Shown here: one piece after another, positions 1-61,388 of the stretch
Layout of the letters: each line of letters begins with the position of its first letter
Position numbering within the stretch: position 1 is the first letter of the stretch
Origin: Lachnospiraceae bacterium
Lineage (GTDB): Bacteria; Bacillota; Clostridia; Lachnospirales; Lachnospiraceae
Length of the DNA stretch: 61,388 nt
Direction: 5' to 3'
NCBI GenBank assembly: GCA_015057085.1
Contig: SVFB01000098.1
Span: 1-61,388, forward strand
The notes under the pieces: generated by a model
Told to the model about the DNA's origin: nothing
The model's database searches: none
What the model saw: only the letters and a program-made list of their open reading frames with translations
Program-made: the position numbers and the translations under genes

Positions 1-36
1 CAAATCTCGCGCCAAGTCTCGCGAGCGAGACTTGAA
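1..36 (+). repeat. Structured interspersed repeat, copy A (cut by window edge)
   Basis: These 36 bases match exactly the 3' end of the 130-bp element at 5593-5722. Visible are the end of hairpin 3 (CAAATCTCGCGC) and the whole terminal hairpin, CAAGTCTCGC/GCGAGACTTG with a 2-nt spacer. The rest lies outside the window. It sits downstream of the small EF-hand gene and on the opposite strand to it. Confidence 0.85.
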
Positions 37-70
37 TGCTTTCCCCTTCTCCTGTCAGTAGATTTTCTAA

Positions 71-364
71 TTATAGAAAAAAGATCACATAATACAGATA
101 ACCAAGCACCAGGATTGTCCCTATGAGTCCGCAACCAGGAATGAATTGCAGGATAAATGCCAGAATCAAAATCCACCATTGAACTTTAATATTCTTCTTT
201 GCACCTCTATGATGAAAAGTACCTTTATAAGAGGAGTCGTTTTCGTCGTGCTCTAGGAATTGTAAAGAATCATACAACTGAGCATTTTTTTCGAAATCAT
301 CCAACTTTCCATCATGATTAAAATCATACAAACCATCCTGCAATTCATCAAAATCATCTAACAT
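71..364 (-). CDS. Small EF-hand-like membrane protein (97 aa)
   Basis: Function not recognised. Near the N-terminus is a textbook 12-residue EF-hand loop, DFNHDGKLDDFE, with acidic or amide residues at positions 1, 3, 5, 9 and 12 and Gly at 6, so Ca2+ binding is plausible. The last 35 residues are strongly hydrophobic (from VQWWILILAF to the C-terminus) and could form two membrane segments around a PGCG turn. The N-terminal part is acidic and would be soluble. A GTG at 376 is possible, but ATG at 364 is preferred because TGAGG lies 6 nt upstream. The gene follows the alpha-CTD-like gene by a few bases and probably shares its transcript. Confidence 0.6.
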   Translation of the reverse strand: MLDDFDELQDGLYDFNHDGKLDDFEKNAQLYDSLQFLEHDENDSSYKGTFHHRGAKKNIKVQWWILILAFILQFIPGCGLIGTILVLGYLYYVIFFL

Positions 365-372
365 AAGCTTCC

Positions 373-750
373 TCACATTCTATGATTCTTCTCAATCGTT
401 TCCAGTATAAACAGTCTTTGTCTCTGTTCTGACATATTGGCCAGATTGAAAAGAAACAGCTTTTCCATGATTTCCGAGTAACTTTTCGCTCCACAATTTC
501 TGATCTTTTTTAAGTCGGCTCCGTTCGATAAATCAATGCAGAGTTCTCCAACTGTGTGATATCCTGCGCGTCGCAATCCATTTGTTGCCCGCACGCTTAA
601 GTCTAATGCTGCGATATCGCAGATTTCCATTTGGGGTGTCAGACGCATCGTAAAGCTGAATGTTGCCCCATGTCTTTCGTGTAGTCCAATTCCTGCTGCA
701 TCTTTAAATATCTTTTTGATTTGTTCGTATTTTTCGCTGTTCTTTGTCAT
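373..750 (-). CDS. Stand-alone RNA polymerase alpha-CTD-like protein (125 aa)
   Basis: The centre (about residues 45-100) resembles the C-terminal domain of RNA polymerase alpha: DIAALDLSVRATNGLRRAG corresponds to the alpha helix-1 region and LKKIRNCGAKSYSEI to the (HhH)2 'LGKKSL.EI' region that contacts DNA and activators. The N-terminal assembly domain of RpoA is absent, so this is not the polymerase subunit itself. ATG at 750 is chosen because GGAGGT lies 7 nt upstream; the gene then overlaps the Lrp-type regulator by 47 nt, so the two are translationally coupled. A role as a DNA-binding accessory factor with that regulator is inference. Confidence 0.75.
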   Translation of the reverse strand: MTKNSEKYEQIKKIFKDAAGIGLHERHGATFSFTMRLTPQMEICDIAALDLSVRATNGLRRAGYHTVGELCIDLSNGADLKKIRNCGAKSYSEIMEKLFLFNLANMSEQRQRLFILETIEKNHRM

Positions 751-1189
751 AGCGCACACCTCCGTAAACATCTTTGATGATTTCAGTAACAGCATGACAG
801 CTGAAATGTTCAATATCTTCTCCACAGCTTTTCTGAATCATCTTGAGTAAATATTTAAGGTTTCTGATATCTGTTGATGCAGCTACGATATGAATATGAT
901 TTTCCTTGGTGGTGCAAAAAATTTGTCGAATAAAAGCCGTTCTGGTGGATACATACTCCAATACTTTTTCGAAAGATTCCGGAGTTGTCGTGATGTCTAT
1001 CATCATTGTCACTTCATCCTCTCTGTATATCGTCGTATTATATCCGCGGATGATGCCTGCATCTTCCAATTTTTTCACACGCTTTTTGGCTGCCATTCTT
1101 GTCATGCCAAGTGCATTTCCCATTTCCTGGTATGTCATTCTGGCATTTCCCTTGATCATATTCAAAAGCTTTTCATCAATCTCGTCCAT
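704..1189 (-). CDS. Lrp/AsnC-family transcriptional regulator
   Basis: 161 aa. The N-terminal winged helix-turn-helix (MTYQEMGNALGMTRMAAKKR, then VKKLEDAGIIRGY) and the C-terminal ligand-binding RAM domain are in the usual order and length for Lrp/AsnC proteins, which form octamers and respond to amino acids or related small molecules. ATG at 1189 is chosen over an upstream in-frame start because GGAGAGG lies just before it. It is the first gene of a three-gene unit with the alpha-CTD-like and EF-hand genes. The ligand cannot be read from the sequence. Confidence 0.85.
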   Translation of the reverse strand: MDEIDEKLLNMIKGNARMTYQEMGNALGMTRMAAKKRVKKLEDAGIIRGYNTTIYREDEVTMMIDITTTPESFEKVLEYVSTRTAFIRQIFCTTKENHIHIVAASTDIRNLKYLLKMIQKSCGEDIEHFSCHAVTEIIKDVYGGVRYDKEQRKIRTNQKDI

Positions 1190-1269
1190 TAACCTCTCCT
1201 TTGTTTCCTTCAATGATGCGCGCTATCTTTGAATAATCTTATTATATTTACTATTTTTTAAAAACTCAA

Positions 1270-1300
1270 CAGGGCCGGTATCGATTCGATACCGGCCCTG
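1270..1300 (-). terminator. Strong hairpin terminator after the HD-GYP gene
   Basis: Perfect 15-bp inverted repeat CAGGGCCGGTATCGA/TCGATACCGGCCCTG. On the minus strand it is followed by TTGAGTTTTT. It closes the unit ending at 1314 and separates it from the Lrp-type gene. Confidence 0.85.
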
Positions 1301-1313
1301 TTCTGCAAACATT

Positions 1314-2336
1314 CTAATGCTGCTCACAAAAATCTCTCATGCGATATTCTATATCATCATCCATCATTTCCAGCATGATATCCGCAAATTTAGGATCAAA
1401 TTGCGTGCCCTTACCTTTTTCGATTTCATCTCTTACCTTTTCCTGTGGCAGCACCCCTCTGTAGCTGCGGTTGCTGGTCATGGCATCATAGGCATCCGCC
1501 ACAGCGATGATTCTTGCGACTTCCGGAATTTCTTCTCCTGAGATTCCATTTGGATAACCATTTCCGCCGTAACGCTCATGATGATATTTTGCACCTGCGG
1601 ATAATTCCGGCATTTCCCGGATATTACTTAAAATCTTATAACCGATTGCAGGATATTTTTTGATGCTGGCAAATTCTTCATCTGTAAGTCTTCCCGGCTT
1701 GTTGATGACTTCGTCCGGAACACCGATCTTTCCTACATCATGGAGAAGCCCCATCATAAAGATTTTTTCCTGCTGTTTCTCATCATATCCGTAGCGGCGC
1801 GCAATCTCCTTCGCATAGCTTGCCACTCGTCCGGAATGACCTTTTGTGTAATTATCCTTTGCATCGATGGCATCTGCAAGGCACTCGACGACATGCAAAA
1901 AGAGATTTTCGTTTTCTCTTGTTTTCTCATCTACCATACTCTCGAGGTTTCGCTGAAGCTGGGTGAGTTCCACCGCATGCTTTACTCTGAGCACCAGGAC
2001 ACTGGATGCAAAGGGCTTTCGGATAAAGTCCATCGCGCCAAGAGATAAGCCCTGTGTTTCTGTATCCTCTTCTTCGTTTGCAGTGAGGATGATTACCGGC
2101 GTATCCCGCCACTCTCCCTTACTGTTTTTCAGTTCCTTTATCACTTCGAAACCGCTGATTTCCGGCATATTGATATCCATCAATATCAGTTCAGGAGCAG
2201 AATGGTCCAACATATATTCCAGCAATGCTTTTCCGGATTTTAGCACCACCACCTTAAATCCTGCGTCTGTCAGGACACTCCATGATCTTTTCAAAATGAT
2301 AGGATCATCATCTACAACTATAATCTGTGGTATCAT
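1314..2336 (-). CDS. Response regulator with HD-GYP phosphodiesterase domain
   Basis: 340 aa. Receiver domain at residues 1-120 with the acidic pocket VVDDD and phospho-acceptor D54 (LILMDINMPE), a coiled linker, then a complete HD-GYP domain with HDVGKIGVPD near residue 198 and HHERYGGNGYP downstream. HD-GYP proteins hydrolyse cyclic di-GMP or related dinucleotides using a di- or tri-iron site. The gene is divergent from an Hpt gene 109 bp away and close to a hybrid histidine kinase, so a kinase-Hpt-HD-GYP phosphorelay is the likely arrangement. All metal-binding motif residues appear intact. Confidence 0.92.
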   Translation of the reverse strand: MIPQIIVVDDDPIILKRSWSVLTDAGFKVVVLKSGKALLEYMLDHSAPELILMDINMPEISGFEVIKELKNSKGEWRDTPVIILTANEEEDTETQGLSLGAMDFIRKPFASSVLVLRVKHAVELTQLQRNLESMVDEKTRENENLFLHVVECLADAIDAKDNYTKGHSGRVASYAKEIARRYGYDEKQQEKIFMMGLLHDVGKIGVPDEVINKPGRLTDEEFASIKKYPAIGYKILSNIREMPELSAGAKYHHERYGGNGYPNGISGEEIPEVARIIAVADAYDAMTSNRSYRGVLPQEKVRDEIEKGKGTQFDPKFADIMLEMMDDDIEYRMRDFCEQH

Positions 2337-2445
2337 CTAAAAACCTCCTATCGACTGTCGTTCTGAATAAAAAATCGTTTCTCGATTAGTTCCGTCATGA
2401 TATACTAAAAGTATCAACCAAGCACATAATTCGGAGGAAATATCT

Positions 2446-3057
2446 ATGAATATTTATATTCCCGGCGTAGATGTCAATCAAGCAATCAAAAATTCCGGTT
2501 CTACAGAGCTTTTCCTAGACCTGTTAAATGATGTTTACAAGCTGATGGACGAAAAGTGCAATCAGGTCGAAACCTATCTGCGAGAGAATGATTTGGAAAA
2601 TTACACCATTCTGGTTCACTCTCTAAAGACGGCCTGTCGCATGATTGGCGCCATGGAGCTTGGTGAAGATTTCTTTACGCTCGAAAAACTCGGAAAAGAA
2701 AAGCAACTGCTGCAACTTCAGGAAAAGACACCGGAGATTCTGGATACATTTCGCGCATTAAAGTCGTATCTTGCGCCTTATGTAGCAAAGAGCGACGGCG
2801 CCCAAACAGAATTTGATCCGAAGGCAATCACTACGCTCCTCGATCAGCTTCAAAATGCAATCGATGATTTCGACCTTAGCCTGGCTGAGGATATCACCGG
2901 CCAATTATTGCGCTACCACTGTGAGTCCTGTCTCTATGAGAAATTTGAGACTTTATCACAGCTCGTTACAAATCTTGACTATGAGGAAGCAAAGGAATTA
3001 GCCTCAGATTGCTCCAAAATAATCCGCAATCAGTCTGATTGTCTCTTCTTTACTTAA
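2446..3057 (+). CDS. Hpt (histidine phosphotransfer) protein
   Basis: 203 aa. The N-terminal four-helix Hpt domain carries the phosphorylatable histidine H58 in VHSLKTACRMIGA. A second helical half (residues about 125-200) is of unclear function. RBS CGGAGGAAATATCT precedes the ATG. It faces the HD-GYP regulator (divergent), and its 3' end overlaps the 3' end of the hybrid kinase gene on the other strand by 54 bp. It probably relays phosphate between that kinase and a receiver protein. A short palindromic stretch TGATA-TACTAAAAG-TATCA lies in the shared upstream region. Confidence 0.82.
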   Translation: MNIYIPGVDVNQAIKNSGSTELFLDLLNDVYKLMDEKCNQVETYLRENDLENYTILVHSLKTACRMIGAMELGEDFFTLEKLGKEKQLLQLQEKTPEILDTFRALKSYLAPYVAKSDGAQTEFDPKAITTLLDQLQNAIDDFDLSLAEDITGQLLRYHCESCLYEKFETLSQLVTNLDYEEAKELASDCSKIIRNQSDCLFFT

Positions 3058-5502
3058 ATTGCTCAAATTCGTTTGAATCGAATTTAATTTGATCGATTCC
3101 GCTTGTAATTGTATCTTTTCATCCACAAGTAGAAGTTCTGCTTCATGCTTTTGTAAAAAGGAGATTGCCTGAGCTTCGGATTTGACCACGACCACATGAT
3201 AACTGTCCTGTAGCCATTCACGCAGCTTCTTTAAGATATCCACATCATCGACCACCACTAATATATGATGTAAAATCTCAGGTGTCGGATTGATATAATT
3301 CTCCGGTAAATAACGGAGGAATAAATCCTCTAATCGGTTCGTGTCAATCGGCTTCGTCAGATAATCATCGAATCCTGCTTCGATATAAAATTCGCGCATA
3401 CCGGATATTGCATTTGCAGTCAGACAAATCACCGGTGTTGACTGATTTGGCGTATCTGCATAGGATTTCATTTCTTGAATCGTTTCGATGCCATCTTTTT
3501 CCGGCATCATATGATCCAGGAAAATCATATCGTAATGCTTTTTCTGAAACAGACTGATGCATGCATCTCCGCTATCCGCGGTGTCAATTTGCATCTTTGT
3601 ATCAGACAAAAGACTCTTAAATACTTTCAGATTCATCTCAGAGTCGTCCACCACCAGGATACTTGCCTGTGGCGCGGTAAATTTCACCCGGTATATGCTT
3701 CGCTTGCTTTGGAAGTCATTGAATGCAGTTTCGAAATCACCCACCGGCTCCCAGCTGATTACCTTTTGCTTTAAATCAAATGAGAATTCCGATCCCACGC
3801 CATATTCGCTTTTAACCTGAATTGTACTTCCCATCATTTTCAGAAAGCTCTGGGCGATTGCCATTCCAAGTCCGGTTCCCTCAATATGACGATTCTTGAT
3901 TTCTTCGATTCGTTCAAAGGCGACAAATAGTTTATCTAAATCCTCTTGCTTAATGCCGATTCCTGTATCCTTTACCATCACATGAATCATCACTTCATCC
4001 GCTTGTGTTTCACTTTTACTGCAGGATACGGAAAATATAATTTTTCCCTCCTTTGTATATTTCACAGCATTCGAAAGGAGATTTGTAATGACTTGCTTGA
4101 TTCGGATTTCATCACCGTTCATGATTCGTGGGATATTTTCATCCACCAAAAGTTCAAACGCAAGCCCCTTCTCCTTCGCCCGGTCCAAAACCATATTCAC
4201 AAGGTCATTTAAAAGCGAGATGAAATTATAATCCACCGGAATAATTTCCATCTTTCCTGCTTCAATCTTTGAGAAATCCAAAATATCCTTGATAATTCCA
4301 AGGAGGGTATTTCCTGCGGTACGGATATTCTCTGCATATCTTACGATATCCTCATCCCGGCTTTTCCTTAATATCATCTCATCCATACCGATGATGGCAT
4401 TCATTGGAGTCCTGATATCATGAGACATGGTGGAAAGGAATCGGGACTTTGCTTCGTTTGCTTCATTTGCCGCAATTACAGCTGCTGCCAGCTTTCGGTT
4501 AAAACTATGAAGAATTAAAAGGTTAAACACCAATAATACCAGCAGTCCTACGGAGACAATCCCCAGCAAAACCCAATCCACGGATCTGCTGGCGGACAGT
4601 TCTTTCGCAGGAATATAAGCAATCAGATACCAGGAATTCAGTCCGCTCAAAGGCGTATAGGCAATAATGCTATCCTCACTTTTTGAATTTCGAATATGCA
4701 TTGAGCCTGTATCTGCGGTGATGGTTTGTATGGCTTCATTGTATTCCTGCTTTGACATAGGATTATAGGATTTGAAATATTCAAAGAAATTGCTGTTCTT
4801 CAGCGACTTTCCATGAATCATATAATCTCCGTCACCATCTATGAGAGAAATTTCCACATTATCATATTCCCCTTTTAGAAATACCAGCTTTTGCTCCAGA
4901 CGGTTCACCGGTACCACACGGATGAGAAGTCCCTCTCTCAAGGCTTCCGTTTCGCTATCCAACACCTGAACCTGATTATAAAATGCGATTGATTGCTCCC
5001 CATTTAGCGGATTGGTATATGCTCTTGTAAGCTGTACCTTCGTATCTTCACTTGTGTTTTCTGTATTTTCGTTTTTAATATTCCCGATTTCCAGATTCTC
5101 GAAAATCTGGATGCTGGAATAATTCACAGAATAATCCGATTCGTCTGTCGCACTCGGAGTTGTGGAAATTCCTTCCATCGAACCATCATCAATAAAAATT
5201 AAATGTCCGGATATTTCAGGAGAGATTTTAGCTTTTCGAATATAAGAGATTGCTTCATCAATCGTCATGGGATTGCCCGCTTCAGCAGATCGATTGATGT
5301 AATTAGACCAGATATCACACAGATGTTGTTCATCTGCGAGATAATTGTAGATGATTTGCTCTGTTGTGATAGTCATTTTTTCAAAAGACGCAATCGTAAC
5401 ACGGTTTGATTCTATTGCTCTATCGTTTGCATATTTTACGATAATACAAAGAATCAACCCTACCATCAGAATATTAATGATAACAATATATCTTCTCTTC
5501 AA
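3004..5502 (-). CDS. Hybrid sensor histidine kinase with two receiver domains, the second truncated
   Basis: 832 aa. Membrane segments at about 5-24 and 309-332 bracket a roughly 280-residue extracytoplasmic sensor (dCache/PAS-like by position). Then come HisKA with H-box SHDIRTPMNA near residue 360, a HATPase domain (DTGIGI, GTGLGMAI), and a complete receiver with D near 662 (MIFLDHMMPEKDG). A second receiver starts at about 745 (ILVVVDD) but stops soon after its acceptor strand (LLLVDEK, about 794), so it lacks the C-terminal half of the fold. The gene end overlaps the convergent Hpt gene by 54 bp. It likely signals through Hpt to HD-GYP regulators. Confidence 0.9.
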   Translation of the reverse strand: MKRRYIVIINILMVGLILCIIVKYANDRAIESNRVTIASFEKMTITTEQIIYNYLADEQHLCDIWSNYINRSAEAGNPMTIDEAISYIRKAKISPEISGHLIFIDDGSMEGISTTPSATDESDYSVNYSSIQIFENLEIGNIKNENTENTSEDTKVQLTRAYTNPLNGEQSIAFYNQVQVLDSETEALREGLLIRVVPVNRLEQKLVFLKGEYDNVEISLIDGDGDYMIHGKSLKNSNFFEYFKSYNPMSKQEYNEAIQTITADTGSMHIRNSKSEDSIIAYTPLSGLNSWYLIAYIPAKELSASRSVDWVLLGIVSVGLLVLLVFNLLILHSFNRKLAAAVIAANEANEAKSRFLSTMSHDIRTPMNAIIGMDEMILRKSRDEDIVRYAENIRTAGNTLLGIIKDILDFSKIEAGKMEIIPVDYNFISLLNDLVNMVLDRAKEKGLAFELLVDENIPRIMNGDEIRIKQVITNLLSNAVKYTKEGKIIFSVSCSKSETQADEVMIHVMVKDTGIGIKQEDLDKLFVAFERIEEIKNRHIEGTGLGMAIAQSFLKMMGSTIQVKSEYGVGSEFSFDLKQKVISWEPVGDFETAFNDFQSKRSIYRVKFTAPQASILVVDDSEMNLKVFKSLLSDTKMQIDTADSGDACISLFQKKHYDMIFLDHMMPEKDGIETIQEMKSYADTPNQSTPVICLTANAISGMREFYIEAGFDDYLTKPIDTNRLEDLFLRYLPENYINPTPEILHHILVVVDDVDILKKLREWLQDSYHVVVVKSEAQAISFLQKHEAELLLVDEKIQLQAESIKLNSIQTNLSNLSKEETIRLIADYFGAI

Positions 5503-5592
5503 TCTACGCCCTCTGCAAAATTCAAACCAAATATGTCATGATTACAGTTAAATTATATCAGATAATTTAGATGATTTACAGCCTATTATCTG

Positions 5593-5722
5593 TTTATCTC
5601 AGTCGGAGTTACAATCTCCGACTGAGATAAACGCTCCGCGAGGATGCGCAGAGATTTGCATATGAAATATGTCAGCTATGCTGACGCAAATCTCGCGCCA
5701 AGTCTCGCGAGCGAGACTTGAA
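5593..5722 (+). repeat. Structured interspersed repeat, copy B (complete, 130 bp)
   Basis: Four helices can be drawn directly. P1: TTTATCTCAGTCGGAG/CTCCGACTGAGATAAA, 16 bp, 7-nt loop (5593-5631). P2: TCC-GCGA-GGA with a GNRA-type loop (5635-5644). P3: GCGC-A-GAGATTTGC paired with GCAAATCTC-GCGC (5646-5698), enclosing the hairpin GTCAGC-TAT-GCTGAC. P4: CAAGTCTCGC-GA-GCGAGACTTG (5699-5720). Copy C at 30551-30680 is 128/130 identical on the other strand. No open reading frame or T-tract follows, so it is not an ordinary terminator. Confidence 0.93.
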
Positions 5723-5795
5723 CATCCAATTTTTTGGATATTTTCTTTTTATCTCTTAAAAAGATGGTATCTTCGTTTTCTTGGCTTTATGAATA

Positions 5796-5804
5796 TGCTA
5801 TAAT
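5796..5804 (+). promoter_or_regulatory. Extended -10 promoter of the ABC exporter operon
   Basis: TGCTATAAT: a perfect -10 hexamer (5799-5804) preceded by TG, with only a weak -35 at the expected distance, as is common for extended -10 promoters. It lies 47 nt before the ATG at 5852 and downstream of repeat copy B. Confidence 0.6.
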
Positions 5805-5851
5805 TATGCGGTTATATGGTATATAGAGGAAACTAAGAAAGAGGGTTTTAC

Positions 5852-6520
5852 ATGCAGGTTCATATTGCAGATATTCATAAAAGATATGGCAAAAAGCAAA
5901 TCCTATCCGGAGCAGGTTTTGATGCAAAAGGTGGCGATTGCATTGGTTTAATTGGCAAAAACGGAAGTGGCAAGTCCACTCTTTTATCCATTTTGGCCGG
6001 CGTCGTGCGCGCTGATTCCGGTTCTTTTTTGATTGACGGAAAGGATTGTCTTGCCGACGAAGCTCTTCGCCAAAAGGAAGTCGCTTATGTGCCTCAAGGC
6101 ACACCGCTTTTGGATGAGCTGACTGCAAGAGATAATCTACGGATGTGGTATTCGAAGGAAGCTTTGGAAGAAAGCTTATCCAACGGATTTTTAAAGATGC
6201 TTGGCATTGATGAATTTCTGGATGTCACGGTTAATCGCATGTCCGGCGGCATGAAAAAACGTCTGTCCATCGGATGTGCCATTCACCACAATCCACGTGT
6301 GCTTTTATTGGACGAATCCTCTTCTGCTTTGGATTTAATCTGCAGAGAGGAAATCTATTCCTATTTCCGCGCCTTCCGCGAAAACGGTGGCTTGTTAATT
6401 CTTGTCACCCACGAATTGCGCGAAATCGAGCAATGCAGTCAATGCTATTTGCTGAAAGATCAAACCACTGTTGCCTACGACTATGATTCCGATATTGAAA
6501 GATTGACTTCACTCTTATGA
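5852..6520 (+). CDS. ABC transporter ATP-binding subunit (ABC-2 exporter)
   Basis: 222 aa. Walker A GKNGSGKS (35-42), Q-loop region YVPQG, signature MSGGMKKRLS, Walker B VLLLDESSSALD (Ser replaces the usual Pro after the catalytic Glu) and the switch histidine in LVTHE. It powers the two membrane proteins that follow; the stop overlaps the next ATG (ATGA), so translation is coupled. RBS GAGGG. The partners have ABC-2-type topology, so export is more likely than import. The substrate (peptide, drug, lipid) is not deducible. Expression probably starts at the extended -10 promoter at 5796-5804. Confidence 0.9.
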   Translation: MQVHIADIHKRYGKKQILSGAGFDAKGGDCIGLIGKNGSGKSTLLSILAGVVRADSGSFLIDGKDCLADEALRQKEVAYVPQGTPLLDELTARDNLRMWYSKEALEESLSNGFLKMLGIDEFLDVTVNRMSGGMKKRLSIGCAIHHNPRVLLLDESSSALDLICREEIYSYFRAFRENGGLLILVTHELREIEQCSQCYLLKDQTTVAYDYDSDIERLTSLL

Positions 6521-7764
6521 ATACGAAAAGCTATTTTTATGGACAATCCAAACGAATACGAAAGCTCTTTCGCGGCATCTTTTGCTTATCCATTGTGTTT
6601 GCCCTTGTAATCGGCATCTGTGGTTATCTGTATTCAAGCAATAGCAATTATACGAAAAAGACTTCGAAATACGAGATTGGTCTGCTCTGCGCAAATGAGA
6701 GCGAAATCGTATCGGTGGGCCTAAATCTGGCCCAGAATCTGGATGATTCCAAATACATTATCAACATCAAAGAATTCTCTTCCGAGGAGGAAGGCTTTGA
6801 TGCGTTGCATCGCAATCAAATCTCTGCTTTTCTGGTAATTCCGGATGAGCCAATTGAAGAATTGATTGCACAGCATCAGCCTCCACATGTCAAACTCTAT
6901 ACCGCCAGTCAAAAAGGGATTACGACCGTGGTGATGGAAGAAGTCGCATCCATTATTTCCGATGATTTGATTTATACGGAAGCTGCAATGTGCGCCTTTC
7001 ATGACGCACTTGTAGAAACGGACTATTCCGAGGTTCGCAAAGAACTTCTGGCAAAGGAATTGCTACTGACTTACGCCGGTGTGCTGCTCACCCGCTCCAG
7101 CATCTCAAATGTGGTGGTGCTGGGCTTAGAGAATGGGCTTTCTTTGTTTGGCTTTTTCTTCTGCGGTTTGATTTTGTTTTATACAGTGATGCTTTCTTTC
7201 TGTTGTATTTCTTACTTTCTGGGAAAACGAAATGAATTCTTTATGCTTTCTGCCGCAAATGGTGTGAAAGCAACCAAACAGGTTTTATGCGAATTTGTAT
7301 GCTTCTATGCTGCAAATCTGATTTGCGCATTGTTTACGCTGCTATGCGTTTACATCGTGCTACGCACAGGCATCATGGAAGTGCCGGAATTATCCGGACA
7401 TCTCACGCAAAAATATCTTACCTTTACAGGGATGTATCTTGTGATTCTTCTGGGACTTTGTGCATTTGAATTTATGCTGTTTGATGCAATCGGAGGAATC
7501 ATCAATAAGTTTCTCATGCCTTTTATCGTATTAATCGGCTGCAGTTTCTTATCCGGATATTTTTATCCCGCCTCCTTTTTGCCAAAGGCTGCCCAAAGCA
7601 TTGGCGCCGTCTTGCCAACAGGTGTATCCTATCGCCTGCTTGCAGCAACATTGACCGGACAAAATATTGGATTACCGCTTCTACTTTTCCTTACTTATGC
7701 AATCGCAGAACTTGCCATTGCAATCCGAGTAAGAAAGCTTCGTATCGAAAAAGGAATTGATTAA
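6517..7764 (+). CDS. ABC-2 type exporter permease, first subunit
   Basis: 415 aa. One N-terminal membrane segment (about 20-38), a long extracytoplasmic region of about 170 residues, then five to six membrane helices at the C-terminal end: the layout of the ABC-2/YhgE-like permease group. It starts inside the stop codon of the ATPase gene. The second permease 13 bp downstream has the same topology, so the complex is probably a heterodimeric membrane domain plus two ATPases. Assignment is by topology and context; there is no substrate motif. Confidence 0.78.
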   Translation: MNTKSYFYGQSKRIRKLFRGIFCLSIVFALVIGICGYLYSSNSNYTKKTSKYEIGLLCANESEIVSVGLNLAQNLDDSKYIINIKEFSSEEEGFDALHRNQISAFLVIPDEPIEELIAQHQPPHVKLYTASQKGITTVVMEEVASIISDDLIYTEAAMCAFHDALVETDYSEVRKELLAKELLLTYAGVLLTRSSISNVVVLGLENGLSLFGFFFCGLILFYTVMLSFCCISYFLGKRNEFFMLSAANGVKATKQVLCEFVCFYAANLICALFTLLCVYIVLRTGIMEVPELSGHLTQKYLTFTGMYLVILLGLCAFEFMLFDAIGGIINKFLMPFIVLIGCSFLSGYFYPASFLPKAAQSIGAVLPTGVSYRLLAATLTGQNIGLPLLLFLTYAIAELAIAIRVRKLRIEKGID

Positions 7765-7777
7765 AAAGGATTGACAC

Positions 7778-8911
7778 ATGAAACAGTCGCTAACACGCTA
7801 TTTATTATTGCAAAAAAGAATGCTGCGCCGTAAGAGCTATCTGGTGATGGTTCTTTCTGTTTTGCTGTTTATTGCTGCCTTAAAAGGCATTAGCATGCAG
7901 GATAGCGGAATGGCCACCGTGGTGATTTATGTGGAGGATGGTGCAGATGCCACCGCTGTTTCCTTTGCGGAGGGCTTTCACAATATGGAAGGGATTATTC
8001 TGTACGAATTTGTGGATTCAGAGGAAGCAGCCCTCTTGCGGGTGCAGGATGGTACTGCGGATGAGGCTTGGATGATTCCTGCTAATATGCAATCTCTCGT
8101 AGACGAATATTCGAATACAGGAAAGTTGGATACGCCAATTACGGTCTATGTTCGTGAGCAAAATGTGATTCATTATTTCTTAAAAGAAATCCTGCAAGCG
8201 CACTTTTTCCGCCATACCAGCGTCAATCTGTTAAACAGTTTTTCTCTTGAAAAGATCGGTATTTCCGGACTTGATCCAAACGAATATGTACCGGATGGAA
8301 ATCTGTTTCAATTATATAACATTGGTGAATCTGATGCTGTAGAACAGCTAAACTATAATCTAATGCCACTTCGGGGCTTTCTTGCCCTTTGGCTTTTGAT
8401 TTCTTCGATTGCTTCATCGATGTATTACATTTATGATTGCCGCAACGGACTCTTTATTTACTGGAATACCAAAAGTCCTTTTCTGCGGGAATTTCTATAT
8501 CATTTTTTAACGATTTTCGACTCGATGATCATTGCATTAATCGGACTTTGGGTAGGAGGTGTGTTCACAGACTGGCGCACAGAACTGGTTTCGGCATTCT
8601 TATATTGTATGATTTTGGTGCTTTTTGCCATGCTCTTAGAGAAAGTGATGAAAAGCGAGAAGGTGATTGGTGTCTTTACACCGGTGATGATTACATTCGC
8701 TGCAATCTTTTCTCCGGTCTTTGTGGATTTGAGATCCTATAAGATTTTACAGAATCTGGTTCCGTCATTCCACTATTTAAAAAGCAACTTCGATTGTTAT
8801 TATTATCGAGGCGCTTTTTTGTACATTCTTTGTTTACTTGCGATATTATCGTTTACGAAAGGAAGAGAATTCTATGCAATCTCAAAATATCAAAGAAGGG
8901 CTAAAAGATAG
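7778..8911 (+). CDS. ABC-2 type exporter permease, second subunit
   Basis: 377 aa, same architecture as its upstream neighbour: an N-terminal helix (SYLVMVLSVLLFIAALKG), a soluble extracytoplasmic part, and a C-terminal helical bundle from about residue 190. The 3' end overlaps the azlC start by 38 bp. Low similarity to the first permease suggests an old duplication. Substrate unknown. Confidence 0.76.
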   Translation: MKQSLTRYLLLQKRMLRRKSYLVMVLSVLLFIAALKGISMQDSGMATVVIYVEDGADATAVSFAEGFHNMEGIILYEFVDSEEAALLRVQDGTADEAWMIPANMQSLVDEYSNTGKLDTPITVYVREQNVIHYFLKEILQAHFFRHTSVNLLNSFSLEKIGISGLDPNEYVPDGNLFQLYNIGESDAVEQLNYNLMPLRGFLALWLLISSIASSMYYIYDCRNGLFIYWNTKSPFLREFLYHFLTIFDSMIIALIGLWVGGVFTDWRTELVSAFLYCMILVLFAMLLEKVMKSEKVIGVFTPVMITFAAIFSPVFVDLRSYKILQNLVPSFHYLKSNFDCYYYRGAFLYILCLLAILSFTKGREFYAISKYQRRAKR

Positions 8912-9575
8912 CATCCCTATCGCCATCGGATACTTTTCCGTCAGCTTTACTTTTGGAATTATGGCTGCCGGATTTGGGATTTCGCCTTGGATGGCGGGAA
9001 TCATCTCACTGTGTAATGTCACCAGCGCCGGCCAGTTTGCGGGAATCACTTTGCTCGCTTCAGGCGCTCCATATTTCGAATTGTTTCTCACACAACTAAT
9101 CATCAATCTGCGCTATGCTTTGATGTCTCTTACACTGACACAAAATCTCGCTTCGTCTGTCAAGACTCCGCAGCGACTTCTGATGTCCTATGGTATAACT
9201 GATGAAATCTTTGCAGTTGCTGTAACAAGAAAGAAACCTCTGACCCTTTCATATATGATTGGCTTGGAATGGTTTCCGATTTTCAGCTGGACCGTCGGCA
9301 CTGTTCTCGGCGCGATTGCAAACAATCTGCTTCCGGCATCCATTCAAAGTGCCCTGGGCATTGCCTTATACGCTATGTTTGTCGCCATCGTCTTACCGGT
9401 TGCGCGTGAAAGCAAAGGTGTCTGCTTTGTGGCTTTGATTGCATTGTGCTTAAGCTGTATCTTTTATTATGTGCCGGTACTGAATCGGATTTCTTCCGGT
9501 TTTTCGATTATTATCTGTACCTTGTTGGCTTCCGGAATCGGTGCACTTCAAATAACAGAGGAGAAAACAGCATGA
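8874..9575 (+). CDS. azlC: AzlC-family branched-chain amino acid exporter, large subunit
   Basis: 233 aa. The sequence SIPIAIGYFSVSFTFGIMAA and following helices match AzlC, the large subunit of the two-component AzlCD exporter known for leucine/isoleucine/valine and azaleucine efflux. An upstream in-frame ATG at 8838 exists, but ATG at 8874 is chosen: AAGGAAGAG lies 8 nt before it and the protein then begins as other AzlC proteins do. It overlaps the end of the ABC permease gene (38 bp) and the azlD start (ATGA), so it belongs to the exporter operon. Confidence 0.88.
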   Translation: MQSQNIKEGLKDSIPIAIGYFSVSFTFGIMAAGFGISPWMAGIISLCNVTSAGQFAGITLLASGAPYFELFLTQLIINLRYALMSLTLTQNLASSVKTPQRLLMSYGITDEIFAVAVTRKKPLTLSYMIGLEWFPIFSWTVGTVLGAIANNLLPASIQSALGIALYAMFVAIVLPVARESKGVCFVALIALCLSCIFYYVPVLNRISSGFSIIICTLLASGIGALQITEEKTA

Positions 9576-9871
9576 TTTATTTATATATTCTGATTATGGC
9601 AGTCACCACTTATCTGATTCGTATGCTGCCGCTGACATTATTTCAAAAAGAAATCAATCATCCGTATGTGAAACGGTTTTTGCATTATGTGCCTTATGCC
9701 TGCCTTACGGCCATGACGGTTCCTGCTATATTTTATTGCACCGCCAATCCCATCAGCGCAGCCGCCGGATTTGCAGTTGCGATCATCCTAGGATACAAAA
9801 AACAGAGCCTCCCTGTGGTGGCCCTGTTTGCTTGCGTTACTGTATTTCTCGTGGAACTTATACCACTTTAA
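9572..9871 (+). CDS. azlD: AzlD-family small exporter subunit
   Basis: 99 aa with three to four hydrophobic segments; [13 protein letters not shown] near the N-terminus is typical of AzlD. RBS GAGGAG, with ATG at 9572 overlapping the azlC stop. The last 14 bp overlap the chemoreceptor gene on the opposite strand, and no terminator hairpin is visible between these convergent genes. Confidence 0.87.
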
Positions 9872-11660
9872 ATTTACTTGTGCTATCATCCAATGCTCTT
9901 GTAACATCTGCATTGTTGTCGATGGAAGATACGATTTCCTGCATCTCAGAAACAATATCCTGAGAATTTTCTGCAGACATGTTAATCGCATCAGTACTCT
10001 CATTGACAGATCCGATGATAGACTCGATCAAATCTACAATCTGATTGATGATTGTGCGAAGATCCTCTGCCTTAACAGCAAATCCATTACAGAAGTCATC
10101 CATTGTGGATGCTGTATTTTCGTACTTATCACCTGTCTCAACGAATGTATCATAATCTGTTAATACAGTAGAATTGATAAATTCCATTACCTCAAGTGCA
10201 TTCTGAGAAAGCTTCTTAACAGCTGATGTAACATCCTCGCTGATGACCTGAATGTTCTCTGCTGTCTGACGGCTGCTGTCTGCCAAAGCGCTGATTTCCT
10301 GAGCTACAACTGCAAATCCCTTTCCTGCTTCTCCTGCACGTGCAGCTTCGATGCTTGCATTTAATGCCAAGAGGTTGGTCTGGCTTGCAATATCCAAAAT
10401 ATCTTTTGTCAACTCGCTAATCTGAGATACTTTCTCACTATCCTTTACAGAAGCATCCAAAACGGTGCTAAGTTCATTCATCTTTCCGCTTGCTGCATCT
10501 TTCTTTTGCATTGCAAGTTCTTTGATTTCGTCAGCTTCTACCTTGATACCCTTTGCAGTATTCTCACCTTCTGCTGCTGCTTCGTTGATGCCTTCTGTTG
10601 CATCTTTTACTTCTTCAATCTTATTGGAGATAAAGTCTGCAGTCTCTGATACGCTCTGCATGCTTGCTGATAATTCCTCAAGTGCTGCTGAAGTATTGGT
10701 TACGCGATCATTTGCGTTATTTACTTCTCCTGACATCTTCAGTGCAGAATCATTTAATACGATGACACCGTTTTTCACTTCTTTAATAATAGACTGAAGT
10801 GTTGCAATGAAATCATTGATACCATTGATGATATATGCCATTTCTGTATGGCTCTTTGCACTGATTCTGGTCTGAAGATTTCCGTTTGCATTCTTGATAT
10901 CGATAATCATCTGATTCAGTTCGTTTGCTACCTTCTTCACTACCTTGATGATATTTCTGTAGCTGAGGAATGTATTCAATGCAATAATCAGAATAAATAC
11001 GACTGCTCCGATTAAAGCATATATCAAACCGGTCTTAACAGATGCATTCATTGTCTTTTGAATGTTGGTTACACCATTCTCGAGCATTGCATCGAAGGTT
11101 TCCTGTGCTTCATCAATGGAAGTACGTGATGCTGAAAACTCATCACCATTAATCACATCGATTGCTGTCTGTGTATCCTTGGACTCGATTGCTGCGATAA
11201 TCTGATCAAGCAAAGCTTCATATTCTTCGTATGCTGAAATAATTGCCTCACGATTCTCTACGCCACCCGGGATTGTCATATTTGCCATCAATTCAGTCAT
11301 CTCATCAAGACTTGCATTGATGCCGGATTTGCGTTCGTTCAATCCGCTTAACTTCTCTTCGATCATTGAATCCATGTTGCCATCCTGGTTCATGATTTGC
11401 AAAGAAATAATCAAATCTGCATATAAATCAACTGCTGACAAATCCTTTTTAATATCACCTTCGATATTCATCAAAGTGGCTGTTCTGCTAAATTTACCAT
11501 AAGCATCACTGGTTACGCTGCGAAGATTTGAAATAATGATTGCAACGACTGCCACAAACACAATCAGTGTAATAATGTTTAAGGACGCAATCTGAAATAA
11601 AATCTTTTGAAAAAATTTTGGTGGATTTAAGCGTCCGGTTTCCTCATTCTTTTTCTTCAT
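9858..11660 (-). CDS. Methyl-accepting chemotaxis protein
   Basis: 600 aa. An N-terminal membrane helix (about 28-50), a four-helix-bundle type periplasmic sensor, a second membrane helix (about 220-242), a HAMP-like linker, and a long coiled-coil signalling domain with the conserved hairpin tip [20 protein letters not shown] and [16 protein letters not shown]. It senses a ligand outside the cell and controls CheA. ATG at 11660 is preferred over an upstream start because GAGAGGT lies 7 nt before it. Ligand unknown; it is a single-gene unit next to the catabolic region. Confidence 0.93.
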
Positions 11661-11791
11661 TTTCGCTACCTCTCTATTCCTTAGTCTTGCAGAGAAAAAT
11701 ACTCTGCAATACAATTTTATAAGAATATAGTACTAGTAGAAATTCCATTTTTTCCGTAGATTAAATCCAAATTGGAAATAATCAGTGTGAT

Positions 11792-12715
11792 TTATAACTT
11801 TTTTATACAACTTGAATCAATATGCTTTAAGTCAATTGATCCGGTATTTGCCATAGCGCCCTTTAATTCAGCCGTCATTTCCAATATCTTTTGTGTCATT
11901 GCATCCGGGCCTTCTTTCACCATAGAACCCAGCAATGCTCTTGCGGATAATATTCCATCTGCGCCCAGTGCCAATGCCTTAAATGCATCATATCCGTTAT
12001 TGATTCCACCATCTAATAGAATCATCATTTCATCACCTACGGCTTTTCTGATTTCAGGCAGCAAATACAATGGCGGGGTTGCGCAAGGGAATCGATTGTT
12101 ATGCCCGGATAATACAATTCCGGCCACATGCGCCTCCTTTGCAACCAGGGCATCTGATACGCTTAATACGCCTTTTAAAAAGAAGGGCAAATCACTCGCT
12201 TCATTAATTCTCTTCAAGTCTTCCAACGTTTTTGGTCCAAAGTCAAACATTGGATTATGATCAGGTTCGCCATATACCGAATACGAATGATCAATATCCA
12301 TCGCATAACCGATGGCTCCGTTTTCTGTTTCGAATTTCACTTCTTCTATCACATCTTCCACTTTACGAAGTGGCTTGATTACGCGAATAGAAGGAATCTT
12401 TTCTTTCAATACTTTTGTATGATTTTCTTTCCCGAAAAACGGAGCCCAATATACGCTGCCTGCCTCGTGGACTGCTCTTGCATAAGTCAGCTCCGGGCAT
12501 TCTCCCGGAACTGTCTTTAGGTTGCAAACGCCGGCCATAATCGGGGTATGAAATACATGCTCTCCGATGCAAAAGGATGTGTCCGGATAAATGGTTTTAC
12601 CGAGATAGCGATAAGAAATTGTCAAAGAATCTCTATATGCATCCGATAAATCATTGGAACTTTTCGCATGAATCACAATCGGTCCCTGATGCTTTTTTTC
12701 TATAAAAGTTTGCAT
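11792..12715 (-). CDS. FMN-dependent alpha-hydroxy-acid dehydrogenase/oxidase-like protein
   Basis: 307 aa. TIM-barrel flavoenzyme family (lactate/glycolate oxidase, LldD). Seen: the flavin strand PIMAGV, KGV with the FMN-contacting Lys, SGHNNRF in place of the usual SNHGGRQ (keeping catalytic His and Arg), LLDGGINNG and ALGADGILSARALL for FMN phosphate binding. It is shorter than the usual 350-380 aa at the N-terminus. ATG at 12715 has AGGAG 6 nt upstream, placed inside the end of the preceding esterase gene, making it the last gene of the ABC-importer operon. It probably acts on a 2-hydroxy acid released by the pathway; in an anaerobe the acceptor is unlikely to be oxygen. Confidence 0.8.
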   Translation of the reverse strand: MQTFIEKKHQGPIVIHAKSSNDLSDAYRDSLTISYRYLGKTIYPDTSFCIGEHVFHTPIMAGVCNLKTVPGECPELTYARAVHEAGSVYWAPFFGKENHTKVLKEKIPSIRVIKPLRKVEDVIEEVKFETENGAIGYAMDIDHSYSVYGEPDHNPMFDFGPKTLEDLKRINEASDLPFFLKGVLSVSDALVAKEAHVAGIVLSGHNNRFPCATPPLYLLPEIRKAVGDEMMILLDGGINNGYDAFKALALGADGILSARALLGSMVKEGPDAMTQKILEMTAELKGAMANTGSIDLKHIDSSCIKKL

Positions 12716-12716
12716 A

Positions 12717-14486
12717 CTATTCTCCTGTTTCATATCGTTCAATTACTTCGCCTGTCTTTCGATTTCTGGCAAATCTGCTCATAAAATTCCAGGAGAGAAT
12801 CGGCATCTGAGGGCTTGTAATATGAACCATCCGCTCAATGGAAGCAATTCGAAAATGATATTTTCCGTCTTTATTTTTCACATCTCCGATATAAACTTCG
12901 CGGCCACAGACAAACTGTAAATCTGTTGTGTCTGTTGGAACGCCTAACATGCGGGTGACATAATTATTGGATTTTCGTGCTGCTTTAATTTCATCATCGC
13001 TCTGCTGTTCACATCGCAGCGCCTTTAATCTACGCTTCCAAGCACACATATCCCATTGATACTCTTCCTGATTCATATCGCCCCAAGCAATTCTGCTCTC
13101 GCAATAACCATTAATATTCATCCATGGCATATCATAGTGAGATGCTTTTTCTACATCTTCTTCCGATAATAAGACCACTTCAGAAGTGTGATCAGGAAGC
13201 GGAATTCCATGCTCATTTCCCAAAGTCACACAGGCTGCTACCATATCCGGATGACGACGCGCAAATTCTCCGGCAAAATGTCCATTATGCGAATGTCCTG
13301 TTACATAGATGCGTTCCGGATCCAGCGAATATCGTTCACAGGCTTCCTCGATTAACGTTTCTGCAAAATCGTTATCATCTGCGGATTCCATTGCATAAAA
13401 CATAACAGCCATCTTGCCATCTGCCACAAGCGGAAAATACTCCGAAAAATATGAAATGGATGTCAAATCCAAATACGGATTAATCGGTGTCACTTCGTTA
13501 AAAATATGTACCAAAGGAAGCTTTTGCTCCGGGTGATTACGAATACTCTTTGGCAGGAATATAATCCAGCGTTCCCCATTGGTCTCATGCTCTTCAAATA
13601 ATATTCCACGTTCATCCCAATAGCGAATCAATTCTTTGTCGGTTCCGCTTTTGAAATGATATTCAAACCAAATCCCTTTCGATGCGATTCTTCCACACTC
13701 AGATGCCTTAAATTCCTCCATCGAATACAATGGATGACTGTACGCCCCTGATTGCAGTGATCTGACCACATTGCTACTGGTATTTGCCCATCTTCCCGTC
13801 ACATCTAAAATCTGATATGCACCCAACGTTTCTACACAGGAATCCGGATCTGTAATCTCATTTCCGGTTTCATCTACATATGTAAAATCCGGTATTTCTT
13901 TTAATGCTTTCCCGGCGCGATATACTGGTGTTACATCCATATAAACATGCGAAGGATTATAATGTAATACGGATGCCAACTCTGTATTCACGTTGATAAA
14001 TGTATTGAATTGATCCGGTCCATCGGATGCGACATAGAGCATAATCACATCGCCTTGCTCTTTTGCGGCTTCTGTATAATCGCGGTAATATTCCATCTCA
14101 TTCATCATCCAATTTGGATTGCTGTAATCACCATCATGAAGTACGATTACGACACGCGGATTTTTTAATGTTTTGTCTTTCAAAGCTTTTGGATACATGG
14201 CAAACCAACATATATTTGCCATCTCACCTTTGATAAATAAAACATTTTCTTTTTCCCATTCTTGAATAACATCTTCATATATATTGGCATGCACCTTAAA
14301 GAAATAAGTGCCGTCTGTTCTGGCACTGTAAATATCATATTCTGATTCTTTGCGCTTGTAGCTGCAAATATAATTGCTCAACCACAATCCCAAATTCCAG
14401 ATTTTGCTTTGGCGGTCTTTCCAAGTCTCCATATCCCACATTTGAGATCCGGGATAATTACAATATTCATTCTGCTGTGTTGTCAA
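12717..14486 (-). CDS. Large two-half alpha/beta-hydrolase (putative esterase), 589 aa
   Basis: The C-terminal half is a serine hydrolase of the PHB-depolymerase/feruloyl-esterase type: nucleophile S399 in VTGHSHNGH and a likely triad histidine H555 in HITSPQM, followed by LSWNFMSRFAR. The N-terminal half repeats the same strand pattern (WEKENVLF and VVIVLHDGD match WDERGILF and LPLVHIFNE) but has VYMDVTPV where the nucleophile elbow should be, so it is a catalytically dead copy. No signal peptide, hence cytoplasmic. TTG at 14486 is the start: GGAGGA lies 6 nt upstream and TTGA overlaps the preceding stop. A paralogue is at 23109-24785. Confidence 0.78.
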   Translation of the reverse strand: MTTQQNEYCNYPGSQMWDMETWKDRQSKIWNLGLWLSNYICSYKRKESEYDIYSARTDGTYFFKVHANIYEDVIQEWEKENVLFIKGEMANICWFAMYPKALKDKTLKNPRVVIVLHDGDYSNPNWMMNEMEYYRDYTEAAKEQGDVIMLYVASDGPDQFNTFINVNTELASVLHYNPSHVYMDVTPVYRAGKALKEIPDFTYVDETGNEITDPDSCVETLGAYQILDVTGRWANTSSNVVRSLQSGAYSHPLYSMEEFKASECGRIASKGIWFEYHFKSGTDKELIRYWDERGILFEEHETNGERWIIFLPKSIRNHPEQKLPLVHIFNEVTPINPYLDLTSISYFSEYFPLVADGKMAVMFYAMESADDNDFAETLIEEACERYSLDPERIYVTGHSHNGHFAGEFARRHPDMVAACVTLGNEHGIPLPDHTSEVVLLSEEDVEKASHYDMPWMNINGYCESRIAWGDMNQEEYQWDMCAWKRRLKALRCEQQSDDEIKAARKSNNYVTRMLGVPTDTTDLQFVCGREVYIGDVKNKDGKYHFRIASIERMVHITSPQMPILSWNFMSRFARNRKTGEVIERYETGE

Positions 14487-15502
14487 AACAAATCCTCCTC
14501 CCCGGGAAATAACATCTCTCCTTGTCTTCTGATTTCAGACATCACTTTCGCAACGGTCAAAGTCTTCTCGTGTGGAACCTGATCCGTTTCTTTCTTTCCA
14601 CTTCGAAATGCCTTCTCGATTGCAATCCATTCATGTTCATAGCCCGAAACAGGAGGCATCCCCTGGTTCACCAATTGCTCAGGAATCATAATCTCTTTGA
14701 TTTTGTCTCCTGTTGCATTATAGACAATACATTGACTCGGATTTGCCACAGCATTCATCCAAATCTTTCCCTTTGTTCCTATAATGGTCATCGTATCTAA
14801 ATGTTGATCCTTTACCCAGTCCATTGTCTGATGCACAAACACAGTCACTCCATTTTGATATTCCACTTGATAATGACTTCCCGCATCAACACCTGTTTCA
14901 AATTTACGAACATGCGCATGTACAGACTGGATATCCGTACCAAAATAATCAACCATTGCACCGATTGCATAAGGACCTTCGTCGAGAATGGAACCGCCTC
15001 CAAGATTGATATCCATAACACGAGGCAAAAAAGTGCTGTTATCCAGCTGTAAAATATCACCTCCTACCACTTCGCCAATGGTACCTTTTTTTATTTCATC
15101 CAGCACCAATTCACGAATCGGCAGAAAGGATGGCCATAGTGCTTCTGTGCAAAATACATCTTTTTCCTTTGCTGCTTCCACTATTTCTTTCGTCTCGCGA
15201 TAATTCATTGCGAAAGGTTTCTCACAGATGACACCCTTTCCTGCGTCAATTGCCTTTAAACATACTTCTTTGTGCAAGTGGTTCGGCACAGCCACATAGA
15301 CTACATCCACATAATCATCTTCCAGCATGTCTTCGAGGCTGCTATAAACCTTTTTCCATCCCCATTTCTCTGCAAATTCTGTTGCATCAAATCCCGGTGA
15401 TGTTGCACATCCATACATCACAATATCTTTGCTGTTAATCTGTCCGATAAAGCTAGAGCACCATGATGCGATTGTTCCTGTTCCATATACTCCAATATTC
15501 AT
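14483..15502 (-). CDS. Gfo/Idh/MocA-family NAD(P)-dependent oxidoreductase
   Basis: 339 aa. N-terminal Rossmann fold (MNIGVYGTGTIA), the family hallmark CEKPFAMN with the catalytic Lys near residue 93, and a C-terminal alpha/beta substrate domain (GGGSILDEGPYAIGAM). Members oxidise or reduce sugars, inositols, dihydrodiols and related polyols. ATG at 15502 has GGAGGT 4 nt upstream. It sits between a ChbG/YdjC-like gene and a large esterase gene in the importer operon, suggesting it processes a sugar or cyclic polyol moiety. The exact substrate is not visible. Confidence 0.85.
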   Translation of the reverse strand: MNIGVYGTGTIASWCSSFIGQINSKDIVMYGCATSPGFDATEFAEKWGWKKVYSSLEDMLEDDYVDVVYVAVPNHLHKEVCLKAIDAGKGVICEKPFAMNYRETKEIVEAAKEKDVFCTEALWPSFLPIRELVLDEIKKGTIGEVVGGDILQLDNSTFLPRVMDINLGGGSILDEGPYAIGAMVDYFGTDIQSVHAHVRKFETGVDAGSHYQVEYQNGVTVFVHQTMDWVKDQHLDTMTIIGTKGKIWMNAVANPSQCIVYNATGDKIKEIMIPEQLVNQGMPPVSGYEHEWIAIEKAFRSGKKETDQVPHEKTLTVAKVMSEIRRQGEMLFPGEEDLF

Positions 15503-15525
15503 AATGACCTCCGTTCCAGTCACAT

Positions 15526-16425
15526 TTATCTCATATACAAATCGCTTCCAATAAATTTCAAATGATTTTGATAATCATTTCTTCCGTAAAGCGCATCCGT
15601 AAAATTAATCAGTTCAATATCATTTTCTTTGACCCATTCGTGTAAACGGGCTGAGCATAAAGCTTCCACATCTTTTGTTCGAATAACTGTGAATCTGTTT
15701 CTTCTCGGGCCCTGGTCACCAAGCTGATACATATAATAATCCACATATCCCGGATGCCATGATTGCGTTACAACCTGAAACCCCCGGTCATACTTCTCGA
15801 AAGCTTTTCCTCTATCCTGCGCATAATAAAGATAAGGATCATAATCCCGCTCTTGTTCCGTAATAGAATCCGTCTGCACATCTTCATAGGCTTTTCCACC
15901 GTTTAATGTGTAAATTCCAAGCTTTTTGTATTTTTCCTGCGGATATATCATTTCAAAATCACGGCCTTCTTTTGTCACGAAATTGCGATGAATACCAAGG
16001 TCATCACATACCTTGATTGCAGCGCGTGAAAATGGTGTAGCATCTGTATAATCACCGGCGGTATCCGGAACACGACCAAGGATTCTTTCGCATCGTTCCA
16101 TTTGCGCATACATCTCTTTTAACAGCTGCTCTTCAGGAATATCCTGTGCCTGATGAATATCCTTTCTAAAATGGCCGGTTGAAGCATCATATAAATCCGG
16201 CACTTCTTCCGGATCTAATACAGGAGAACCCCAAAAATGGTCATGCCAGCCTACACTAATCCACGGTCTGTCATGAAGCATCTGTAATGCAGCTTCCGTT
16301 CCCGGGCATTCAAGCATTACATCAGCGGCTGTTACAAGCCCTTGATCGATACTTTCGAAGGCTCCAATATCATTTACTTGTGTATATCCAACATCATCTG
16401 CTCTGATGATCATTTTTCTGCTCAT
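15526..16425 (-). CDS. ChbG/YdjC-like carbohydrate deacetylase
   Basis: 299 aa. IIRADDVGYTQVND matches the N-terminal metal-binding Asp-Asp motif of the YdjC/ChbG family and GWHDHFWGSP the His-x-His strand. The family is metal dependent and includes chito-oligosaccharide deacetylases needed for chitobiose use. GGAGG lies 8 nt before ATG 16425. The gene lies directly behind the ABC ATPase genes in one operon, so it probably acts in the cytoplasm on the imported substrate. Activity on an acetylated or N-acetylated glycoconjugate is inference. Confidence 0.78.
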   Translation of the reverse strand: MSRKMIIRADDVGYTQVNDIGAFESIDQGLVTAADVMLECPGTEAALQMLHDRPWISVGWHDHFWGSPVLDPEEVPDLYDASTGHFRKDIHQAQDIPEEQLLKEMYAQMERCERILGRVPDTAGDYTDATPFSRAAIKVCDDLGIHRNFVTKEGRDFEMIYPQEKYKKLGIYTLNGGKAYEDVQTDSITEQERDYDPYLYYAQDRGKAFEKYDRGFQVVTQSWHPGYVDYYMYQLGDQGPRRNRFTVIRTKDVEALCSARLHEWVKENDIELINFTDALYGRNDYQNHLKFIGSDLYMR

Positions 16426-16443
16426 TATGTATTCCTCCAATTT

Positions 16444-17406
16444 CTACAGCCCGTTTATTTCTTTGACTCTACAGCATGCCACGAAATGATTCTCTCCAAC
16501 TTCCTGTAACTGCTGCGGCTTCATGCATTCTTCTGTTGCATACGGACAGCGACTTGCAAATCTGCAGCCCGGTTTAGGATTAATCGGTGAAGTAATTTCA
16601 CCTTTCAGTTGAATTCTTTGAATTGGTGCATGAATATCTACCGTAGGAATTGCAGACAACAAAGCCTTTGTATATGGATGCAATGGCTTTACAAACAATT
16701 CCTTGGATGGAGAAGTTTCGACCAATTGTCCCAGATACATAACAGCAATATCATGAGAAATATGACGTACCACTGAAAGGTCATGGGTTACAAACATATA
16801 TGTCAGACCTTCTGTTTCCTGCAAATCCATTAAAAGGTTCAACACCTGTGCCTGAATTGACACATCCAATGCAGATACCGGTTCATCGCATACAATGAAT
16901 TCCGGCTTTAACGCCAATGCACGGGCAATTCCTACTCGTTGCCGTCTTCCCCCATCCAACTCGTGTGGATAGGCCAAACGAAGGCGCTCATCAATTCCAC
17001 ATAAATCCATTAATCTGGATACTTCCTCATTTACCTGTGCTCTGGTATATTTTCCACAAAGCGCCAAGGGTTCTCTGATTGTAGCCTCAACCGTATATCG
17101 AGGATTCAGTGAAGAATAAGGATCCTGGAATACAATCTGCATATGCTCCTTTAACTGCTTTAACGCACGGCCTTTGACATGTGTCACATCTTGTCCGTTA
17201 AATAAAATCTCTCCTCCGGTGGACTCATGTTGATGGATAATGGTTCTTCCCAATGTGGATTTTCCACATCCGGATTCTCCAACCACGCCCATGGTCTTTC
17301 CTTTTTCGATTTTTAGACTAATGCCATCAACCGCATGCAATTTGCGATTTTTTCCGACATCAAAAATCTTTTGCAGATTCTTTACTTCTACACATACCTC
17401 AGACAT
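16444..17406 (-). CDS. Opp/Dpp-type ABC importer ATPase, DppF/OppF-like
   Basis: 320 aa. Walker A GESGCGKST, Walker B FIVCDEPVSALD, the switch His in VTHDLSV, and the C-terminal Cys-rich oligopeptide-permease extension (CRFASRCPYATEEC), which in this group can bind an iron-sulfur cluster. The signature motif reads LDGGRRQRV instead of LSGGQ, a variant common in clostridial OppF proteins. ATG 17406 is preferred (GGGGGTG upstream); it overlaps dppD-like gene by 8 bp. It pairs with the DppD-like ATPase to drive uptake of the ligand bound by the lipoprotein at 20347-22002. Confidence 0.9.
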   Translation of the reverse strand: MSEVCVEVKNLQKIFDVGKNRKLHAVDGISLKIEKGKTMGVVGESGCGKSTLGRTIIHQHESTGGEILFNGQDVTHVKGRALKQLKEHMQIVFQDPYSSLNPRYTVEATIREPLALCGKYTRAQVNEEVSRLMDLCGIDERLRLAYPHELDGGRRQRVGIARALALKPEFIVCDEPVSALDVSIQAQVLNLLMDLQETEGLTYMFVTHDLSVVRHISHDIAVMYLGQLVETSPSKELFVKPLHPYTKALLSAIPTVDIHAPIQRIQLKGEITSPINPKPGCRFASRCPYATEECMKPQQLQEVGENHFVACCRVKEINGL

Positions 17407-18403
17407 TTTCTTCACCCCCTTCTTTTTTCTTTAAAATCTCCTTCGCATAATGACAACGTACATAATGTCCCTTTGATACTTCTTCCATCGATGGGATTTC
17501 CCTCGCGCACTTTTCCGTAGCATGAGCGCATCGCGGACAGAATTTACATCCGCTTGGCAAATGTGTCGGATCCGGTGGTAATCCTTCTACCGGAGAAAGT
17601 CTCTTTTCGTCGCCTGTTAGCTTTGGAAGCGCATTAAACAGACCAATGGTATAAGGGTGAGTTGCATGATCAAACAAATCCTCCAAGGTTCCGTTTTCTA
17701 TGATTTCTCCCGCATATACCACAGCCACATCGTCACAAACTTTTGCAACCACACCCAAATCATGTGTAATCAAAATCATGGAAGTATTAAACTTCTTGCG
17801 CAGTTCGGCAATCATTTCCAAAACCTGCGCCTGAATTGTCACATCCAATGCGGTCGTTGGTTCATCTGCCAAAAGCAACTCCGGTTCGCAGGCTAAAGCC
17901 ATGGCAATCACCACACGTTGTTTCATTCCTCCGGAAAACTGATGTGGATATTCGTTATATCTGCTTCCCGGAATGCCTACCATCTCAAGCATCTCCATTC
18001 CACGTTTCTTTGCAGTGGCTTTATCCACCTTCTCATGTACGATAATGGCTTCGGAAATTTGCTTTCCAACTGAGATAACCGGATTCAAAGCTGTCATAGG
18101 ATCCTGGAAAATCATAGAGATTTCTTTTCCTCGAACTTTTAACATCTCCTTCTCCGGAAGCTGTAGCAAATCTCTGCCATCCAGACAAATGCTTCCACTT
18201 TTTACCTTTGCCGGAGGCATCGGCAAAATTCCTAATATTGATTTTGCAATGGTTGTCTTTCCGGCTCCTGTTTCTCCCACAAGGCCTAGTGTCTTTCCTT
18301 TTCCAAGTTTAAAGGAGACGTCGTTTACTGCATGAACCACTTCTCCGTCAGAGGTGTATTCCACCACTAAATTATCTACTTCAAGATATGAATTCTCGCT
18401 CAT
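17399..18403 (-). CDS. Opp/Dpp-type ABC importer ATPase, DppD/OppD-like
   Basis: 334 aa. Walker [10 protein letters not shown], canonical signature FSGGMKQRV, Walker [13 protein letters not shown], and the C-terminal Cys-rich extension [14 protein letters not shown] typical of oligopeptide permease ATPases. ATG at 18403 is chosen because GGGGGA lies 6 nt upstream; ATG 18409 would sit on the RBS itself. Second ATPase of the importer; translation overlaps the following gene. Confidence 0.92.
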
Positions 18404-18415
18404 CACCATTCCCCC

Positions 18416-19294
18416 TTACTGCTTTAGTCTAGGATCTGTTGCATCACGGAATCCGTCTGCAATCAGACATGCAATCAGGCTGATTAAGCCAATCATAATT
18501 CCTGGGAAGATTAACAGATGCGGATAGGTTGCAATATAATTTCTTCCATCGGCCAATAATGCGCCCCATTCCGGATCCGGTGGTTGAATACCCAAACCTA
18601 CAAAGGAAAGAGCTGCAGCCTGTCCGATGGTTCCGCCGATTCCCATGGCAGCTCCCACCAATACCGGCGAGAATGCATTTGGCAAAATATGCTTTACAAT
18701 GATTCTGAATTTGGAACAGTTGATTGAATCTGCTGCTTCTACATATTCGGATTTACGAATTGCCAAAATCATTGCGCGTAACATTCGTGCATTACTTGGG
18801 ATTGCTCCCACAGAAAGTGCAATTACTGTATTGATAAAACCACCACCAAGGGCAGTTGAAATTGTCATAGCCAATAGAATTCCTGGAATTGCTTGAATCA
18901 CATCAAGTATTCGCATGACAATATTGTCAGCAACCTGTCCAAAGAATCCTGCAATTGATCCGAAAATTGCTCCAAATACCAAAGACACTGCTACACCAAG
19001 GAAACCAAGGCCTAATGAAAAACGGCTTCCCATAATAATTCTGCTCAATAAATCTCTTCCCATCTTGTCTGTTCCGAAGGGATGCGCAAGCGATGGCGGA
19101 GCAAACATCAAGCTACCATTCATTTCACGGTAATCATATGGGGCAAGTATTGGTGCAAAAATCGCAATTAAAACCAAAATTCCAAGAAGAATAAGCGAAG
19201 CTGCGGCTAATTTGTTTTTGAAATAGCGCTTCATTATTTCTGCGAATTGGCTTTTCTTTTTCGGCTTTACGCCCTTTATCTCCTTACTCATCAT
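18416..19294 (-). CDS. Opp/Dpp-type ABC importer permease, DppC/OppC-like
   Basis: 292 aa. An N-terminal helix followed by APYDYREMN and the HPFGTDKMGRDLLSRI motif that is diagnostic of OppC/DppC, then five helices with the EAA loop (EAADSINCSKFRIIVKHILPN). Two adjacent ATGs (19294, 19291) are both usable with GAGGTG upstream. It pairs with the DppB-like permease 9 bp upstream to form the membrane channel. Confidence 0.92.
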   Translation of the reverse strand: MMSKEIKGVKPKKKSQFAEIMKRYFKNKLAAASLILLGILVLIAIFAPILAPYDYREMNGSLMFAPPSLAHPFGTDKMGRDLLSRIIMGSRFSLGLGFLGVAVSLVFGAIFGSIAGFFGQVADNIVMRILDVIQAIPGILLAMTISTALGGGFINTVIALSVGAIPSNARMLRAMILAIRKSEYVEAADSINCSKFRIIVKHILPNAFSPVLVGAAMGIGGTIGQAAALSFVGLGIQPPDPEWGALLADGRNYIATYPHLLIFPGIMIGLISLIACLIADGFRDATDPRLKQ

Positions 19295-19303
19295 GTACAC
19301 CTC

Positions 19304-20236
19304 TTACCTTCCGATATATTGTGCTTTAATTCGTGGGTCTACAAATGCATAAATCAAATCCGTGATCAGCATAATCAAACTAAAGAATACGGATAAAATT
19401 ACAACAGAACTTCTGACTGCAACATAATCCAGATTACTAATCGCATTTGTCATATAAAGTCCGACTCCCGGCATTACGAATACTGCTTCTGTAACAATTG
19501 CGCCACCCAATGCCATGGCAAAAGAGCCACCAATCATTGTGATAACAGGAATCAGTGCATTTGGAAGTGCATGCTTATAAATCACATCATGCTCACTTAA
19601 CCCTTTTGCTCTTGCAGTTGTTACATAATCCGAGTGAATCACATCCAGCATTGCTGCTCTTGTCTGACGTGCATTCATTCCGATTCCCGCAAGTGCACCG
19701 GTCAATACAGGCAAAATCCAGTTTTGCCAGCTTTCAATTCCAAAGGCCGGGAGAATTCTCAGTTTCACTGAAAATACCAATACTGCCATCAAGCTTAACC
19801 AAAATCCCGGAATTGCAATTCCGATTAGGGATACAACAATTGAGGTGGAATCCTGCCACTTTCCGGCATGTACTGCTGCCGTAATACCAAGTGGGATTCC
19901 AATAATTGTCTGAACGACAATTGTCAAAAAAGCCAAAAGAAATGTTCTTGGCAAACGTATCATCAATTCATCAATCACAGGCGTTCCATACATATACGAT
20001 TCGCCGAAATCCAGTCTCAATAAGTCAAGTAAATAATTTCCAAGTTGAACCAAATAAGGTTTATCGATTCCGAGTTCTGCTCGTTTTGCAGCAAGCTGCT
20101 CAGGTGTCGCCGTAGATCCTAAAATAATCTGCGCCGGATCACCCGGTACAAAATAAAGAATTGTAAAGATGACAATGGCAACGCCTAATACAACTAAAAC
20201 CATCATTGCCAGTCTCTTTAAAATATATCTCCACAT
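19304..20236 (-). CDS. Opp/Dpp-type ABC importer permease, DppB/OppB-like
   Basis: 310 aa. The start MWRYILKRLAMMVLVVLGVA with FVPGDPA shortly after is typical of DppB/OppB; the EAA loop is RAKGLSEHDVIYKHALPNAL. RBS GGGGGTTAG. A 110-bp gap separates it from the substrate-binding gene and contains a stem-loop (20277-20320), so it is probably read at a lower level than the binding protein. Confidence 0.92.
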   Translation of the reverse strand: MWRYILKRLAMMVLVVLGVAIVIFTILYFVPGDPAQIILGSTATPEQLAAKRAELGIDKPYLVQLGNYLLDLLRLDFGESYMYGTPVIDELMIRLPRTFLLAFLTIVVQTIIGIPLGITAAVHAGKWQDSTSIVVSLIGIAIPGFWLSLMAVLVFSVKLRILPAFGIESWQNWILPVLTGALAGIGMNARQTRAAMLDVIHSDYVTTARAKGLSEHDVIYKHALPNALIPVITMIGGSFAMALGGAIVTEAVFVMPGVGLYMTNAISNLDYVAVRSSVVILSVFFSLIMLITDLIYAFVDPRIKAQYIGR

Positions 20237-20276
20237 AGAGCTAACCCCCTATTTTCGTAAGTATTTCATAAAAACT

Positions 20277-20320
20277 GCCGAACGCATGCTTTCGGATATA
20301 ACCGAAAACACGTGTCCGGC
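20277..20320 (-). promoter_or_regulatory. Intercistronic stem-loop between binding protein and permease genes
   Basis: Nested pairs GCCG/CGGC (outer) and TTTCGG/CCGAAA (inner) with no T-run. Such hairpins after binding-protein genes usually protect the upstream mRNA or weaken read-through. Function inferred from position only. Confidence 0.5.
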
Positions 20321-20346
20321 ATCAAAATTTCTTTCAAAACATCTGC

Positions 20347-22002
20347 TTATTCTACGTTATAAGTACAACCGCCAGGAACAACAGAACCAGTGTTATTAAA
20401 GCCAAATGCCGTAATCAAATTGGAGTTATAAACATAATTTTGCTGTGGTAAGAACAGACCATAAATCCAATTGTGCTCCATGATGTACTCCCATGCAGCA
20501 TCTACGTTTTCCTGTGTATGTGTTTCAGCAAGTTCGGCTGTTTGAATCAGTTCCTGTAACTTTGCATCATCTACAAAGTTCTTTGTCAAACCAGTTCCGG
20601 TCTTATTTCCGTCGAAATAAATTCCCCAAACATTGACAATCGCGCCTGATGGGTTTGAAAAGTTTGCAATGGTGAAATCCCACTTTGTAGAATCGCTCTC
20701 ATAAGTTAAATAGGTACCAAGTTCCATTGAGCTTACGTTTAATGTGATTCCAAGTGGTGCCAACTGCTCCAGGAGAATTTCTCCGATATCGGCAAGTGCC
20801 GGATCAAGCGTATGACAAATCAATGTCAGCTCTACTCCGTTTGGATATTCAGACTCAGCCATAAGCTCCTTTGCTTTCTCTATATCATATTCCGGAACCA
20901 AGCTTTCCCACTCAGAATTGTAGTCATCATAATTCGGTCCGCCCAATACATAACTAACCTCATTGCCTCCTCCGTTAATTGCATTTGCAATAAATTCGGA
21001 ATCAATTGCATACATGATTGCCTCTCTTAGCTTTTCATCATGCAAAGGACTATCTTCTGACGCATTGAAAGCTAAAACATTTGCATTATTCTTTGCTGAT
21101 GAATAAACATCATATTGCTCGGAATATGCACCTCCATCTTGGAAGTTTGGAAGATCCTGTGCAGATACGCTTTCGGAATAATCGATGGTATCAGTCTGTA
21201 ATGCCATTGTAATCTGTGATGATTCAGAGATCACCTTACATTCGATGACTTCTACATTCTGCATCTCTACCGGAAGATCAATTAAATCCGGGCGATTTGC
21301 TTCCCAATAGTTTTCATTTAAGACAAGTGTCATTCCAATACCACTTGAGAAAGAACCTTCCTCAACCTTGTACGGTCCGGATCCGATGGCTGTTGTAACC
21401 ATTTTGTCAGGACTCGCATTAAAGGATTCTTCGCTGATAATATTGAATGCGCAAACAGCGCCTTCGAAAGTATTTGCGGAAGGATTGTCATTAAATACGA
21501 GTGTGAATTCCAAGTCAGAATCAACAATGACTTCCTTGACGTTATAGGCATCATTCATCAATCCCTGACGCTGGTACTCTTCAATACTGAACTTAACGTC
21601 ACTTGCTGTAATACTGTTTCCTGCGGAATCCACAATTCCATCATAAAGCTTGCAATGATATACTTCCTCTGATTCCTTTTCATAGGATTCCATCAATACA
21701 GGCTTGAGTTCTCCGCCGAACCCATCACGGTTCATCAGTTTCTGGAAAATTTCATCTCTCACTGTACCGGAAATTGTTTCTCCGTAATCTCCTAAAAATG
21801 GATTTAAATCATCCAGTGAGTTGAGCTGAACCGTAATCTTTTCAGCTTTTACATCTGCTTGGCTGGTTGTCTGTTCTGCAATGGTATTGTCCTGCGATGC
21901 GTTAGTGCTGCCGGTTGACCCATTCGAGCTTCCGCAAGCTGCAAGAGAAACCACCATCGTTGTGACAAGTGCCAATGATGCAAACTTTTTCGTGTTCTTC
22001 AT
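20347..22002 (-). CDS. ABC importer substrate-binding lipoprotein, family 5 (Opp/Dpp type)
   Basis: 551 aa. A lipoprotein signal with lipobox LAAC at residues 20-23, a Ser/Thr/Asn-rich linker, then the SBP_bac_5 fold (SLDDLNPFLGDY early; FSIEEYQRQG; AIMYAIDSEFIANAI). It would be anchored outside the membrane and deliver its ligand to the permease. Family members bind peptides, nickel, sugars and other solutes, so the name does not fix the ligand. RBS AAGGAGG. First gene of the roughly 10-kb operon running down to 11792, with a promoter and LysR-type site at 22069-22132. Confidence 0.92.
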   Translation of the reverse strand: MKNTKKFASLALVTTMVVSLAACGSSNGSTGSTNASQDNTIAEQTTSQADVKAEKITVQLNSLDDLNPFLGDYGETISGTVRDEIFQKLMNRDGFGGELKPVLMESYEKESEEVYHCKLYDGIVDSAGNSITASDVKFSIEEYQRQGLMNDAYNVKEVIVDSDLEFTLVFNDNPSANTFEGAVCAFNIISEESFNASPDKMVTTAIGSGPYKVEEGSFSSGIGMTLVLNENYWEANRPDLIDLPVEMQNVEVIECKVISESSQITMALQTDTIDYSESVSAQDLPNFQDGGAYSEQYDVYSSAKNNANVLAFNASEDSPLHDEKLREAIMYAIDSEFIANAINGGGNEVSYVLGGPNYDDYNSEWESLVPEYDIEKAKELMAESEYPNGVELTLICHTLDPALADIGEILLEQLAPLGITLNVSSMELGTYLTYESDSTKWDFTIANFSNPSGAIVNVWGIYFDGNKTGTGLTKNFVDDAKLQELIQTAELAETHTQENVDAAWEYIMEHNWIYGLFLPQQNYVYNSNLITAFGFNNTGSVVPGGCTYNVE

Positions 22003-22068
22003 ATCGTCCTCCTTAAAAAAGTATTAATCATAGACGAACGTCTGTAAAAACCCGCCCGTCTTGTGTTT

Positions 22069-22097
22069 ATGATACGTTGTTGAAATTTTGGCTTCAA
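22069..22097 (-). promoter_or_regulatory. Sigma-A-type promoter of the ABC-importer operon
   Basis: Minus-strand TTGAAG (-35, 22092-22097), 17-bp spacer, TATCAT (-10, 22069-22074). It lies about 70 nt before the binding-protein ATG. Confidence 0.6.
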
Positions 22098-22117
22098 TTT
22101 AGTTTTCCACCCGTTTG

Positions 22118-22132
22118 TTTCCGAAAACGAAA
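22118..22132 (-). promoter_or_regulatory. LysR-type operator, site 1
   Basis: 15-bp inverted repeat, minus strand TTTCGTTTTCGGAAA, containing a T-N11-A box. It ends exactly 20 nt upstream of the -35 hexamer, placing its centre near -63, the classical LysR recognition position. Matching sites are at 26075-26089 and 28538-28552. Confidence 0.7.
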
Positions 22133-22150
22133 TGATAAAATTTGGCATTA

Positions 22151-22186
22151 AAAAACTGCCTGTGCCATAGGCTGCAAGCAGTTTTT
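22151..22186 (-). terminator. Terminator after the LysR gene at 22194
   Basis: AAAAACTGC/GCAGTTTTT stem with an inner GCC-ATA-GGC pairing; the minus strand ends in a T-run. It separates the MFS/esterase/LysR unit from the importer operon. Confidence 0.85.
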
Positions 22187-22193
22187 ATGTTTT

Positions 22194-23078
22194 TTATAAA
22201 GCATTTTCAGTACGACAAAAATCCAACAAAATAGAAGCACCATGGCTTAGTTCCATATCTTTATGATAGCAACACCACACATGATATTCTGGCGCATCTT
22301 CTAATTTCAAAAGTGTAATTCCTTCATAATTACCATTTTTCATCAAACGTTCAGACAATACTGCAATTCCGGCATTTTTTTGTACGGCTTTTATAATTTC
22401 TGAACTTCTGCTTAATTTCAAATTACTTTTCGGCAAGAAATTCTGTTCCTTAAAAATCCAATTGTGAGGATTTAGTTGCCCATCCTTTGTTCCATAATCA
22501 TGGAACAATATAAAGTTTTCGTCCTCTAAATCTTTAAGCGCAATTTCCGAATATTTTGCGAGCGGATGATGATTGCTAACTGCCAATATCACATTGTCCT
22601 TAATATAAGGCATGCAAATCAGCGAATCCATTACCATACTCACATCTGTCAGAAAATACAAATCAAAATTACGACTTTCTGCCATTGCGGATATTTGCTT
22701 CGGTGCATAATCCCCCTCCCGAATATCCAACAAATATTCTTCGTGGCTTCTGTAAAAGCGAACCGCAAGATCCCCAATGCTGTAATTTGTCCAGATACGA
22801 ATTCTCTGCTCATGGATTTCCAACTTGCTTTGTATTTTCTTCTTGCTGCCGGAATCTAACTCTACGATCTTTTTGGCATATTCCAGATAAACTTTTCCAA
22901 ACGGGCCTAATGAAATATGCTTTCCCTTCTTTTCAAACAATTCTACGCCCAATTCATTTTCTATGGACTTAATGTGCTTAAACAAAGAAGATTGCGAGAT
23001 AAACATCTTTTCGGCTGCATCTGCATAACTTTCAATTTCTGCCAGACATATAAATTCTCTTATATATTGAATGTCCAT
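22194..23078 (-). CDS. LysR-family transcriptional regulator (LysR-1)
   Basis: 294 aa. N-terminal winged HTH with recognition helix ISQSSLFKHIK and the family signature ENELGVELFEKKGK, then a two-lobed co-inducer domain. The recognition helix is identical to that of LysR-2 at 26096-26977, so both probably read the same operator. GGAGGT lies 6 nt before the ATG. It is the last gene of the MFS/esterase unit and is followed by a terminator. The inducer is unknown but is expected to be a substrate or product of the surrounding enzymes. Confidence 0.9.
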   Translation of the reverse strand: MDIQYIREFICLAEIESYADAAEKMFISQSSLFKHIKSIENELGVELFEKKGKHISLGPFGKVYLEYAKKIVELDSGSKKKIQSKLEIHEQRIRIWTNYSIGDLAVRFYRSHEEYLLDIREGDYAPKQISAMAESRNFDLYFLTDVSMVMDSLICMPYIKDNVILAVSNHHPLAKYSEIALKDLEDENFILFHDYGTKDGQLNPHNWIFKEQNFLPKSNLKLSRSSEIIKAVQKNAGIAVLSERLMKNGNYEGITLLKLEDAPEYHVWCCYHKDMELSHGASILLDFCRTENAL

Positions 23079-23108
23079 TTTAGAACCTCCACCGGTATTC
23101 GCCTACAA

Positions 23109-24785
23109 TTAATATAATTCTATCACCTTTCCGCTCTGATTGTCTCGGGCAAATTTTCGCATGAATTCCCACGACAATTCCGCCATCTGCGGCATAATCA
23201 TATGCGGCGTATTTTCGATTGATGCATACCGGAAATACCACTTTCCATCCTCATTACAATAATCTGATATATATACCTCGCTTCCCATCATAAATCGAAC
23301 TTCAGTGCGATCTGAGGGTACACCGTTCATTCTGGTTGCATAATCCACATCGCTTTTTGCAGCCTCAATCTGTTCAACCGTATATTCAGTATGACGAATT
23401 GCTTTCATCCTGTTCATGAAGCATTGAATGTCCTCCTGATGCTCTTGATTCGTTCGCCCGTCGTGAGAATAATGATTTTCCAAATTTCCATTAATATCAA
23501 TCAAAGGAAAATCATATTTTCGGAAGCTTTCAATCAGTTCTTCGGCATCCTGTAAATAGTAATCCGCTCGTGCCCCATATTCTAATCCAACCGGGTCGCA
23601 AAGCGCTGCACAGGCGGCAATTAACTTTGGATTCGCGCGATAAAATTCCTGCGCATAATAACCATTATGAGATTGTCCTGTTAAATATACACGATTTGCA
23701 TCCAATTCCGGATGCTCATAAAGTACTTTCTCGATGAGCTTCGAAAGTACTTCACAATTATCTTTTGGTGTCTCCAATGCAAAAAACAGCATCGCAAACT
23801 CTCCACGTGCACAGATTTCGATAAAGTCATAATAAAACTGAAAAGCAGTCTGCATTGCGAATTCGCAAGCAGTGCGCGGTTCTTTCATAACAATCAGCAA
23901 TGGCAACTTTTTCGCATTCGGCAGCATTATATTCTCCGGCATCAAGGTTACATACCATTCTCGCTCAAATTCATGATCTTCATAGCAAATACCTCTTTGT
24001 GCGAAAAATGCCTTCATGCCGGGATCATGAGGTCCTTTGTAATCATGCTCTAGTTTCATGCTCTCCGCCTGTCTTTTTCCTGCCAGACTTCTGATGTGAC
24101 GATCAAAATCCCACTCAGGAATCACGCGTCTGTAGATTTTGCTGATGTCATATTGATGAGCACTATACGAAGCAAGCTTACCTGAGATATTGATTGCCTT
24201 TCTTCCGCAAATCACATCCAGCTGTACCGGAATGAAAAGATTCTCCGGATGCGAAAGCTTCGTTACATCCACATATATCTGCTCACAGCGAATTCGATAT
24301 GTCCCTTGAAGCTCCACAATCTTTTCTACCATTGCTCCGCCTGTGGCCATCCTGCAATCTACAAACTGTACCAATACACATTCTTTTGCAGCATTTTTAA
24401 TCAATTCCCGATTCTCATAAATCAGATTCATTGCCTCATGTGGATTTTCGGATGCGATATACGGAATCATGAGGATCTTCGGATTCTCCATTTTGTGTTC
24501 ATAAATATCATTTGGAACCATTTGGATTCCCATCATTCCATAGTCACAAAACCGCATTCCCTGCGCCTTCCATTTATCCACGATATCCCTGAAATAGCAA
24601 GAATGGTTTAGACGATCTCTTACTTCATCTGTACGATCCGGATAATATTCCTGAACAGGCTGATTCTTCAAAACAATTTCCAAAGCATGAAAAATCGGAG
24701 CAGCCGCATTTTCCCGGTCTTTCCAGGTCTCATCTTCCCACATGGAAATCCCTTCATAACTATATGCTATATTATAATCTCTCAT
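23109..24785 (-). CDS. Large two-half alpha/beta-hydrolase (putative esterase), 558 aa
   Basis: Paralogue of the 589-aa protein at 12717-14486: shared start pattern (WEDETWKDRE vs WDMETWKDRQ) and shared C-terminal end (VPSDRTEVRF, GSEVYISD). Nucleophile S372 in LTGQSHNGY and probable triad histidine H528 in HMIMPQMAELSWEF. The N-terminal half again looks like a degenerate copy, with QIYVDVTKLSH where the elbow RVYLTGQSH would be. No signal peptide. Ribosome site AAGGAG 9 nt before ATG. It starts 6 bp after the MFS transporter gene, so import and hydrolysis are coupled. The substrate is probably an ester, possibly of a plant phenolic acid; not proven. Confidence 0.78.
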   Translation of the reverse strand: MRDYNIAYSYEGISMWEDETWKDRENAAAPIFHALEIVLKNQPVQEYYPDRTDEVRDRLNHSCYFRDIVDKWKAQGMRFCDYGMMGIQMVPNDIYEHKMENPKILMIPYIASENPHEAMNLIYENRELIKNAAKECVLVQFVDCRMATGGAMVEKIVELQGTYRIRCEQIYVDVTKLSHPENLFIPVQLDVICGRKAINISGKLASYSAHQYDISKIYRRVIPEWDFDRHIRSLAGKRQAESMKLEHDYKGPHDPGMKAFFAQRGICYEDHEFEREWYVTLMPENIMLPNAKKLPLLIVMKEPRTACEFAMQTAFQFYYDFIEICARGEFAMLFFALETPKDNCEVLSKLIEKVLYEHPELDANRVYLTGQSHNGYYAQEFYRANPKLIAACAALCDPVGLEYGARADYYLQDAEELIESFRKYDFPLIDINGNLENHYSHDGRTNQEHQEDIQCFMNRMKAIRHTEYTVEQIEAAKSDVDYATRMNGVPSDRTEVRFMMGSEVYISDYCNEDGKWYFRYASIENTPHMIMPQMAELSWEFMRKFARDNQSGKVIELY

Positions 24786-24791
24786 AGCGTT

Positions 24792-25991
24792 TTACTCCTT
24801 TGATTGGAACTGTGTTTCAATCTCCTTAATTCTATTTCTTCTAACCAAAATAAATAATGCACTTGCGAAAACAGGCAAAGACATCATCACCCATACCATA
24901 GAAGTGTAGCCCATGCTTCCTGCGATTGCGCCAAAGATGGTAGGCCCAATCAGTGTTCCTGCATCCATTCCTATGTAATAGGTTCCGGAAGCTGAACCTC
25001 TGCGTTCCTCCGGTACTGCCTTTAAGCTGAGGGACTGCACCATCGGCTGCAGTGCACCATATCCAAATGCGTTAATCAATGCAGCAATTAAAAGAACAAG
25101 GATTCCATCTGCGTAACCAATCATAATCAGTGAGACTGCTGTCAAAATTGCACACGCGATTCCAACCTTTGCAAATCCCAGCTTTTCTGTGATATTTCCA
25201 ACAATCGGTCTTGTCAGAATTGCAGTGATGGCATATATCGTAAAGAAGTATCCTGCCCCTGATATGCCACGTTCCTGCGCATACAGCAGCAGAAAATTCT
25301 GGATACTGGTATATCCGATTGCAATTAAAAATATGATTGCAGCAGGTGTGATTGCCTCTTTTGCCACCATATTGTCAAGGCGCAAATTAAAAGGAATCCG
25401 CTCATGAGCAACAGTTCGGACAAAGGAAGCCAATAATATCGATATCAGCATAATCAGTGCAAATATCATATAGACGTAGTGATAGCCCACCTTACCTGCC
25501 AAAGCATCTCCCACTGCAGGACCAATTGCCTGTGCAACAACCTGTGCACAACCGTAATATCCCATTCCTGCCGAAAACTTATTCTTTGGAAGCACATCCG
25601 AAACAATTGTCATGCAACATGAATTTCCAAATGCATTCCCTACACCCTGTAACAGGCGAAATGCAATCAACACTGTAATCGTTGGGATTCCTGTCGTAGC
25701 AGAAATATTTGGTGCAAATGAAAAGCCTAAAAAAGCAATGGTCATCAGCCCCATCGCTGAGAGCAGTAACATCTTTCGGCTCCATGCATTCATCGCCGGT
25801 CCTGAGACAAAGCGAAACAGCAATGCAGTAATTGCAAACGAACTTCCAAGTAATCCGACTTGCGCTGCCGGAGTTCCCAGAGAATCTGCGTACTTAGAAA
25901 GCAATGAGTTACTCATTTGCAGTCCCATATTCATAGCCATATTTGCGAAAAATATGCTGATAAACATAAAATTCCATATTTTTTCTTTCAT
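24792..25991 (-). CDS. Major facilitator superfamily transporter
   Basis: 399 aa, 12 predicted membrane helices, with an MFS motif A-like loop after helix 2 (GPAMNAWSRK) and its echo in the second half (VGNITEKLGFAKVG). ATG at 25991 is chosen (GGAGGT upstream) over a TTG three bases earlier. It precedes the 558-aa esterase gene by 6 bp and has a LysR-type operator at 26075-26089, so uptake of that enzyme's substrate, or export of a product, is likely. Direction of transport cannot be read. Confidence 0.85.
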   Translation of the reverse strand: MKEKIWNFMFISIFFANMAMNMGLQMSNSLLSKYADSLGTPAAQVGLLGSSFAITALLFRFVSGPAMNAWSRKMLLLSAMGLMTIAFLGFSFAPNISATTGIPTITVLIAFRLLQGVGNAFGNSCCMTIVSDVLPKNKFSAGMGYYGCAQVVAQAIGPAVGDALAGKVGYHYVYMIFALIMLISILLASFVRTVAHERIPFNLRLDNMVAKEAITPAAIIFLIAIGYTSIQNFLLLYAQERGISGAGYFFTIYAITAILTRPIVGNITEKLGFAKVGIACAILTAVSLIMIGYADGILVLLIAALINAFGYGALQPMVQSLSLKAVPEERRGSASGTYYIGMDAGTLIGPTIFGAIAGSMGYTSMVWVMMSLPVFASALFILVRRNRIKEIETQFQSKE

Positions 25992-26025
25992 CAAAAATTA
26001 CCTCCAGACTTCTTATCTTCTCTTT

Positions 26026-26054
26026 ATATTCGCAAAGGTAAAATTGATGTTCAA
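26026..26054 (-). promoter_or_regulatory. Probable promoter of the MFS/esterase unit
   Basis: Minus-strand TTGAAC (-35, 26049-26054) with a weak -10 GAATAT (26026-26031) at 17 bp. A weak -10 fits activator dependence. Confidence 0.4.
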
Positions 26055-26074
26055 TTCCAATCCCTTTGATTTCA

Positions 26075-26089
26075 TTTCGAAAAAAGAAA
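26075..26089 (-). promoter_or_regulatory. LysR-type operator, site 2
   Basis: Minus strand TTTCTTTTTTCGAAA, a TTTC-N7-GAAA repeat ending 20 nt upstream of the -35 box, the same spacing as at 22118-22132. It lies just past the end of the LysR-2 gene. Confidence 0.62.
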
Positions 26090-26095
26090 AAGGGT

Positions 26096-26977
26096 TCATT
26101 CAGTTCCATCCCATCGCGCACGTTTCCGAACATACTCTATGAAAATATCTGTTGCATCTGTGCCGGTATTTTGCTTTTTGTAACACAAATAGGAATCACG
26201 ACGCATACTTGTTTTTAAATTAATCAGTTTTAATCCATTCACATGATAATCAATTGAATTTTCAAATACCAACGCAATCCCGATTTTTTCTCTGACCATA
26301 CGTTGCAGAGATTCATCACTTGTGGCGGTAATCACAATATGCGGTTCGAACTGCGCTTTTTTGAACAAGCGCTCATGACGCTCATTCCCGTTTGGAAGAA
26401 GTGCCAAAGCCACAAACTTTTCTTCTTTGAGTTCACTCACCGCAACAACCTTTCGTTTGGCCAAAGGATGATCATCATATACCAAAACAGAAAGCGGTCT
26501 GCGTTCAAATGGAATGATTTCAAATGTATCATCTAAGCCGAAAACATTTTCCAAAATCGCCACATCAGCTGCCCCTGTTGCGAGAATCTTGCTCCCATCC
26601 ATTCCTTCCTGCCCATAAAAAGCGTCTACCTGAATTCCCGGATGACGCAAATTAAAATCCATCACCAAATCGATAAATGGACGCTCTGCATACATGCGGA
26701 TGACTTCCGGTTCTCCAGGCAGATTTCCTGTAAGACTTCTCCTGAAGTTTTCATCCATTGCCTCTATCTTTTTTGCATAGGGAATCAGTTTTTCTCCGAA
26801 CTTGGTCAAGTTAATCCTTTTCCCGTTCTTTTCAAATAATTCCACACCCAGATCCGCTTCTAATACTTTAATATGTTTAAATAATGAGCTTTGGGAAATA
26901 TATAAGATATCTGCTGCACGCTCATAATTTAATACAGTTGATAATACTAAAAATTCTTTGATATGTTCTATCTCCAT
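26096..26977 (-). CDS. LysR-family transcriptional regulator (LysR-2)
   Basis: 293 aa. HTH with recognition helix ISQSSLFKHIK, identical to LysR-1, followed by EADLGVELFEKNGKRINL; the co-inducer domain diverges more. RBS GGGAG. It lies upstream of the MFS/esterase genes in the same direction, after a terminator, so it has its own promoter. Two regulators with the same DNA-reading helix but different sensor domains could let two inducers act on one set of operators. Confidence 0.9.
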   Translation of the reverse strand: MEIEHIKEFLVLSTVLNYERAADILYISQSSLFKHIKVLEADLGVELFEKNGKRINLTKFGEKLIPYAKKIEAMDENFRRSLTGNLPGEPEVIRMYAERPFIDLVMDFNLRHPGIQVDAFYGQEGMDGSKILATGAADVAILENVFGLDDTFEIIPFERRPLSVLVYDDHPLAKRKVVAVSELKEEKFVALALLPNGNERHERLFKKAQFEPHIVITATSDESLQRMVREKIGIALVFENSIDYHVNGLKLINLKTSMRRDSYLCYKKQNTGTDATDIFIEYVRKRARWDGTE

Positions 26978-26996
26978 GGTCTGTCTCCCATTGATT

Positions 26997-27034
26997 GCAA
27001 AAAGCCCTACGCCATAAGGTGTAAGGCTTTTTGC
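26997..27034 (-). terminator. Terminator after the lipoprotein gene
   Basis: GCAAAAAGCC/GGCTTTTTGC stem with inner TACGCC/GGTGTA pairing. It separates the lipoprotein gene from LysR-2. Confidence 0.85.
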
Positions 27035-27063
27035 ATTATGTAGTACTAAAAATAAGGGTAAAA

Positions 27064-28449
27064 CTAATTTGTTTCGACAGGCGCAGCCTTTTCTACATCC
27101 GGATTTGCAATATCATAAAATCCTTCCACTGCTGTTCCGGAATATACAGCACTCACATCACTCATGGAACCCCAAACCGCCAAATACAGCTGATATACGG
27201 CTCCATCTACTGCAGAGTCGGTTAAAGTGTTGTCATCTAAGGCTTTCTGTGCTGTGGCAATTGCTGCTGTTAAATCATCAATTGTAGATTGATTCTCTAC
27301 CCAATCCACATCTTCGCCTGCTTCTTCTCTGCTATCTGCTACAACTGCATGATCCGCAATATTCTGCGCATATGCAATGGATGCTTCTAATCGTGGACGA
27401 CTTGAATCACCTGTTGTAAATCCAATTAACATCGGCTTTTCGGTTTCTGCTGTTCCCGGTACAAACCAGGCTGTCACTTCATAATCGCCTTCTGTCAATT
27501 CAAAATGAACCTGTGTATTTACAAATCCACCCGGTCTGTTTTGTGTTGCAAATGCACGATTATACATATCTGCATCTTCGAAATAATGTGTTGTTCCGGT
27601 TAAATCCTCAAACAAATAATCTTCATGATCTGCGCCTCCAACAAGATATCCATCCATTCTGTCGGCTTCTTTTAAATTCCAACCGTTTTCATCAAACCAG
27701 CAAACTGCGATGATGCCTGCTTCGACTCCTCTTGAAATATTCTCATTCGGAAATGCAATGGTAATCGGTGCAGCTGCATTCTCGTTCGGAATAGGCATTG
27801 GCGATTCGTCCGGTGAAATTGCATATTCTGCTCCATCCGCAATCAGTGTAGAAGTGCCATCTCCATTGTCAATGATTTCATCAACCAAAGCACCTCTCGT
27901 TACAAATAAAGACATCGATGTCGCATATCCGTTTTCGTCAAGTTCAAAGGTGACATTCGTCCCTGCTGCCTTAACCGTCTGTGTCACAGCTTCCAGTCCT
28001 CCTGCCAGAACATCTTCTGCAGATGCTCCCGACTCTACCTGGAATGCTTTTACACCGTTTATTGTATAGCAATACTCACCGTTTTCATTTGCTGTAATCT
28101 CGTCAATTGAAGTTGGTAAGGCAATTCCGTTGATTAAGACTTTACCGTTTTGAATCAATTCCTGTATTCCGGAAATCATATCCTCCTGGGTTTTTCCCTC
28201 AAAGTATTGAGCGAATACATAATTGCCATCAAAGTCAGTATCGCGTTCTTCCGCTTCTAACTTATAGGATGCAGATCCATCGCATATTAATGTAACTGCC
28301 TGACTTTCTTCGCCCACCTCTGTTTCTGATTCGGTTGCTGATTGAGTTGTCTTAGTCTCAGTCTTTGCTCCGCATCCTGCCAATCCACCTGCTACAACTG
28401 CTGCTGATAGCATTCCTGCTAACATTCTTGAATAAACCTTTCTTTTCAT
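27064..28449 (-). CDS. Lipoprotein of unknown function with C-terminal FIVAR-like helices (461 aa)
   Basis: Not recognised as a known family. Seen: a lipoprotein signal with lipobox LAGC (about residues 22-25), a Thr/Glu-rich linker, a mixed alpha/beta body, and near the C-terminus a segment with the spacing of a three-helix FIVAR domain (TIDDLTAAIATAQKALDD, then DSAVDGAVYQL). It would be surface anchored. ATG 28449 is used because GGAGGT sits just upstream; an in-frame TTG at 28461 overlaps that site. Single-gene unit with its own promoter, LysR-type operator and terminator, hence coregulated with the importer and MFS/esterase units. A role in substrate capture or adhesion is a guess. Confidence 0.7.
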   Translation of the reverse strand: MKRKVYSRMLAGMLSAAVVAGGLAGCGAKTETKTTQSATESETEVGEESQAVTLICDGSASYKLEAEERDTDFDGNYVFAQYFEGKTQEDMISGIQELIQNGKVLINGIALPTSIDEITANENGEYCYTINGVKAFQVESGASAEDVLAGGLEAVTQTVKAAGTNVTFELDENGYATSMSLFVTRGALVDEIIDNGDGTSTLIADGAEYAISPDESPMPIPNENAAAPITIAFPNENISRGVEAGIIAVCWFDENGWNLKEADRMDGYLVGGADHEDYLFEDLTGTTHYFEDADMYNRAFATQNRPGGFVNTQVHFELTEGDYEVTAWFVPGTAETEKPMLIGFTTGDSSRPRLEASIAYAQNIADHAVVADSREEAGEDVDWVENQSTIDDLTAAIATAQKALDDNTLTDSAVDGAVYQLYLAVWGSMSDVSAVYSGTAVEGFYDIANPDVEKAAPVETN

Positions 28450-28488
28450 CTTTACCTCCAATACATATAAATAAGATTTACGCTCTTA

Positions 28489-28517
28489 TTTTTATACATA
28501 TCAGAGGTTGGCTTCAA
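28489..28517 (-). promoter_or_regulatory. Probable promoter of the lipoprotein gene
   Basis: TTGAAG (-35, 28512-28517) inside AATTGAAGCCAA, a string also found at the importer promoter. A weak TAAAAA lies at 17 bp (28489-28494); an alternative TATAAA lies at 15 bp. Confidence 0.45.
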
Positions 28518-28537
28518 TTCATTTTCATTTCCTATTG

Positions 28538-28552
28538 TTTCCAAAAAGGAAA
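28538..28552 (-). promoter_or_regulatory. LysR-type operator, site 3
   Basis: Minus strand TTTCCTTTTTGGAAA, a perfect TTTCC-N5-GGAAA repeat, again 20 nt upstream of the -35 box and directly behind the GH3 stop codon. Confidence 0.7.
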
Positions 28553-28555
28553 ACT

Positions 28556-30220
28556 TTAAATCCTAGTATCCCGCAACCCGCAGAATGCGTCCACCGGACT
28601 CTTTCCCTGAAAGGCTTCTGCTCCGGTTAACTTGTCCAATGCCGCAATCAAAATCGCTTTTGTTGCTGAATATCCATTGATATAAATCGGAATTCTCGGA
28701 ATATCCATCAAGTGATAAGGATTTGAAAGAGAGATGAAGACACTTCTTTGTTCATTTATAAATCTTGGAATATCCAAAGCATGTTTTTCACACCAGTTCA
28801 GTCGCACTGTCGTCCTGTTACTGGCAGTTTGTTCATTTGCAAGATAGACTGTGATTTCGTCTGTTGGAATTTGGGAAGTGCCATGCAGATCATCTTCTAT
28901 TGGATGGTATTCATATACGTCAAATCCCTTCTGCTTAAAATATGAAACAGCCACTTCACGCATACTTCCATCATAAAGTGCATCTTCTCCAAGTAAAATC
29001 AGGCGGATATTCGGATATTTTTCAACTGTAATCGGAAGATAACTTGTGCCTTCATTATATTTTTCAGAAGTATCTTTCACCAATGTAATCGCATTTTGCG
29101 CACAATTTTGAGCAGCTTGCTCACATTGAATTTGCGGAATCTCATATGTTCTTAGGCAAAGTACTGCTTTAAGAGCCAGGATCCGCGTAACTGCTTCTTC
29201 AAGCCTTTCCTTTGAAATCGCACCTGATTGCACCGCTTCTGTAATCGCATCATAATCCTCTTGAAAATCCGTGGAAAATACCAGCATATCCGCGCCTGCA
29301 AGAATAGATTGAACCACAGCCTTTTTTCTTGGCATATTCATGGTATAACCGCCCATGATTGTAGCATCTGTTGTGATTACACCATTAAATCCAAATTCTT
29401 CTCTCAAGACACCGGTCAACAATTCTTTGGAAAGAGATCCCGGCATACAATCCTCATATTTTAACGACGGATTCTTATTCATGGATACTTCCGGGCATAC
29501 AATATGTCCTGTCATAATACTAAGCAATCCGTTATCAATCAAATTTCTGTATATACTTCCGTAGGTTTTGTACCATTCATCTGCAGACAAATGGTTATAA
29601 CTCGGATGCAAATGCTGATCGCGAAAATCTACTCCGTCTCCCGGAAAATGTTTTGCACAGGCTGCGACTCCATATTTTTGAATTGTTGTCGCATAGGTTT
29701 TTGTCATATTTAAAACCAGTTGCAAATCATCTCCGAATGCTCTCACATTCGTAATCGGATTAAGAGGATTGATTGACATATCTGATACCGGAGAAAAAGT
29801 CCAGTTAATACCAGCATCACGCCCCTCTTTTGCACAGCATTTTGCAAAATCTTCACAAATTGATTCGTCACCTGTCGCTCCGACTGTCATCGGCCAACCA
29901 AATAAGGTTCCATCTGCGGTTCCACCGCTACCGCCCTCTTCCAGATTTGCAGCTTTCAGCAAAGGCACCGGTACAACCTGATCAAGAGCTTCGTAATTTT
30001 CTTTGATTTCGTCTGTCGGCGCCGGGCGATACAAAATAGATCCGACACCGTAATTTGACACCAAATCCTTTAGTTCTTCAATTGAATAATCGCCACCCAT
30101 GAGGCAAAACAACTGTCCGATCATTTGCTCAGGAGATAATGATTCTTTCCAACGTTGTACGGTTTCGATTTCTTCCTCTGCCAAATAAAATGGCGCTTCT
30201 TTTAAGTTCACCTTCGCCAT
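28556..30220 (-). CDS. Glycoside hydrolase family 3, NagZ-like
   Basis: 554 aa. N-terminal GH3 barrel: KHFPGDGVDFRDQHLHP corresponds to the beta-N-acetylhexosaminidase signature with the His of the Asp-His dyad; the nucleophile is probably the Asp in GVITTDATIM. A C-terminal alpha/beta sandwich of about 180 residues follows. The dyad loop reads GDGVDFRDQH rather than the usual GHG...DSH form, so substrate choice may differ. No signal peptide, so it acts on imported glycosides. It begins 1 nt after a small conserved-looking gene (79 aa) and ends before the LysR-type site of the lipoprotein gene. Confidence 0.88.
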   Translation of the reverse strand: MAKVNLKEAPFYLAEEEIETVQRWKESLSPEQMIGQLFCLMGGDYSIEELKDLVSNYGVGSILYRPAPTDEIKENYEALDQVVPVPLLKAANLEEGGSGGTADGTLFGWPMTVGATGDESICEDFAKCCAKEGRDAGINWTFSPVSDMSINPLNPITNVRAFGDDLQLVLNMTKTYATTIQKYGVAACAKHFPGDGVDFRDQHLHPSYNHLSADEWYKTYGSIYRNLIDNGLLSIMTGHIVCPEVSMNKNPSLKYEDCMPGSLSKELLTGVLREEFGFNGVITTDATIMGGYTMNMPRKKAVVQSILAGADMLVFSTDFQEDYDAITEAVQSGAISKERLEEAVTRILALKAVLCLRTYEIPQIQCEQAAQNCAQNAITLVKDTSEKYNEGTSYLPITVEKYPNIRLILLGEDALYDGSMREVAVSYFKQKGFDVYEYHPIEDDLHGTSQIPTDEITVYLANEQTASNRTTVRLNWCEKHALDIPRFINEQRSVFISLSNPYHLMDIPRIPIYINGYSATKAILIAALDKLTGAEAFQGKSPVDAFCGLRDTRI

Positions 30221-30221
30221 T

Positions 30222-30461
30222 TTATGACTCCACCGGCACTAAGAATTCTTTGATGATTTCGTAATCATTAATGTCATAACATACGATTTCATAGGAATCG
30301 ATTTCCGGATTTGAGAAGATTCTTGTCAATCCAATAAACTGTGTCAACTTAGATGCTAAATTCAAAACATCTTTTTCGTCTGTAATCAATTCCACTCTTC
30401 CGTTACACAAATCAAGCGCCTTAAAAAAGGCATCCACGTTTTTAATACTCTTTACTCTCAT
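30222..30461 (-). CDS. Small protein of unknown function upstream of GH3 (79 aa)
   Basis: No confident family. The pattern GRVELITDEKDVLNLASKL followed by an alternating strand/helix faintly recalls the HPr fold, but there is no HPr active-site histidine. ATG 30461 has GGAGG 8 nt upstream; an upstream in-frame ATG (30479) overlaps that region. It is tightly coupled to the GH3 gene (1-nt gap) and follows repeat copy C. Possible regulatory or structural partner; unproven. Confidence 0.6.
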   Translation of the reverse strand: MRVKSIKNVDAFFKALDLCNGRVELITDEKDVLNLASKLTQFIGLTRIFSNPEIDSYEIVCYDINDYEIIKEFLVPVES

Positions 30462-30550
30462 ATTTTGTCCTCCAATCATATATTTGTCTTATATCATATT
30501 TGAGAAAACCTATCATTCGTAATTTTGACATGTTGCTTTCCAAATTAATA

Positions 30551-30680
30551 TTCAAGTCTCGCTCGCGAGACTTGGCGCGAGATTTGCGTCAGCGTAGCTG
30601 ACATATTTCATATGCAAATCTCTGCGCATCCTCGCGGAGCGTTTATCTCAGTCGGAGATTGTAACCCCGACTGAGATAAA
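30551..30680 (-). repeat. Structured interspersed repeat, copy C (complete, 130 bp)
   Basis: Reverse-strand copy of 5593-5722 with 2 differences in 130. One turns an A-U pair in P1 into G-U on the sense strand; the other is in the loop of the inner hairpin (TAT to TAC), so both keep the fold. It begins 1 nt after the stop codon of the tannase-like gene, in the sense of that transcript. Confidence 0.93.
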
Positions 30681-30681
30681 G

Positions 30682-32385
30682 TTATTTTGTGATTGATTCA
30701 ATCCATGAGATAACCTCACCTTTATAATCAGCCTCTGAGTGCGGCTGTTCCCATACCAATTCATAATCTGTATCAAGTCCTGCTTCCGCAAGCTTGCAGG
30801 CAAGTGTAAGCGACATCATAAATGAAGTATCCGCATCTGATGCGCCAACTCTGATTCTAAAATGCTTTGAAGGATTTGTCTTCTCATCTGTTGCAATAAA
30901 ATTATATGGATTGATGAGATAGATTCGATTTGCCAGTTCAGAATCATCCACATCCTTTGCATAGGAATCATAATACATCTCATATTCCTTCGGGAAAGTA
31001 TCCTTTAATTGAGCAATGGCTTCTTTTACCTGCTTACTGAAATGAACCGCATTTGTGGTTTGATTTCCGAATACCTTATTTTCACCGCTGGTATTGCTTA
31101 GAATATCAAAGGATGGACATCCCTTCATTCTTCTTCTCTGATTTAATACATATGCATCTAAATCGCTGACTGTTGCCACGCCATTTTCGAAAGAAAGCCA
31201 ACTATTCTTTTCTGTTCCATGAACCGTCATCATTTCAGGTGCAAACGTATCGCGCTTTTCTTCTCCTGCTTCCGGGCGAAGCATCATTGTGCCAAGTCCG
31301 AATCCGAGTTCATCCTCATCCGAAGGTTTCTCCGGAGATAATTCCACATCCGGTCCTGCGAAGCTTTGCATTGCAGGTGGCGGTCCCATCGGCTTTGGCT
31401 TTTCGAAGGTATATTCTCCGCTTAGATAAGCTTCCACACTATAATCTCTGTCTTCGAGTTCCTTATTTGCAAGCTTGTTTAGAAACTTTGTTGCAGACTT
31501 AGAAATCTGTTCCATCAAATAATCGTAGGCGCTTCCGGAGCGACCATCCTCGCCGATGGTAAGCACTTCGTGTGTCTTTGGATTTTTGACCTTTAAGCCG
31601 TTGAAATATTTGATATAGTCGCGATATAACTGCTTAGAGATGGCCTTTTCAAATTCTGTCATCTCTCCACCCGGCCCTGCATGAGATGGTTCGCTGATTT
31701 GATCCGCAAAAAACATCCATTCATACGCCATATCTGCATGTTCCAAGTCAATGATCGGACAATAAATCTGTGCAGCATATACATGATCGCTTTCTTCCAT
31801 AAATGCGCCATTCTCTTCCAGATACGGTAAATACTTTTCGTTATCTCCTGTTACACCTAAAAGCGTAGACATAGCGCCTCCTGCGGACCAGCCTACGGAT
31901 ATCATCTTATCCACGTCTCCCGGAATTGAGTTGCGATTGTGTCGAATGAAGCGAATGGCTGTCTTTAAGTCCACCAAATTGATTGGTGATTTACCCACAT
32001 ATCCATCTTCTTTTGTATGAGACTCATGTCCACGATTTCCGCAAGTAACATAAACCATTCCCGCATCTAAATATTTCAGCGCATAGCTTCGCGGTCCGTC
32101 AATCCAGGTATGCGGCATCTGCATATATCCTGCTGAATTATTTTCGAATACCACCGGTGCAGTTTTTGCAGTATATCCGTTTTCTGTTGCATTCTCATCA
32201 ATAACGCCCGGTGCAGACATGTATTTTCCGGGAACAAATATGGACAAACGCTGAAAAGCCGGAACTTTTGCGTTGGGTGTATATAAGATATCTTCTAACA
32301 TCCACACATGATATTTCTCATGATAGGTCCATTTATCTTTGATATGGTCTAGTTCCATATCCTTATTTACAATATTAATACGCAT
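30682..32385 (-). CDS. Subtype-B tannase-like esterase
   Basis: 567 aa. Clear resemblance, from memory, to the Lactiplantibacillus plantarum tannase: VDLKTAIRFIRHNRNSIPGD, YCPIIDLEHADMAYEW and HFRIRVGASDADTSF line up with that enzyme. The triad would be S167 (GWSAGG), D519 (DADTSF) and H549 (EQPHSEADY). Residues about 335-415 form a Pro-rich insertion, making it some 100 aa longer than the lactobacillar enzyme. Tannases cleave galloyl esters. No signal peptide. ATG 32385 follows GGAGGTAATT; an upstream TTG covers that site. It lies behind a terminator and has a candidate -10 TATAAT at 32411-32416. Specificity could be another phenolic ester. Confidence 0.85.
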   Translation of the reverse strand: MRINIVNKDMELDHIKDKWTYHEKYHVWMLEDILYTPNAKVPAFQRLSIFVPGKYMSAPGVIDENATENGYTAKTAPVVFENNSAGYMQMPHTWIDGPRSYALKYLDAGMVYVTCGNRGHESHTKEDGYVGKSPINLVDLKTAIRFIRHNRNSIPGDVDKMISVGWSAGGAMSTLLGVTGDNEKYLPYLEENGAFMEESDHVYAAQIYCPIIDLEHADMAYEWMFFADQISEPSHAGPGGEMTEFEKAISKQLYRDYIKYFNGLKVKNPKTHEVLTIGEDGRSGSAYDYLMEQISKSATKFLNKLANKELEDRDYSVEAYLSGEYTFEKPKPMGPPPAMQSFAGPDVELSPEKPSDEDELGFGLGTMMLRPEAGEEKRDTFAPEMMTVHGTEKNSWLSFENGVATVSDLDAYVLNQRRRMKGCPSFDILSNTSGENKVFGNQTTNAVHFSKQVKEAIAQLKDTFPKEYEMYYDSYAKDVDDSELANRIYLINPYNFIATDEKTNPSKHFRIRVGASDADTSFMMSLTLACKLAEAGLDTDYELVWEQPHSEADYKGEVISWIESITK

Positions 32386-32421
32386 AATTACCTCCAAAAA
32401 AACTGATTCTATTATATAAAA

Positions 32422-32455
32422 GAGGCTGAAAAAGAAAAATTCTAATTCAGCCCTC
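32422..32455 (-). terminator. Terminator after the 287-aa esterase gene
   Basis: GAGGGCTGAA/TTCAGCCTC stem with one bulged base, followed by TTTT on the minus strand. It separates the GPH/esterase operon from the tannase-like gene, though read-through is possible. Confidence 0.7.
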
Positions 32456-32463
32456 CTACATTT

Positions 32464-33327
32464 CTATTTTTGACTTAATGTTGCAGTATGCTTTTGAATA
32501 AACGAATAGATTTGATTCATATTCTCTTCTGTGAAGATTTTTGGGTCATCATGCCCGGCATCTGCAACAGGAATAAATTCGACCGAATTCGGGTTCACTT
32601 TCTCCAACAATTCTCCTGCAAAAACAACTGATTGCATAAAAGGCACCATCACATCTTTTGTGCCATGAAAAATCAAAAAAGGTGCAGTATTTTCCGAAAT
32701 ATATGTTGCAGGATTTGCCTTTCTCACAAGATCAAGATTTGACTGAATTTCACCGCCAATATACATCGACTCCGGAGAGTTTGCCTCATCATGGATGCAA
32801 TCGCTAATTCCATTTTCTCGTGCTTGTGCATCCATCGTAGCAAAATTCATAGGACCAAATTGATCAATTGCAACTGCAACATAAGGATTTTCTTCGAAAT
32901 TCATCCCTTCTTCCCCTGGAAATTCACCATTTGGGACATTCATTCCAAGCATTGCTGCAAGATTACCTCCCGCGGATCCACCAATGGCAATCAAACGTGT
33001 TGCATCAAGATGATATTCTGCGGCATGTTTTCTTACATATCGCACAGCATTTCTCACATCCAATACTGCGGCTGGAAAAATTGCTTCTTTGCTCAAACGA
33101 TATTCCACCGATACAACTGCAAAACCATGTTCTAGTGCCTGCAGATAAGGTTTCAGATGCGAATCCTGCTTATCTCCAAACATAAATCCGCCGCCGTGAA
33201 TATAAATCAATGCCGGCCATGCGCTTTGCTCTTTGTTCGGCAAATAAATATCAAGCTTCTGCGAAGCACTTTCGTTTTGATATGCGATATCTTTATATTG
33301 AGGTTCCTGTTCCATATTCATAATCAT
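32464..33327 (-). CDS. HSL/BD-FAE-like alpha/beta-hydrolase (esterase)
   Basis: 287 aa. Oxyanion-hole motif HGGGF (44-48), nucleophile S118 in GGSAGG, an Asp in HGTKDVMVP and a His in DAGHDD: the full triad of the hormone-sensitive-lipase/bifunctional feruloyl and acetyl-xylan esterase group. No signal peptide, so cytoplasmic. It begins 16 bp after the GPH transporter gene in the same operon, pointing to intake of an acylated sugar followed by deacylation. AAGGA lies upstream of the first ATG. Which acyl group is removed is unknown. Confidence 0.88.
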   Translation of the reverse strand: MIMNMEQEPQYKDIAYQNESASQKLDIYLPNKEQSAWPALIYIHGGGFMFGDKQDSHLKPYLQALEHGFAVVSVEYRLSKEAIFPAAVLDVRNAVRYVRKHAAEYHLDATRLIAIGGSAGGNLAAMLGMNVPNGEFPGEEGMNFEENPYVAVAIDQFGPMNFATMDAQARENGISDCIHDEANSPESMYIGGEIQSNLDLVRKANPATYISENTAPFLIFHGTKDVMVPFMQSVVFAGELLEKVNPNSVEFIPVADAGHDDPKIFTEENMNQIYSFIQKHTATLSQK

Positions 33328-33343
33328 TTATCATTCCTTCATC

Positions 33344-34681
33344 TTACATTTTTTTCTCGCCGATTGTCTTTCTGATTTCCGGAAGATATTTCTCCACATC
33401 CATCAGCAAAACTCCAATCAGCAATACGATACTGATGATTGCTCCAAGCCATCCGTAGTCAAATCGGATTGCATTTATAACTGCATCAGACTGTGATTCT
33501 ACATTTGGCGCATAATTGACAGCTGCAAGAATCCATGCTGTACAAGCTGAGCCAAAACCGATTCCGATTTTAGAACCGATGGACTGGCTGGATGCCATCA
33601 AACCTTCGGATCTGACACCGAATTTCCACTCGCCATAATCTGCCGCATCTGCTGTAAATGCATAAAGACCTGCGAACATAGGGCCGATTCCGATTGCACG
33701 AATGATGACGCCTGCTAAAAGCATGTTCGTATTGGTTCCTGCCATTCCTGCCAATGCGAAACCGATGATCATCAAGATTGCGCCGCCGGCCATAAATACA
33801 CGCTTGGAGAACTTATTTGAAAACCAAGGCATGAAGAATAGCACAATGATTCCCGGAGCCTGCCCAAAGCTCATCAAAACTGCCATATACATCGGATTCT
33901 TTAATACTTCATTGCAATAATAAATCTGCGCTGCGATTGCATTGGCATTGACAAATAAGGTTAATGCACCAAGGATCAAAGCAATCCAGAAATATTTGTT
34001 CTTTACGACAGCCGGAAGCTGCTCTTTTAAAGATGCGCTATGCGGTTTTGCATCTTCTGCGTCCATTCCCACAACTTCTTCACAGACAATACCCGGAATC
34101 AGGATTAATACGCCTGCAACCACTCCGAGAATGATGCTGGTAACAGTCCATCCAAAATTTAATTGAAGCACTGTGATCATGGTTCCGATTACAAGTCCTG
34201 AAAGGTTGTTTAGGATTGAAGATACCGTAGATGTGGTATTTCGATCCTTGTAATCACGTGTCATTCTTGCAAGCAAGGCGGTATGTGCAATACCAAAAAT
34301 GGTATATACAACACAATTTAAGAAGATATAAGTCAGATATGCATATACAAGCTTTGCTGCTTCTGACCAGCCCTGCGGTACAGATAGGATTAAAATGATT
34401 CCGATGACCATCAGTGGTGCACAAATGATTAGCCACGGGCGCGCTTTACCAATCTTTGTATTGGTTTTGTCTACGATTCCACCCATTGCAAAATCCGTGA
34501 TTCCGTCAAGTAAACGTGCAATTACAAACATGGTTCCAATTGCCGCAGCAGCAATTCCTGCTGTATTTGTATAATAGCTAAGTAAAAAAGAAGCAAGTAA
34601 TGTGCTCATGACATTTCCACCTGCCGCACCGCTTCCGTAGGCTATCTTTTTCCAAAATGGAATTTTCTTTGATTCGTTCAT
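33344..34681 (-). CDS. GPH-family sugar:cation symporter
   Basis: 445 aa, 12 membrane helices. The stretch LLDGITDFAMGGIVDKTNTK and GKARPWLI is the glycoside-pentoside-hexuronide (MelB-type) signature including the cation-site Asp residues. The family imports mono- or disaccharides and glycosides with Na+ or H+. First gene of an operon with the 287-aa esterase; promoter TTGCTT-17-TATAAT and an inverted-repeat operator lie in the shared region with a divergent LysR gene. RBS AAGGAG. Confidence 0.92.
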   Translation of the reverse strand: MNESKKIPFWKKIAYGSGAAGGNVMSTLLASFLLSYYTNTAGIAAAAIGTMFVIARLLDGITDFAMGGIVDKTNTKIGKARPWLIICAPLMVIGIILILSVPQGWSEAAKLVYAYLTYIFLNCVVYTIFGIAHTALLARMTRDYKDRNTTSTVSSILNNLSGLVIGTMITVLQLNFGWTVTSIILGVVAGVLILIPGIVCEEVVGMDAEDAKPHSASLKEQLPAVVKNKYFWIALILGALTLFVNANAIAAQIYYCNEVLKNPMYMAVLMSFGQAPGIIVLFFMPWFSNKFSKRVFMAGGAILMIIGFALAGMAGTNTNMLLAGVIIRAIGIGPMFAGLYAFTADAADYGEWKFGVRSEGLMASSQSIGSKIGIGFGSACTAWILAAVNYAPNVESQSDAVINAIRFDYGWLGAIISIVLLIGVLLMDVEKYLPEIRKTIGEKKM

Positions 34682-34741
34682 ATTGACTCCTTTTGTATTT
34701 TGATAAGTTTCCTCGAAGCTTCGTTTTTCATGTACAAAATC

Positions 34742-34770
34742 ATTATAAAAAGATGGTCCGGCACAAGCAA
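34742..34770 (-). promoter_or_regulatory. Promoter of the GPH/esterase operon
   Basis: Minus strand TTGCTT (-35, 34765-34770), 17-bp spacer, perfect TATAAT (-10, 34742-34747). Confidence 0.65.
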
Positions 34771-34787
34771 TTCGAGTTTTGATGAAA

Positions 34788-34808
34788 TTAAGTCAATATC
34801 CGACTCAA
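34788..34808. promoter_or_regulatory. LysR-3 operator in the divergent region
   Basis: 21-bp imperfect inverted repeat; core AGTC-N7-GACT at 34791-34805, arms TTGAGTC/GACTTAA on the minus strand. The core ends 20 nt upstream of the GPH -35 box, matching the geometry of the TTTC-N7-GAAA sites. It also covers the expected -35 position (34800-34805) for the lysR -10 TATAAT at 34823-34828, so binding could both activate the operon and repress lysR-3. Confidence 0.62.
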
Positions 34809-34847
34809 AAAATATGTTATTATATAATTAATATCAGGAGGGGATTC

Positions 34848-35783
34848 ATGAATACAGATTACTTAAAAGAATTTATAGCTCTAGCTGAAACCAAGAACTT
34901 TTGGGAAGCTGCGGAACGATTGTTTATGAACCAATCTACTTTGTCAAAGCATATCAAAGCACTCGAAAATGATTTGGGTGTGGAACTGTTTCGCCGCACC
35001 ACGCGTCGCGTCGAACTAACCAATTACGGATATACTTTTTTGCCCCATGCCAATGCCATTGTTAAATCAGAGTTGGATGGAATCACTGCCATTCAACGAT
35101 TGAAACATATTGAGAACGGATTACTGACTATCGGGTCGATTCCGTCTATGCCGCAATACAATATCACCATGTCTTTGGCGAAATTTCAGCATAAATATCC
35201 GCAATGTACGGTACGAATCACAGAAGATGATCCGATTAATCTGATTCATTATCTGGAAAATGAAAGCTGTGAAGTGATTATTACACGTGAAGATAAGGCG
35301 ACATTTGAAAATAACTTTTTGCGAAACCCCGCCATCAAAGTGATTCCGTATATGAAGGATAATCTCGTGGCCGTAATGCCAAAAACTCACCCTCTCGCTG
35401 GAAGTTCTGCCATAACGCTTCAACAGCTAAAGGATGAGTTATTTTGCTTTATCAAAGAGGGAACTTTGATGTATTCCATTGCTACGAATGCTTGTCAGCA
35501 GGCCGGTTTTGTGCCAAATGTTATCTTTACAAGTCACAGAATCGACTCCATTTTAGATATCATCTCCAATCAAAACTGCGTTGCGCTTTTGATGGACAAG
35601 CATCTGGAAATGCCGCACAATGGGCCGGATGATCCAGGTGCCCCTTGGACATATGTACCAATTGTCCCAAATATTTCATCTCAGATATCACTCTGCTACA
35701 GAAGTGATAAGGAACTTTCCGCCACTGCAAAATTGTTTGTGGAATATATTCTGGATACGATTTTCAAAAAAGAACAATCATAA
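34848..35783 (+). CDS. LysR-family transcriptional regulator (LysR-3)
   Basis: 311 aa. HTH with recognition helix MNQSTLSKHIK and ENDLGVELFRRTTRRVEL, then a LysR substrate domain. The helix differs from LysR-1 and LysR-2, consistent with a different operator. ATG at 34848 is chosen because AGGAGGGG lies 6 nt upstream; the longer frame from 34779 runs through the promoter region. Divergent to the GPH/esterase operon, the usual arrangement of a LysR regulator with its target. The 3' end overlaps the next gene on the other strand by 6 bp. Confidence 0.92.
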   Translation: MNTDYLKEFIALAETKNFWEAAERLFMNQSTLSKHIKALENDLGVELFRRTTRRVELTNYGYTFLPHANAIVKSELDGITAIQRLKHIENGLLTIGSIPSMPQYNITMSLAKFQHKYPQCTVRITEDDPINLIHYLENESCEVIITREDKATFENNFLRNPAIKVIPYMKDNLVAVMPKTHPLAGSSAITLQQLKDELFCFIKEGTLMYSIATNACQQAGFVPNVIFTSHRIDSILDIISNQNCVALLMDKHLEMPHNGPDDPGAPWTYVPIVPNISSQISLCYRSDKELSATAKLFVEYILDTIFKKEQS

Positions 35784-36851
35784 AGCTTGTTTTGCGCGTT
35801 CCATAGATTCATTAAAGTATTCCCTGGAATGTTCTAAAACTTCTATCAAATATGGTGCAAAAGCTCCGCATTTTCCATCCTTAATCATCCGGATGGCCGT
35901 ATCCTCATCGAAAGCTGCTCTCCAATTGCGCTGCTCTCTTAGCGCAGTATAGGCATCTACCAAACCGACTACCTGTGCCCAGATTGGAATCTGTTCGTCC
36001 GTCAAGCCACTTGGATAGCCCTTTCCATCGATGCGTTCATGATGCATCTGACAAATGTCGTATACATAATGGAAAAATTCTTCATCCTGGATTTTGAGCC
36101 GTTCCAAAAGCCCACATCCAATCGTTGGATGTTTTTTTAGAATTTCCCTTTCTGAAGCATCTAATTCCGTATCATTTGTCAAAATCGAATCCGGAATTCC
36201 AACCATTCCTATATCATGCAAAGCGGAAGCACCGGCAATTAATTGAACATCATCTTCCGTGAAATGATAGCGCATCGGATATAAGGCATTGAGCTCTTTT
36301 AATATCACATAAGTTCCTGCAATCACACGCTTTACATGCAACTTGGAATGCTCATCCTTGTATTCTGATACCGTTGCAAGTGCAACTGCCAAAAACTGTG
36401 AGATATTGCCCAGTTTCATTCCTGTCACACTCAAATGATACGCAGTCTTACTCATACCATCTTCTGCGATTCTTCTAGCTGCATACAGTTCTGTCAGATT
36501 CTTGACTCTTTGTACCACGATTGCAGGAATATATGGCTTATAAATCACATCGGAAGCGCCATACTCATAGCTTTTGATATCATTATCTGTTGTAGCCTCT
36601 CCGGTAATAACGATAACAGGAATTCGCTGAAGCAGCTTGTTCTTTTTCATAAAAGAAAGCACTTCAAATCCATCAACTTCCGGCATAATCAAATCAAGCA
36701 ACACGATAGAAATACCGTCTTTGTATTGCTTTAATAATTCAATGGCTTTAGCGCCGTCATCGGCTTCTATAAGTTCATATTTTCCTGCGAAAATATTTTT
36801 CAGCAATTCTCGATTAATTGGAACATCATCTACAATTAGTAATCTGTTCAT
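35778..36851 (-). CDS. Response regulator with HD-GYP domain (second copy)
   Basis: 357 aa. Receiver with VDDV and acceptor D53 (VLLDLIMPEVDG), then an HD-GYP domain: LHDIGMVGIPD (Met replaces the usual Lys after HDIG) and HHERIDGKGYPSG. Metal ligands appear present, so it is probably an active cyclic-dinucleotide phosphodiesterase, though the Lys change deserves attention. ATG 36851 has GAGGAGG upstream. It follows an Hpt gene by 13 bp, forming a pair like the one at 1314-3057. Confidence 0.88.
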   Translation of the reverse strand: MNRLLIVDDVPINRELLKNIFAGKYELIEADDGAKAIELLKQYKDGISIVLLDLIMPEVDGFEVLSFMKKNKLLQRIPVIVITGEATTDNDIKSYEYGASDVIYKPYIPAIVVQRVKNLTELYAARRIAEDGMSKTAYHLSVTGMKLGNISQFLAVALATVSEYKDEHSKLHVKRVIAGTYVILKELNALYPMRYHFTEDDVQLIAGASALHDIGMVGIPDSILTNDTELDASEREILKKHPTIGCGLLERLKIQDEEFFHYVYDICQMHHERIDGKGYPSGLTDEQIPIWAQVVGLVDAYTALREQRNWRAAFDEDTAIRMIKDGKCGAFAPYLIEVLEHSREYFNESMERAKQAL

Positions 36852-36864
36852 ATTGCTTCCTCCT

Positions 36865-37218
36865 CTAGAATTCCAATTGTTGAATGGCATCAATGACCGT
36901 TTGATACTTCTTTGTCACTTTAGGCAAAAGTTCCTTTGCTTTTGGAATATCATTTCCATTTCTCAGTGCATCCGTGATTTCTATGGAAACGGCTTCCAGT
37001 TCCGCAAGGGCAATATTTGCACTTACACTCTTTAAGTTATGTGCCGCACGAAAAGCGACTTCATAATCCTCTTCTTCCATATATTTCATCAAATTTATAT
37101 AATTTACATCATCTAAAAACATGCTCAATACGGTCTTCATCAAATCTTCATTCATCAGACGCTGCTTGGCAAACGCATAACTACCGCCAATCGAATCATA
37201 GAATTCTTGTACTGTCAT
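36865..37218 (-). CDS. Hpt domain protein
   Basis: 117 aa, almost entirely one Hpt four-helix bundle with phospho-acceptor H60 in AAHNLKSVSANIAL. ATG 37218 has GGAGG 7 nt upstream (a GTG one codon earlier is less likely). It precedes the second REC-HD-GYP gene and would pass phosphate to its receiver; the donor kinase may be the hybrid kinase at 3004-5502 or one outside the window. Confidence 0.85.
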   Translation of the reverse strand: MTVQEFYDSIGGSYAFAKQRLMNEDLMKTVLSMFLDDVNYINLMKYMEEEDYEVAFRAAHNLKSVSANIALAELEAVSIEITDALRNGNDIPKAKELLPKVTKKYQTVIDAIQQLEF

Positions 37219-37238
37219 CACATTTCCTCCATCAAGAA

Positions 37239-37271
37239 AAGGAGGGCTTTGAAATATTCAAAGCTCTCCTT
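37239..37271 (-). terminator. Terminator of the housekeeping operon after thiN
   Basis: 15-bp stem AAGGAGGGCTTTGAA/TTCAAAGCTCTCCTT with one G-T pair and a 3-nt loop, followed by TTC on the minus strand. Confidence 0.8.
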
Positions 37272-37282
37272 ATATTCATAGA

Positions 37283-37930
37283 TTAATCGTTTGATTCTAC
37301 CATCAGCAAAATTCCCTTAGAAAAGTCCACAGTTGCCTGTTCAGCCACGATTTCGTTGCTGATTCCCAGGGTATTAAATGGTTCTAATGTTGCATTTTCC
37401 AGATTATATTTCATACCGGTTAAAGTAAGGCCTTCCACTGCTCCGGAAATCGGAATCAGCGAAACGTATTTGCCATATTGATTGCTCTTTCGAATCGTGA
37501 AACCATTGCAATGCATCGTCAGGCGATTCTTCTGATTCATCAATCTGATATTCATGCCATATTCGAGTCCGATGCCCAGAAGTCCCACATTTGCGATTGT
37601 ATGATCCATTCTCGAACCGATTGCGCCTAATATTGTGATTTCGTCACATCCGAGACGAATGCAATCTCTCAGCGCATGCTCCAAATCGGTATCGTCCTTT
37701 TCCGGATTCAATTCCGAAACCGATACCTGATCAATATCTCTAAAGAAAGACAGTATTTCCTGATTTGCGGAATCGAAATCCCCCACGATAATATCCGGTG
37801 TAATATGATTTCGATACATAAAATCAATTCCGGAATCCGCAGCAAAAATAACCTCAAAAGCACCCGCTTTAATCAGGTCACATGCAAACTTATCATCAAT
37901 TTCTCCGCCGGCTACAATTAAACCATTCAT
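37283..37930 (-). CDS. thiN: Thiamine pyrophosphokinase
   Basis: 215 aa. Motifs AADSGIDF, PDIIVGDFDS, EKDDTDLEHAL and GAIGSRMDHT are the ATP- and thiamine-binding signatures of ThiN/TPK, which makes thiamine diphosphate from thiamine and ATP. Usual clostridial position behind rsgA and rpe; last gene of the operon, followed by a terminator. No TPP riboswitch seen. Confidence 0.93.
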   Translation of the reverse strand: MNGLIVAGGEIDDKFACDLIKAGAFEVIFAADSGIDFMYRNHITPDIIVGDFDSANQEILSFFRDIDQVSVSELNPEKDDTDLEHALRDCIRLGCDEITILGAIGSRMDHTIANVGLLGIGLEYGMNIRLMNQKNRLTMHCNGFTIRKSNQYGKYVSLIPISGAVEGLTLTGMKYNLENATLEPFNTLGISNEIVAEQATVDFSKGILLMVESND

Positions 37931-37951
37931 TATTTTTCTCCTGTAAGTCTC

Positions 37952-38605
37952 TTATGAATGCAAGATGTTTAAAAATGCTTGTACGTTTTCTTCGATATCG
38001 CCTGAAAAAACAGCGCTGCCTGCCACGATAATATTGGCTCCGGCTTCCATAATCTGTTCGACATTGTCTAACTTAATTCCGCCATCCACTTCGATATCGA
38101 CTTTTAAATTACGCTTTCTGAGAAGGTCTCGTAAATCCCTTACCTTTTGCACGGTATATGGAATCAGGCTCTGTCCTCCAAATCCCGGATTTACGGTCAT
38201 AATCAAAATCATATCCACCTTTGGTAAGATATACTCAATTGCAGATAATGGTGTCGCCGGATTTAATGCAACTCCGGCCAACAGGCCTTTTTCCTTGATT
38301 GCTTCCACCGTTCTATCCAAATGCTTGCAGGCTTCTGCATGCACCGTAATGATATCTGCTCCGGCCTTTGCAAAATCATCAATATATCTTCCCGGCTCTT
38401 CTATCATCAAATGCACATCAAACATGCGCTCAGACAATGGTCGAATGGATTTGATTACCGGAAGTCCAAAGGAAATACTAGGCACAAACATGCCGTCCAT
38501 GACATCAATATGTACATATTCTGCGCCGGCCTGATCCATTTCTACAATCTGCTGACCGAGTTTCGAAAAATCTGCTGATAATATAGATGGTGATAAACAA
38601 TTCAT
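37952..38605 (-). CDS. rpe: Ribulose-phosphate 3-epimerase
   Basis: 217 aa TIM barrel. SPSILSADFSKL at the N-terminus, HIDVMDGMFVPSISFG with metal ligands, VHLMIEEP, MTVNPGFGGQ and EVDGGI are all diagnostic. It interconverts ribulose-5-phosphate and xylulose-5-phosphate in the pentose phosphate pathway using a divalent metal. Operon with rsgA upstream and thiN downstream. Confidence 0.96.
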   Translation of the reverse strand: MNCLSPSILSADFSKLGQQIVEMDQAGAEYVHIDVMDGMFVPSISFGLPVIKSIRPLSERMFDVHLMIEEPGRYIDDFAKAGADIITVHAEACKHLDRTVEAIKEKGLLAGVALNPATPLSAIEYILPKVDMILIMTVNPGFGGQSLIPYTVQKVRDLRDLLRKRNLKVDIEVDGGIKLDNVEQIMEAGANIIVAGSAVFSGDIEENVQAFLNILHS

Positions 38606-38622
38606 AATAGCCTCTTCACTTT

Positions 38623-39501
38623 TTAATACTTTTTGATATTTTTTAGTTCCTCATAGAGAAGCTTATAATTTTCGTATCGTTCTTGCGGAATGCTGCCTTC
38701 TTCTTTTGCATTTTTCACACCGCAGTCCGGCTCATTGATATGACTGCAACCGATGAATCTGCATTGCGGCTCATATTCTGCGAATTCCGGATAATATCTC
38801 CACAAATCTTCTTTTTCCATTCCCGGAACATCCAGGGAACTAAATCCCGGTGTGTCCACAATAAAGGTATCCTCTGATACCGGAAGGATTTCGGAATGGC
38901 GTGTGGTATGCTTTCCGCGTTTTAGCTTTTCGCTGATGGTTCCGGTTTCCATTGTATGCTCTGTCTGAATTAAATTCACAAGTGAGGACTTTCCTACACC
39001 GGACGGGCCTGCAACGGTAACGGTTTTATGTGCAATCGTAGATTTCAATGCCTCTATGCCGATTCCCTGCTTCGCACTGCAAAACAGGACCGGATAACCG
39101 GCAGGTTCATAAATCTGTTTGAATCTTTTGCAGGTTTCTTCATCCGCCAAATCTACTTTGTTGAAGCAAATTGTCACCGGTAAATTCTGAAATTCCATCA
39201 TCACCAGGAAGCGATCTAAAAGATTTAAATTCGGATCCGGTTTGGCCATGGCAAATATAATCAATGCCATATCGATATTTGATACCGCGGGACGAATCAA
39301 TTCATTCTTTCGCGGAAGAATTTCCTCTATATTTCCAATTTTTTCTGCTTCATCAATGACTACAATGGTAACATCGTCTCCGACTAAAGGTTTGACACCC
39401 TTCTTTCGAAATACGCCCTTTGCTTTGCATTCATAAGTGCCATAGCCGGATACGTACACGTAGTAGAATCCGGCTATGCCTTTAATAATCTTTCCTGTCA
39501 T
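38623..39501 (-). CDS. rsgA: Ribosome small subunit GTPase RsgA
   Basis: 292 aa. Circularly permuted GTPase: NKVDL (G4) precedes GPSGVGKSS (G1) and DTPGFSS (G3), with an N-terminal OB fold and a C-terminal zinc knuckle (CRFIGCSHINEPDC). It assists late 30S maturation. It sits directly after the Ser/Thr kinase gene, which in other Firmicutes phosphorylates RsgA. Confidence 0.96.
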   Translation of the reverse strand: MTGKIIKGIAGFYYVYVSGYGTYECKAKGVFRKKGVKPLVGDDVTIVVIDEAEKIGNIEEILPRKNELIRPAVSNIDMALIIFAMAKPDPNLNLLDRFLVMMEFQNLPVTICFNKVDLADEETCKRFKQIYEPAGYPVLFCSAKQGIGIEALKSTIAHKTVTVAGPSGVGKSSLVNLIQTEHTMETGTISEKLKRGKHTTRHSEILPVSEDTFIVDTPGFSSLDVPGMEKEDLWRYYPEFAEYEPQCRFIGCSHINEPDCGVKNAKEEGSIPQERYENYKLLYEELKNIKKY

Positions 39502-39509
39502 ATGGTTGA

Positions 39510-41576
39510 TTACTCTTCCTGAGAAAAGTTTACAGTCTCGCTACCAGATGAAATTGGAGTACCTTCAGCATCATAGATTGTATATTCCAATGTACCTGAT
39601 GCATCAGACAAGTTTGCTTTTTGAACAGTAACAGTTTCTCCGTTTGTGACATTCTTGGTCTGAGTCACTACGGTTCCGTCTGTTGCTGTAGTCAAAGTAT
39701 AGGTAACAGATGCTGCATTCTCAGCATTGATTGTAAATGAAGTATCACACAAATAGGTATGTACTTCAGCGCCCAAACTTACTGTTACAGTAACAGTTGA
39801 GCCCTTTTCTACAGTCTTTCCTGACTTAGGACTTACAGAAATGACATAATCCTTTTCCACATCATCGCTGTGCTCATAAGCAGCTTCTACATTCAATCCT
39901 AAGTTTTCCAAAGTACTCTTAACATTCTTAAAGCTCTTTCCTGCCAAGTTACTTGGAATGGTCACAGATTCCTTACCCTGTGATACCACGATCTTAATCG
40001 TAGAGCCCTCTGTTACGCTTCCTTCTGTCGGTGACTGAGAAATAACATCTCCTGCATCTACAGAATCGCTGTATTCATAAGAAACCTCATATTTCAAGCC
40101 CTTATCTTCGATAGTAGACTTTGCTGAGCTTTCAGACTGTCCTACTACATTCGGAACTGTGATATATTCCACTTCCGGACTGGATTCCTCTACAACCTTT
40201 ACGGTTACGGTATCACCCTTCTTCACCATGGTTCCTGCGACAGGATCCTGCTCGAAGATCTGACCTTCCGGAACTTCATTTTCTGAATCCTTTTCGTATT
40301 CAATTGAAATATAAAGACCCAGATTCTCTAATTCCAATTCAGCTTCATCAACGGTCATACCAAACAAATCAACCATTTCGAACTCTTCGCTTGTTGATTC
40401 TGAAACCTGCTGTGATTCTGAGGTTGTCTCGGTTTCTGTGCTATCGGTTGTGCTATGCTTTCCAAACAGTCCCAAACCGTATCCGATCAAATAAATCACC
40501 AAAATGACAATAATTGCAGAGATTGCCACGAATCCGATGGTAATCAGGCGCTTCATCTTCGGGTTTAATTCTTCCTCTGCACCCTCTTCTTCATCACCGA
40601 ATACTTCATCGTCATCATATTCATCATCATCATATTCGTCATCATCATATTCTTCGTCATCCGGAGCCATATCGCTGATTTCACGCAATTCTTCCGGAGT
40701 GATAATCTTAGTCGGTCCACTTTCCGGTCCCGGCGCGATGACTACAAAGTCCTCGTTCGGATAATTCAAAGCCTTGCGCAAATCGTTTAACAGTTCTGCG
40801 ATGCTCTGATATCTGCGATCCGGACTCTTCTGGCAACATTTTAAGATAATCTTTTCCATGCTGATTGGAAGATCTGTTGCATAGGAAGCCGGAGAAATCA
40901 TTTCCTCCTGTAAGTGCTGAATCGCAACTGCTACAGTCGTCTCTCCGTCGAAAGGCACGCGTCCGGTTACCATCTCGTACATAACGATACCAAGTGAATA
41001 AATATCGCTTCTGCCATCTACCTGACCATTTCTTGCATGTTCAGGAGAAGTATAATGTACAGATCCCATCACATCTGAGCTTACAGTATTGGATGAAATC
41101 GCTTTTGCAATACCGAAGTCCGTAACTTTCACCTTTCCTTCTGTGGAAATGATGATATTTTGCGGCTTGATATCGCGATGGATAATATCTTTGTTGTGTG
41201 CAGCTTCGATGCCGCGTGCAACCTGAATTGCAATGCTGACAGATTCTTTAAATGAAAGCTTGCCCTTCTTTTCGATATAAGTCTTTAATGTGATGCCTTC
41301 TACATATTCCATTACAATATAATGGAATCCGTCTTCGCTTCCAACATCATAAATATTTACAATATTTGGATGTTCAAGTCCTGCAGCAGATTGTGCTTCT
41401 GTGCGGAACTTCACTACAAAATTTCTATCTTCCGAAAATTCCTGCTTTAATACTTTGATTGCCACATAGCGGCCAAGAATATGATCTTTTGCCTTATAAA
41501 CATCTGACATTCCGCCTGTGCCAACCTTGCCAACAATTTCATAGCGGTCTGCAATATACATTCCTTCTGTTAACAT
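39510..41576 (-). CDS. prkC: Membrane Ser/Thr protein kinase with PASTA repeats
   Basis: 688 aa. N-terminal Hanks-type kinase (VGTGGMSDVYKA, HRDIKPQNII, DFGIAKA), an acidic juxtamembrane linker with three EYDDD repeats, a membrane helix near 345-367, three PASTA repeats (about 400-600) and a C-terminal beta domain. PrkC/Stk1 kinases bind peptidoglycan fragments and control wall synthesis, dormancy exit and translation. The cognate phosphatase lies 18 bp upstream. Linker DNA is a short in-frame tandem repeat near 40600-40655 that could vary in length. Confidence 0.95.
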   Translation of the reverse strand: MLTEGMYIADRYEIVGKVGTGGMSDVYKAKDHILGRYVAIKVLKQEFSEDRNFVVKFRTEAQSAAGLEHPNIVNIYDVGSEDGFHYIVMEYVEGITLKTYIEKKGKLSFKESVSIAIQVARGIEAAHNKDIIHRDIKPQNIIISTEGKVKVTDFGIAKAISSNTVSSDVMGSVHYTSPEHARNGQVDGRSDIYSLGIVMYEMVTGRVPFDGETTVAVAIQHLQEEMISPASYATDLPISMEKIILKCCQKSPDRRYQSIAELLNDLRKALNYPNEDFVVIAPGPESGPTKIITPEELREISDMAPDDEEYDDDEYDDDEYDDDEVFGDEEEGAEEELNPKMKRLITIGFVAISAIIVILVIYLIGYGLGLFGKHSTTDSTETETTSESQQVSESTSEEFEMVDLFGMTVDEAELELENLGLYISIEYEKDSENEVPEGQIFEQDPVAGTMVKKGDTVTVKVVEESSPEVEYITVPNVVGQSESSAKSTIEDKGLKYEVSYEYSDSVDAGDVISQSPTEGSVTEGSTIKIVVSQGKESVTIPSNLAGKSFKNVKSTLENLGLNVEAAYEHSDDVEKDYVISVSPKSGKTVEKGSTVTVTVSLGAEVHTYLCDTSFTINAENAASVTYTLTTATDGTVVTQTKNVTNGETVTVQKANLSDASGTLEYTIYDAEGTPISSGSETVNFSQEE

Positions 41577-41594
41577 GTATCTATACCTCGATTC

Positions 41595-42314
41595 TTATAT
41601 CTCAATCAGTAAGACCGTGATATTATCACGACCTCCATTCTGGTTTGCTTTCATCACTAATGCTTTGGCTTCATCTTCCAAAGTCTTTTCTTTCTTGATG
41701 ATGGATAAGACTTCATCATCTTCTACCATATTGGTCAATCCATCTGAACACAGAAGCAACTGGTCCTTCGGCTTTACTTCCACTTCAAAAAAGTCTAAAT
41801 CAACCGTCGGTGCCACACCGATTGCTCTGGTAATGATGTTTTTATTCTTATGGTTTTTGGCATCCTCCGGATCAATTTCTCCGGCTCTTACCATTTCCTG
41901 TACCAATGAATGGTCTTTTGTAACCTGGGTGATCGTGTCATTGATATGATACAAACGACTGTCACCAACATTTGCGACCAACGCTTTATGCTCCAAAACA
42001 GTTGCCACTACAAGAGTGGTTCCCATGCCTGCTTTGTCTTCGTTTTGCTCTGATTCTGCAGACAATATTTCATTTGCTCGTTCTATCGCTTCTTTTAAAA
42101 TATCTATGGGTGCTTTTTGCTTACTCCGCATCACAGATGCAGCGATTCGCTCTACCGTGAATTTTGAAGCATATTCACCGGCCTTATGGCCGCCCATACC
42201 ATCCGCAACTATATATAAGTTGGGCAAATTTCCTATTTGAGTATCAAACGCGAAACAGTAATCCTGATTCATTTCGCGAGCCATACCCGTATCCGTAACG
42301 GAATAAGAATCCAT
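41595..42314 (-). CDS. prpC: PP2C-family Ser/Thr phosphatase
   Basis: 239 aa. TDTGMAREMNQD, VADGMGGHKAGE, NVGDSRLY, TKDHSLV and GGRDNITVLLIEI cover the eleven-motif PP2C fold with its Mn-binding Asp residues. It reverses phosphorylation by the neighbouring PASTA kinase. The start at 42314 gives the standard N-terminus (8 residues before the first motif); its RBS (AAAGGA, 12 nt away, or GGGAG very close) is not ideal and ATG 42350 cannot be excluded. Confidence 0.93.
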   Translation of the reverse strand: MDSYSVTDTGMAREMNQDYCFAFDTQIGNLPNLYIVADGMGGHKAGEYASKFTVERIAASVMRSKQKAPIDILKEAIERANEILSAESEQNEDKAGMGTTLVVATVLEHKALVANVGDSRLYHINDTITQVTKDHSLVQEMVRAGEIDPEDAKNHKNKNIITRAIGVAPTVDLDFFEVEVKPKDQLLLCSDGLTNMVEDDEVLSIIKKEKTLEDEAKALVMKANQNGGRDNITVLLIEI

Positions 42315-42391
42315 ACTCCCAAATCGTCCTTTCTGTATGAACACATACATAGTCGTATTTTAGCATATTCACGCTTAAGGTGCAAACTCTC

Positions 42392-43435
42392 TTACTGAAC
42401 ACTCGACAAATGCTTTCTTCTCAATTGTCCGCAAGCACCGTCAATATCTCGTCCCATTTCTCTTCGCACTGTAGCTGTAATGCCTGCCTTTTCCAGTTTC
42501 TTTTGGAATGCATAGATGACATCTTTGTCTGACTGTACGAAGTCTCGCTCCTTAATCGGATTCACAGGAATCAGGTTTACATGACAATTCATTCCACCAA
42601 TCAAATGTCCCAATTCCGTAGCATCCTGCTGTGTATCATTTACACCGCCCACCAGAGAATATTCAAATGTAACTCTTCGACCGGTTTGCTCAAAATAATA
42701 TTTGCATGCGTCTATGACTTCGTGAATCTCATAGGAATTGGCCACCGGCATCAATTCTTTTCGCTTCTCCTGATTGGAAGCATGAAGTGAAAGCGCCAGT
42801 GTGATTTGAAATTTATGATCCGCCAATTCTCTCATCTTTGGAACCAATCCGCAGGTTGAAACCGTAAGATTACGCTGTGAGATATGAAGTCCGTTTTCGT
42901 CTGTCAACAATTCAATAAATCGCAGCAGATTTTCAAAGTTGTCCAGCGGCTCTCCGGTTCCCATCACAACCACATTGGAAATGCGCTCTCCGATATCGAG
43001 TCCGATGGAATAAATCTGATCAATCATTTCTGCCGGTGTCAATCCACGCAAAAGACCATCCAGGGTTGATGCGCAGAACCGACATCCCATACGACAACCA
43101 ACCTGTGAAGAAATACAAACGGAATTGCCATGCTTATATTTCATTAAGACCGATTCCACCGCATTGCCATCTTCTAACAAAAATAAATATTTTCGGGTTC
43201 CGTCCAATTTTGAAATCTGAACCGTTTCTTTTTTTAGTGTGGTCAGGGTGCATTCCTGTGCCAACTGTTCTCGTAACTTTGCCGAGATGTTGGTCATTTC
43301 CGAAAAGTCGCGAACGCGCTTCACATGAATCCACTCATAGATTTGCTTTGCGCGAAATTTCTTTTCACCGATTGACAGAAGATATTCTGTTAGTTCATCT
43401 AAATTCATTGATTTGATATCAATCTGTTTACTCAT
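42392..43435 (-). CDS. rlmN: 23S rRNA (adenine2503-C2)/tRNA methyltransferase RlmN
   Basis: 347 aa radical-SAM enzyme. CRMGCRFCAST carries the three cluster cysteines; GEPLDN and the C-terminal region with the second catalytic Cys (RREMGRDIDGACGQLRRK) match RlmN. It overlaps the rsmB stop by 4 bp (ATGA), indicating translational coupling. Confidence 0.96.
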   Translation of the reverse strand: MSKQIDIKSMNLDELTEYLLSIGEKKFRAKQIYEWIHVKRVRDFSEMTNISAKLREQLAQECTLTTLKKETVQISKLDGTRKYLFLLEDGNAVESVLMKYKHGNSVCISSQVGCRMGCRFCASTLDGLLRGLTPAEMIDQIYSIGLDIGERISNVVVMGTGEPLDNFENLLRFIELLTDENGLHISQRNLTVSTCGLVPKMRELADHKFQITLALSLHASNQEKRKELMPVANSYEIHEVIDACKYYFEQTGRRVTFEYSLVGGVNDTQQDATELGHLIGGMNCHVNLIPVNPIKERDFVQSDKDVIYAFQKKLEKAGITATVRREMGRDIDGACGQLRRKHLSSVQ

Positions 43436-44751
43436 ACTTTTGCTCCCTGCGATTCTCTCACAAATTCTGCCAGAAAGAATCCGTCATTTCCAACCTCGTG
43501 CGGAAATACCTGTCTGGCCTCCTTTAATACAAAATCCGGATATTGTTTCTGAAACCATGCCACAGTTTCTTCATTTTCTTTCTTACAAACAGTACATGTA
43601 GAATAAATTAATTTGCCATTTAATTTCACATAGTTTTGGACTGTTCCAAGGATTTTCTTTTGAATTTCATTTAATTCCTCAATGCTTTCTTTTGAAGCAT
43701 GATATCGAATATCCTTTTTCTTTCCCATGACGCCAAGCCCGGAACATGGCACATCACAAATCACCACATCTCCGCGATTGCATACATCCTCATCCAACAC
43801 AGTGGCATCCCATTGCTTAGCAGACAGATTCTGCAATCCCAAACGAGAGATGTTCTCCTGAATCAAAGATACTTTATAATCTGTCAAATCTCTCGCATCC
43901 ACATGACCGGTTCCATGAAGCATCTGCGCCAAATGCGTGCTCTTACCACCCGGTGCGGCACAGACATCGATGCAATAGCTGCCCTCTGATGGATTGGCCC
44001 ATTCTGCCACAAGCATAGAGCTTGCATCCTGTACATAAAAGTCGCCGGACTGAAAACTTTCCAAATCAGACAGACGATCCACACCACTGAGAAAAAGGCC
44101 TGAATTTGTTCCTTTAATAGGCTCTGCATTTATTGATTCTTCTTTTAATTTCTCGACTAATTCTTTCACTGAGATTTGTTCCGTATTCACACGCACAGAC
44201 ATTTTCTGTGCTTCATTGAGTCCGGCTAGAATTTCTTCGCATTTTGTTTTTCCATAGTCATACACAAACTGCTCCACAATCCATTCCGGATAAGAATAGC
44301 GCACAGAAGCATAGGTGACAAAACCATCCTCGGCTTTCGGCAATACAATCTCATCCTTTTTCCGGGACAGATTTCGAAGCACTCCATTTACAAATCCGGA
44401 CAATTGAGAAAAGCCTCTCTTTTTTGCCAGTTTCACAGCTTCGTTAATTGCTGCCGAATCCGGAACCGAATCCATATACAAAATCTGATAAGTTGATATG
44501 CGGAGTAGATTGCGAATCAAAGGCTTCTGCTTTTTGACAGGCGTCTTAGAAATCTGATTGATGTAATAATCCAAGGTTATAAGGCTTCCCAGTGTTCCCT
44601 CGATCATTCTTGTATAAAAGGCGCGGTCTCTCTTCTCGAGATATGCATACTTCTCCAATACCGCATTTTCCACTTGATGCGAATATTGTCCTTTTTCTAC
44701 AATCTCGATTATACTTTCCAATACCAATTGACGAATATTAATCTGTTCCAT
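43432..44751 (-). CDS. rsmB: 16S rRNA (cytosine967-C5)-methyltransferase RsmB
   Basis: 439 aa. N-terminal NusB-like RNA-binding domain, then the m5C methyltransferase: DVCAAPGGKSTHLAQ (SAM site), VICDVPCSGLG (motif IV Cys) and YSTCTV (motif VI catalytic Cys). ATG 44751 with AGGA upstream is chosen; a longer frame to 44826 has no good ribosome site. Confidence 0.95.
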   Translation of the reverse strand: MEQINIRQLVLESIIEIVEKGQYSHQVENAVLEKYAYLEKRDRAFYTRMIEGTLGSLITLDYYINQISKTPVKKQKPLIRNLLRISTYQILYMDSVPDSAAINEAVKLAKKRGFSQLSGFVNGVLRNLSRKKDEIVLPKAEDGFVTYASVRYSYPEWIVEQFVYDYGKTKCEEILAGLNEAQKMSVRVNTEQISVKELVEKLKEESINAEPIKGTNSGLFLSGVDRLSDLESFQSGDFYVQDASSMLVAEWANPSEGSYCIDVCAAPGGKSTHLAQMLHGTGHVDARDLTDYKVSLIQENISRLGLQNLSAKQWDATVLDEDVCNRGDVVICDVPCSGLGVMGKKKDIRYHASKESIEELNEIQKKILGTVQNYVKLNGKLIYSTCTVCKKENEETVAWFQKQYPDFVLKEARQVFPHEVGNDGFFLAEFVRESQGAKV

Positions 44752-44832
44752 ATGCAATCCTATCGTATTTTTAATCTCAGATAAAATGACGAATTCGCAG
44801 CACAACCTTGTACTGCGAACTCGCAAACCAGG

Positions 44833-45774
44833 CTAAACCAGGCCAAAGCAATCCCCCGGGTTTACCTCATATCCGCGCAGAAAGCTTCCCACATCCATGC
44901 GCTTCTTTCCCTCTATCTGTACTTCCTCCAGGGATAAGATTCCCTTTCCGGTCTGTACAAACATTTCATTCTTTGTCACACCTGTAATCGTACCCGGTTT
45001 CAAATCGGAATCCGGCTCACCGTCCGCTACAGATGCTTTCCAAATTTTAAACACCTTATGATTTAATTTTGTAAATGCACTCGGCCACGGATTCAATCCG
45101 CGAATCAAGCGTTCAATCTCCTCTGCACTCTTCGAAAAATCAATCACACCGAAATCTTTTGCAATCATGCCCACGAGGGTTGCCTGGGACTCATCCTGCG
45201 GTGTATAGGTTTCTTCACCTTTTTCGATCAAGTCCATGGTTCTGACGCATAACTTGGCACCTACCACTGCCAACTTATCAAACAAACTTCCGCCGGTTTC
45301 ATCCTTTGCGATTTCAACCACTTCCTGCGTAATGATATCACCTGTATCAATTCCGGCAGCCATTCGCTGAATGGTAACACCCGTTTCTTGATTTCCATTA
45401 ATGATAGACCACTGAATCGGCGCCGCTCCACGATACTTCGGAAGCAAAGACGCATGTACATTGATACAGCAATACTTAGGATGATCCAAAATCTCTTGTG
45501 GAAGGATTTGTCCAAATGCGGCAACAACAATTATGTCACATTCATTTTTTAAAATTTGATTTAAGTTTTCCGGTTTACGAATACGATCCGGCTGATAGAC
45601 CGGAATCTGATGTTCCATTGCACAAACTTTCACCGGTGGTGGCGTCAATTCGCCTTTTCGGCCCTTCGGCTTATCCGGCTGTGTCACAACCAATGTAACA
45701 TCATGGCCTGCTTTTATAATTTCTTCTAATGTGTTCACCGCAAAATCCGGTGTTCCCATAAAGATGACTTTCAT
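44833..45774 (-). CDS. fmt: Methionyl-tRNA formyltransferase
   Basis: 313 aa. MKVIFMGTPDFA, the folate-binding loop and active site (VHASLLPKYRGAAPIQWSI) and GDIITQ are classical Fmt motifs, with a C-terminal OB-like domain. It formylates initiator Met-tRNA. Begins 3 bp after def, the deformylase that removes the same group. Confidence 0.97.
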   Translation of the reverse strand: MKVIFMGTPDFAVNTLEEIIKAGHDVTLVVTQPDKPKGRKGELTPPPVKVCAMEHQIPVYQPDRIRKPENLNQILKNECDIIVVAAFGQILPQEILDHPKYCCINVHASLLPKYRGAAPIQWSIINGNQETGVTIQRMAAGIDTGDIITQEVVEIAKDETGGSLFDKLAVVGAKLCVRTMDLIEKGEETYTPQDESQATLVGMIAKDFGVIDFSKSAEEIERLIRGLNPWPSAFTKLNHKVFKIWKASVADGEPDSDLKPGTITGVTKNEMFVQTGKGILSLEEVQIEGKKRMDVGSFLRGYEVNPGDCFGLV

Positions 45775-45777
45775 AAA

Positions 45778-46275
45778 TTACGCCTCTTCCTCTTCTTCGT
45801 CTTCTTCAACATATACCACGTCATGAATCGGGCCTTCTGCCTTTTCTACATACAGATGACCATCTAAATGATCTGTCTCATGGCAGATTGCTCTTGCCAA
45901 AAGCTCTTCGCCTTCGACTTCGCATTCATTCATATCTTCATCAAAGAATCTTGCTTTCACATAATTTGGTCTGGTAACCTGAGCAGCCTTTCCCGGGATA
46001 GAAAGACATCCTTCATCACCGGTCTGTTCTCCTGAAGTTTCGAGGATTTCCGGATTAATCATAACCAGCGGTCCGTTTCCATCATAAATGTCGATAACGA
46101 CAATTCTCTTTAGAATACCAACCTGAGGTGCCGCAAGTCCCACACCATTTGCATCATACATGGTTTCAATCATGTCATCAATCAATTCGCGAATGCGCGG
46201 TGTGACTTCCTTCACCGGTTTACAAACTTTATTTAATACAGGATCTCCCTGCACTCTAATGTTTCTTAATGCCAT
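45778..46275 (-). CDS. def: Peptide deformylase
   Basis: 165 aa. GVGLAAPQVG, EGCLSIPG and HETDHLDG are the three conserved motifs; Cys and both His coordinate the catalytic metal. It ends in an acidic tail of mainly Glu residues. Operon with fmt. Confidence 0.97.
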   Translation of the reverse strand: MALRNIRVQGDPVLNKVCKPVKEVTPRIRELIDDMIETMYDANGVGLAAPQVGILKRIVVIDIYDGNGPLVMINPEILETSGEQTGDEGCLSIPGKAAQVTRPNYVKARFFDEDMNECEVEGEELLARAICHETDHLDGHLYVEKAEGPIHDVVYVEEDEEEEEA

Positions 46276-46301
46276 ACTATTTCTCCTTTTTGAATCTCCA
46301 T

Positions 46302-48518
46302 CTAAAATCCGCTGACTGGATTAAAATCATATTGTATATTGCTAATTGCCTGTTTGCGCTCCAATCGATCTTTGATTGCCACAAGCAGGTCTTCTTTTTC
46401 ACTCTTAATATAAATCACTTTTCGATAAATGTCATTGATTTTCGCAATTCCCGCATCCGCAGGTCCGATGGCCATACAATCTTTTCTATGGTTCACCAGC
46501 ATTTTATCGATATAGATTTTAATATTTTCTGCCTCTGTGTTTAGAATTTCTTCATTTTCGTTTGTCAGCTGAATCACCAACATATTTCGCACAGGCGGAT
46601 AATTCATCAAACGGCGGTATGCGATTTCCATCTCGTAAAAGTGTTCATAATCCTGATTCTTTGCCGTCTCGATGGCATAATGGTCAGGACTGTATGTTTG
46701 AATCACCACTTGTCCCGGGATATCGCCTCTTCCTGCGCGTCCTGCAGCCTGCGTAATCAAGTCAAAGGTCCGTTCCGGGCCGTGAAAATCAGCCACATTC
46801 AAAGACATATCCGCTGCTAAAATTCCAACCAATGTCACATTCGCAAAATCATGTCCTTTGACAATCATCTGCGTTCCGATTAAGATATCTGCCTCGTGAT
46901 TTCCGAAGGCATTCAAAATCGATTCATAGCTGTCCTTTGTACGGGTTGTATCATAATCCATGCGCAAAATCCGGGCATTTGGAAATCTTTTCTGTACCAT
47001 TTCCTCCACCTTCTGGGTTCCAGCCTTAAATCCCATAATATATTTGGATCCGCATTCCGGACAAACCTTAGGTTGCTGTATCTCGTAACCGCAATAATGA
47101 CACATCAGCTTTCCACCTCTGTGCTGGCTTAAAGACACATCGCAATGAGGACATTTTATAACGGTACCGCAGGATCTGCAAGAGACAAATCCTGACAAAC
47201 CTCTTCGGTTTAAAAACAGCATGGTTTGCTGGCCTCGCTCTAATCGCTGCTCCATCAATGCCTGCAGGCGTCGACTTAAGATTGAACGATTGCCGCTATG
47301 TAATTCCTCGCGTAAATCTATAATCTCACAGCTCGGAAGAGGTTTCTCCTCCACACGCTGGTTGAGTTCTAACAATTTAAAATCCCCTTCCTTTGCCCGA
47401 TAATAGCTTTCTAAGGAAGGTGTCGCAGAACCTAATACCACACTGGCTCCGCTCATCTGTGCGCGCTTAATTGCCACTTCTCTGGCATGATATCGCGGCG
47501 CATTTTCGCTCTTATATGATGTTTCATGTTCCTCATCGATGATAATCAGTCCAAGCTGATCAAATGGAGCAAATAGAGCCGAGCGTGGGCCGATGATGAT
47601 ATCCACATCATGATTCTTTGCTCTCAAATACTGATCATACCGTTCTCCGTCCGATAATCTGGAATTGATGATGGACACACGGTCTCCAAATCGATTATAA
47701 AAACGCATGACAGTTTGATAGGTCAATGCGATTTCAGGAATCAGCACAATGGCTTGTTTTCCTTTTTTAAGCACTTTCGCGATCAGCTCCATATAGACTT
47801 CTGTTTTTCCGGAGCCGGTTACACCTTTCACAAGGTAAGTGCCGTATTTTTGCATTTCATAATCAGCCATAATGGCATCTACCACTGCTTGCTGATTCTG
47901 ATTCAGCGCAATTTGCTTTCCCTGGCGCTTTAAATTTGCGACAGGATTGCGATAGGTGCGCTCTGATGATATTTCGATTAAGCCATCTTTTTCGAGGCTT
48001 TTTATAGTGGCAGTTGAAATATTCAACTTGCCTGTAATCAGGCTTTGTTCAATATGAGGTTCCTCGATTAATGCACGCAAAAGTCTTGCTTTTGCAGTTG
48101 CATGCTTCGTTTCAAATAAAGCAAGTTTTTTCCTACTCTCCTCTTCTGTGGCAATTCGGTCAATCCACTTACGTTCCACCGGCTTGGTCTTTTTCTTGAC
48201 CGGCAATACTGTTTTCAAAGCCTGATTCATGGTGGAACCATATTGCTGTCTCATCCATGCTGCCAATTCAATCAGCTGAGACTCCATTGCCACACTACCT
48301 GAAAGCACTCCGGTAATCGGCTTGATTCTCTCAATTTCGATTTCCGGAGTGTCAGTTATTTCAATCACATATCCCTTGATGCTTCGATTGCCAAACGGCG
48401 CCTCGATCTGTACGCCCGGATGAATGCGGTCTGCCAACGAATCAGGAATACTGTACTGAAACGGTCTATCTAATTTTTCAATTGAAATATCCACGATTAC
48501 ATTGGCAAACAACGTCAT
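46302..48518 (-). CDS. priA: Primosomal replication protein/helicase PriA
   Basis: 738 aa. N-terminal 3'-DNA binding domain, DEAH-type helicase (GVTGSGKTEVY, IIDEEHE), eight cysteines in zinc-binding CRSCG, CPHC, CHYCG and CPECG motifs, and the C-terminal helicase half (QAAGRAGRGD). Restarts stalled forks. RBS AAGGAAG. It lies only 29 bp behind an OFA-type transporter gene with no visible terminator between them, so some read-through into this operon is likely. Confidence 0.96.
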   Translation of the reverse strand: MTLFANVIVDISIEKLDRPFQYSIPDSLADRIHPGVQIEAPFGNRSIKGYVIEITDTPEIEIERIKPITGVLSGSVAMESQLIELAAWMRQQYGSTMNQALKTVLPVKKKTKPVERKWIDRIATEEESRKKLALFETKHATAKARLLRALIEEPHIEQSLITGKLNISTATIKSLEKDGLIEISSERTYRNPVANLKRQGKQIALNQNQQAVVDAIMADYEMQKYGTYLVKGVTGSGKTEVYMELIAKVLKKGKQAIVLIPEIALTYQTVMRFYNRFGDRVSIINSRLSDGERYDQYLRAKNHDVDIIIGPRSALFAPFDQLGLIIIDEEHETSYKSENAPRYHAREVAIKRAQMSGASVVLGSATPSLESYYRAKEGDFKLLELNQRVEEKPLPSCEIIDLREELHSGNRSILSRRLQALMEQRLERGQQTMLFLNRRGLSGFVSCRSCGTVIKCPHCDVSLSQHRGGKLMCHYCGYEIQQPKVCPECGSKYIMGFKAGTQKVEEMVQKRFPNARILRMDYDTTRTKDSYESILNAFGNHEADILIGTQMIVKGHDFANVTLVGILAADMSLNVADFHGPERTFDLITQAAGRAGRGDIPGQVVIQTYSPDHYAIETAKNQDYEHFYEMEIAYRRLMNYPPVRNMLVIQLTNENEEILNTEAENIKIYIDKMLVNHRKDCMAIGPADAGIAKINDIYRKVIYIKSEKEDLLVAIKDRLERKQAISNIQYDFNPVSGF

Positions 48519-48547
48519 TCTACTTCCTTTGTGATATTTTTGTGATA

Positions 48548-49786
48548 TTAATTATGATTCTTTTTTACAAGTGCACGATATACAAATGACATCACAAGTC
48601 CTACTGCCGCAATTGCAATTGCAATCACAAATGCCATAGTATAGCTTCCCTGTGCGCTATAGGTAGAGGTCAAGATGCTTGGTCCTGCAACTCCTGCGAT
48701 TGAGAATCCAATCCACATAATACCATAATTTACAGTATTATTTTTGGTACCGAACTGGTCTGTTGTAAATCCAGGGAATACACCCATGAAAGTACCAAAG
48801 CAAATACCGATTAAGATCACGCCAACTACAAACAATGCCATAGATCCGGTATTAGATGCTCCGATCAAGAGACCAAGTCCTAAAAGTGCAATCACAAGTG
48901 CGGTCGTCAAAGTATTGATTCGACCCAACTTATCGCTCAATGAACCTGCAACCAAACGTCCTGCGGTATTGAATAAGCAAAGTACGGATACCAAAAGTGC
49001 AGCCACTGAAGCCTCTGCGCCTACCATATTGACAGCGATGCTTCTTGCTGTGGAAATAATCATCAAACCAAAGGTTCCGCCTGCAGTTAACATAATTAAC
49101 ATTACATAGAACAGCGGTGTCTTTAACATCTCGATTGGTGTCTTATCGTTGCTCTTTGCAGATGCGCTCTGTACCGGTGGCACATAACCTTCCGGAACAA
49201 ATCCCTGTGGGCAGGTCTTCATAATTAATGAACCAAGGCAAATTACCACAAGGAAAATCGCACCAAGGACTTCGAAGGTCTTGCGAGGTCCCATTGCATT
49301 TGACATCATATTTCCAAGCGGTGCAAAGATAACAGAGCTGATTCCATAGAATGCAGTGGTCATTCCACCGACCATACCTCTTTTATCCGGGAAGAATTTG
49401 ATGGTATTTGAAATGGTACATCCGTATACCAATGCCAAACCAAGTCCCAGGCAGAGACCATAGCTTAAAATCAAATGGCCGACGTTCTGAGCAAATCCAC
49501 AGGTGAACATACCTACGCCAAACATCACACCACCGACAAACATGACCCACTTAGGTCCGAATTTATCGTTTAATAATCCTCCGATAATCATCGTAATAAA
49601 TCCAACCGCATTTGAAATTGAAAATACAATTGCCAAATTTTGCGGCTCCAATCCCAATTCTGTAGCCATTGGTGCAGAAAGAGCACTCCAGGCATACATA
49701 GAACCAATACATAAATTGATCAGGCAGCTTGCAATCAAAACTACCCATCTGCTCTTGGTTAAAGAGCGGATTTCTTCTTGCGTCAT
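48548..49786 (-). CDS. OFA-type MFS transporter (oxalate/formate antiporter family)
   Basis: 412 aa, 12 membrane helices. NLCIGSMYAWSALSAPMA in helix 1 and GGLLNDKFGPKWVM (motif A) are typical of the oxalate:formate antiporter family, whose members move small carboxylates. ATG 49786 has AGGAG 7 nt upstream; an earlier ATG (49804) covers the ribosome site. It follows the etfA terminator, so it is a separate unit, but its place beside the CoA-linked cluster suggests a carboxylate substrate or product of that pathway. Confidence 0.87.
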   Translation of the reverse strand: MTQEEIRSLTKSRWVVLIASCLINLCIGSMYAWSALSAPMATELGLEPQNLAIVFSISNAVGFITMIIGGLLNDKFGPKWVMFVGGVMFGVGMFTCGFAQNVGHLILSYGLCLGLGLALVYGCTISNTIKFFPDKRGMVGGMTTAFYGISSVIFAPLGNMMSNAMGPRKTFEVLGAIFLVVICLGSLIMKTCPQGFVPEGYVPPVQSASAKSNDKTPIEMLKTPLFYVMLIMLTAGGTFGLMIISTARSIAVNMVGAEASVAALLVSVLCLFNTAGRLVAGSLSDKLGRINTLTTALVIALLGLGLLIGASNTGSMALFVVGVILIGICFGTFMGVFPGFTTDQFGTKNNTVNYGIMWIGFSIAGVAGPSILTSTYSAQGSYTMAFVIAIAIAAVGLVMSFVYRALVKKNHN

Positions 49787-49818
49787 AATGTTTCTCCTTT
49801 TCATCTCTAATCTAAATC

Positions 49819-49848
49819 AAAGGCCGCTCCCCTAAAGAAGCGGCCTTT
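49819..49848 (-). terminator. Terminator after etfA
   Basis: AAAGGCCGCT/AGCGGCCTTT stem with a 10-nt loop. It ends the ligase-acd-etfBA unit before the transporter gene. Confidence 0.8.
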
Positions 49849-49893
49849 GTCATTATACAATAATTTTAGAAAAATGAAAACACAAGATTGCTT

Positions 49894-51003
49894 CTAGTTA
49901 GCTTCCTTTGTTTTCTTTACATCTTCAATCATCAGAGGTACGATTTCGAATAAATCACCTACGATGCCATAGTCTGCAACTTCAAAAATTGGTGCATCTG
50001 CGTTGGTATTGACTGCGATGATCAATTCTGAATCCTGCATGCCGGCCTTGTGCTGAATTGCTCCGGAAATACCAAGTGCCACATAAATCTTAGGGCGAAC
50101 TGTTTTACCGGTCTGTCCAACCTGATGATCGGATGTAAGCCATCCTGCATCTGTTACTGCACGTGATGCGCCTACAACGCCGCCGCCAAGTGCTTCTGCC
50201 AATTCCTCTGCAAGTTTGATTGCCTTCTGCGGATCCTTGCTGATACCATTTCCTACGGAAACAATCACTTCTGCACCGATTAAGTCAACCATCTTTCTGC
50301 TCTCTTTTACAACCTCAAGAACCTTGGTTCTAAGATCGGAATCAGAAAGAACTGCAGAAACCTTTTCGATTTCAACTGCATCAGCCTTTGCTGCGTCATA
50401 TGGAGCCTTCTTTAAAACACCCGGACGAACAGTTGCCATACATGGACGGAATCTTGGGCAGATAATGGTTGCCATCAAATGTCCGCCAAATGCAGGACGT
50501 GTCATCTTCATATTGGTGTCTTCCATATCGAACTTCACGCTGTCCACATCGATGGTGGAAGCTTCGCGCAGGAAGTCTGTATAAGGCTTCATATCGATAT
50601 CAAGATGTGTACAGTCTGCGCAAAGACCGGTATGTAATCTTGCTGCAACTCTCGGTCCTAAATCACGACCGATATTAGAAGCACCTACCAAGAATACTTC
50701 CGGCTTCTTATCCATAATCACATCACAAATGACCTTTGTGTATGCATCAGTGGTATAAACTGCCAACTTCTCATCTTCTACTACAATGATTTTATCTGCA
50801 CCATAGCCTGCAAGTTCCTTTGCTTCGCTTTCGATGCCCTTTCCTCCAAGCAAGAGTCCAACAAGCTTAGAACCACGCTCATTTGCTAACTTTCTACCCT
50901 CGCTGATCAATTCGATATCCGTGCTCATAATCTTGCCGTCACGCTGCTCACAGAATACCCAGATATCGCTGAATTCTTCGATTTTTGCACTATCAAATGC
51001 CAT
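49894..51003 (-). CDS. etfA: Electron transfer flavoprotein alpha subunit
   Basis: 369 aa. The C-terminal FAD domain has GASRAVTDAGW, HQVGQTGKTV and YVALGISGAIQHKAGM, the EtfA FAD signature. It lacks the N-terminal ferredoxin-like extension found in the caffeyl-CoA reductase EtfA of Acetobacterium. With EtfB it passes electrons to the acyl-CoA dehydrogenase encoded next door; clostridial complexes of this type often bifurcate electrons from NADH to ferredoxin and an enoyl-CoA. RBS AGGAGGT. Confidence 0.95.
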   Translation of the reverse strand: MAFDSAKIEEFSDIWVFCEQRDGKIMSTDIELISEGRKLANERGSKLVGLLLGGKGIESEAKELAGYGADKIIVVEDEKLAVYTTDAYTKVICDVIMDKKPEVFLVGASNIGRDLGPRVAARLHTGLCADCTHLDIDMKPYTDFLREASTIDVDSVKFDMEDTNMKMTRPAFGGHLMATIICPRFRPCMATVRPGVLKKAPYDAAKADAVEIEKVSAVLSDSDLRTKVLEVVKESRKMVDLIGAEVIVSVGNGISKDPQKAIKLAEELAEALGGGVVGASRAVTDAGWLTSDHQVGQTGKTVRPKIYVALGISGAIQHKAGMQDSELIIAVNTNADAPIFEVADYGIVGDLFEIVPLMIEDVKKTKEAN

Positions 51004-51024
51004 TTTGTTTACCTCCTGAATATC

Positions 51025-51825
51025 CTAGATTACATGCTTCTTTGCAAGATCTGAAACCAACTCTGAAACCATTGCTTCGTTTGTTCCGGAAAGCATCTTG
51101 CCTGCGCCCTTCTGAGGCGGTGTGAACGAACGGAAAATGTTGGTCGGTGATCCCTTTAATCCGATGGTGGTCGGATCAATCAACGGTTCATCCTTTAATG
51201 CTTCATAATCCAAAACCTGATATGGCTTGCTATAGCATTCTAAGATACCTTTGACTGTCATATAACGCGGCTGATTCAATTCCTTTACGCAGGTAATCAA
51301 ACATGGAGTCTGTACTTCGATGGTCATATAACCATCTTCCAAGAGACGCTTTACAGTCAGCTTGTCGCCGTTCTTATGAATTTCTGCTGCATAAGTTACC
51401 TGTGGAAGGTCTAACTTTTCTGCGATCTGCGGTCCTACCTGAGCAGTATCTCCATCGATTGCCTGGCGTCCGCAGAAGATAATATCTTCCGGTCCAACTC
51501 CAAGATTAGAAAGACCACCTGCAATAATCTGTGAAGTTGCAAAAGTATCTGATCCACCGAATTCTCTTCCGGAAATCAAAACTGCATCATCTACGCCCAT
51601 TGCAAGACATTCTCTCAACATGGATTCTGCAGGAGGTGGTCCCATTGATACTACGGTTACCTGACATCCTGTTTCATCTTTTAATTTCAAAGCTGCTTCT
51701 ACAGCTGCTAAATCATCCGGGTTTGTGATGGTTGCCATAGATGCACGATCCAATGTACCGTTATCATTGACAGCAACTTTTCCGGAAGTATCCGGAACCT
51801 GTTTTACACATACAAATGCTCTCAT
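51025..51825 (-). CDS. etfB: Electron transfer flavoprotein beta subunit
   Basis: 266 aa. KQVPDTSGKVAV at the N-terminus, NPDDLAAVEAALKLKD, and GRQAIDGDTAQVGPQIAEKL (nucleotide-binding region) identify EtfB. In bifurcating complexes this subunit holds the second FAD that accepts NADH electrons. Same unit as acd and etfA (17- and 21-bp gaps). Confidence 0.95.
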   Translation of the reverse strand: MRAFVCVKQVPDTSGKVAVNDNGTLDRASMATITNPDDLAAVEAALKLKDETGCQVTVVSMGPPPAESMLRECLAMGVDDAVLISGREFGGSDTFATSQIIAGGLSNLGVGPEDIIFCGRQAIDGDTAQVGPQIAEKLDLPQVTYAAEIHKNGDKLTVKRLLEDGYMTIEVQTPCLITCVKELNQPRYMTVKGILECYSKPYQVLDYEALKDEPLIDPTTIGLKGSPTNIFRSFTPPQKGAGKMLSGTNEAMVSELVSDLAKKHVI

Positions 51826-51842
51826 TTATTGTCTCCTTATTC

Positions 51843-52988
51843 TTACTTTCTTAATAAGCTTCTTGAAATTACAATCTGCTGAACCTGGCTTGTTCCTTCG
51901 TATAAAGTCATGATTCTTGCATCACGATAGAAACGCTCTACCTTGTATTCCTTGATATATCCGTATCCACCATGAATCTGAACAGCCTTTGCGCATACGC
52001 GGTTTGCCATTTCAGAGCAATAATATTTTGCCATTGAGCAAAGTGTAGATGCATTTGGATCTCCTGCATCTTTTGCCTGTGCAGTGGTATAAAGTAAGGT
52101 TCTTGCAGCCTCGATTTCGGTTGCCATATCGGCAATCATGAAGCTGACACCCTGATTATAGCTGATTGGCTTTCCAAACTGCTTACGCTCCTTTGCATAT
52201 GCAATGGACTCTTCCAACGCACCCTGTGCTATACCTAAGGACTGAGCAGCTACACCGATACGTCCTCCGTCCAATGTCTTCATTGCAACAGCATAACCTT
52301 TGTGAAGAGGTCCCAAAAGATCTGACTTATGAACACGTACATCTTCCAAAATAATATCGGAAGTCGGATATCCGTTAATTCCCATCTTATGTTCCGGCTT
52401 ACCGCAAGAAACACCAGGTAACTTCATATCAACAATAAACATAGAAATACCCTTAGGTCCCTTTGACTGCGGATCGGTTCTTGCATATACGATTGCATAA
52501 TCAGCAAACGGAGCACCTGAAATAAAGCACTTACGTCCGTTCAATACATAATAATCGCCATCTGCAACTGCCTTTGTGGTCATGCTTCCCGGATCAGAAC
52601 CTGCGCCTGGCTCGGTCAAAGCGAATACGATATGCTTTTCGCCTTTTGCAGCTGGGGTCAAATATTTCTGTAACTGTTCTTCATTACCACAAGCAAGAAG
52701 TGGGCCGCCTCCCAAAGAGTTTGGAGTATTTGCATAGATTGCAAGTACAGGGCACACACGTGCAAATTCTTCATTCATCAAAACGTAAGCCAAGGTATCT
52801 CCACCCTGTCCGCCATATTCTACCGGGATCTTGGTTCCGGCAAAACCGTATTTTGCCATCTTCTCCCAGATTTCCCAGTTAAATTCACCGGTCTCATCCA
52901 AAGCATCCTGGATTTCGGTGGTGAATTCGGTCTCCGCGAAGTTGCGGAAGTTCTTTCTCATGAGTTCATGTTCCTTAGAAAGAATCAT
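51843..52988 (-). CDS. Acyl-CoA dehydrogenase (enoyl-CoA reductase role likely)
   Basis: 381 aa. Flavin loop ALTEPGAGSDPGSM, KCFISGA, and the catalytic base region LYEGTSQVQQIV with the Glu present; RYYRDARIM-like C-terminal signature (RFYRDARIMTLYEG). Paired with etfBA as in butyryl-CoA dehydrogenase, CarCDE (caffeyl-CoA reductase) and AcdB of the clostridial amino-acid reductive branches. Here it would reduce the 2-enoyl-CoA made by the dehydratase or ligase. RBS AAGGAGGT. Chain length or aryl preference cannot be seen. Confidence 0.93.
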   Translation of the reverse strand: MILSKEHELMRKNFRNFAETEFTTEIQDALDETGEFNWEIWEKMAKYGFAGTKIPVEYGGQGGDTLAYVLMNEEFARVCPVLAIYANTPNSLGGGPLLACGNEEQLQKYLTPAAKGEKHIVFALTEPGAGSDPGSMTTKAVADGDYYVLNGRKCFISGAPFADYAIVYARTDPQSKGPKGISMFIVDMKLPGVSCGKPEHKMGINGYPTSDIILEDVRVHKSDLLGPLHKGYAVAMKTLDGGRIGVAAQSLGIAQGALEESIAYAKERKQFGKPISYNQGVSFMIADMATEIEAARTLLYTTAQAKDAGDPNASTLCSMAKYYCSEMANRVCAKAVQIHGGYGYIKEYKVERFYRDARIMTLYEGTSQVQQIVISRSLLRK

Positions 52989-53081
52989 TTGGTACCTCCT
53001 TTAATCATTACGGGTATCCCGCATTAATGTGTTCAAATATTTATCAAAATGCATATAGCCATTTTAATATTTCGTGAAAAT

Positions 53082-54737
53082 TTACAAAATCTTATCTGTG
53101 GCAAATCGCCGCTCCATATCCTGGCGCAACTGGCCGATTGCCACCTTTCCGCTGGTTGTCATCGGAATCTCATCCAGGAATGCGATATAAGCAGGCACTT
53201 TGTATTTTGCAAGATGCTGACCTACATAACTTTGAATCGCTTCAGCCTCAATCGTCTGCCCCTTCTTTAATACCACAGCCGCTGCAATCTCCTGCTGCAG
53301 TACCGGATGCGGAATGCCCACCAGTTTCACCTGTTTGATTTGCGGCAATTCCAAAATGCATTCTTCGATTTCGCCCGGCGAGATATTCTCTCCGCCTCGG
53401 ATGATGATATCCTTCATGCGACCAAGCACATGAATATGGCCTTTTTCATCAAAGAATCCCTGATCTCCGGTATGAAGCCATCCGTCTGCCTGTAATGTCT
53501 CTGCAGTCGCATTCGGACGCTTGTAATAGCCTTTCATTACCAGATAACCTCGAATCATGATTTCGCCCATGACTGAGTGCTCTTTTCCCAGGAATCGACC
53601 TTTCTCCACAAGCATATGAATGTTTCCCTCTTTGTCCAGGATTCCTGCATCCACTTCCGGAATGATAAATCCGGCATTATCCGCCTTATCCTCTATGGAC
53701 TCGTCGTAATCCGAGAAGGATACGCCCGGTGAAGTCTCTGTCTGTCCGTAGGACATCAGCAAATGTTTCATCTTTAGCTTCTCGCAAATCCTTTTGTAAT
53801 CAAGCACGGTAATGGCCGAACCTGCGATGATGCCACTCTTTAGATTTGAAATATCATATTCATCAAAATGATGATTATAAATCATTGCCAAGAACATACT
53901 TGGAACACCATTTAAAACGGTGCATCCATGATTCTGAATTGCATCAAGCGCATCCACTGTGCGATAATACTTCATCAAATACAATGTATTTCCCGCAACA
54001 AGCGAACCCAAAAGAGAACTTGTCATACCAAAGCAATGAAACAGCGGAACCATGACACAAGTCTTATCCGTCTTGTCCCAATGCATACTTGCCACTGTCG
54101 CACGTGCGCAATTCACCAGATTATAATGGGTCAGCAACACGCCCTTTGGAACTGCTGTAGTGCCCGAGGTAAATAGCATACAAGCCACATCATGAGGCTT
54201 CGGAATCGACTTTAAATATTCGATTCTCTCATAATCGGCTGCAGTCAAAGCCTTTGCCCCATCAATCATAAAGCGAACCGCATCATCCATTTCGATTGGG
54301 ATGGTTTGCTTGAGATATGGATGCTCCAACAAATCCAAATTGTCGATAATTTCATTTAAACTTTGATTCTTAAAGGTTTCACCATAAAATAAAAACTCAA
54401 TTTCTGCATAAGAAAGGACTCTGTAAAGTTCATCCGCCAAATAGCCGGGATTGACCAGGATTGCGGTTGCACCGATCTTTTGGAGTCCAATATATACAAT
54501 AACCCATTGCAAATGATTTCCACACCAAAGCGCACATTTCGTACCCGAATGAATTCCGAAATAATCAAATCGCTTAACCAACCAATCCGAAAGCAAATCC
54601 ATTTCGGCCCATGTGATTGTCTCATCGCCGAATTCAATCGCAATTGCATTTGGTGTTTCCGCCACACGCTTTGCAAATAATTCTCCAATGGTCATCTCTT
54701 CTGGTATAAAATTTTCAAAAAGAAGCTTGTTTACCAT
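53082..54737 (-). CDS. AMP-forming acyl-CoA ligase
   Basis: 551 aa of the ANL family. P-loop TSGTTAVPKG, YGQTETSP, TGDQGFFDEKGHIHVLGRMKD hinge, and C-terminal TTSGKV with the catalytic Lys. It activates a carboxylic acid to its CoA thioester using ATP. Order ligase-dehydrogenase-EtfB-EtfA matches carBCDE of caffeate respiration, but medium-chain, bile-acid or other acids are possible. It has its own promoter and a palindromic operator (54779-54790) shared with the dehydratase operon. Confidence 0.9.
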   Translation of the reverse strand: MVNKLLFENFIPEEMTIGELFAKRVAETPNAIAIEFGDETITWAEMDLLSDWLVKRFDYFGIHSGTKCALWCGNHLQWVIVYIGLQKIGATAILVNPGYLADELYRVLSYAEIEFLFYGETFKNQSLNEIIDNLDLLEHPYLKQTIPIEMDDAVRFMIDGAKALTAADYERIEYLKSIPKPHDVACMLFTSGTTAVPKGVLLTHYNLVNCARATVASMHWDKTDKTCVMVPLFHCFGMTSSLLGSLVAGNTLYLMKYYRTVDALDAIQNHGCTVLNGVPSMFLAMIYNHHFDEYDISNLKSGIIAGSAITVLDYKRICEKLKMKHLLMSYGQTETSPGVSFSDYDESIEDKADNAGFIIPEVDAGILDKEGNIHMLVEKGRFLGKEHSVMGEIMIRGYLVMKGYYKRPNATAETLQADGWLHTGDQGFFDEKGHIHVLGRMKDIIIRGGENISPGEIEECILELPQIKQVKLVGIPHPVLQQEIAAAVVLKKGQTIEAEAIQSYVGQHLAKYKVPAYIAFLDEIPMTTSGKVAIGQLRQDMERRFATDKIL

Positions 54738-54778
54738 ATCTTATATGACCCTTCTTAAATCTCAGCATTTCTTGTCAA

Positions 54779-54790
54779 CTTGTCGACAAG
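54779..54790. promoter_or_regulatory. Palindromic operator at the ligase promoter
   Basis: CTTGTCGACAAG, perfect 12-bp palindrome starting 11 nt downstream of the -10 box, extended as TTGTCAACTTGTCGACAAG. The same palindrome lies at 61102-61113. Position after the promoter suggests a repressor. Confidence 0.68.
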
Positions 54791-54801
54791 AAATCAATTC
54801 T

Positions 54802-54830
54802 ATTTTATATTCTTTCTCCAGATTTGTAAA
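54802..54830 (-). promoter_or_regulatory. Promoter of the ligase-acd-etfBA unit
   Basis: TTTACA (-35, 54825-54830), 17-bp spacer, TAAAAT (-10, 54802-54807) on the minus strand. Confidence 0.6.
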
Positions 54831-54844
54831 GTGGTTTATAAATG

Positions 54845-54880
54845 AAAAGCGTGCCTCCTCGCTAGAAAAGACACGCTTTT
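54845..54880 (-). terminator. Terminator after the MFS gene at 54918
   Basis: AAAAGCGTG/CACGCTTTT stem; works in the minus direction and leaves the ligase unit to its own promoter. Confidence 0.8.
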
Positions 54881-54917
54881 ATATTATAAATTTTTCATAC
54901 CCCTTCAGGGATTCCCA

Positions 54918-56294
54918 TTATTTACGTCCCTCAAGAGCGTCATCCAATGGTTTACCTGCTTCTTTACGATATTTATCATCCTGCTTCTTAACGTTGCTTG
55001 CAGAGAAGCAAACCATTAAGATTGTTCCGACTACACCAAGAATACCTACAAAGATAAATACTCCGACAGGATTCTTGTTTGTAGCAGATAAAATAAATGT
55101 TACAGTTACCGCTGCTAAAGCATTGAAAATGTTAGAAAGTGGATTTAAACAAGCAAATACACTCTGGAAGTCTTCTCTTCTCCAATACTGTGCTGCAACA
55201 GATACAGTATAATTTGAAGAAGCACCCATTGACATTGCAATGAATACCATTGCGATGATGGTCAATACTCCGAGACCTTCTTTGTTTGTGCTTGCAATTG
55301 CTCCAAGAACACCTGCAATAATCATCAATGCAGTTGCAATTAACATAGATTTCTTTGTACCGAATGCGGTATCGAGAACTCCAAGCAACCAGCTTCCGAT
55401 TGCTCCGAAGATTGCAACGATCATCATGATAACCTTATAATCAAGTTTTGGGAAGAAACCAATGATATCATTTGAACGAGTCATTGTTCCGATGGCAGCC
55501 ATCAAAATCAATCCGCAAGTGATTGATGCAAACCAGAAATCACGGCTGGTAAAGCAATGAGAGGTATGCCATACTGTGGTCTTCTTGTTTTCGATTTCTT
55601 CTTCCATCATCTTCTTAGCGATTTCAGGAGTCAGATCTTTGTCATTATCTCTGTAAGCACCAACCTGCTCCGGATAATCTGTAATTCCAACTAAGAATAA
55701 AATATATCCGATTGCACAGATGATAATAAATGGTAAAAATGCCTGGAATGCTGAAGGTGGATTGCCCTTTTCCAACGGAGACATTGCAACAGCTGCAAAG
55801 AATCCGATTACACCATTACATACAGGATAAGCAATGGTAGAGATTCCCATGATTGTTCCCTTACGAGTCGGGAACCACTGTCCTGCGATAATACTTAAGA
55901 AGAACAAAGCATACATAGTTGAGCAAACATTCACTACCAAGTAAGCTGCATACCAAAGATATGGCACAGTTACTTCCGGACCGTCCTGGCGCATTTCGAT
56001 TGGACAAGCTGCAACAATAATTGCTGCAACTAAAGCGATGGCTCCGACTACTGCTGCCACTCTCTTAATGCTCTTGATGCGTCCGATAAAGGTTGAAATA
56101 ATGATCTGCAGTACAATACCGATGAAGGTACCGATTGACATAATCGGAGCTACCGCAGTATCTCCGCCGTAACAATCTGCAAGAATGTTAAGCGGGAAGT
56201 TGGTAAATACCTGGAACATCATAAAACTGGTGAACAAAACCAAGATGAGCAACCAGCCACGTGCTCCAAATCCTTTTACTTTTGTGTTTTCCAT
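54918..56294 (-). CDS. MFS transporter of the dehydratase cluster
   Basis: 458 aa, 12 membrane helices, with a cytosolic loop between the halves rich in charged residues (PEIAKKMMEEEIENKKTT). GIVLQIIISTFIGRIKSIKR resembles the MFS motif A region. Lies between the activator and ligase genes with its own promoter and terminator, so it likely carries the hydroxy or enoic acid substrate, or its reduced product. Exact substrate unknown. Confidence 0.85.
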   Translation of the reverse strand: MENTKVKGFGARGWLLILVLFTSFMMFQVFTNFPLNILADCYGGDTAVAPIMSIGTFIGIVLQIIISTFIGRIKSIKRVAAVVGAIALVAAIIVAACPIEMRQDGPEVTVPYLWYAAYLVVNVCSTMYALFFLSIIAGQWFPTRKGTIMGISTIAYPVCNGVIGFFAAVAMSPLEKGNPPSAFQAFLPFIIICAIGYILFLVGITDYPEQVGAYRDNDKDLTPEIAKKMMEEEIENKKTTVWHTSHCFTSRDFWFASITCGLILMAAIGTMTRSNDIIGFFPKLDYKVIMMIVAIFGAIGSWLLGVLDTAFGTKKSMLIATALMIIAGVLGAIASTNKEGLGVLTIIAMVFIAMSMGASSNYTVSVAAQYWRREDFQSVFACLNPLSNIFNALAAVTVTFILSATNKNPVGVFIFVGILGVVGTILMVCFSASNVKKQDDKYRKEAGKPLDDALEGRK

Positions 56295-56373
56295 AGAAAC
56301 CCTCCATAAATAAATTAGTAAAATCTTTGTGAAAAATGTCTACAGTTTTCTGATTTCATCATCCACATAAGTA

Positions 56374-56402
56374 ATTTTACACCAAACCATAGTTGTATAC
56401 AA
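56374..56402 (-). promoter_or_regulatory. Promoter of the MFS gene at 54918
   Basis: TTGTAT (-35, 56397-56402), 17-bp spacer, TAAAAT (-10, 56374-56379) on the minus strand. Confidence 0.55.
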
Positions 56403-56429
56403 GTTTTGGTTCAAACTTTTTACCAAAAC
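56403..56429. promoter_or_regulatory. Inverted repeat next to the MFS promoter
   Basis: GTTTTGGT-N11-ACCAAAAC, perfect 8-bp arms directly abutting the -35 box. Candidate operator, different from the CTTGTCGACAAG palindrome. The rest of the 285-bp gap (56295-56579) shows only the terminator at 56512-56544. Confidence 0.5.
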
Positions 56430-56511
56430 CACCACATTTTGTACAGTTTGAATTAAACACTTTTCACAAAATAGTACTTAATACTCATTTGTTTTCGCGT
56501 TTCCAAATAAA

Positions 56512-56544
56512 AAATGGACATTTTTTCTATAAAAATGTCCATTT
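56512..56544 (-). terminator. Terminator after the dehydratase activator gene
   Basis: 14-bp stem AAATGGACATTTTT/AAAAATGTCCATTT, 5-nt loop, followed by TTTATTT on the minus strand. Confidence 0.88.
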
Positions 56545-56579
56545 CTCTTTAGTCATTAAATAACCAAAAGGTTACTCCA

Positions 56580-57353
56580 TTAATTATTTTTTTCAAAAGC
56601 TGCAATCGCTGCACCCAAAGCGCCCATATACTGTGCGTATTTTACTTCCAGCACCGGAGTTCCCAATTCCTTGGCCAATGCTTCTCTTACGCCTCCGTTT
56701 TGTGCCACGCCTCCGCTCATGCAAACCACATCTTTGATTCCGGCGCGCTTTGCAAGAGCCGCTGTACGGCTGGCTACAGAGTTACAAATTCCTGCGACCA
56801 GATTTGAAAGGTCTACATTTTTTGACAATTGTGAAATCACTTCAGATTCCGCAAATACGGTACAGGTACTTGATATTTTAACCGGCTCCTCTGCTCGCAG
56901 CGCATAATTTTCCAGATCCGATACAGGCATCTGAAGCAAACCGGCCATAACATCCAGAAATCTTCCTGTCCCCGCAGCACATTTATCATTCATTACGAAA
57001 TTGGCGATTGTTCCTCTTTCGCTTAACTGAATCACTTTTGCATCCTGACCTCCGATATCGATAATGGTTCGACACTCCGGATTCATAAAATGAACGCCTT
57101 TTGCATGACAGCTTAATTCGCTCATTTCCGCATCCGCTTCTGCATAAGTATTGCGTCCGTAACCGGTTGCTACGGTATAGTCTATCTGCTCTTTTGTAAG
57201 TCCGGCTTTCGTAAGCACTTCCGCATATGCACGCGAAGGGCCGTCTGTTCCGGTTCCTGCCTGTACTAAAGACATGGCAATGATTTCGGAACCGTCTTTA
57301 AGAATCACGCACTTTGAAGTAGTAGATCCGATATCTATGCCCAAAGTATACAT
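56580..57353 (-). CDS. 2-hydroxyacyl-CoA dehydratase activator (ATP-dependent reductase, HadI-type)
   Basis: 257 aa ASKHA-fold ATPase: YTLGIDIGSTTSK (phosphate 1), DIGGQDAK (phosphate 2), SGGVAQN (adenosine). Cysteines in NDKCAAGTGRF and SSTCTVF are the two that hold a [4Fe-4S] cluster between subunits of the dimer. It injects one high-energy electron into the dehydratase per activation. ATG 57353 with AAGGAG upstream is chosen over an in-frame TTG that covers the ribosome site. Oxygen sensitive by family. Confidence 0.94.
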   Translation of the reverse strand: MYTLGIDIGSTTSKCVILKDGSEIIAMSLVQAGTGTDGPSRAYAEVLTKAGLTKEQIDYTVATGYGRNTYAEADAEMSELSCHAKGVHFMNPECRTIIDIGGQDAKVIQLSERGTIANFVMNDKCAAGTGRFLDVMAGLLQMPVSDLENYALRAEEPVKISSTCTVFAESEVISQLSKNVDLSNLVAGICNSVASRTAALAKRAGIKDVVCMSGGVAQNGGVREALAKELGTPVLEVKYAQYMGALGAAIAAFEKNN

Positions 57354-57371
57354 AAAACTCTCCTTCAACTA

Positions 57372-58610
57372 TTATCCGATTCTGGTTACGTCAGTTGCCT
57401 CTCCTGCTGCAATCATTGCATCAATCTGGGCATCGCTGTATCCAAGTGAAGCCAATACGCTTCTGGTATCCTCACCGAGGAAATGACCTCTCTCATAGGC
57501 CGGCTGCTCTGTATCTGTAAAGATGACAGGTGTACGAACCATGGTTCTCTCATTTCCGTTCGGGAAGGTAACTTTTGTTAAGCAATCAGCGCCCCATGCC
57601 TGAGGATCTTCCAATACCTGATTCCAGGTCTGACAAACAGCATACGGAAGATCTGCATCATCCATTCTCTTGCAGAATTCTTCGCAGGTATATTTCTTTA
57701 CTTCATCGCTGATAATTTCATAAAACTCATCAAGGTTGGACTGCAGCGCAGTCTGAGGATAAAAGCGTGGATCTCCAATCAAATCTTCTCTTTCAATTAC
57801 AGGCATGAAGCGATCATAAAGCGCATCATACTGTGGAAGCGAAATCATAACCCACTTGTCGTCCTTTGTCTTACGCGGTACCTGGAACTGGTTTGGAATA
57901 TGCTTCTGGCTGATAGGCCACTGTGTGGATGAATCGCCATACTGATTGCACTGTAAATACAATCCGATATCCCAAATTGCGGAATGGAACAAGGATACTG
58001 TTACCTGGTCTCCTTTTCCGGTCTCTCTTGCTCTGTATAAAGCGGCCAAAATACCTGCGGCAAGATACATACCAACCTGGTGATCGCCGAATCCGGCAAC
58101 CGGAGTCATCGGCATTGCATCTACATCATACATAGTTCCCATTACACCACCACGTGCAAAGAATGCGGTATAATCAAATCCCGGAAGATCTTTGTCCGGT
58201 CCCTTTTCACCATATCCGGATACATAACCGAATACCAGCTTTGGATATTTTACTTTTAATGTTTCATAATCAAGGCCTGCTCTCTTTAAGCCGTTGATAC
58301 GGATATTTGTGATAAAAACGTCTGCATCCTCTAACAGTTTTTCCAGGGCTGCCTTTCCGTTTTCAGTCTTGGTATTTAAGGTGATACATTTCTTACCGGT
58401 ATTTTCCAGCGTAAATGATGTATCTTCCTGGTCGCCAAAAGGACGTCCTTCATTGACTGCGGTATAGCGAAGCGGATCTCCCTTCGGAGATTCGATTTTA
58501 ATTACGTCCGCACCTAAGTCCGCAAGGAATCTGCTACAGCAAGGTCCTGCGATAAAGGTTGCAAGTTCTACTACTTTTACACCCTCAAGTGGTTTCTTTA
58601 AATTTGCCAT
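57372..58610 (-). CDS. Family III CoA transferase
   Basis: 412 aa. ELATFIAGPCCSRFLADLGA and the catalytic Asp in GFDYTAFFARGG identify a type III (CaiB/BaiF, HadA/FldA-like) transferase that moves CoA between acids without ATP. Its place between the dehydratase genes and activator matches HadA of Clostridioides difficile and FldA of C. sporogenes, which load the 2-hydroxy acid with CoA taken from the reduced or enoyl product. Confidence 0.93.
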   Translation of the reverse strand: MANLKKPLEGVKVVELATFIAGPCCSRFLADLGADVIKIESPKGDPLRYTAVNEGRPFGDQEDTSFTLENTGKKCITLNTKTENGKAALEKLLEDADVFITNIRINGLKRAGLDYETLKVKYPKLVFGYVSGYGEKGPDKDLPGFDYTAFFARGGVMGTMYDVDAMPMTPVAGFGDHQVGMYLAAGILAALYRARETGKGDQVTVSLFHSAIWDIGLYLQCNQYGDSSTQWPISQKHIPNQFQVPRKTKDDKWVMISLPQYDALYDRFMPVIEREDLIGDPRFYPQTALQSNLDEFYEIISDEVKKYTCEEFCKRMDDADLPYAVCQTWNQVLEDPQAWGADCLTKVTFPNGNERTMVRTPVIFTDTEQPAYERGHFLGEDTRSVLASLGYSDAQIDAMIAAGEATDVTRIG

Positions 58611-58673
58611 TTTTTTATCCTTTCTGTTTAATCTAATCTAAATCTGACTCAAAATCCATTCCTTACTCACTGA

Positions 58674-59786
58674 TTATAAAATATCGGAGAAGGTCTCGAT
58701 CATGGTACGCGCCTGCTCATAATTTTGCATCTGTCTGTCGATTTCAATGACGATACACGGAATACCGGCTTCGTCACAAGCATTCTTAATCATTGGATTA
58801 TCAAACTCTTCCGGATCACAGAATTTGGTCAATACCAATATCACACCATCTGCATGAAGACGCTTTGCCTCTGCAGGAATCATCTTTACACGCTTCTTAT
58901 CTACATCATAAAGTAAGGAGCAATAGTCCATCGCGCTGAACTTTTCTGCCAATGCATCCACATTGGTGGTAGAAGTCTTGCAGTCTGTGCGATACTGTCT
59001 TTCGAAGGCAAATACGTCATCTCCTACGATCTGAAGATTCATATCGTCGAAGATTTCGTTTAATCCCGGTGCATCTGCCAAAATTCCTGAGATATAGATT
59101 CTCTTCTTTGCCTTTCCAGGTGCATCCTGCTTTAAGGAAGCGATTAATTCGCGAACCATCTCGGAATGCTCTTCCTTTAACATAAATCCTGCGCTCTTGA
59201 AAACATCGCTTCTCTGCTGTGCCGTAATCTCCGGATGCTCGGCACAAAGTGAAGAGAATTCTCTCATCAATGCGTTATGCTCATTATAAATGCGAATAGA
59301 TTCCGCAGCTTTTTCATCATCATATGAAAGTCCGGTTGCAGCTTCGACTTCTGAAATCACACGCTCATATCCGGCTTTTGTGAATTCCTTTCCGAAATCC
59401 GGTTTGCGATTCTGCGGATAAGTCATAGGAATAAATGGAATGGATGGCACTGCATATTTCCAGTTCTGTCCGATACATTTTAAGCTATCGCATAAGCTTG
59501 GAATTACGATTGCACTGCAACCCTCGTATGTTCCATTCATTCCCTGCTCTAACATGGTCTGTAAAATTGAGCAGATAAATGCCGGAAAATACTGCTTTGC
59601 ATCATTTACCTGAATGTCTCCGCCGTAGGTAGTAAATGGAACTGCTCCCATAGAATGAATCAATTCTTCCGGTGTGTAATAAGTAACAAGTACAATCTTC
59701 TTACCCGCATCAAGATATTTCTTTTTCTGTGCAGCCGGATTGCTTGCTACTGCATGAAATTTTTCTAAAATCTGTGCTGTACTCAT
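58674..59786 (-). CDS. 2-hydroxyacyl-CoA dehydratase, beta-type subunit
   Basis: 370 aa. HgdB-like fold; conserved cysteines in FICSILQ, SLCDSLKC and TKFCDPEEF are candidates for the [4Fe-4S] ligands. It forms a heterodimer with the larger subunit encoded 1 nt upstream and removes water from (R)-2-hydroxyacyl-CoA through a ketyl radical. Resembles both HadC and lactoyl-CoA dehydratase subunits; the acid it uses cannot be decided from the sequence. Confidence 0.92.
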   Translation of the reverse strand: MSTAQILEKFHAVASNPAAQKKKYLDAGKKIVLVTYYTPEELIHSMGAVPFTTYGGDIQVNDAKQYFPAFICSILQTMLEQGMNGTYEGCSAIVIPSLCDSLKCIGQNWKYAVPSIPFIPMTYPQNRKPDFGKEFTKAGYERVISEVEAATGLSYDDEKAAESIRIYNEHNALMREFSSLCAEHPEITAQQRSDVFKSAGFMLKEEHSEMVRELIASLKQDAPGKAKKRIYISGILADAPGLNEIFDDMNLQIVGDDVFAFERQYRTDCKTSTTNVDALAEKFSAMDYCSLLYDVDKKRVKMIPAEAKRLHADGVILVLTKFCDPEEFDNPMIKNACDEAGIPCIVIEIDRQMQNYEQARTMIETFSDIL

Positions 59787-59787
59787 A

Positions 59788-61026
59788 TTATCTTGCCCCC
59801 TTATTCTCTTCCATAATTTCCATCAATCCCTGCACACGTGTATCATACTGTGCTTCAGAGAAGTTACGTGGATCGGCCTGATCGCCATCGAAGCTGACAA
59901 CCGGCACTCCAACCTCTTCGCCAATCTGGCGGCTCATTTCATACATAAATCCTGACCAGAGTTTGCATGAACGGTTGGTATGAACAAGTAAGCCTTCAAT
60001 ATGATTATCTTTACCGAGCTTCACACGCTTGTCGCGGGCATGCTCTAAGTTAATTGCATTCGGAACGTTGCAATAAGCGCGAACCATTCCATCAAAATCG
60101 TCATAAATAAATCCAAAAGCAGCTGCATAAATGGTGGTGACCATGTTGATTCCACGGCTCTTTAATCCGGTGGATGTCACACGAAGCCATGGCCAGCAGG
60201 CGATTCCTTCGAACATGATTCTGTATTTTTCTTCTGTTCTAAAGGTGGATTCTCCCTTAATATGGTTCTCTTCATATTCTTTCTCTAAGAGTTCCATTGC
60301 TTCTGCAGCTTCTTTCTTGCCGCGGGCTGTTACCATAACTGCCATATGATTCAATAAATCAAAGCCATTAAATGGTGATGGCTCATAATGTGCCTTCTCG
60401 GTTGCACGCAACCATGCACGTGAGCTTCTTCCGGAATATTCCATAATCTCTTTGAATCGCTCTTCGGTCCATTTTTTACCGGTGAATTTCTCCAAGCTGT
60501 GAATCACTTCCCAGAACTGTGCACGCACATAGGCAAGCTCTGCATCGGACACTTCATAATCCGGGTTGAACGGAATATCGATGACAAACATTGGAATATT
60601 TAATTCTTTTGAAAGGTTCTCGTACCATTTAATCATGCAGTTACAAATATTGTTACAGCATAATAAATAATCCGGCATCGGCATCTCCTGACCGCCATTG
60701 GAATTTTTTACCTTTGCATAGGCTAGAGAAATACGGGCATAGGCACAGAGGTCATTGGAATAGCCATCATTCTCGCTGATTTGGCACATCTCCTCTCCAT
60801 GTCCTCTTGCTGCGATTGCTGCTGCCTGGTTTTCAGGATAAACAACATATAAACCTAATGTTTCCGGAATTTCCACAGGGAAATTACTGGAGCACCATCC
60901 CACAAGCTCTCCTCTTTCCTTTGCTTCTGCAGCATCTGAATAAGCTTTTGCAGCAATCTGATTCAACTTATACTTTGCAGAGTTCGGATCAAGCGGTCTG
61001 CGTGGTTTCTTTACTTCTTCAGCCAT
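59788..61026 (-). CDS. 2-hydroxyacyl-CoA dehydratase, alpha-type subunit
   Basis: 412 aa. LYVVYPENQAAAIAARGHGEEM, LLCCNNICNCMIKWYENLS (cluster cysteines), EEKYRIMFEGIACWPW, NRSCKLWS and DGDQADPRNFSEAQYDTR closely follow HadB/FldB-type subunits. First gene of the unit dehydratase alpha-beta, CoA transferase, activator. Promoter TCGACA-17-TAAAAT with a palindrome over its -35 region. Unlike had and fld clusters, no (R)-2-hydroxy-acid dehydrogenase gene is adjacent in the window. Confidence 0.94.
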   Translation of the reverse strand: MAEEVKKPRRPLDPNSAKYKLNQIAAKAYSDAAEAKERGELVGWCSSNFPVEIPETLGLYVVYPENQAAAIAARGHGEEMCQISENDGYSNDLCAYARISLAYAKVKNSNGGQEMPMPDYLLCCNNICNCMIKWYENLSKELNIPMFVIDIPFNPDYEVSDAELAYVRAQFWEVIHSLEKFTGKKWTEERFKEIMEYSGRSSRAWLRATEKAHYEPSPFNGFDLLNHMAVMVTARGKKEAAEAMELLEKEYEENHIKGESTFRTEEKYRIMFEGIACWPWLRVTSTGLKSRGINMVTTIYAAAFGFIYDDFDGMVRAYCNVPNAINLEHARDKRVKLGKDNHIEGLLVHTNRSCKLWSGFMYEMSRQIGEEVGVPVVSFDGDQADPRNFSEAQYDTRVQGLMEIMEENKGAR

Positions 61027-61080
61027 ATTTTCTCTCCTTTATAAGTATATTCTCTCTCGCATTGTATGCGCGTTACTTTT

Positions 61081-61109
61081 ATTTTACATCGTATTTGTTG
61101 ACTTGTCGA
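61081..61109 (-). promoter_or_regulatory. Promoter of the dehydratase operon
   Basis: TCGACA (-35, 61104-61109), 17-bp spacer, TAAAAT (-10, 61081-61086) on the minus strand; the -35 lies inside the operator palindrome. Confidence 0.58.
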
Positions 61110-61113
61110 CAAG
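61102..61113. promoter_or_regulatory. Palindromic operator at the dehydratase promoter
   Basis: CTTGTCGACAAG, identical to 54779-54790; the 19-nt context TTGTTGACTTGTCGACAAG matches 17 of 19 there. It overlaps the -35, so binding should block transcription. Confidence 0.7.
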
Positions 61114-61273
61114 TTATTTCATTTTTTATTTCGTACACGAGAAAGCATGTTGCTTGCAACCGCACCACCTCCCTCTTTCCACACAAAATCGGGGCTCGCT
61201 GCGCAAATTGCACCAACATGTTTCGCTTCTTCTATTACCGAATTTTTCTTCTCCGGGGTATCCGGGCCGATAT

Positions 61274-61369
61274 AAATATTTTCTAGAAATTCGCATAGCT
61301 AATTTCTAGAAAATATTTGCACTCCGTGCGGGATGCGCACAAGGCGCGGGAATGTCGCAAGCGACATTC
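61274..61369 (+). repeat. Structured interspersed repeat, diverged copy D
   Basis: Same plan as copies B and C with different sequence. P1: AAATATTTTCTAGAAATT/AATTTCTAGAAAATATTT, 18 bp, 9-nt loop (61274-61318). Conserved core CTCCGTGCGGGATGCGCA (61322-61339; B has CTCCGCGAGGATGCGCA). P3 is reduced to GCGC-ACAAG-GCGC. P4: GAATGTCGC-AA-GCGACATTC (61350-61369). It may continue past the window. Confidence 0.7.
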
Positions 61370-61388
61370 TTACCGCCTCGCAGTCATA

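Follow-up and report, generated by a model that had tools for sequence, protein, structure and literature searches.

Results

The window analysed here, i.e., the whole 61,388-nt stretch of contig SVFB01000098.1, belongs to the host genome (G000; 2.79 Mb, 128 contigs) and harbors two full-length copies, B and C, of a multi-hairpin repeat and the 3′ end of a third (Table 1), all at the coordinates where the sequence-only reading had placed them. Copy B is flanked by divergent genes for a histidine kinase and an ABC transporter; at copy C, the stop codon (30684-30682) of a 571-aa open frame is followed one base later by the target. The two copies show 2 differences over 130 positions when their target pentamers are included. 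The repeat had been described as a 130-bp element: its right edge stands, but its left edge does not, because the empty sites of other copies have the pentamer before insertion and TTTAT (5593-5597 and 30680-30676) is, therefore, target DNA and not element.

Table 1. Features of the repeat copies in the window (G and L numbers in the text denote genomes and loci).
Feature	Coordinates	Strand	Remark
3′ end of third copy, cut at contig end	1..36	+	exact 36-nt recurrence
Target pentamer TTTAT of copy B, host DNA	5593..5597	+	pentamer pre-exists in other copies' empty sites
Copy B, full-length short form, subfamily A, 125 nt	5598..5722	+	
Left-end hairpin H1, CTCAGTCGGAG / CTCCGACTGAG, extended by target:guide pairing	5598..5626	+	
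Guide pentamer ATAAA, complement of target pentamer	5627..5631	+	
Core hairpin CGCTCC-GCGA-GGA-(T bulge)-GCG	5632..5648	+	
Branched helix P2, 9 bp, 11-nt bulge on 5′ strand, inner hairpin H3 (5671-5685)	5651..5694	+	class I covariation
Right-end hairpin H4, CAAGTCTCGC-GA-GCGAGACTTG	5699..5720	+	
Copy C, full-length short form	30551..30675	-	
Target pentamer TTTAT of copy C, host DNA	30676..30680	-	

From left to right, the element is composed of H1, the guide pentamer, the core hairpin, P2 with H3, and H4. It begins with CTCAGTC and finishes with CTTGAA in subfamily A (ending at 5722 in copy B) or CTTGAC in subfamily B, with no terminal inverted repeats, and no hairpin resembling the bulged-T one on the left was recognised at the right end. 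As first read, it has no open reading frame of its own and folds into several hairpins: the z-score is -10.7 as DNA and -9.9 as RNA, and 0 of 200 shuffles were as good in each case. These scores, together with the genome copies against none in the reversed control, rule out a chance palindrome. On its own, the core 17-mer adopts a hairpin containing a single bulged T, although 28 of 200 shuffles fold equally well; its invariance is partly a product of selection because core bases served as the search pattern, and loop variants with GAGA or GCGG replacing GCGA exist. Of the 47 short forms (A and B together), 43 are 125 nt long. Another 12 copies are long forms of 160-187 nt (181-187 nt in 11 of the 12), which carry an extra hairpin and, in most cases, a second H1 left arm between the same two ends. 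The P2 bulge spans 9-11 nt across the family. In class I, P2 and H3 covary, with several pair types at most positions, in a parse that resolved 10 of 20 representatives, G374 among them unconvincing, while the 10 missed include most of class II. RNAalifold on a plain MAFFT alignment recovered the invariant core only and no covariation, and a folding-strand test with wobble pairs gave 4 versus 8. Several class II right ends resemble a hairpin followed by a T-run.

The repeat is dispersed through the chromosome, as the sequence-only reading had proposed. An 18-nt core (at most one mismatch) has 70 matches in G000 and the 22-nt 3′ end (at most three mismatches) has 54, two of them overlapping in one copy; both reversed controls gave 0. 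The insertion in unrelated sites noticed in the window extends to the genome, where flanks are unrelated from copy to copy and many copies are at about 98% identity. Because G000 copies are many and their flanks unrelated, segmental duplication as the only source is excluded. With the 130-bp query (E up to 1e-3), 5 of 60 genomes matched, namely G000 and 4 of 35 other members of the genus, and 0 of 24 genomes from other families of the order. The exact 17-nt core was found patchily in 42 of 397 genomes sampled from the larger bacterial family (control 0), reaching a maximum of 67 copies in G000, followed by G186 (52), G094 and G450 (35 each); G387, G410 and G279 carry 17, 8 and 6. The hairpin layout recurs with different stems in the loci read, one from each of 30 of the 42 core-bearing genomes, although a number of these copies are degraded. 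In a core search within the genus, 3 of 12 genomes (G013, G065 and G082) had matches only in sequence that lacks the hairpins of the element. Subfamily B is near-identical in G000, G064, G186, G418, G462, G222 and others, in several genera, a sign of recent transfer.

No match at the Rfam gathering threshold was found in the window or in seven element loci, which sets aside a known Rfam family; at a lax threshold, six loci gave weak matches only. A plasmid- or phage-borne repeat was likewise rejected: plasmid and phage collections gave no match to the element, and the four core matches in viral contigs all lie in sequence devoid of its hairpins. Neither the core string nor a description of the family was found in the literature searched, subscription papers being outside its scope. 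Composite arrangements were also seen. In L055 (G000 C30, cores at 117876 and 118122), a subfamily B and a subfamily A copy stand in tandem, about 0.25 kb apart and in the same orientation. A composite present in G000 as well as G064 joins a truncated subfamily A right end to an element of a different type in reverse orientation (L054/L178, 1-200; L335, G064 C12).

G000 and G064 together hold 85 distinct copies, of which the 59 with both edges usable were aligned to define the boundaries. The left edge lies right after TTTAT (A) or TTTAA (B), and the base following the right edge is T or C in 38 of 44 subfamily A and 11 of 15 subfamily B copies. Joined flanks of G000 copies were then sought in G064, a sister species of the same genus, at 30 sites (part of this search scored four candidates per genome). 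Four of the 30 yielded usable empty junctions. The one of L128 is perfect to the base: the G064 site ...CCGTTTTAA^TCTGTAGG... equals the joined G000 flanks at the junction, with TTTAA kept, and the same junction, also given as GATTGGACCGTTTTAA^TCTGTAGGAGC, has nothing duplicated or lost. At L045 (TTTAA) and L127 (GATTAT), the G064 sites are element-free and the target is intact, with diverged right sides; at L028, the empty site is imperfect and fits TTTAT less cleanly. In both L128 and L045, the TAA of the target pentamer is the end of the upstream open frame. Alignment gave no clean junction for L006, L011, L018, L014, L005, L142, L143, L058 and L060, and no empty site was found in G064 for copies B and C of the window (L001 and L008); the remaining sites either lacked a match in G064 or fell outside the alignments. 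The pentamer is the target and is present before insertion. Target-site duplications, for which the earlier reading had proposed a search, are absent in full-length copies and occur only in the truncated L053 and L060; in the 19 full-length copies of G450, no word longer than 9 is common to both flanks.

The pentamer 5′ of the core hairpin reads as the reverse complement of the target. We tallied guide and target over the usable copies of 13 genomes after setting aside 23 copies, of which 9 had no guide context, 9 no outer arm and 4 no left end, and 1 stood at a contig end. Copies with guide ATAAA sit exactly at TTTAT in 79 of 97 cases, those with TTAAA at TTTAA in 33 of 36, and those with ATATA at TATAT in 7 of 7; the single ATTAA copy sits at TTAAT, and the single AAAAA copy has no matching target. 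Crossed pairs are absent, with 0 of 97 ATAAA copies at TTTAA and 0 of 36 TTAAA copies at TTTAT, and two of the 97 ATAAA copies sit at TTAAT. Two chimeras separate guide from body: L045 has a subfamily A body with the B-type guide TTAAA and sits at TTTAA, and L127 has a subfamily B body with the A-type guide ATAAA and sits at ATTAT. Judging from these sequences, the guide, rather than the remaining element, appears to set the target. In class II (G034 and G375), the pairing looks about 10 bp long, often with a terminator T-run. As the empty sites come only from other copies, part of this long target:guide stem may belong to the element. G375 L262-L269 show copy-specific matched stems entering terminator T-runs, through either long guide:target pairing or compensating change.

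With genes taken as long open frames, copies are frequently found at gene ends, 31 of 59 lying within 20 nt of a stop codon pointing at them; copy B of the window is an exception. A hairpin ends within 14 nt upstream of the target in 16 of 58 insertions versus 15 of 115 controls (Fisher p 0.02), the control being other non-coding TTTAW sites; in G450, such a hairpin precedes 13 of 22 insertions. Replication-strand bias was not detected in the single-contig genome G401, where the best fit over all origins was 15 of 24 against a random mean of 16.3. The strand partition of G034 reached 13 of 14 (random mean 10.1, P 0.018), for which gene direction and terminators are a possible cause. By eye, about 100-330 nt upstream of the long-form copy at L046, there is a repeated tRNA-gene-like stretch with terminators. 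Four G450 loci (L313, L317, L374 and L389) have right flanks that open with a similar further repeat, in which CCATTACAAGCA or CCACTTCAAGCA precedes CCCCC; this may be another element family or a favoured neighbour.

Truncated copies mostly lack the left part. In G000, seven right ends occur without a core and keep 42-63 nt with an intact 3′ end. Of the 50 right-end matches in G450, 23 lack a core in their vicinity, and all 23 were read; conversely, the 11 core matches without the right-end pattern comprise 4 3′-truncated copies and others with base changes at the right end. The right-end list was used for G450 only, the pattern being one base too long for most copies of G401 and G252. The tally was restricted to breaks located between core and right end, a region in which either kind would be detected: G450 has 19 5′-truncated against 4 3′-truncated copies (18 if L316 is an internal deletion), and subfamily A of G000 has 7 against 0. 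Together, this is 26 versus 4 (p 6e-5), or 25 versus 4 (p 1e-4). The 19 leave out L311, cut at a contig end, and L306, L309 and L323, broken inside or at the core; two 3′-truncated, B-like copies of G000 (L134 and L140) were left out because the comparison covers 5′-truncated copies of subfamily A. The right end is present in the truncated copies by selection, as it was the search handle. Among 15 copies read in G401, there is one break of each kind. Two truncated G000 copies have duplications: L053, of 20 bp, with two bases common to the element and a single occurrence in G064, and L060, of 16 bp, with five bases common to the element and six bases off its end. The other five truncated G000 copies have no flank-shared word beyond 7 bases, and no duplication was seen in the 22 truncated G450 copies for which a left flank is available, their mean longest shared word being about that of mismatched pairs.

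Our searches for a mobilising enzyme covered three families, and none is in every carrier: Y1, RVT_1 and domain V are each missing in some. The Y1 family (PF01797) is present in 12 of 17 carriers and 3 of 6 non-carriers, and absent in carriers G094, G450, G387, G279 and G410, some assemblies being incomplete. The element has palindromes near its ends, yet no IS605-type element matching it was found: the strict core pattern is in none of the 30 Y1 loci fetched, out of 58 PF01797 matches, within the stretch fetched. Flanks were viewed for 15 Y1 loci, and the frame displayed was not the transposase in 9 of these. G000 and G064 have a single PF01797 match each, of RAYT type, in frames of 263 and 258 aa. 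RVT_1, searched in 14 carriers and 4 non-carriers, is absent in carriers G000, G410, G387 and G094. Group II domain V (E 1e-3) is absent in 4 of 15 carriers (G064, G305, G387 and G410) and falls below the gathering score in G000, G450 and G279. The group II intron at G450 L357 is divergent and contains a reverse transcriptase frame of 432 aa; the 3′ region of this intron has GAGACTTGAAC, like the 3′ end of the element, a likeness that may be chance. Such gaps could reflect loss once the element had spread, incompletely assembled genomes or an enzyme that escaped recognition.

Beside the RAYT-type Y1 gene of G000 and G064 stands a different palindromic repeat, of the GGGGACGG type. The Y1 gene is followed by an aldolase-like gene, and the palindromes beside it (L178, G000 C26, 1371-1425; L177, G064, 1124-1180 and 2256-2333) look like a REP family of its own.

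Discussion

The element is mobile. It inserts at an exact point beside a target that was already there, guide and target agree even in two chimeras, and it has spread across genera. The sequence-only reading had offered a non-autonomous mobile element, a transcript-end protector or a structured RNA, and the first of these options is supported by the many copies at about 98% identity, the empty sites, the presence of near-identical subfamily B in several genera and the lack of an open reading frame. A role as transcript-end protector might suit the 31 of 59 copies that face a nearby stop codon, but copy B lies between two divergent genes. The element may also act as a structured RNA, as P2 and H3 covary in class I, although wobble pairs gave only 4 versus 8 in the folding-strand test.

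The account that we favour, and hold to be somewhat probable, is that the elements form a non-autonomous, non-coding family, select their target through base pairing and move by single-strand DNA transposition in trans. The guide pentamer, directly 5′ of the bulged-T core hairpin, would pair with the T/A-rich target pentamer. The element would then be joined 3′ of this pentamer, which would stay in the left flank, so that full-length insertions would duplicate nothing. Folded single-stranded DNA would be cut and joined by a Y1 (HUH) single-strand transposase acting in trans, whether at present or in the past, as in IS200/IS605 elements and the palindrome-associated transposable elements (PATEs) derived from them. 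We hold this DNA route to be the likeliest because the insertion rule is that of IS200/IS605 and the kind of element is closest to PATEs. Against it stand the absence of a cognate Y1 among the 30 loci fetched, the carriers without a PF01797 match, the missing strand bias in G401 and a right end at which no bulged-T hairpin was recognised; the excess of 5′-truncated copies is not expected of single-strand transposition either.

The likeness to known systems is extensive but incomplete. According to excerpts of PMC5934647, IS608 inserts 3′ of a tetranucleotide that is kept in the left flank, its guide lies 5′ of the hairpin base, and an altered guide resets the target. Our element shares with IS608 and ISDra2 the insertion 3′ of a fixed target kept on the left, the guide 5′ of a hairpin and the absence of duplication (PMC5934647 and PMC7290912, excerpts). 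In contrast to IS608, the target:guide helix continues into H1 and seems to reach about 10 bp in class II, versus four bases in the wild type. Unlike IS200/IS605 members, the element has no transposase gene, and it shows no strand bias in G401, whereas single-strand transposition of IS608 and ISDra2 favours the lagging strand (PMC6006769, excerpt). PATEs, as portrayed in part of PMC3119063, have no terminal inverted repeats, carry near-terminal palindromes, leave no target duplication and are too short for a transposase; those of Haloquadratum reach many copies, with insertions despite the IS200-type transposons of one strain all being pseudogenes (PMC3119063 and PMC7290912, excerpts). Our element resembles the PATEs of Haloquadratum and Halanaerobium in being short and non-coding, with near-end palindromes, no terminal inverted repeats and no target duplication (same excerpts). 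It differs from them in that no IS605-type parent with matching ends was found, and in its several helices with a conserved core, its cross-genus guide:target agreement and its many 5′-truncated copies. It works like an IS200/IS605 or PATE member, but we do not file it as one because no parent or cognate transposase was found. A DDE-type MITE was rejected on the absence of terminal repeats and of duplications in full-length copies.

The main rival is an RNA route, ranked so because of the truncated copies, the lack of strand bias in G401 and the hairpins next to insertions. The element would be transcribed, its RNA guide would pair with the target, and a reverse transcriptase supplied in trans would start copying at its 3′ end, which would leave incomplete copies without their 5′ portion, akin to a SINE analogue or to trans-mobilised group IIC introns. 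We judge it unlikely, though to be taken seriously: it would accommodate the 26 versus 4 (or 25 versus 4) truncations and the duplications of 20 bp at L053 and 16 bp at L060, as well as the unbiased strands of G401. The upstream hairpins (16 of 58 versus 15 of 115; 13 of 22 in G450) also recall group IIC introns, which insert at terminators; excerpts of PMC4424553 describe how group II introns find the 5′ target through pairing and how common their truncated copies are in bacteria. The element is thus like group IIC introns in its 5′-flank target pairing, its insertion at terminators and its truncated copies (PMC4424553, excerpt), but it has neither domain V nor a reverse transcriptase gene and is not an intron. 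A group II intron derivative was rejected on the same lack of domain V and on the absence of introns from some carriers. Against the RNA route, RVT_1 is missing in G000, G410, G387 and G094 and domain V (E 1e-3) in 4 of 15 carriers. The 22 truncated G450 copies are free of duplication, G401 has one break of each kind, the right end of truncated copies is present by selection, and 5′ parts may have been deleted later. It is a rather improbable idea that the family is the bacterial counterpart of a SINE, i.e., a guide-bearing RNA of 125-187 nt that is reverse-transcribed in trans, crosses genera and leaves 5′-truncated copies.

Another reading is a REP-like family that depends on the single-copy RAYT-type Y1 of G000 and G064, the sole PF01797 match of each genome; a single-copy TnpAREP with dispersed REPs is a known pattern (PMC8266576, excerpt). 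The Y1 gene of G000 is preceded, at about 0.4 kb, by an element pair, and the 283-aa one of G093, also at about 0.4 kb, by an element-like remnant. Like REPs and REPINs, our element is a dispersed hairpin repeat outside genes, and a trans-acting Y1 is conceivable; however, it measures 125-187 nt against 20-40 for a REP, and no GTAG/CGTC tag was recognised at the foot of its hairpins (the + strand of both subfamilies, A and B, contains neither tag, while the complements occur within subfamily A). We find this reading quite unlikely, given that the gene is adjoined by the other, GGGGACGG-type palindrome in G000 and G064, that no core was found near the Y1 gene in G064 or G476 and that frames of RAYT length occur in only 5 of 17 carriers. 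TnpB-type elements carry a T-rich motif on their left and a conserved, structured stretch on their right. In outline, the T-rich motif on the left and the structured right end of our element might fit a remnant of this type (IS1341/IS605), in which the multi-hairpin part would be a guide-RNA scaffold and TTTAT/TTTAA a transposon-adjacent motif; no transposase-like frame was seen by eye among the frames beside 13 copies, and we consider such an origin very doubtful. Most improbable of all is an ordinary family of fixed regulatory RNAs or terminators that became numerous by chance. Frequent proximity to stop codons and hairpins, and several class II right ends that resemble a hairpin with a T-run, would suit it, but it is contradicted by the empty sites, and also by the patchy distribution and a subfamily B that is near-identical across genera.

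The DNA route stays our preferred reading, and what moves the element can be tested. The family itself is real: a mobile, guide-carrying, non-coding element family of one bacterial family, with no description found in the literature searched. It would amount to a programmable inserter of very small size that occurs naturally in a widespread bacterial family, where five bases of the element appear to set the target and two natural guide swaps are consistent with retargeting. Its existence opens two questions to direct testing: what moves PATE-like elements when no transposase remains, and whether bacteria can retropose short non-coding RNAs. It also explains assembly breaks, as a number of G000 and G064 contigs end in the element, and it serves as a marker of gene exchange between the genera of the family.
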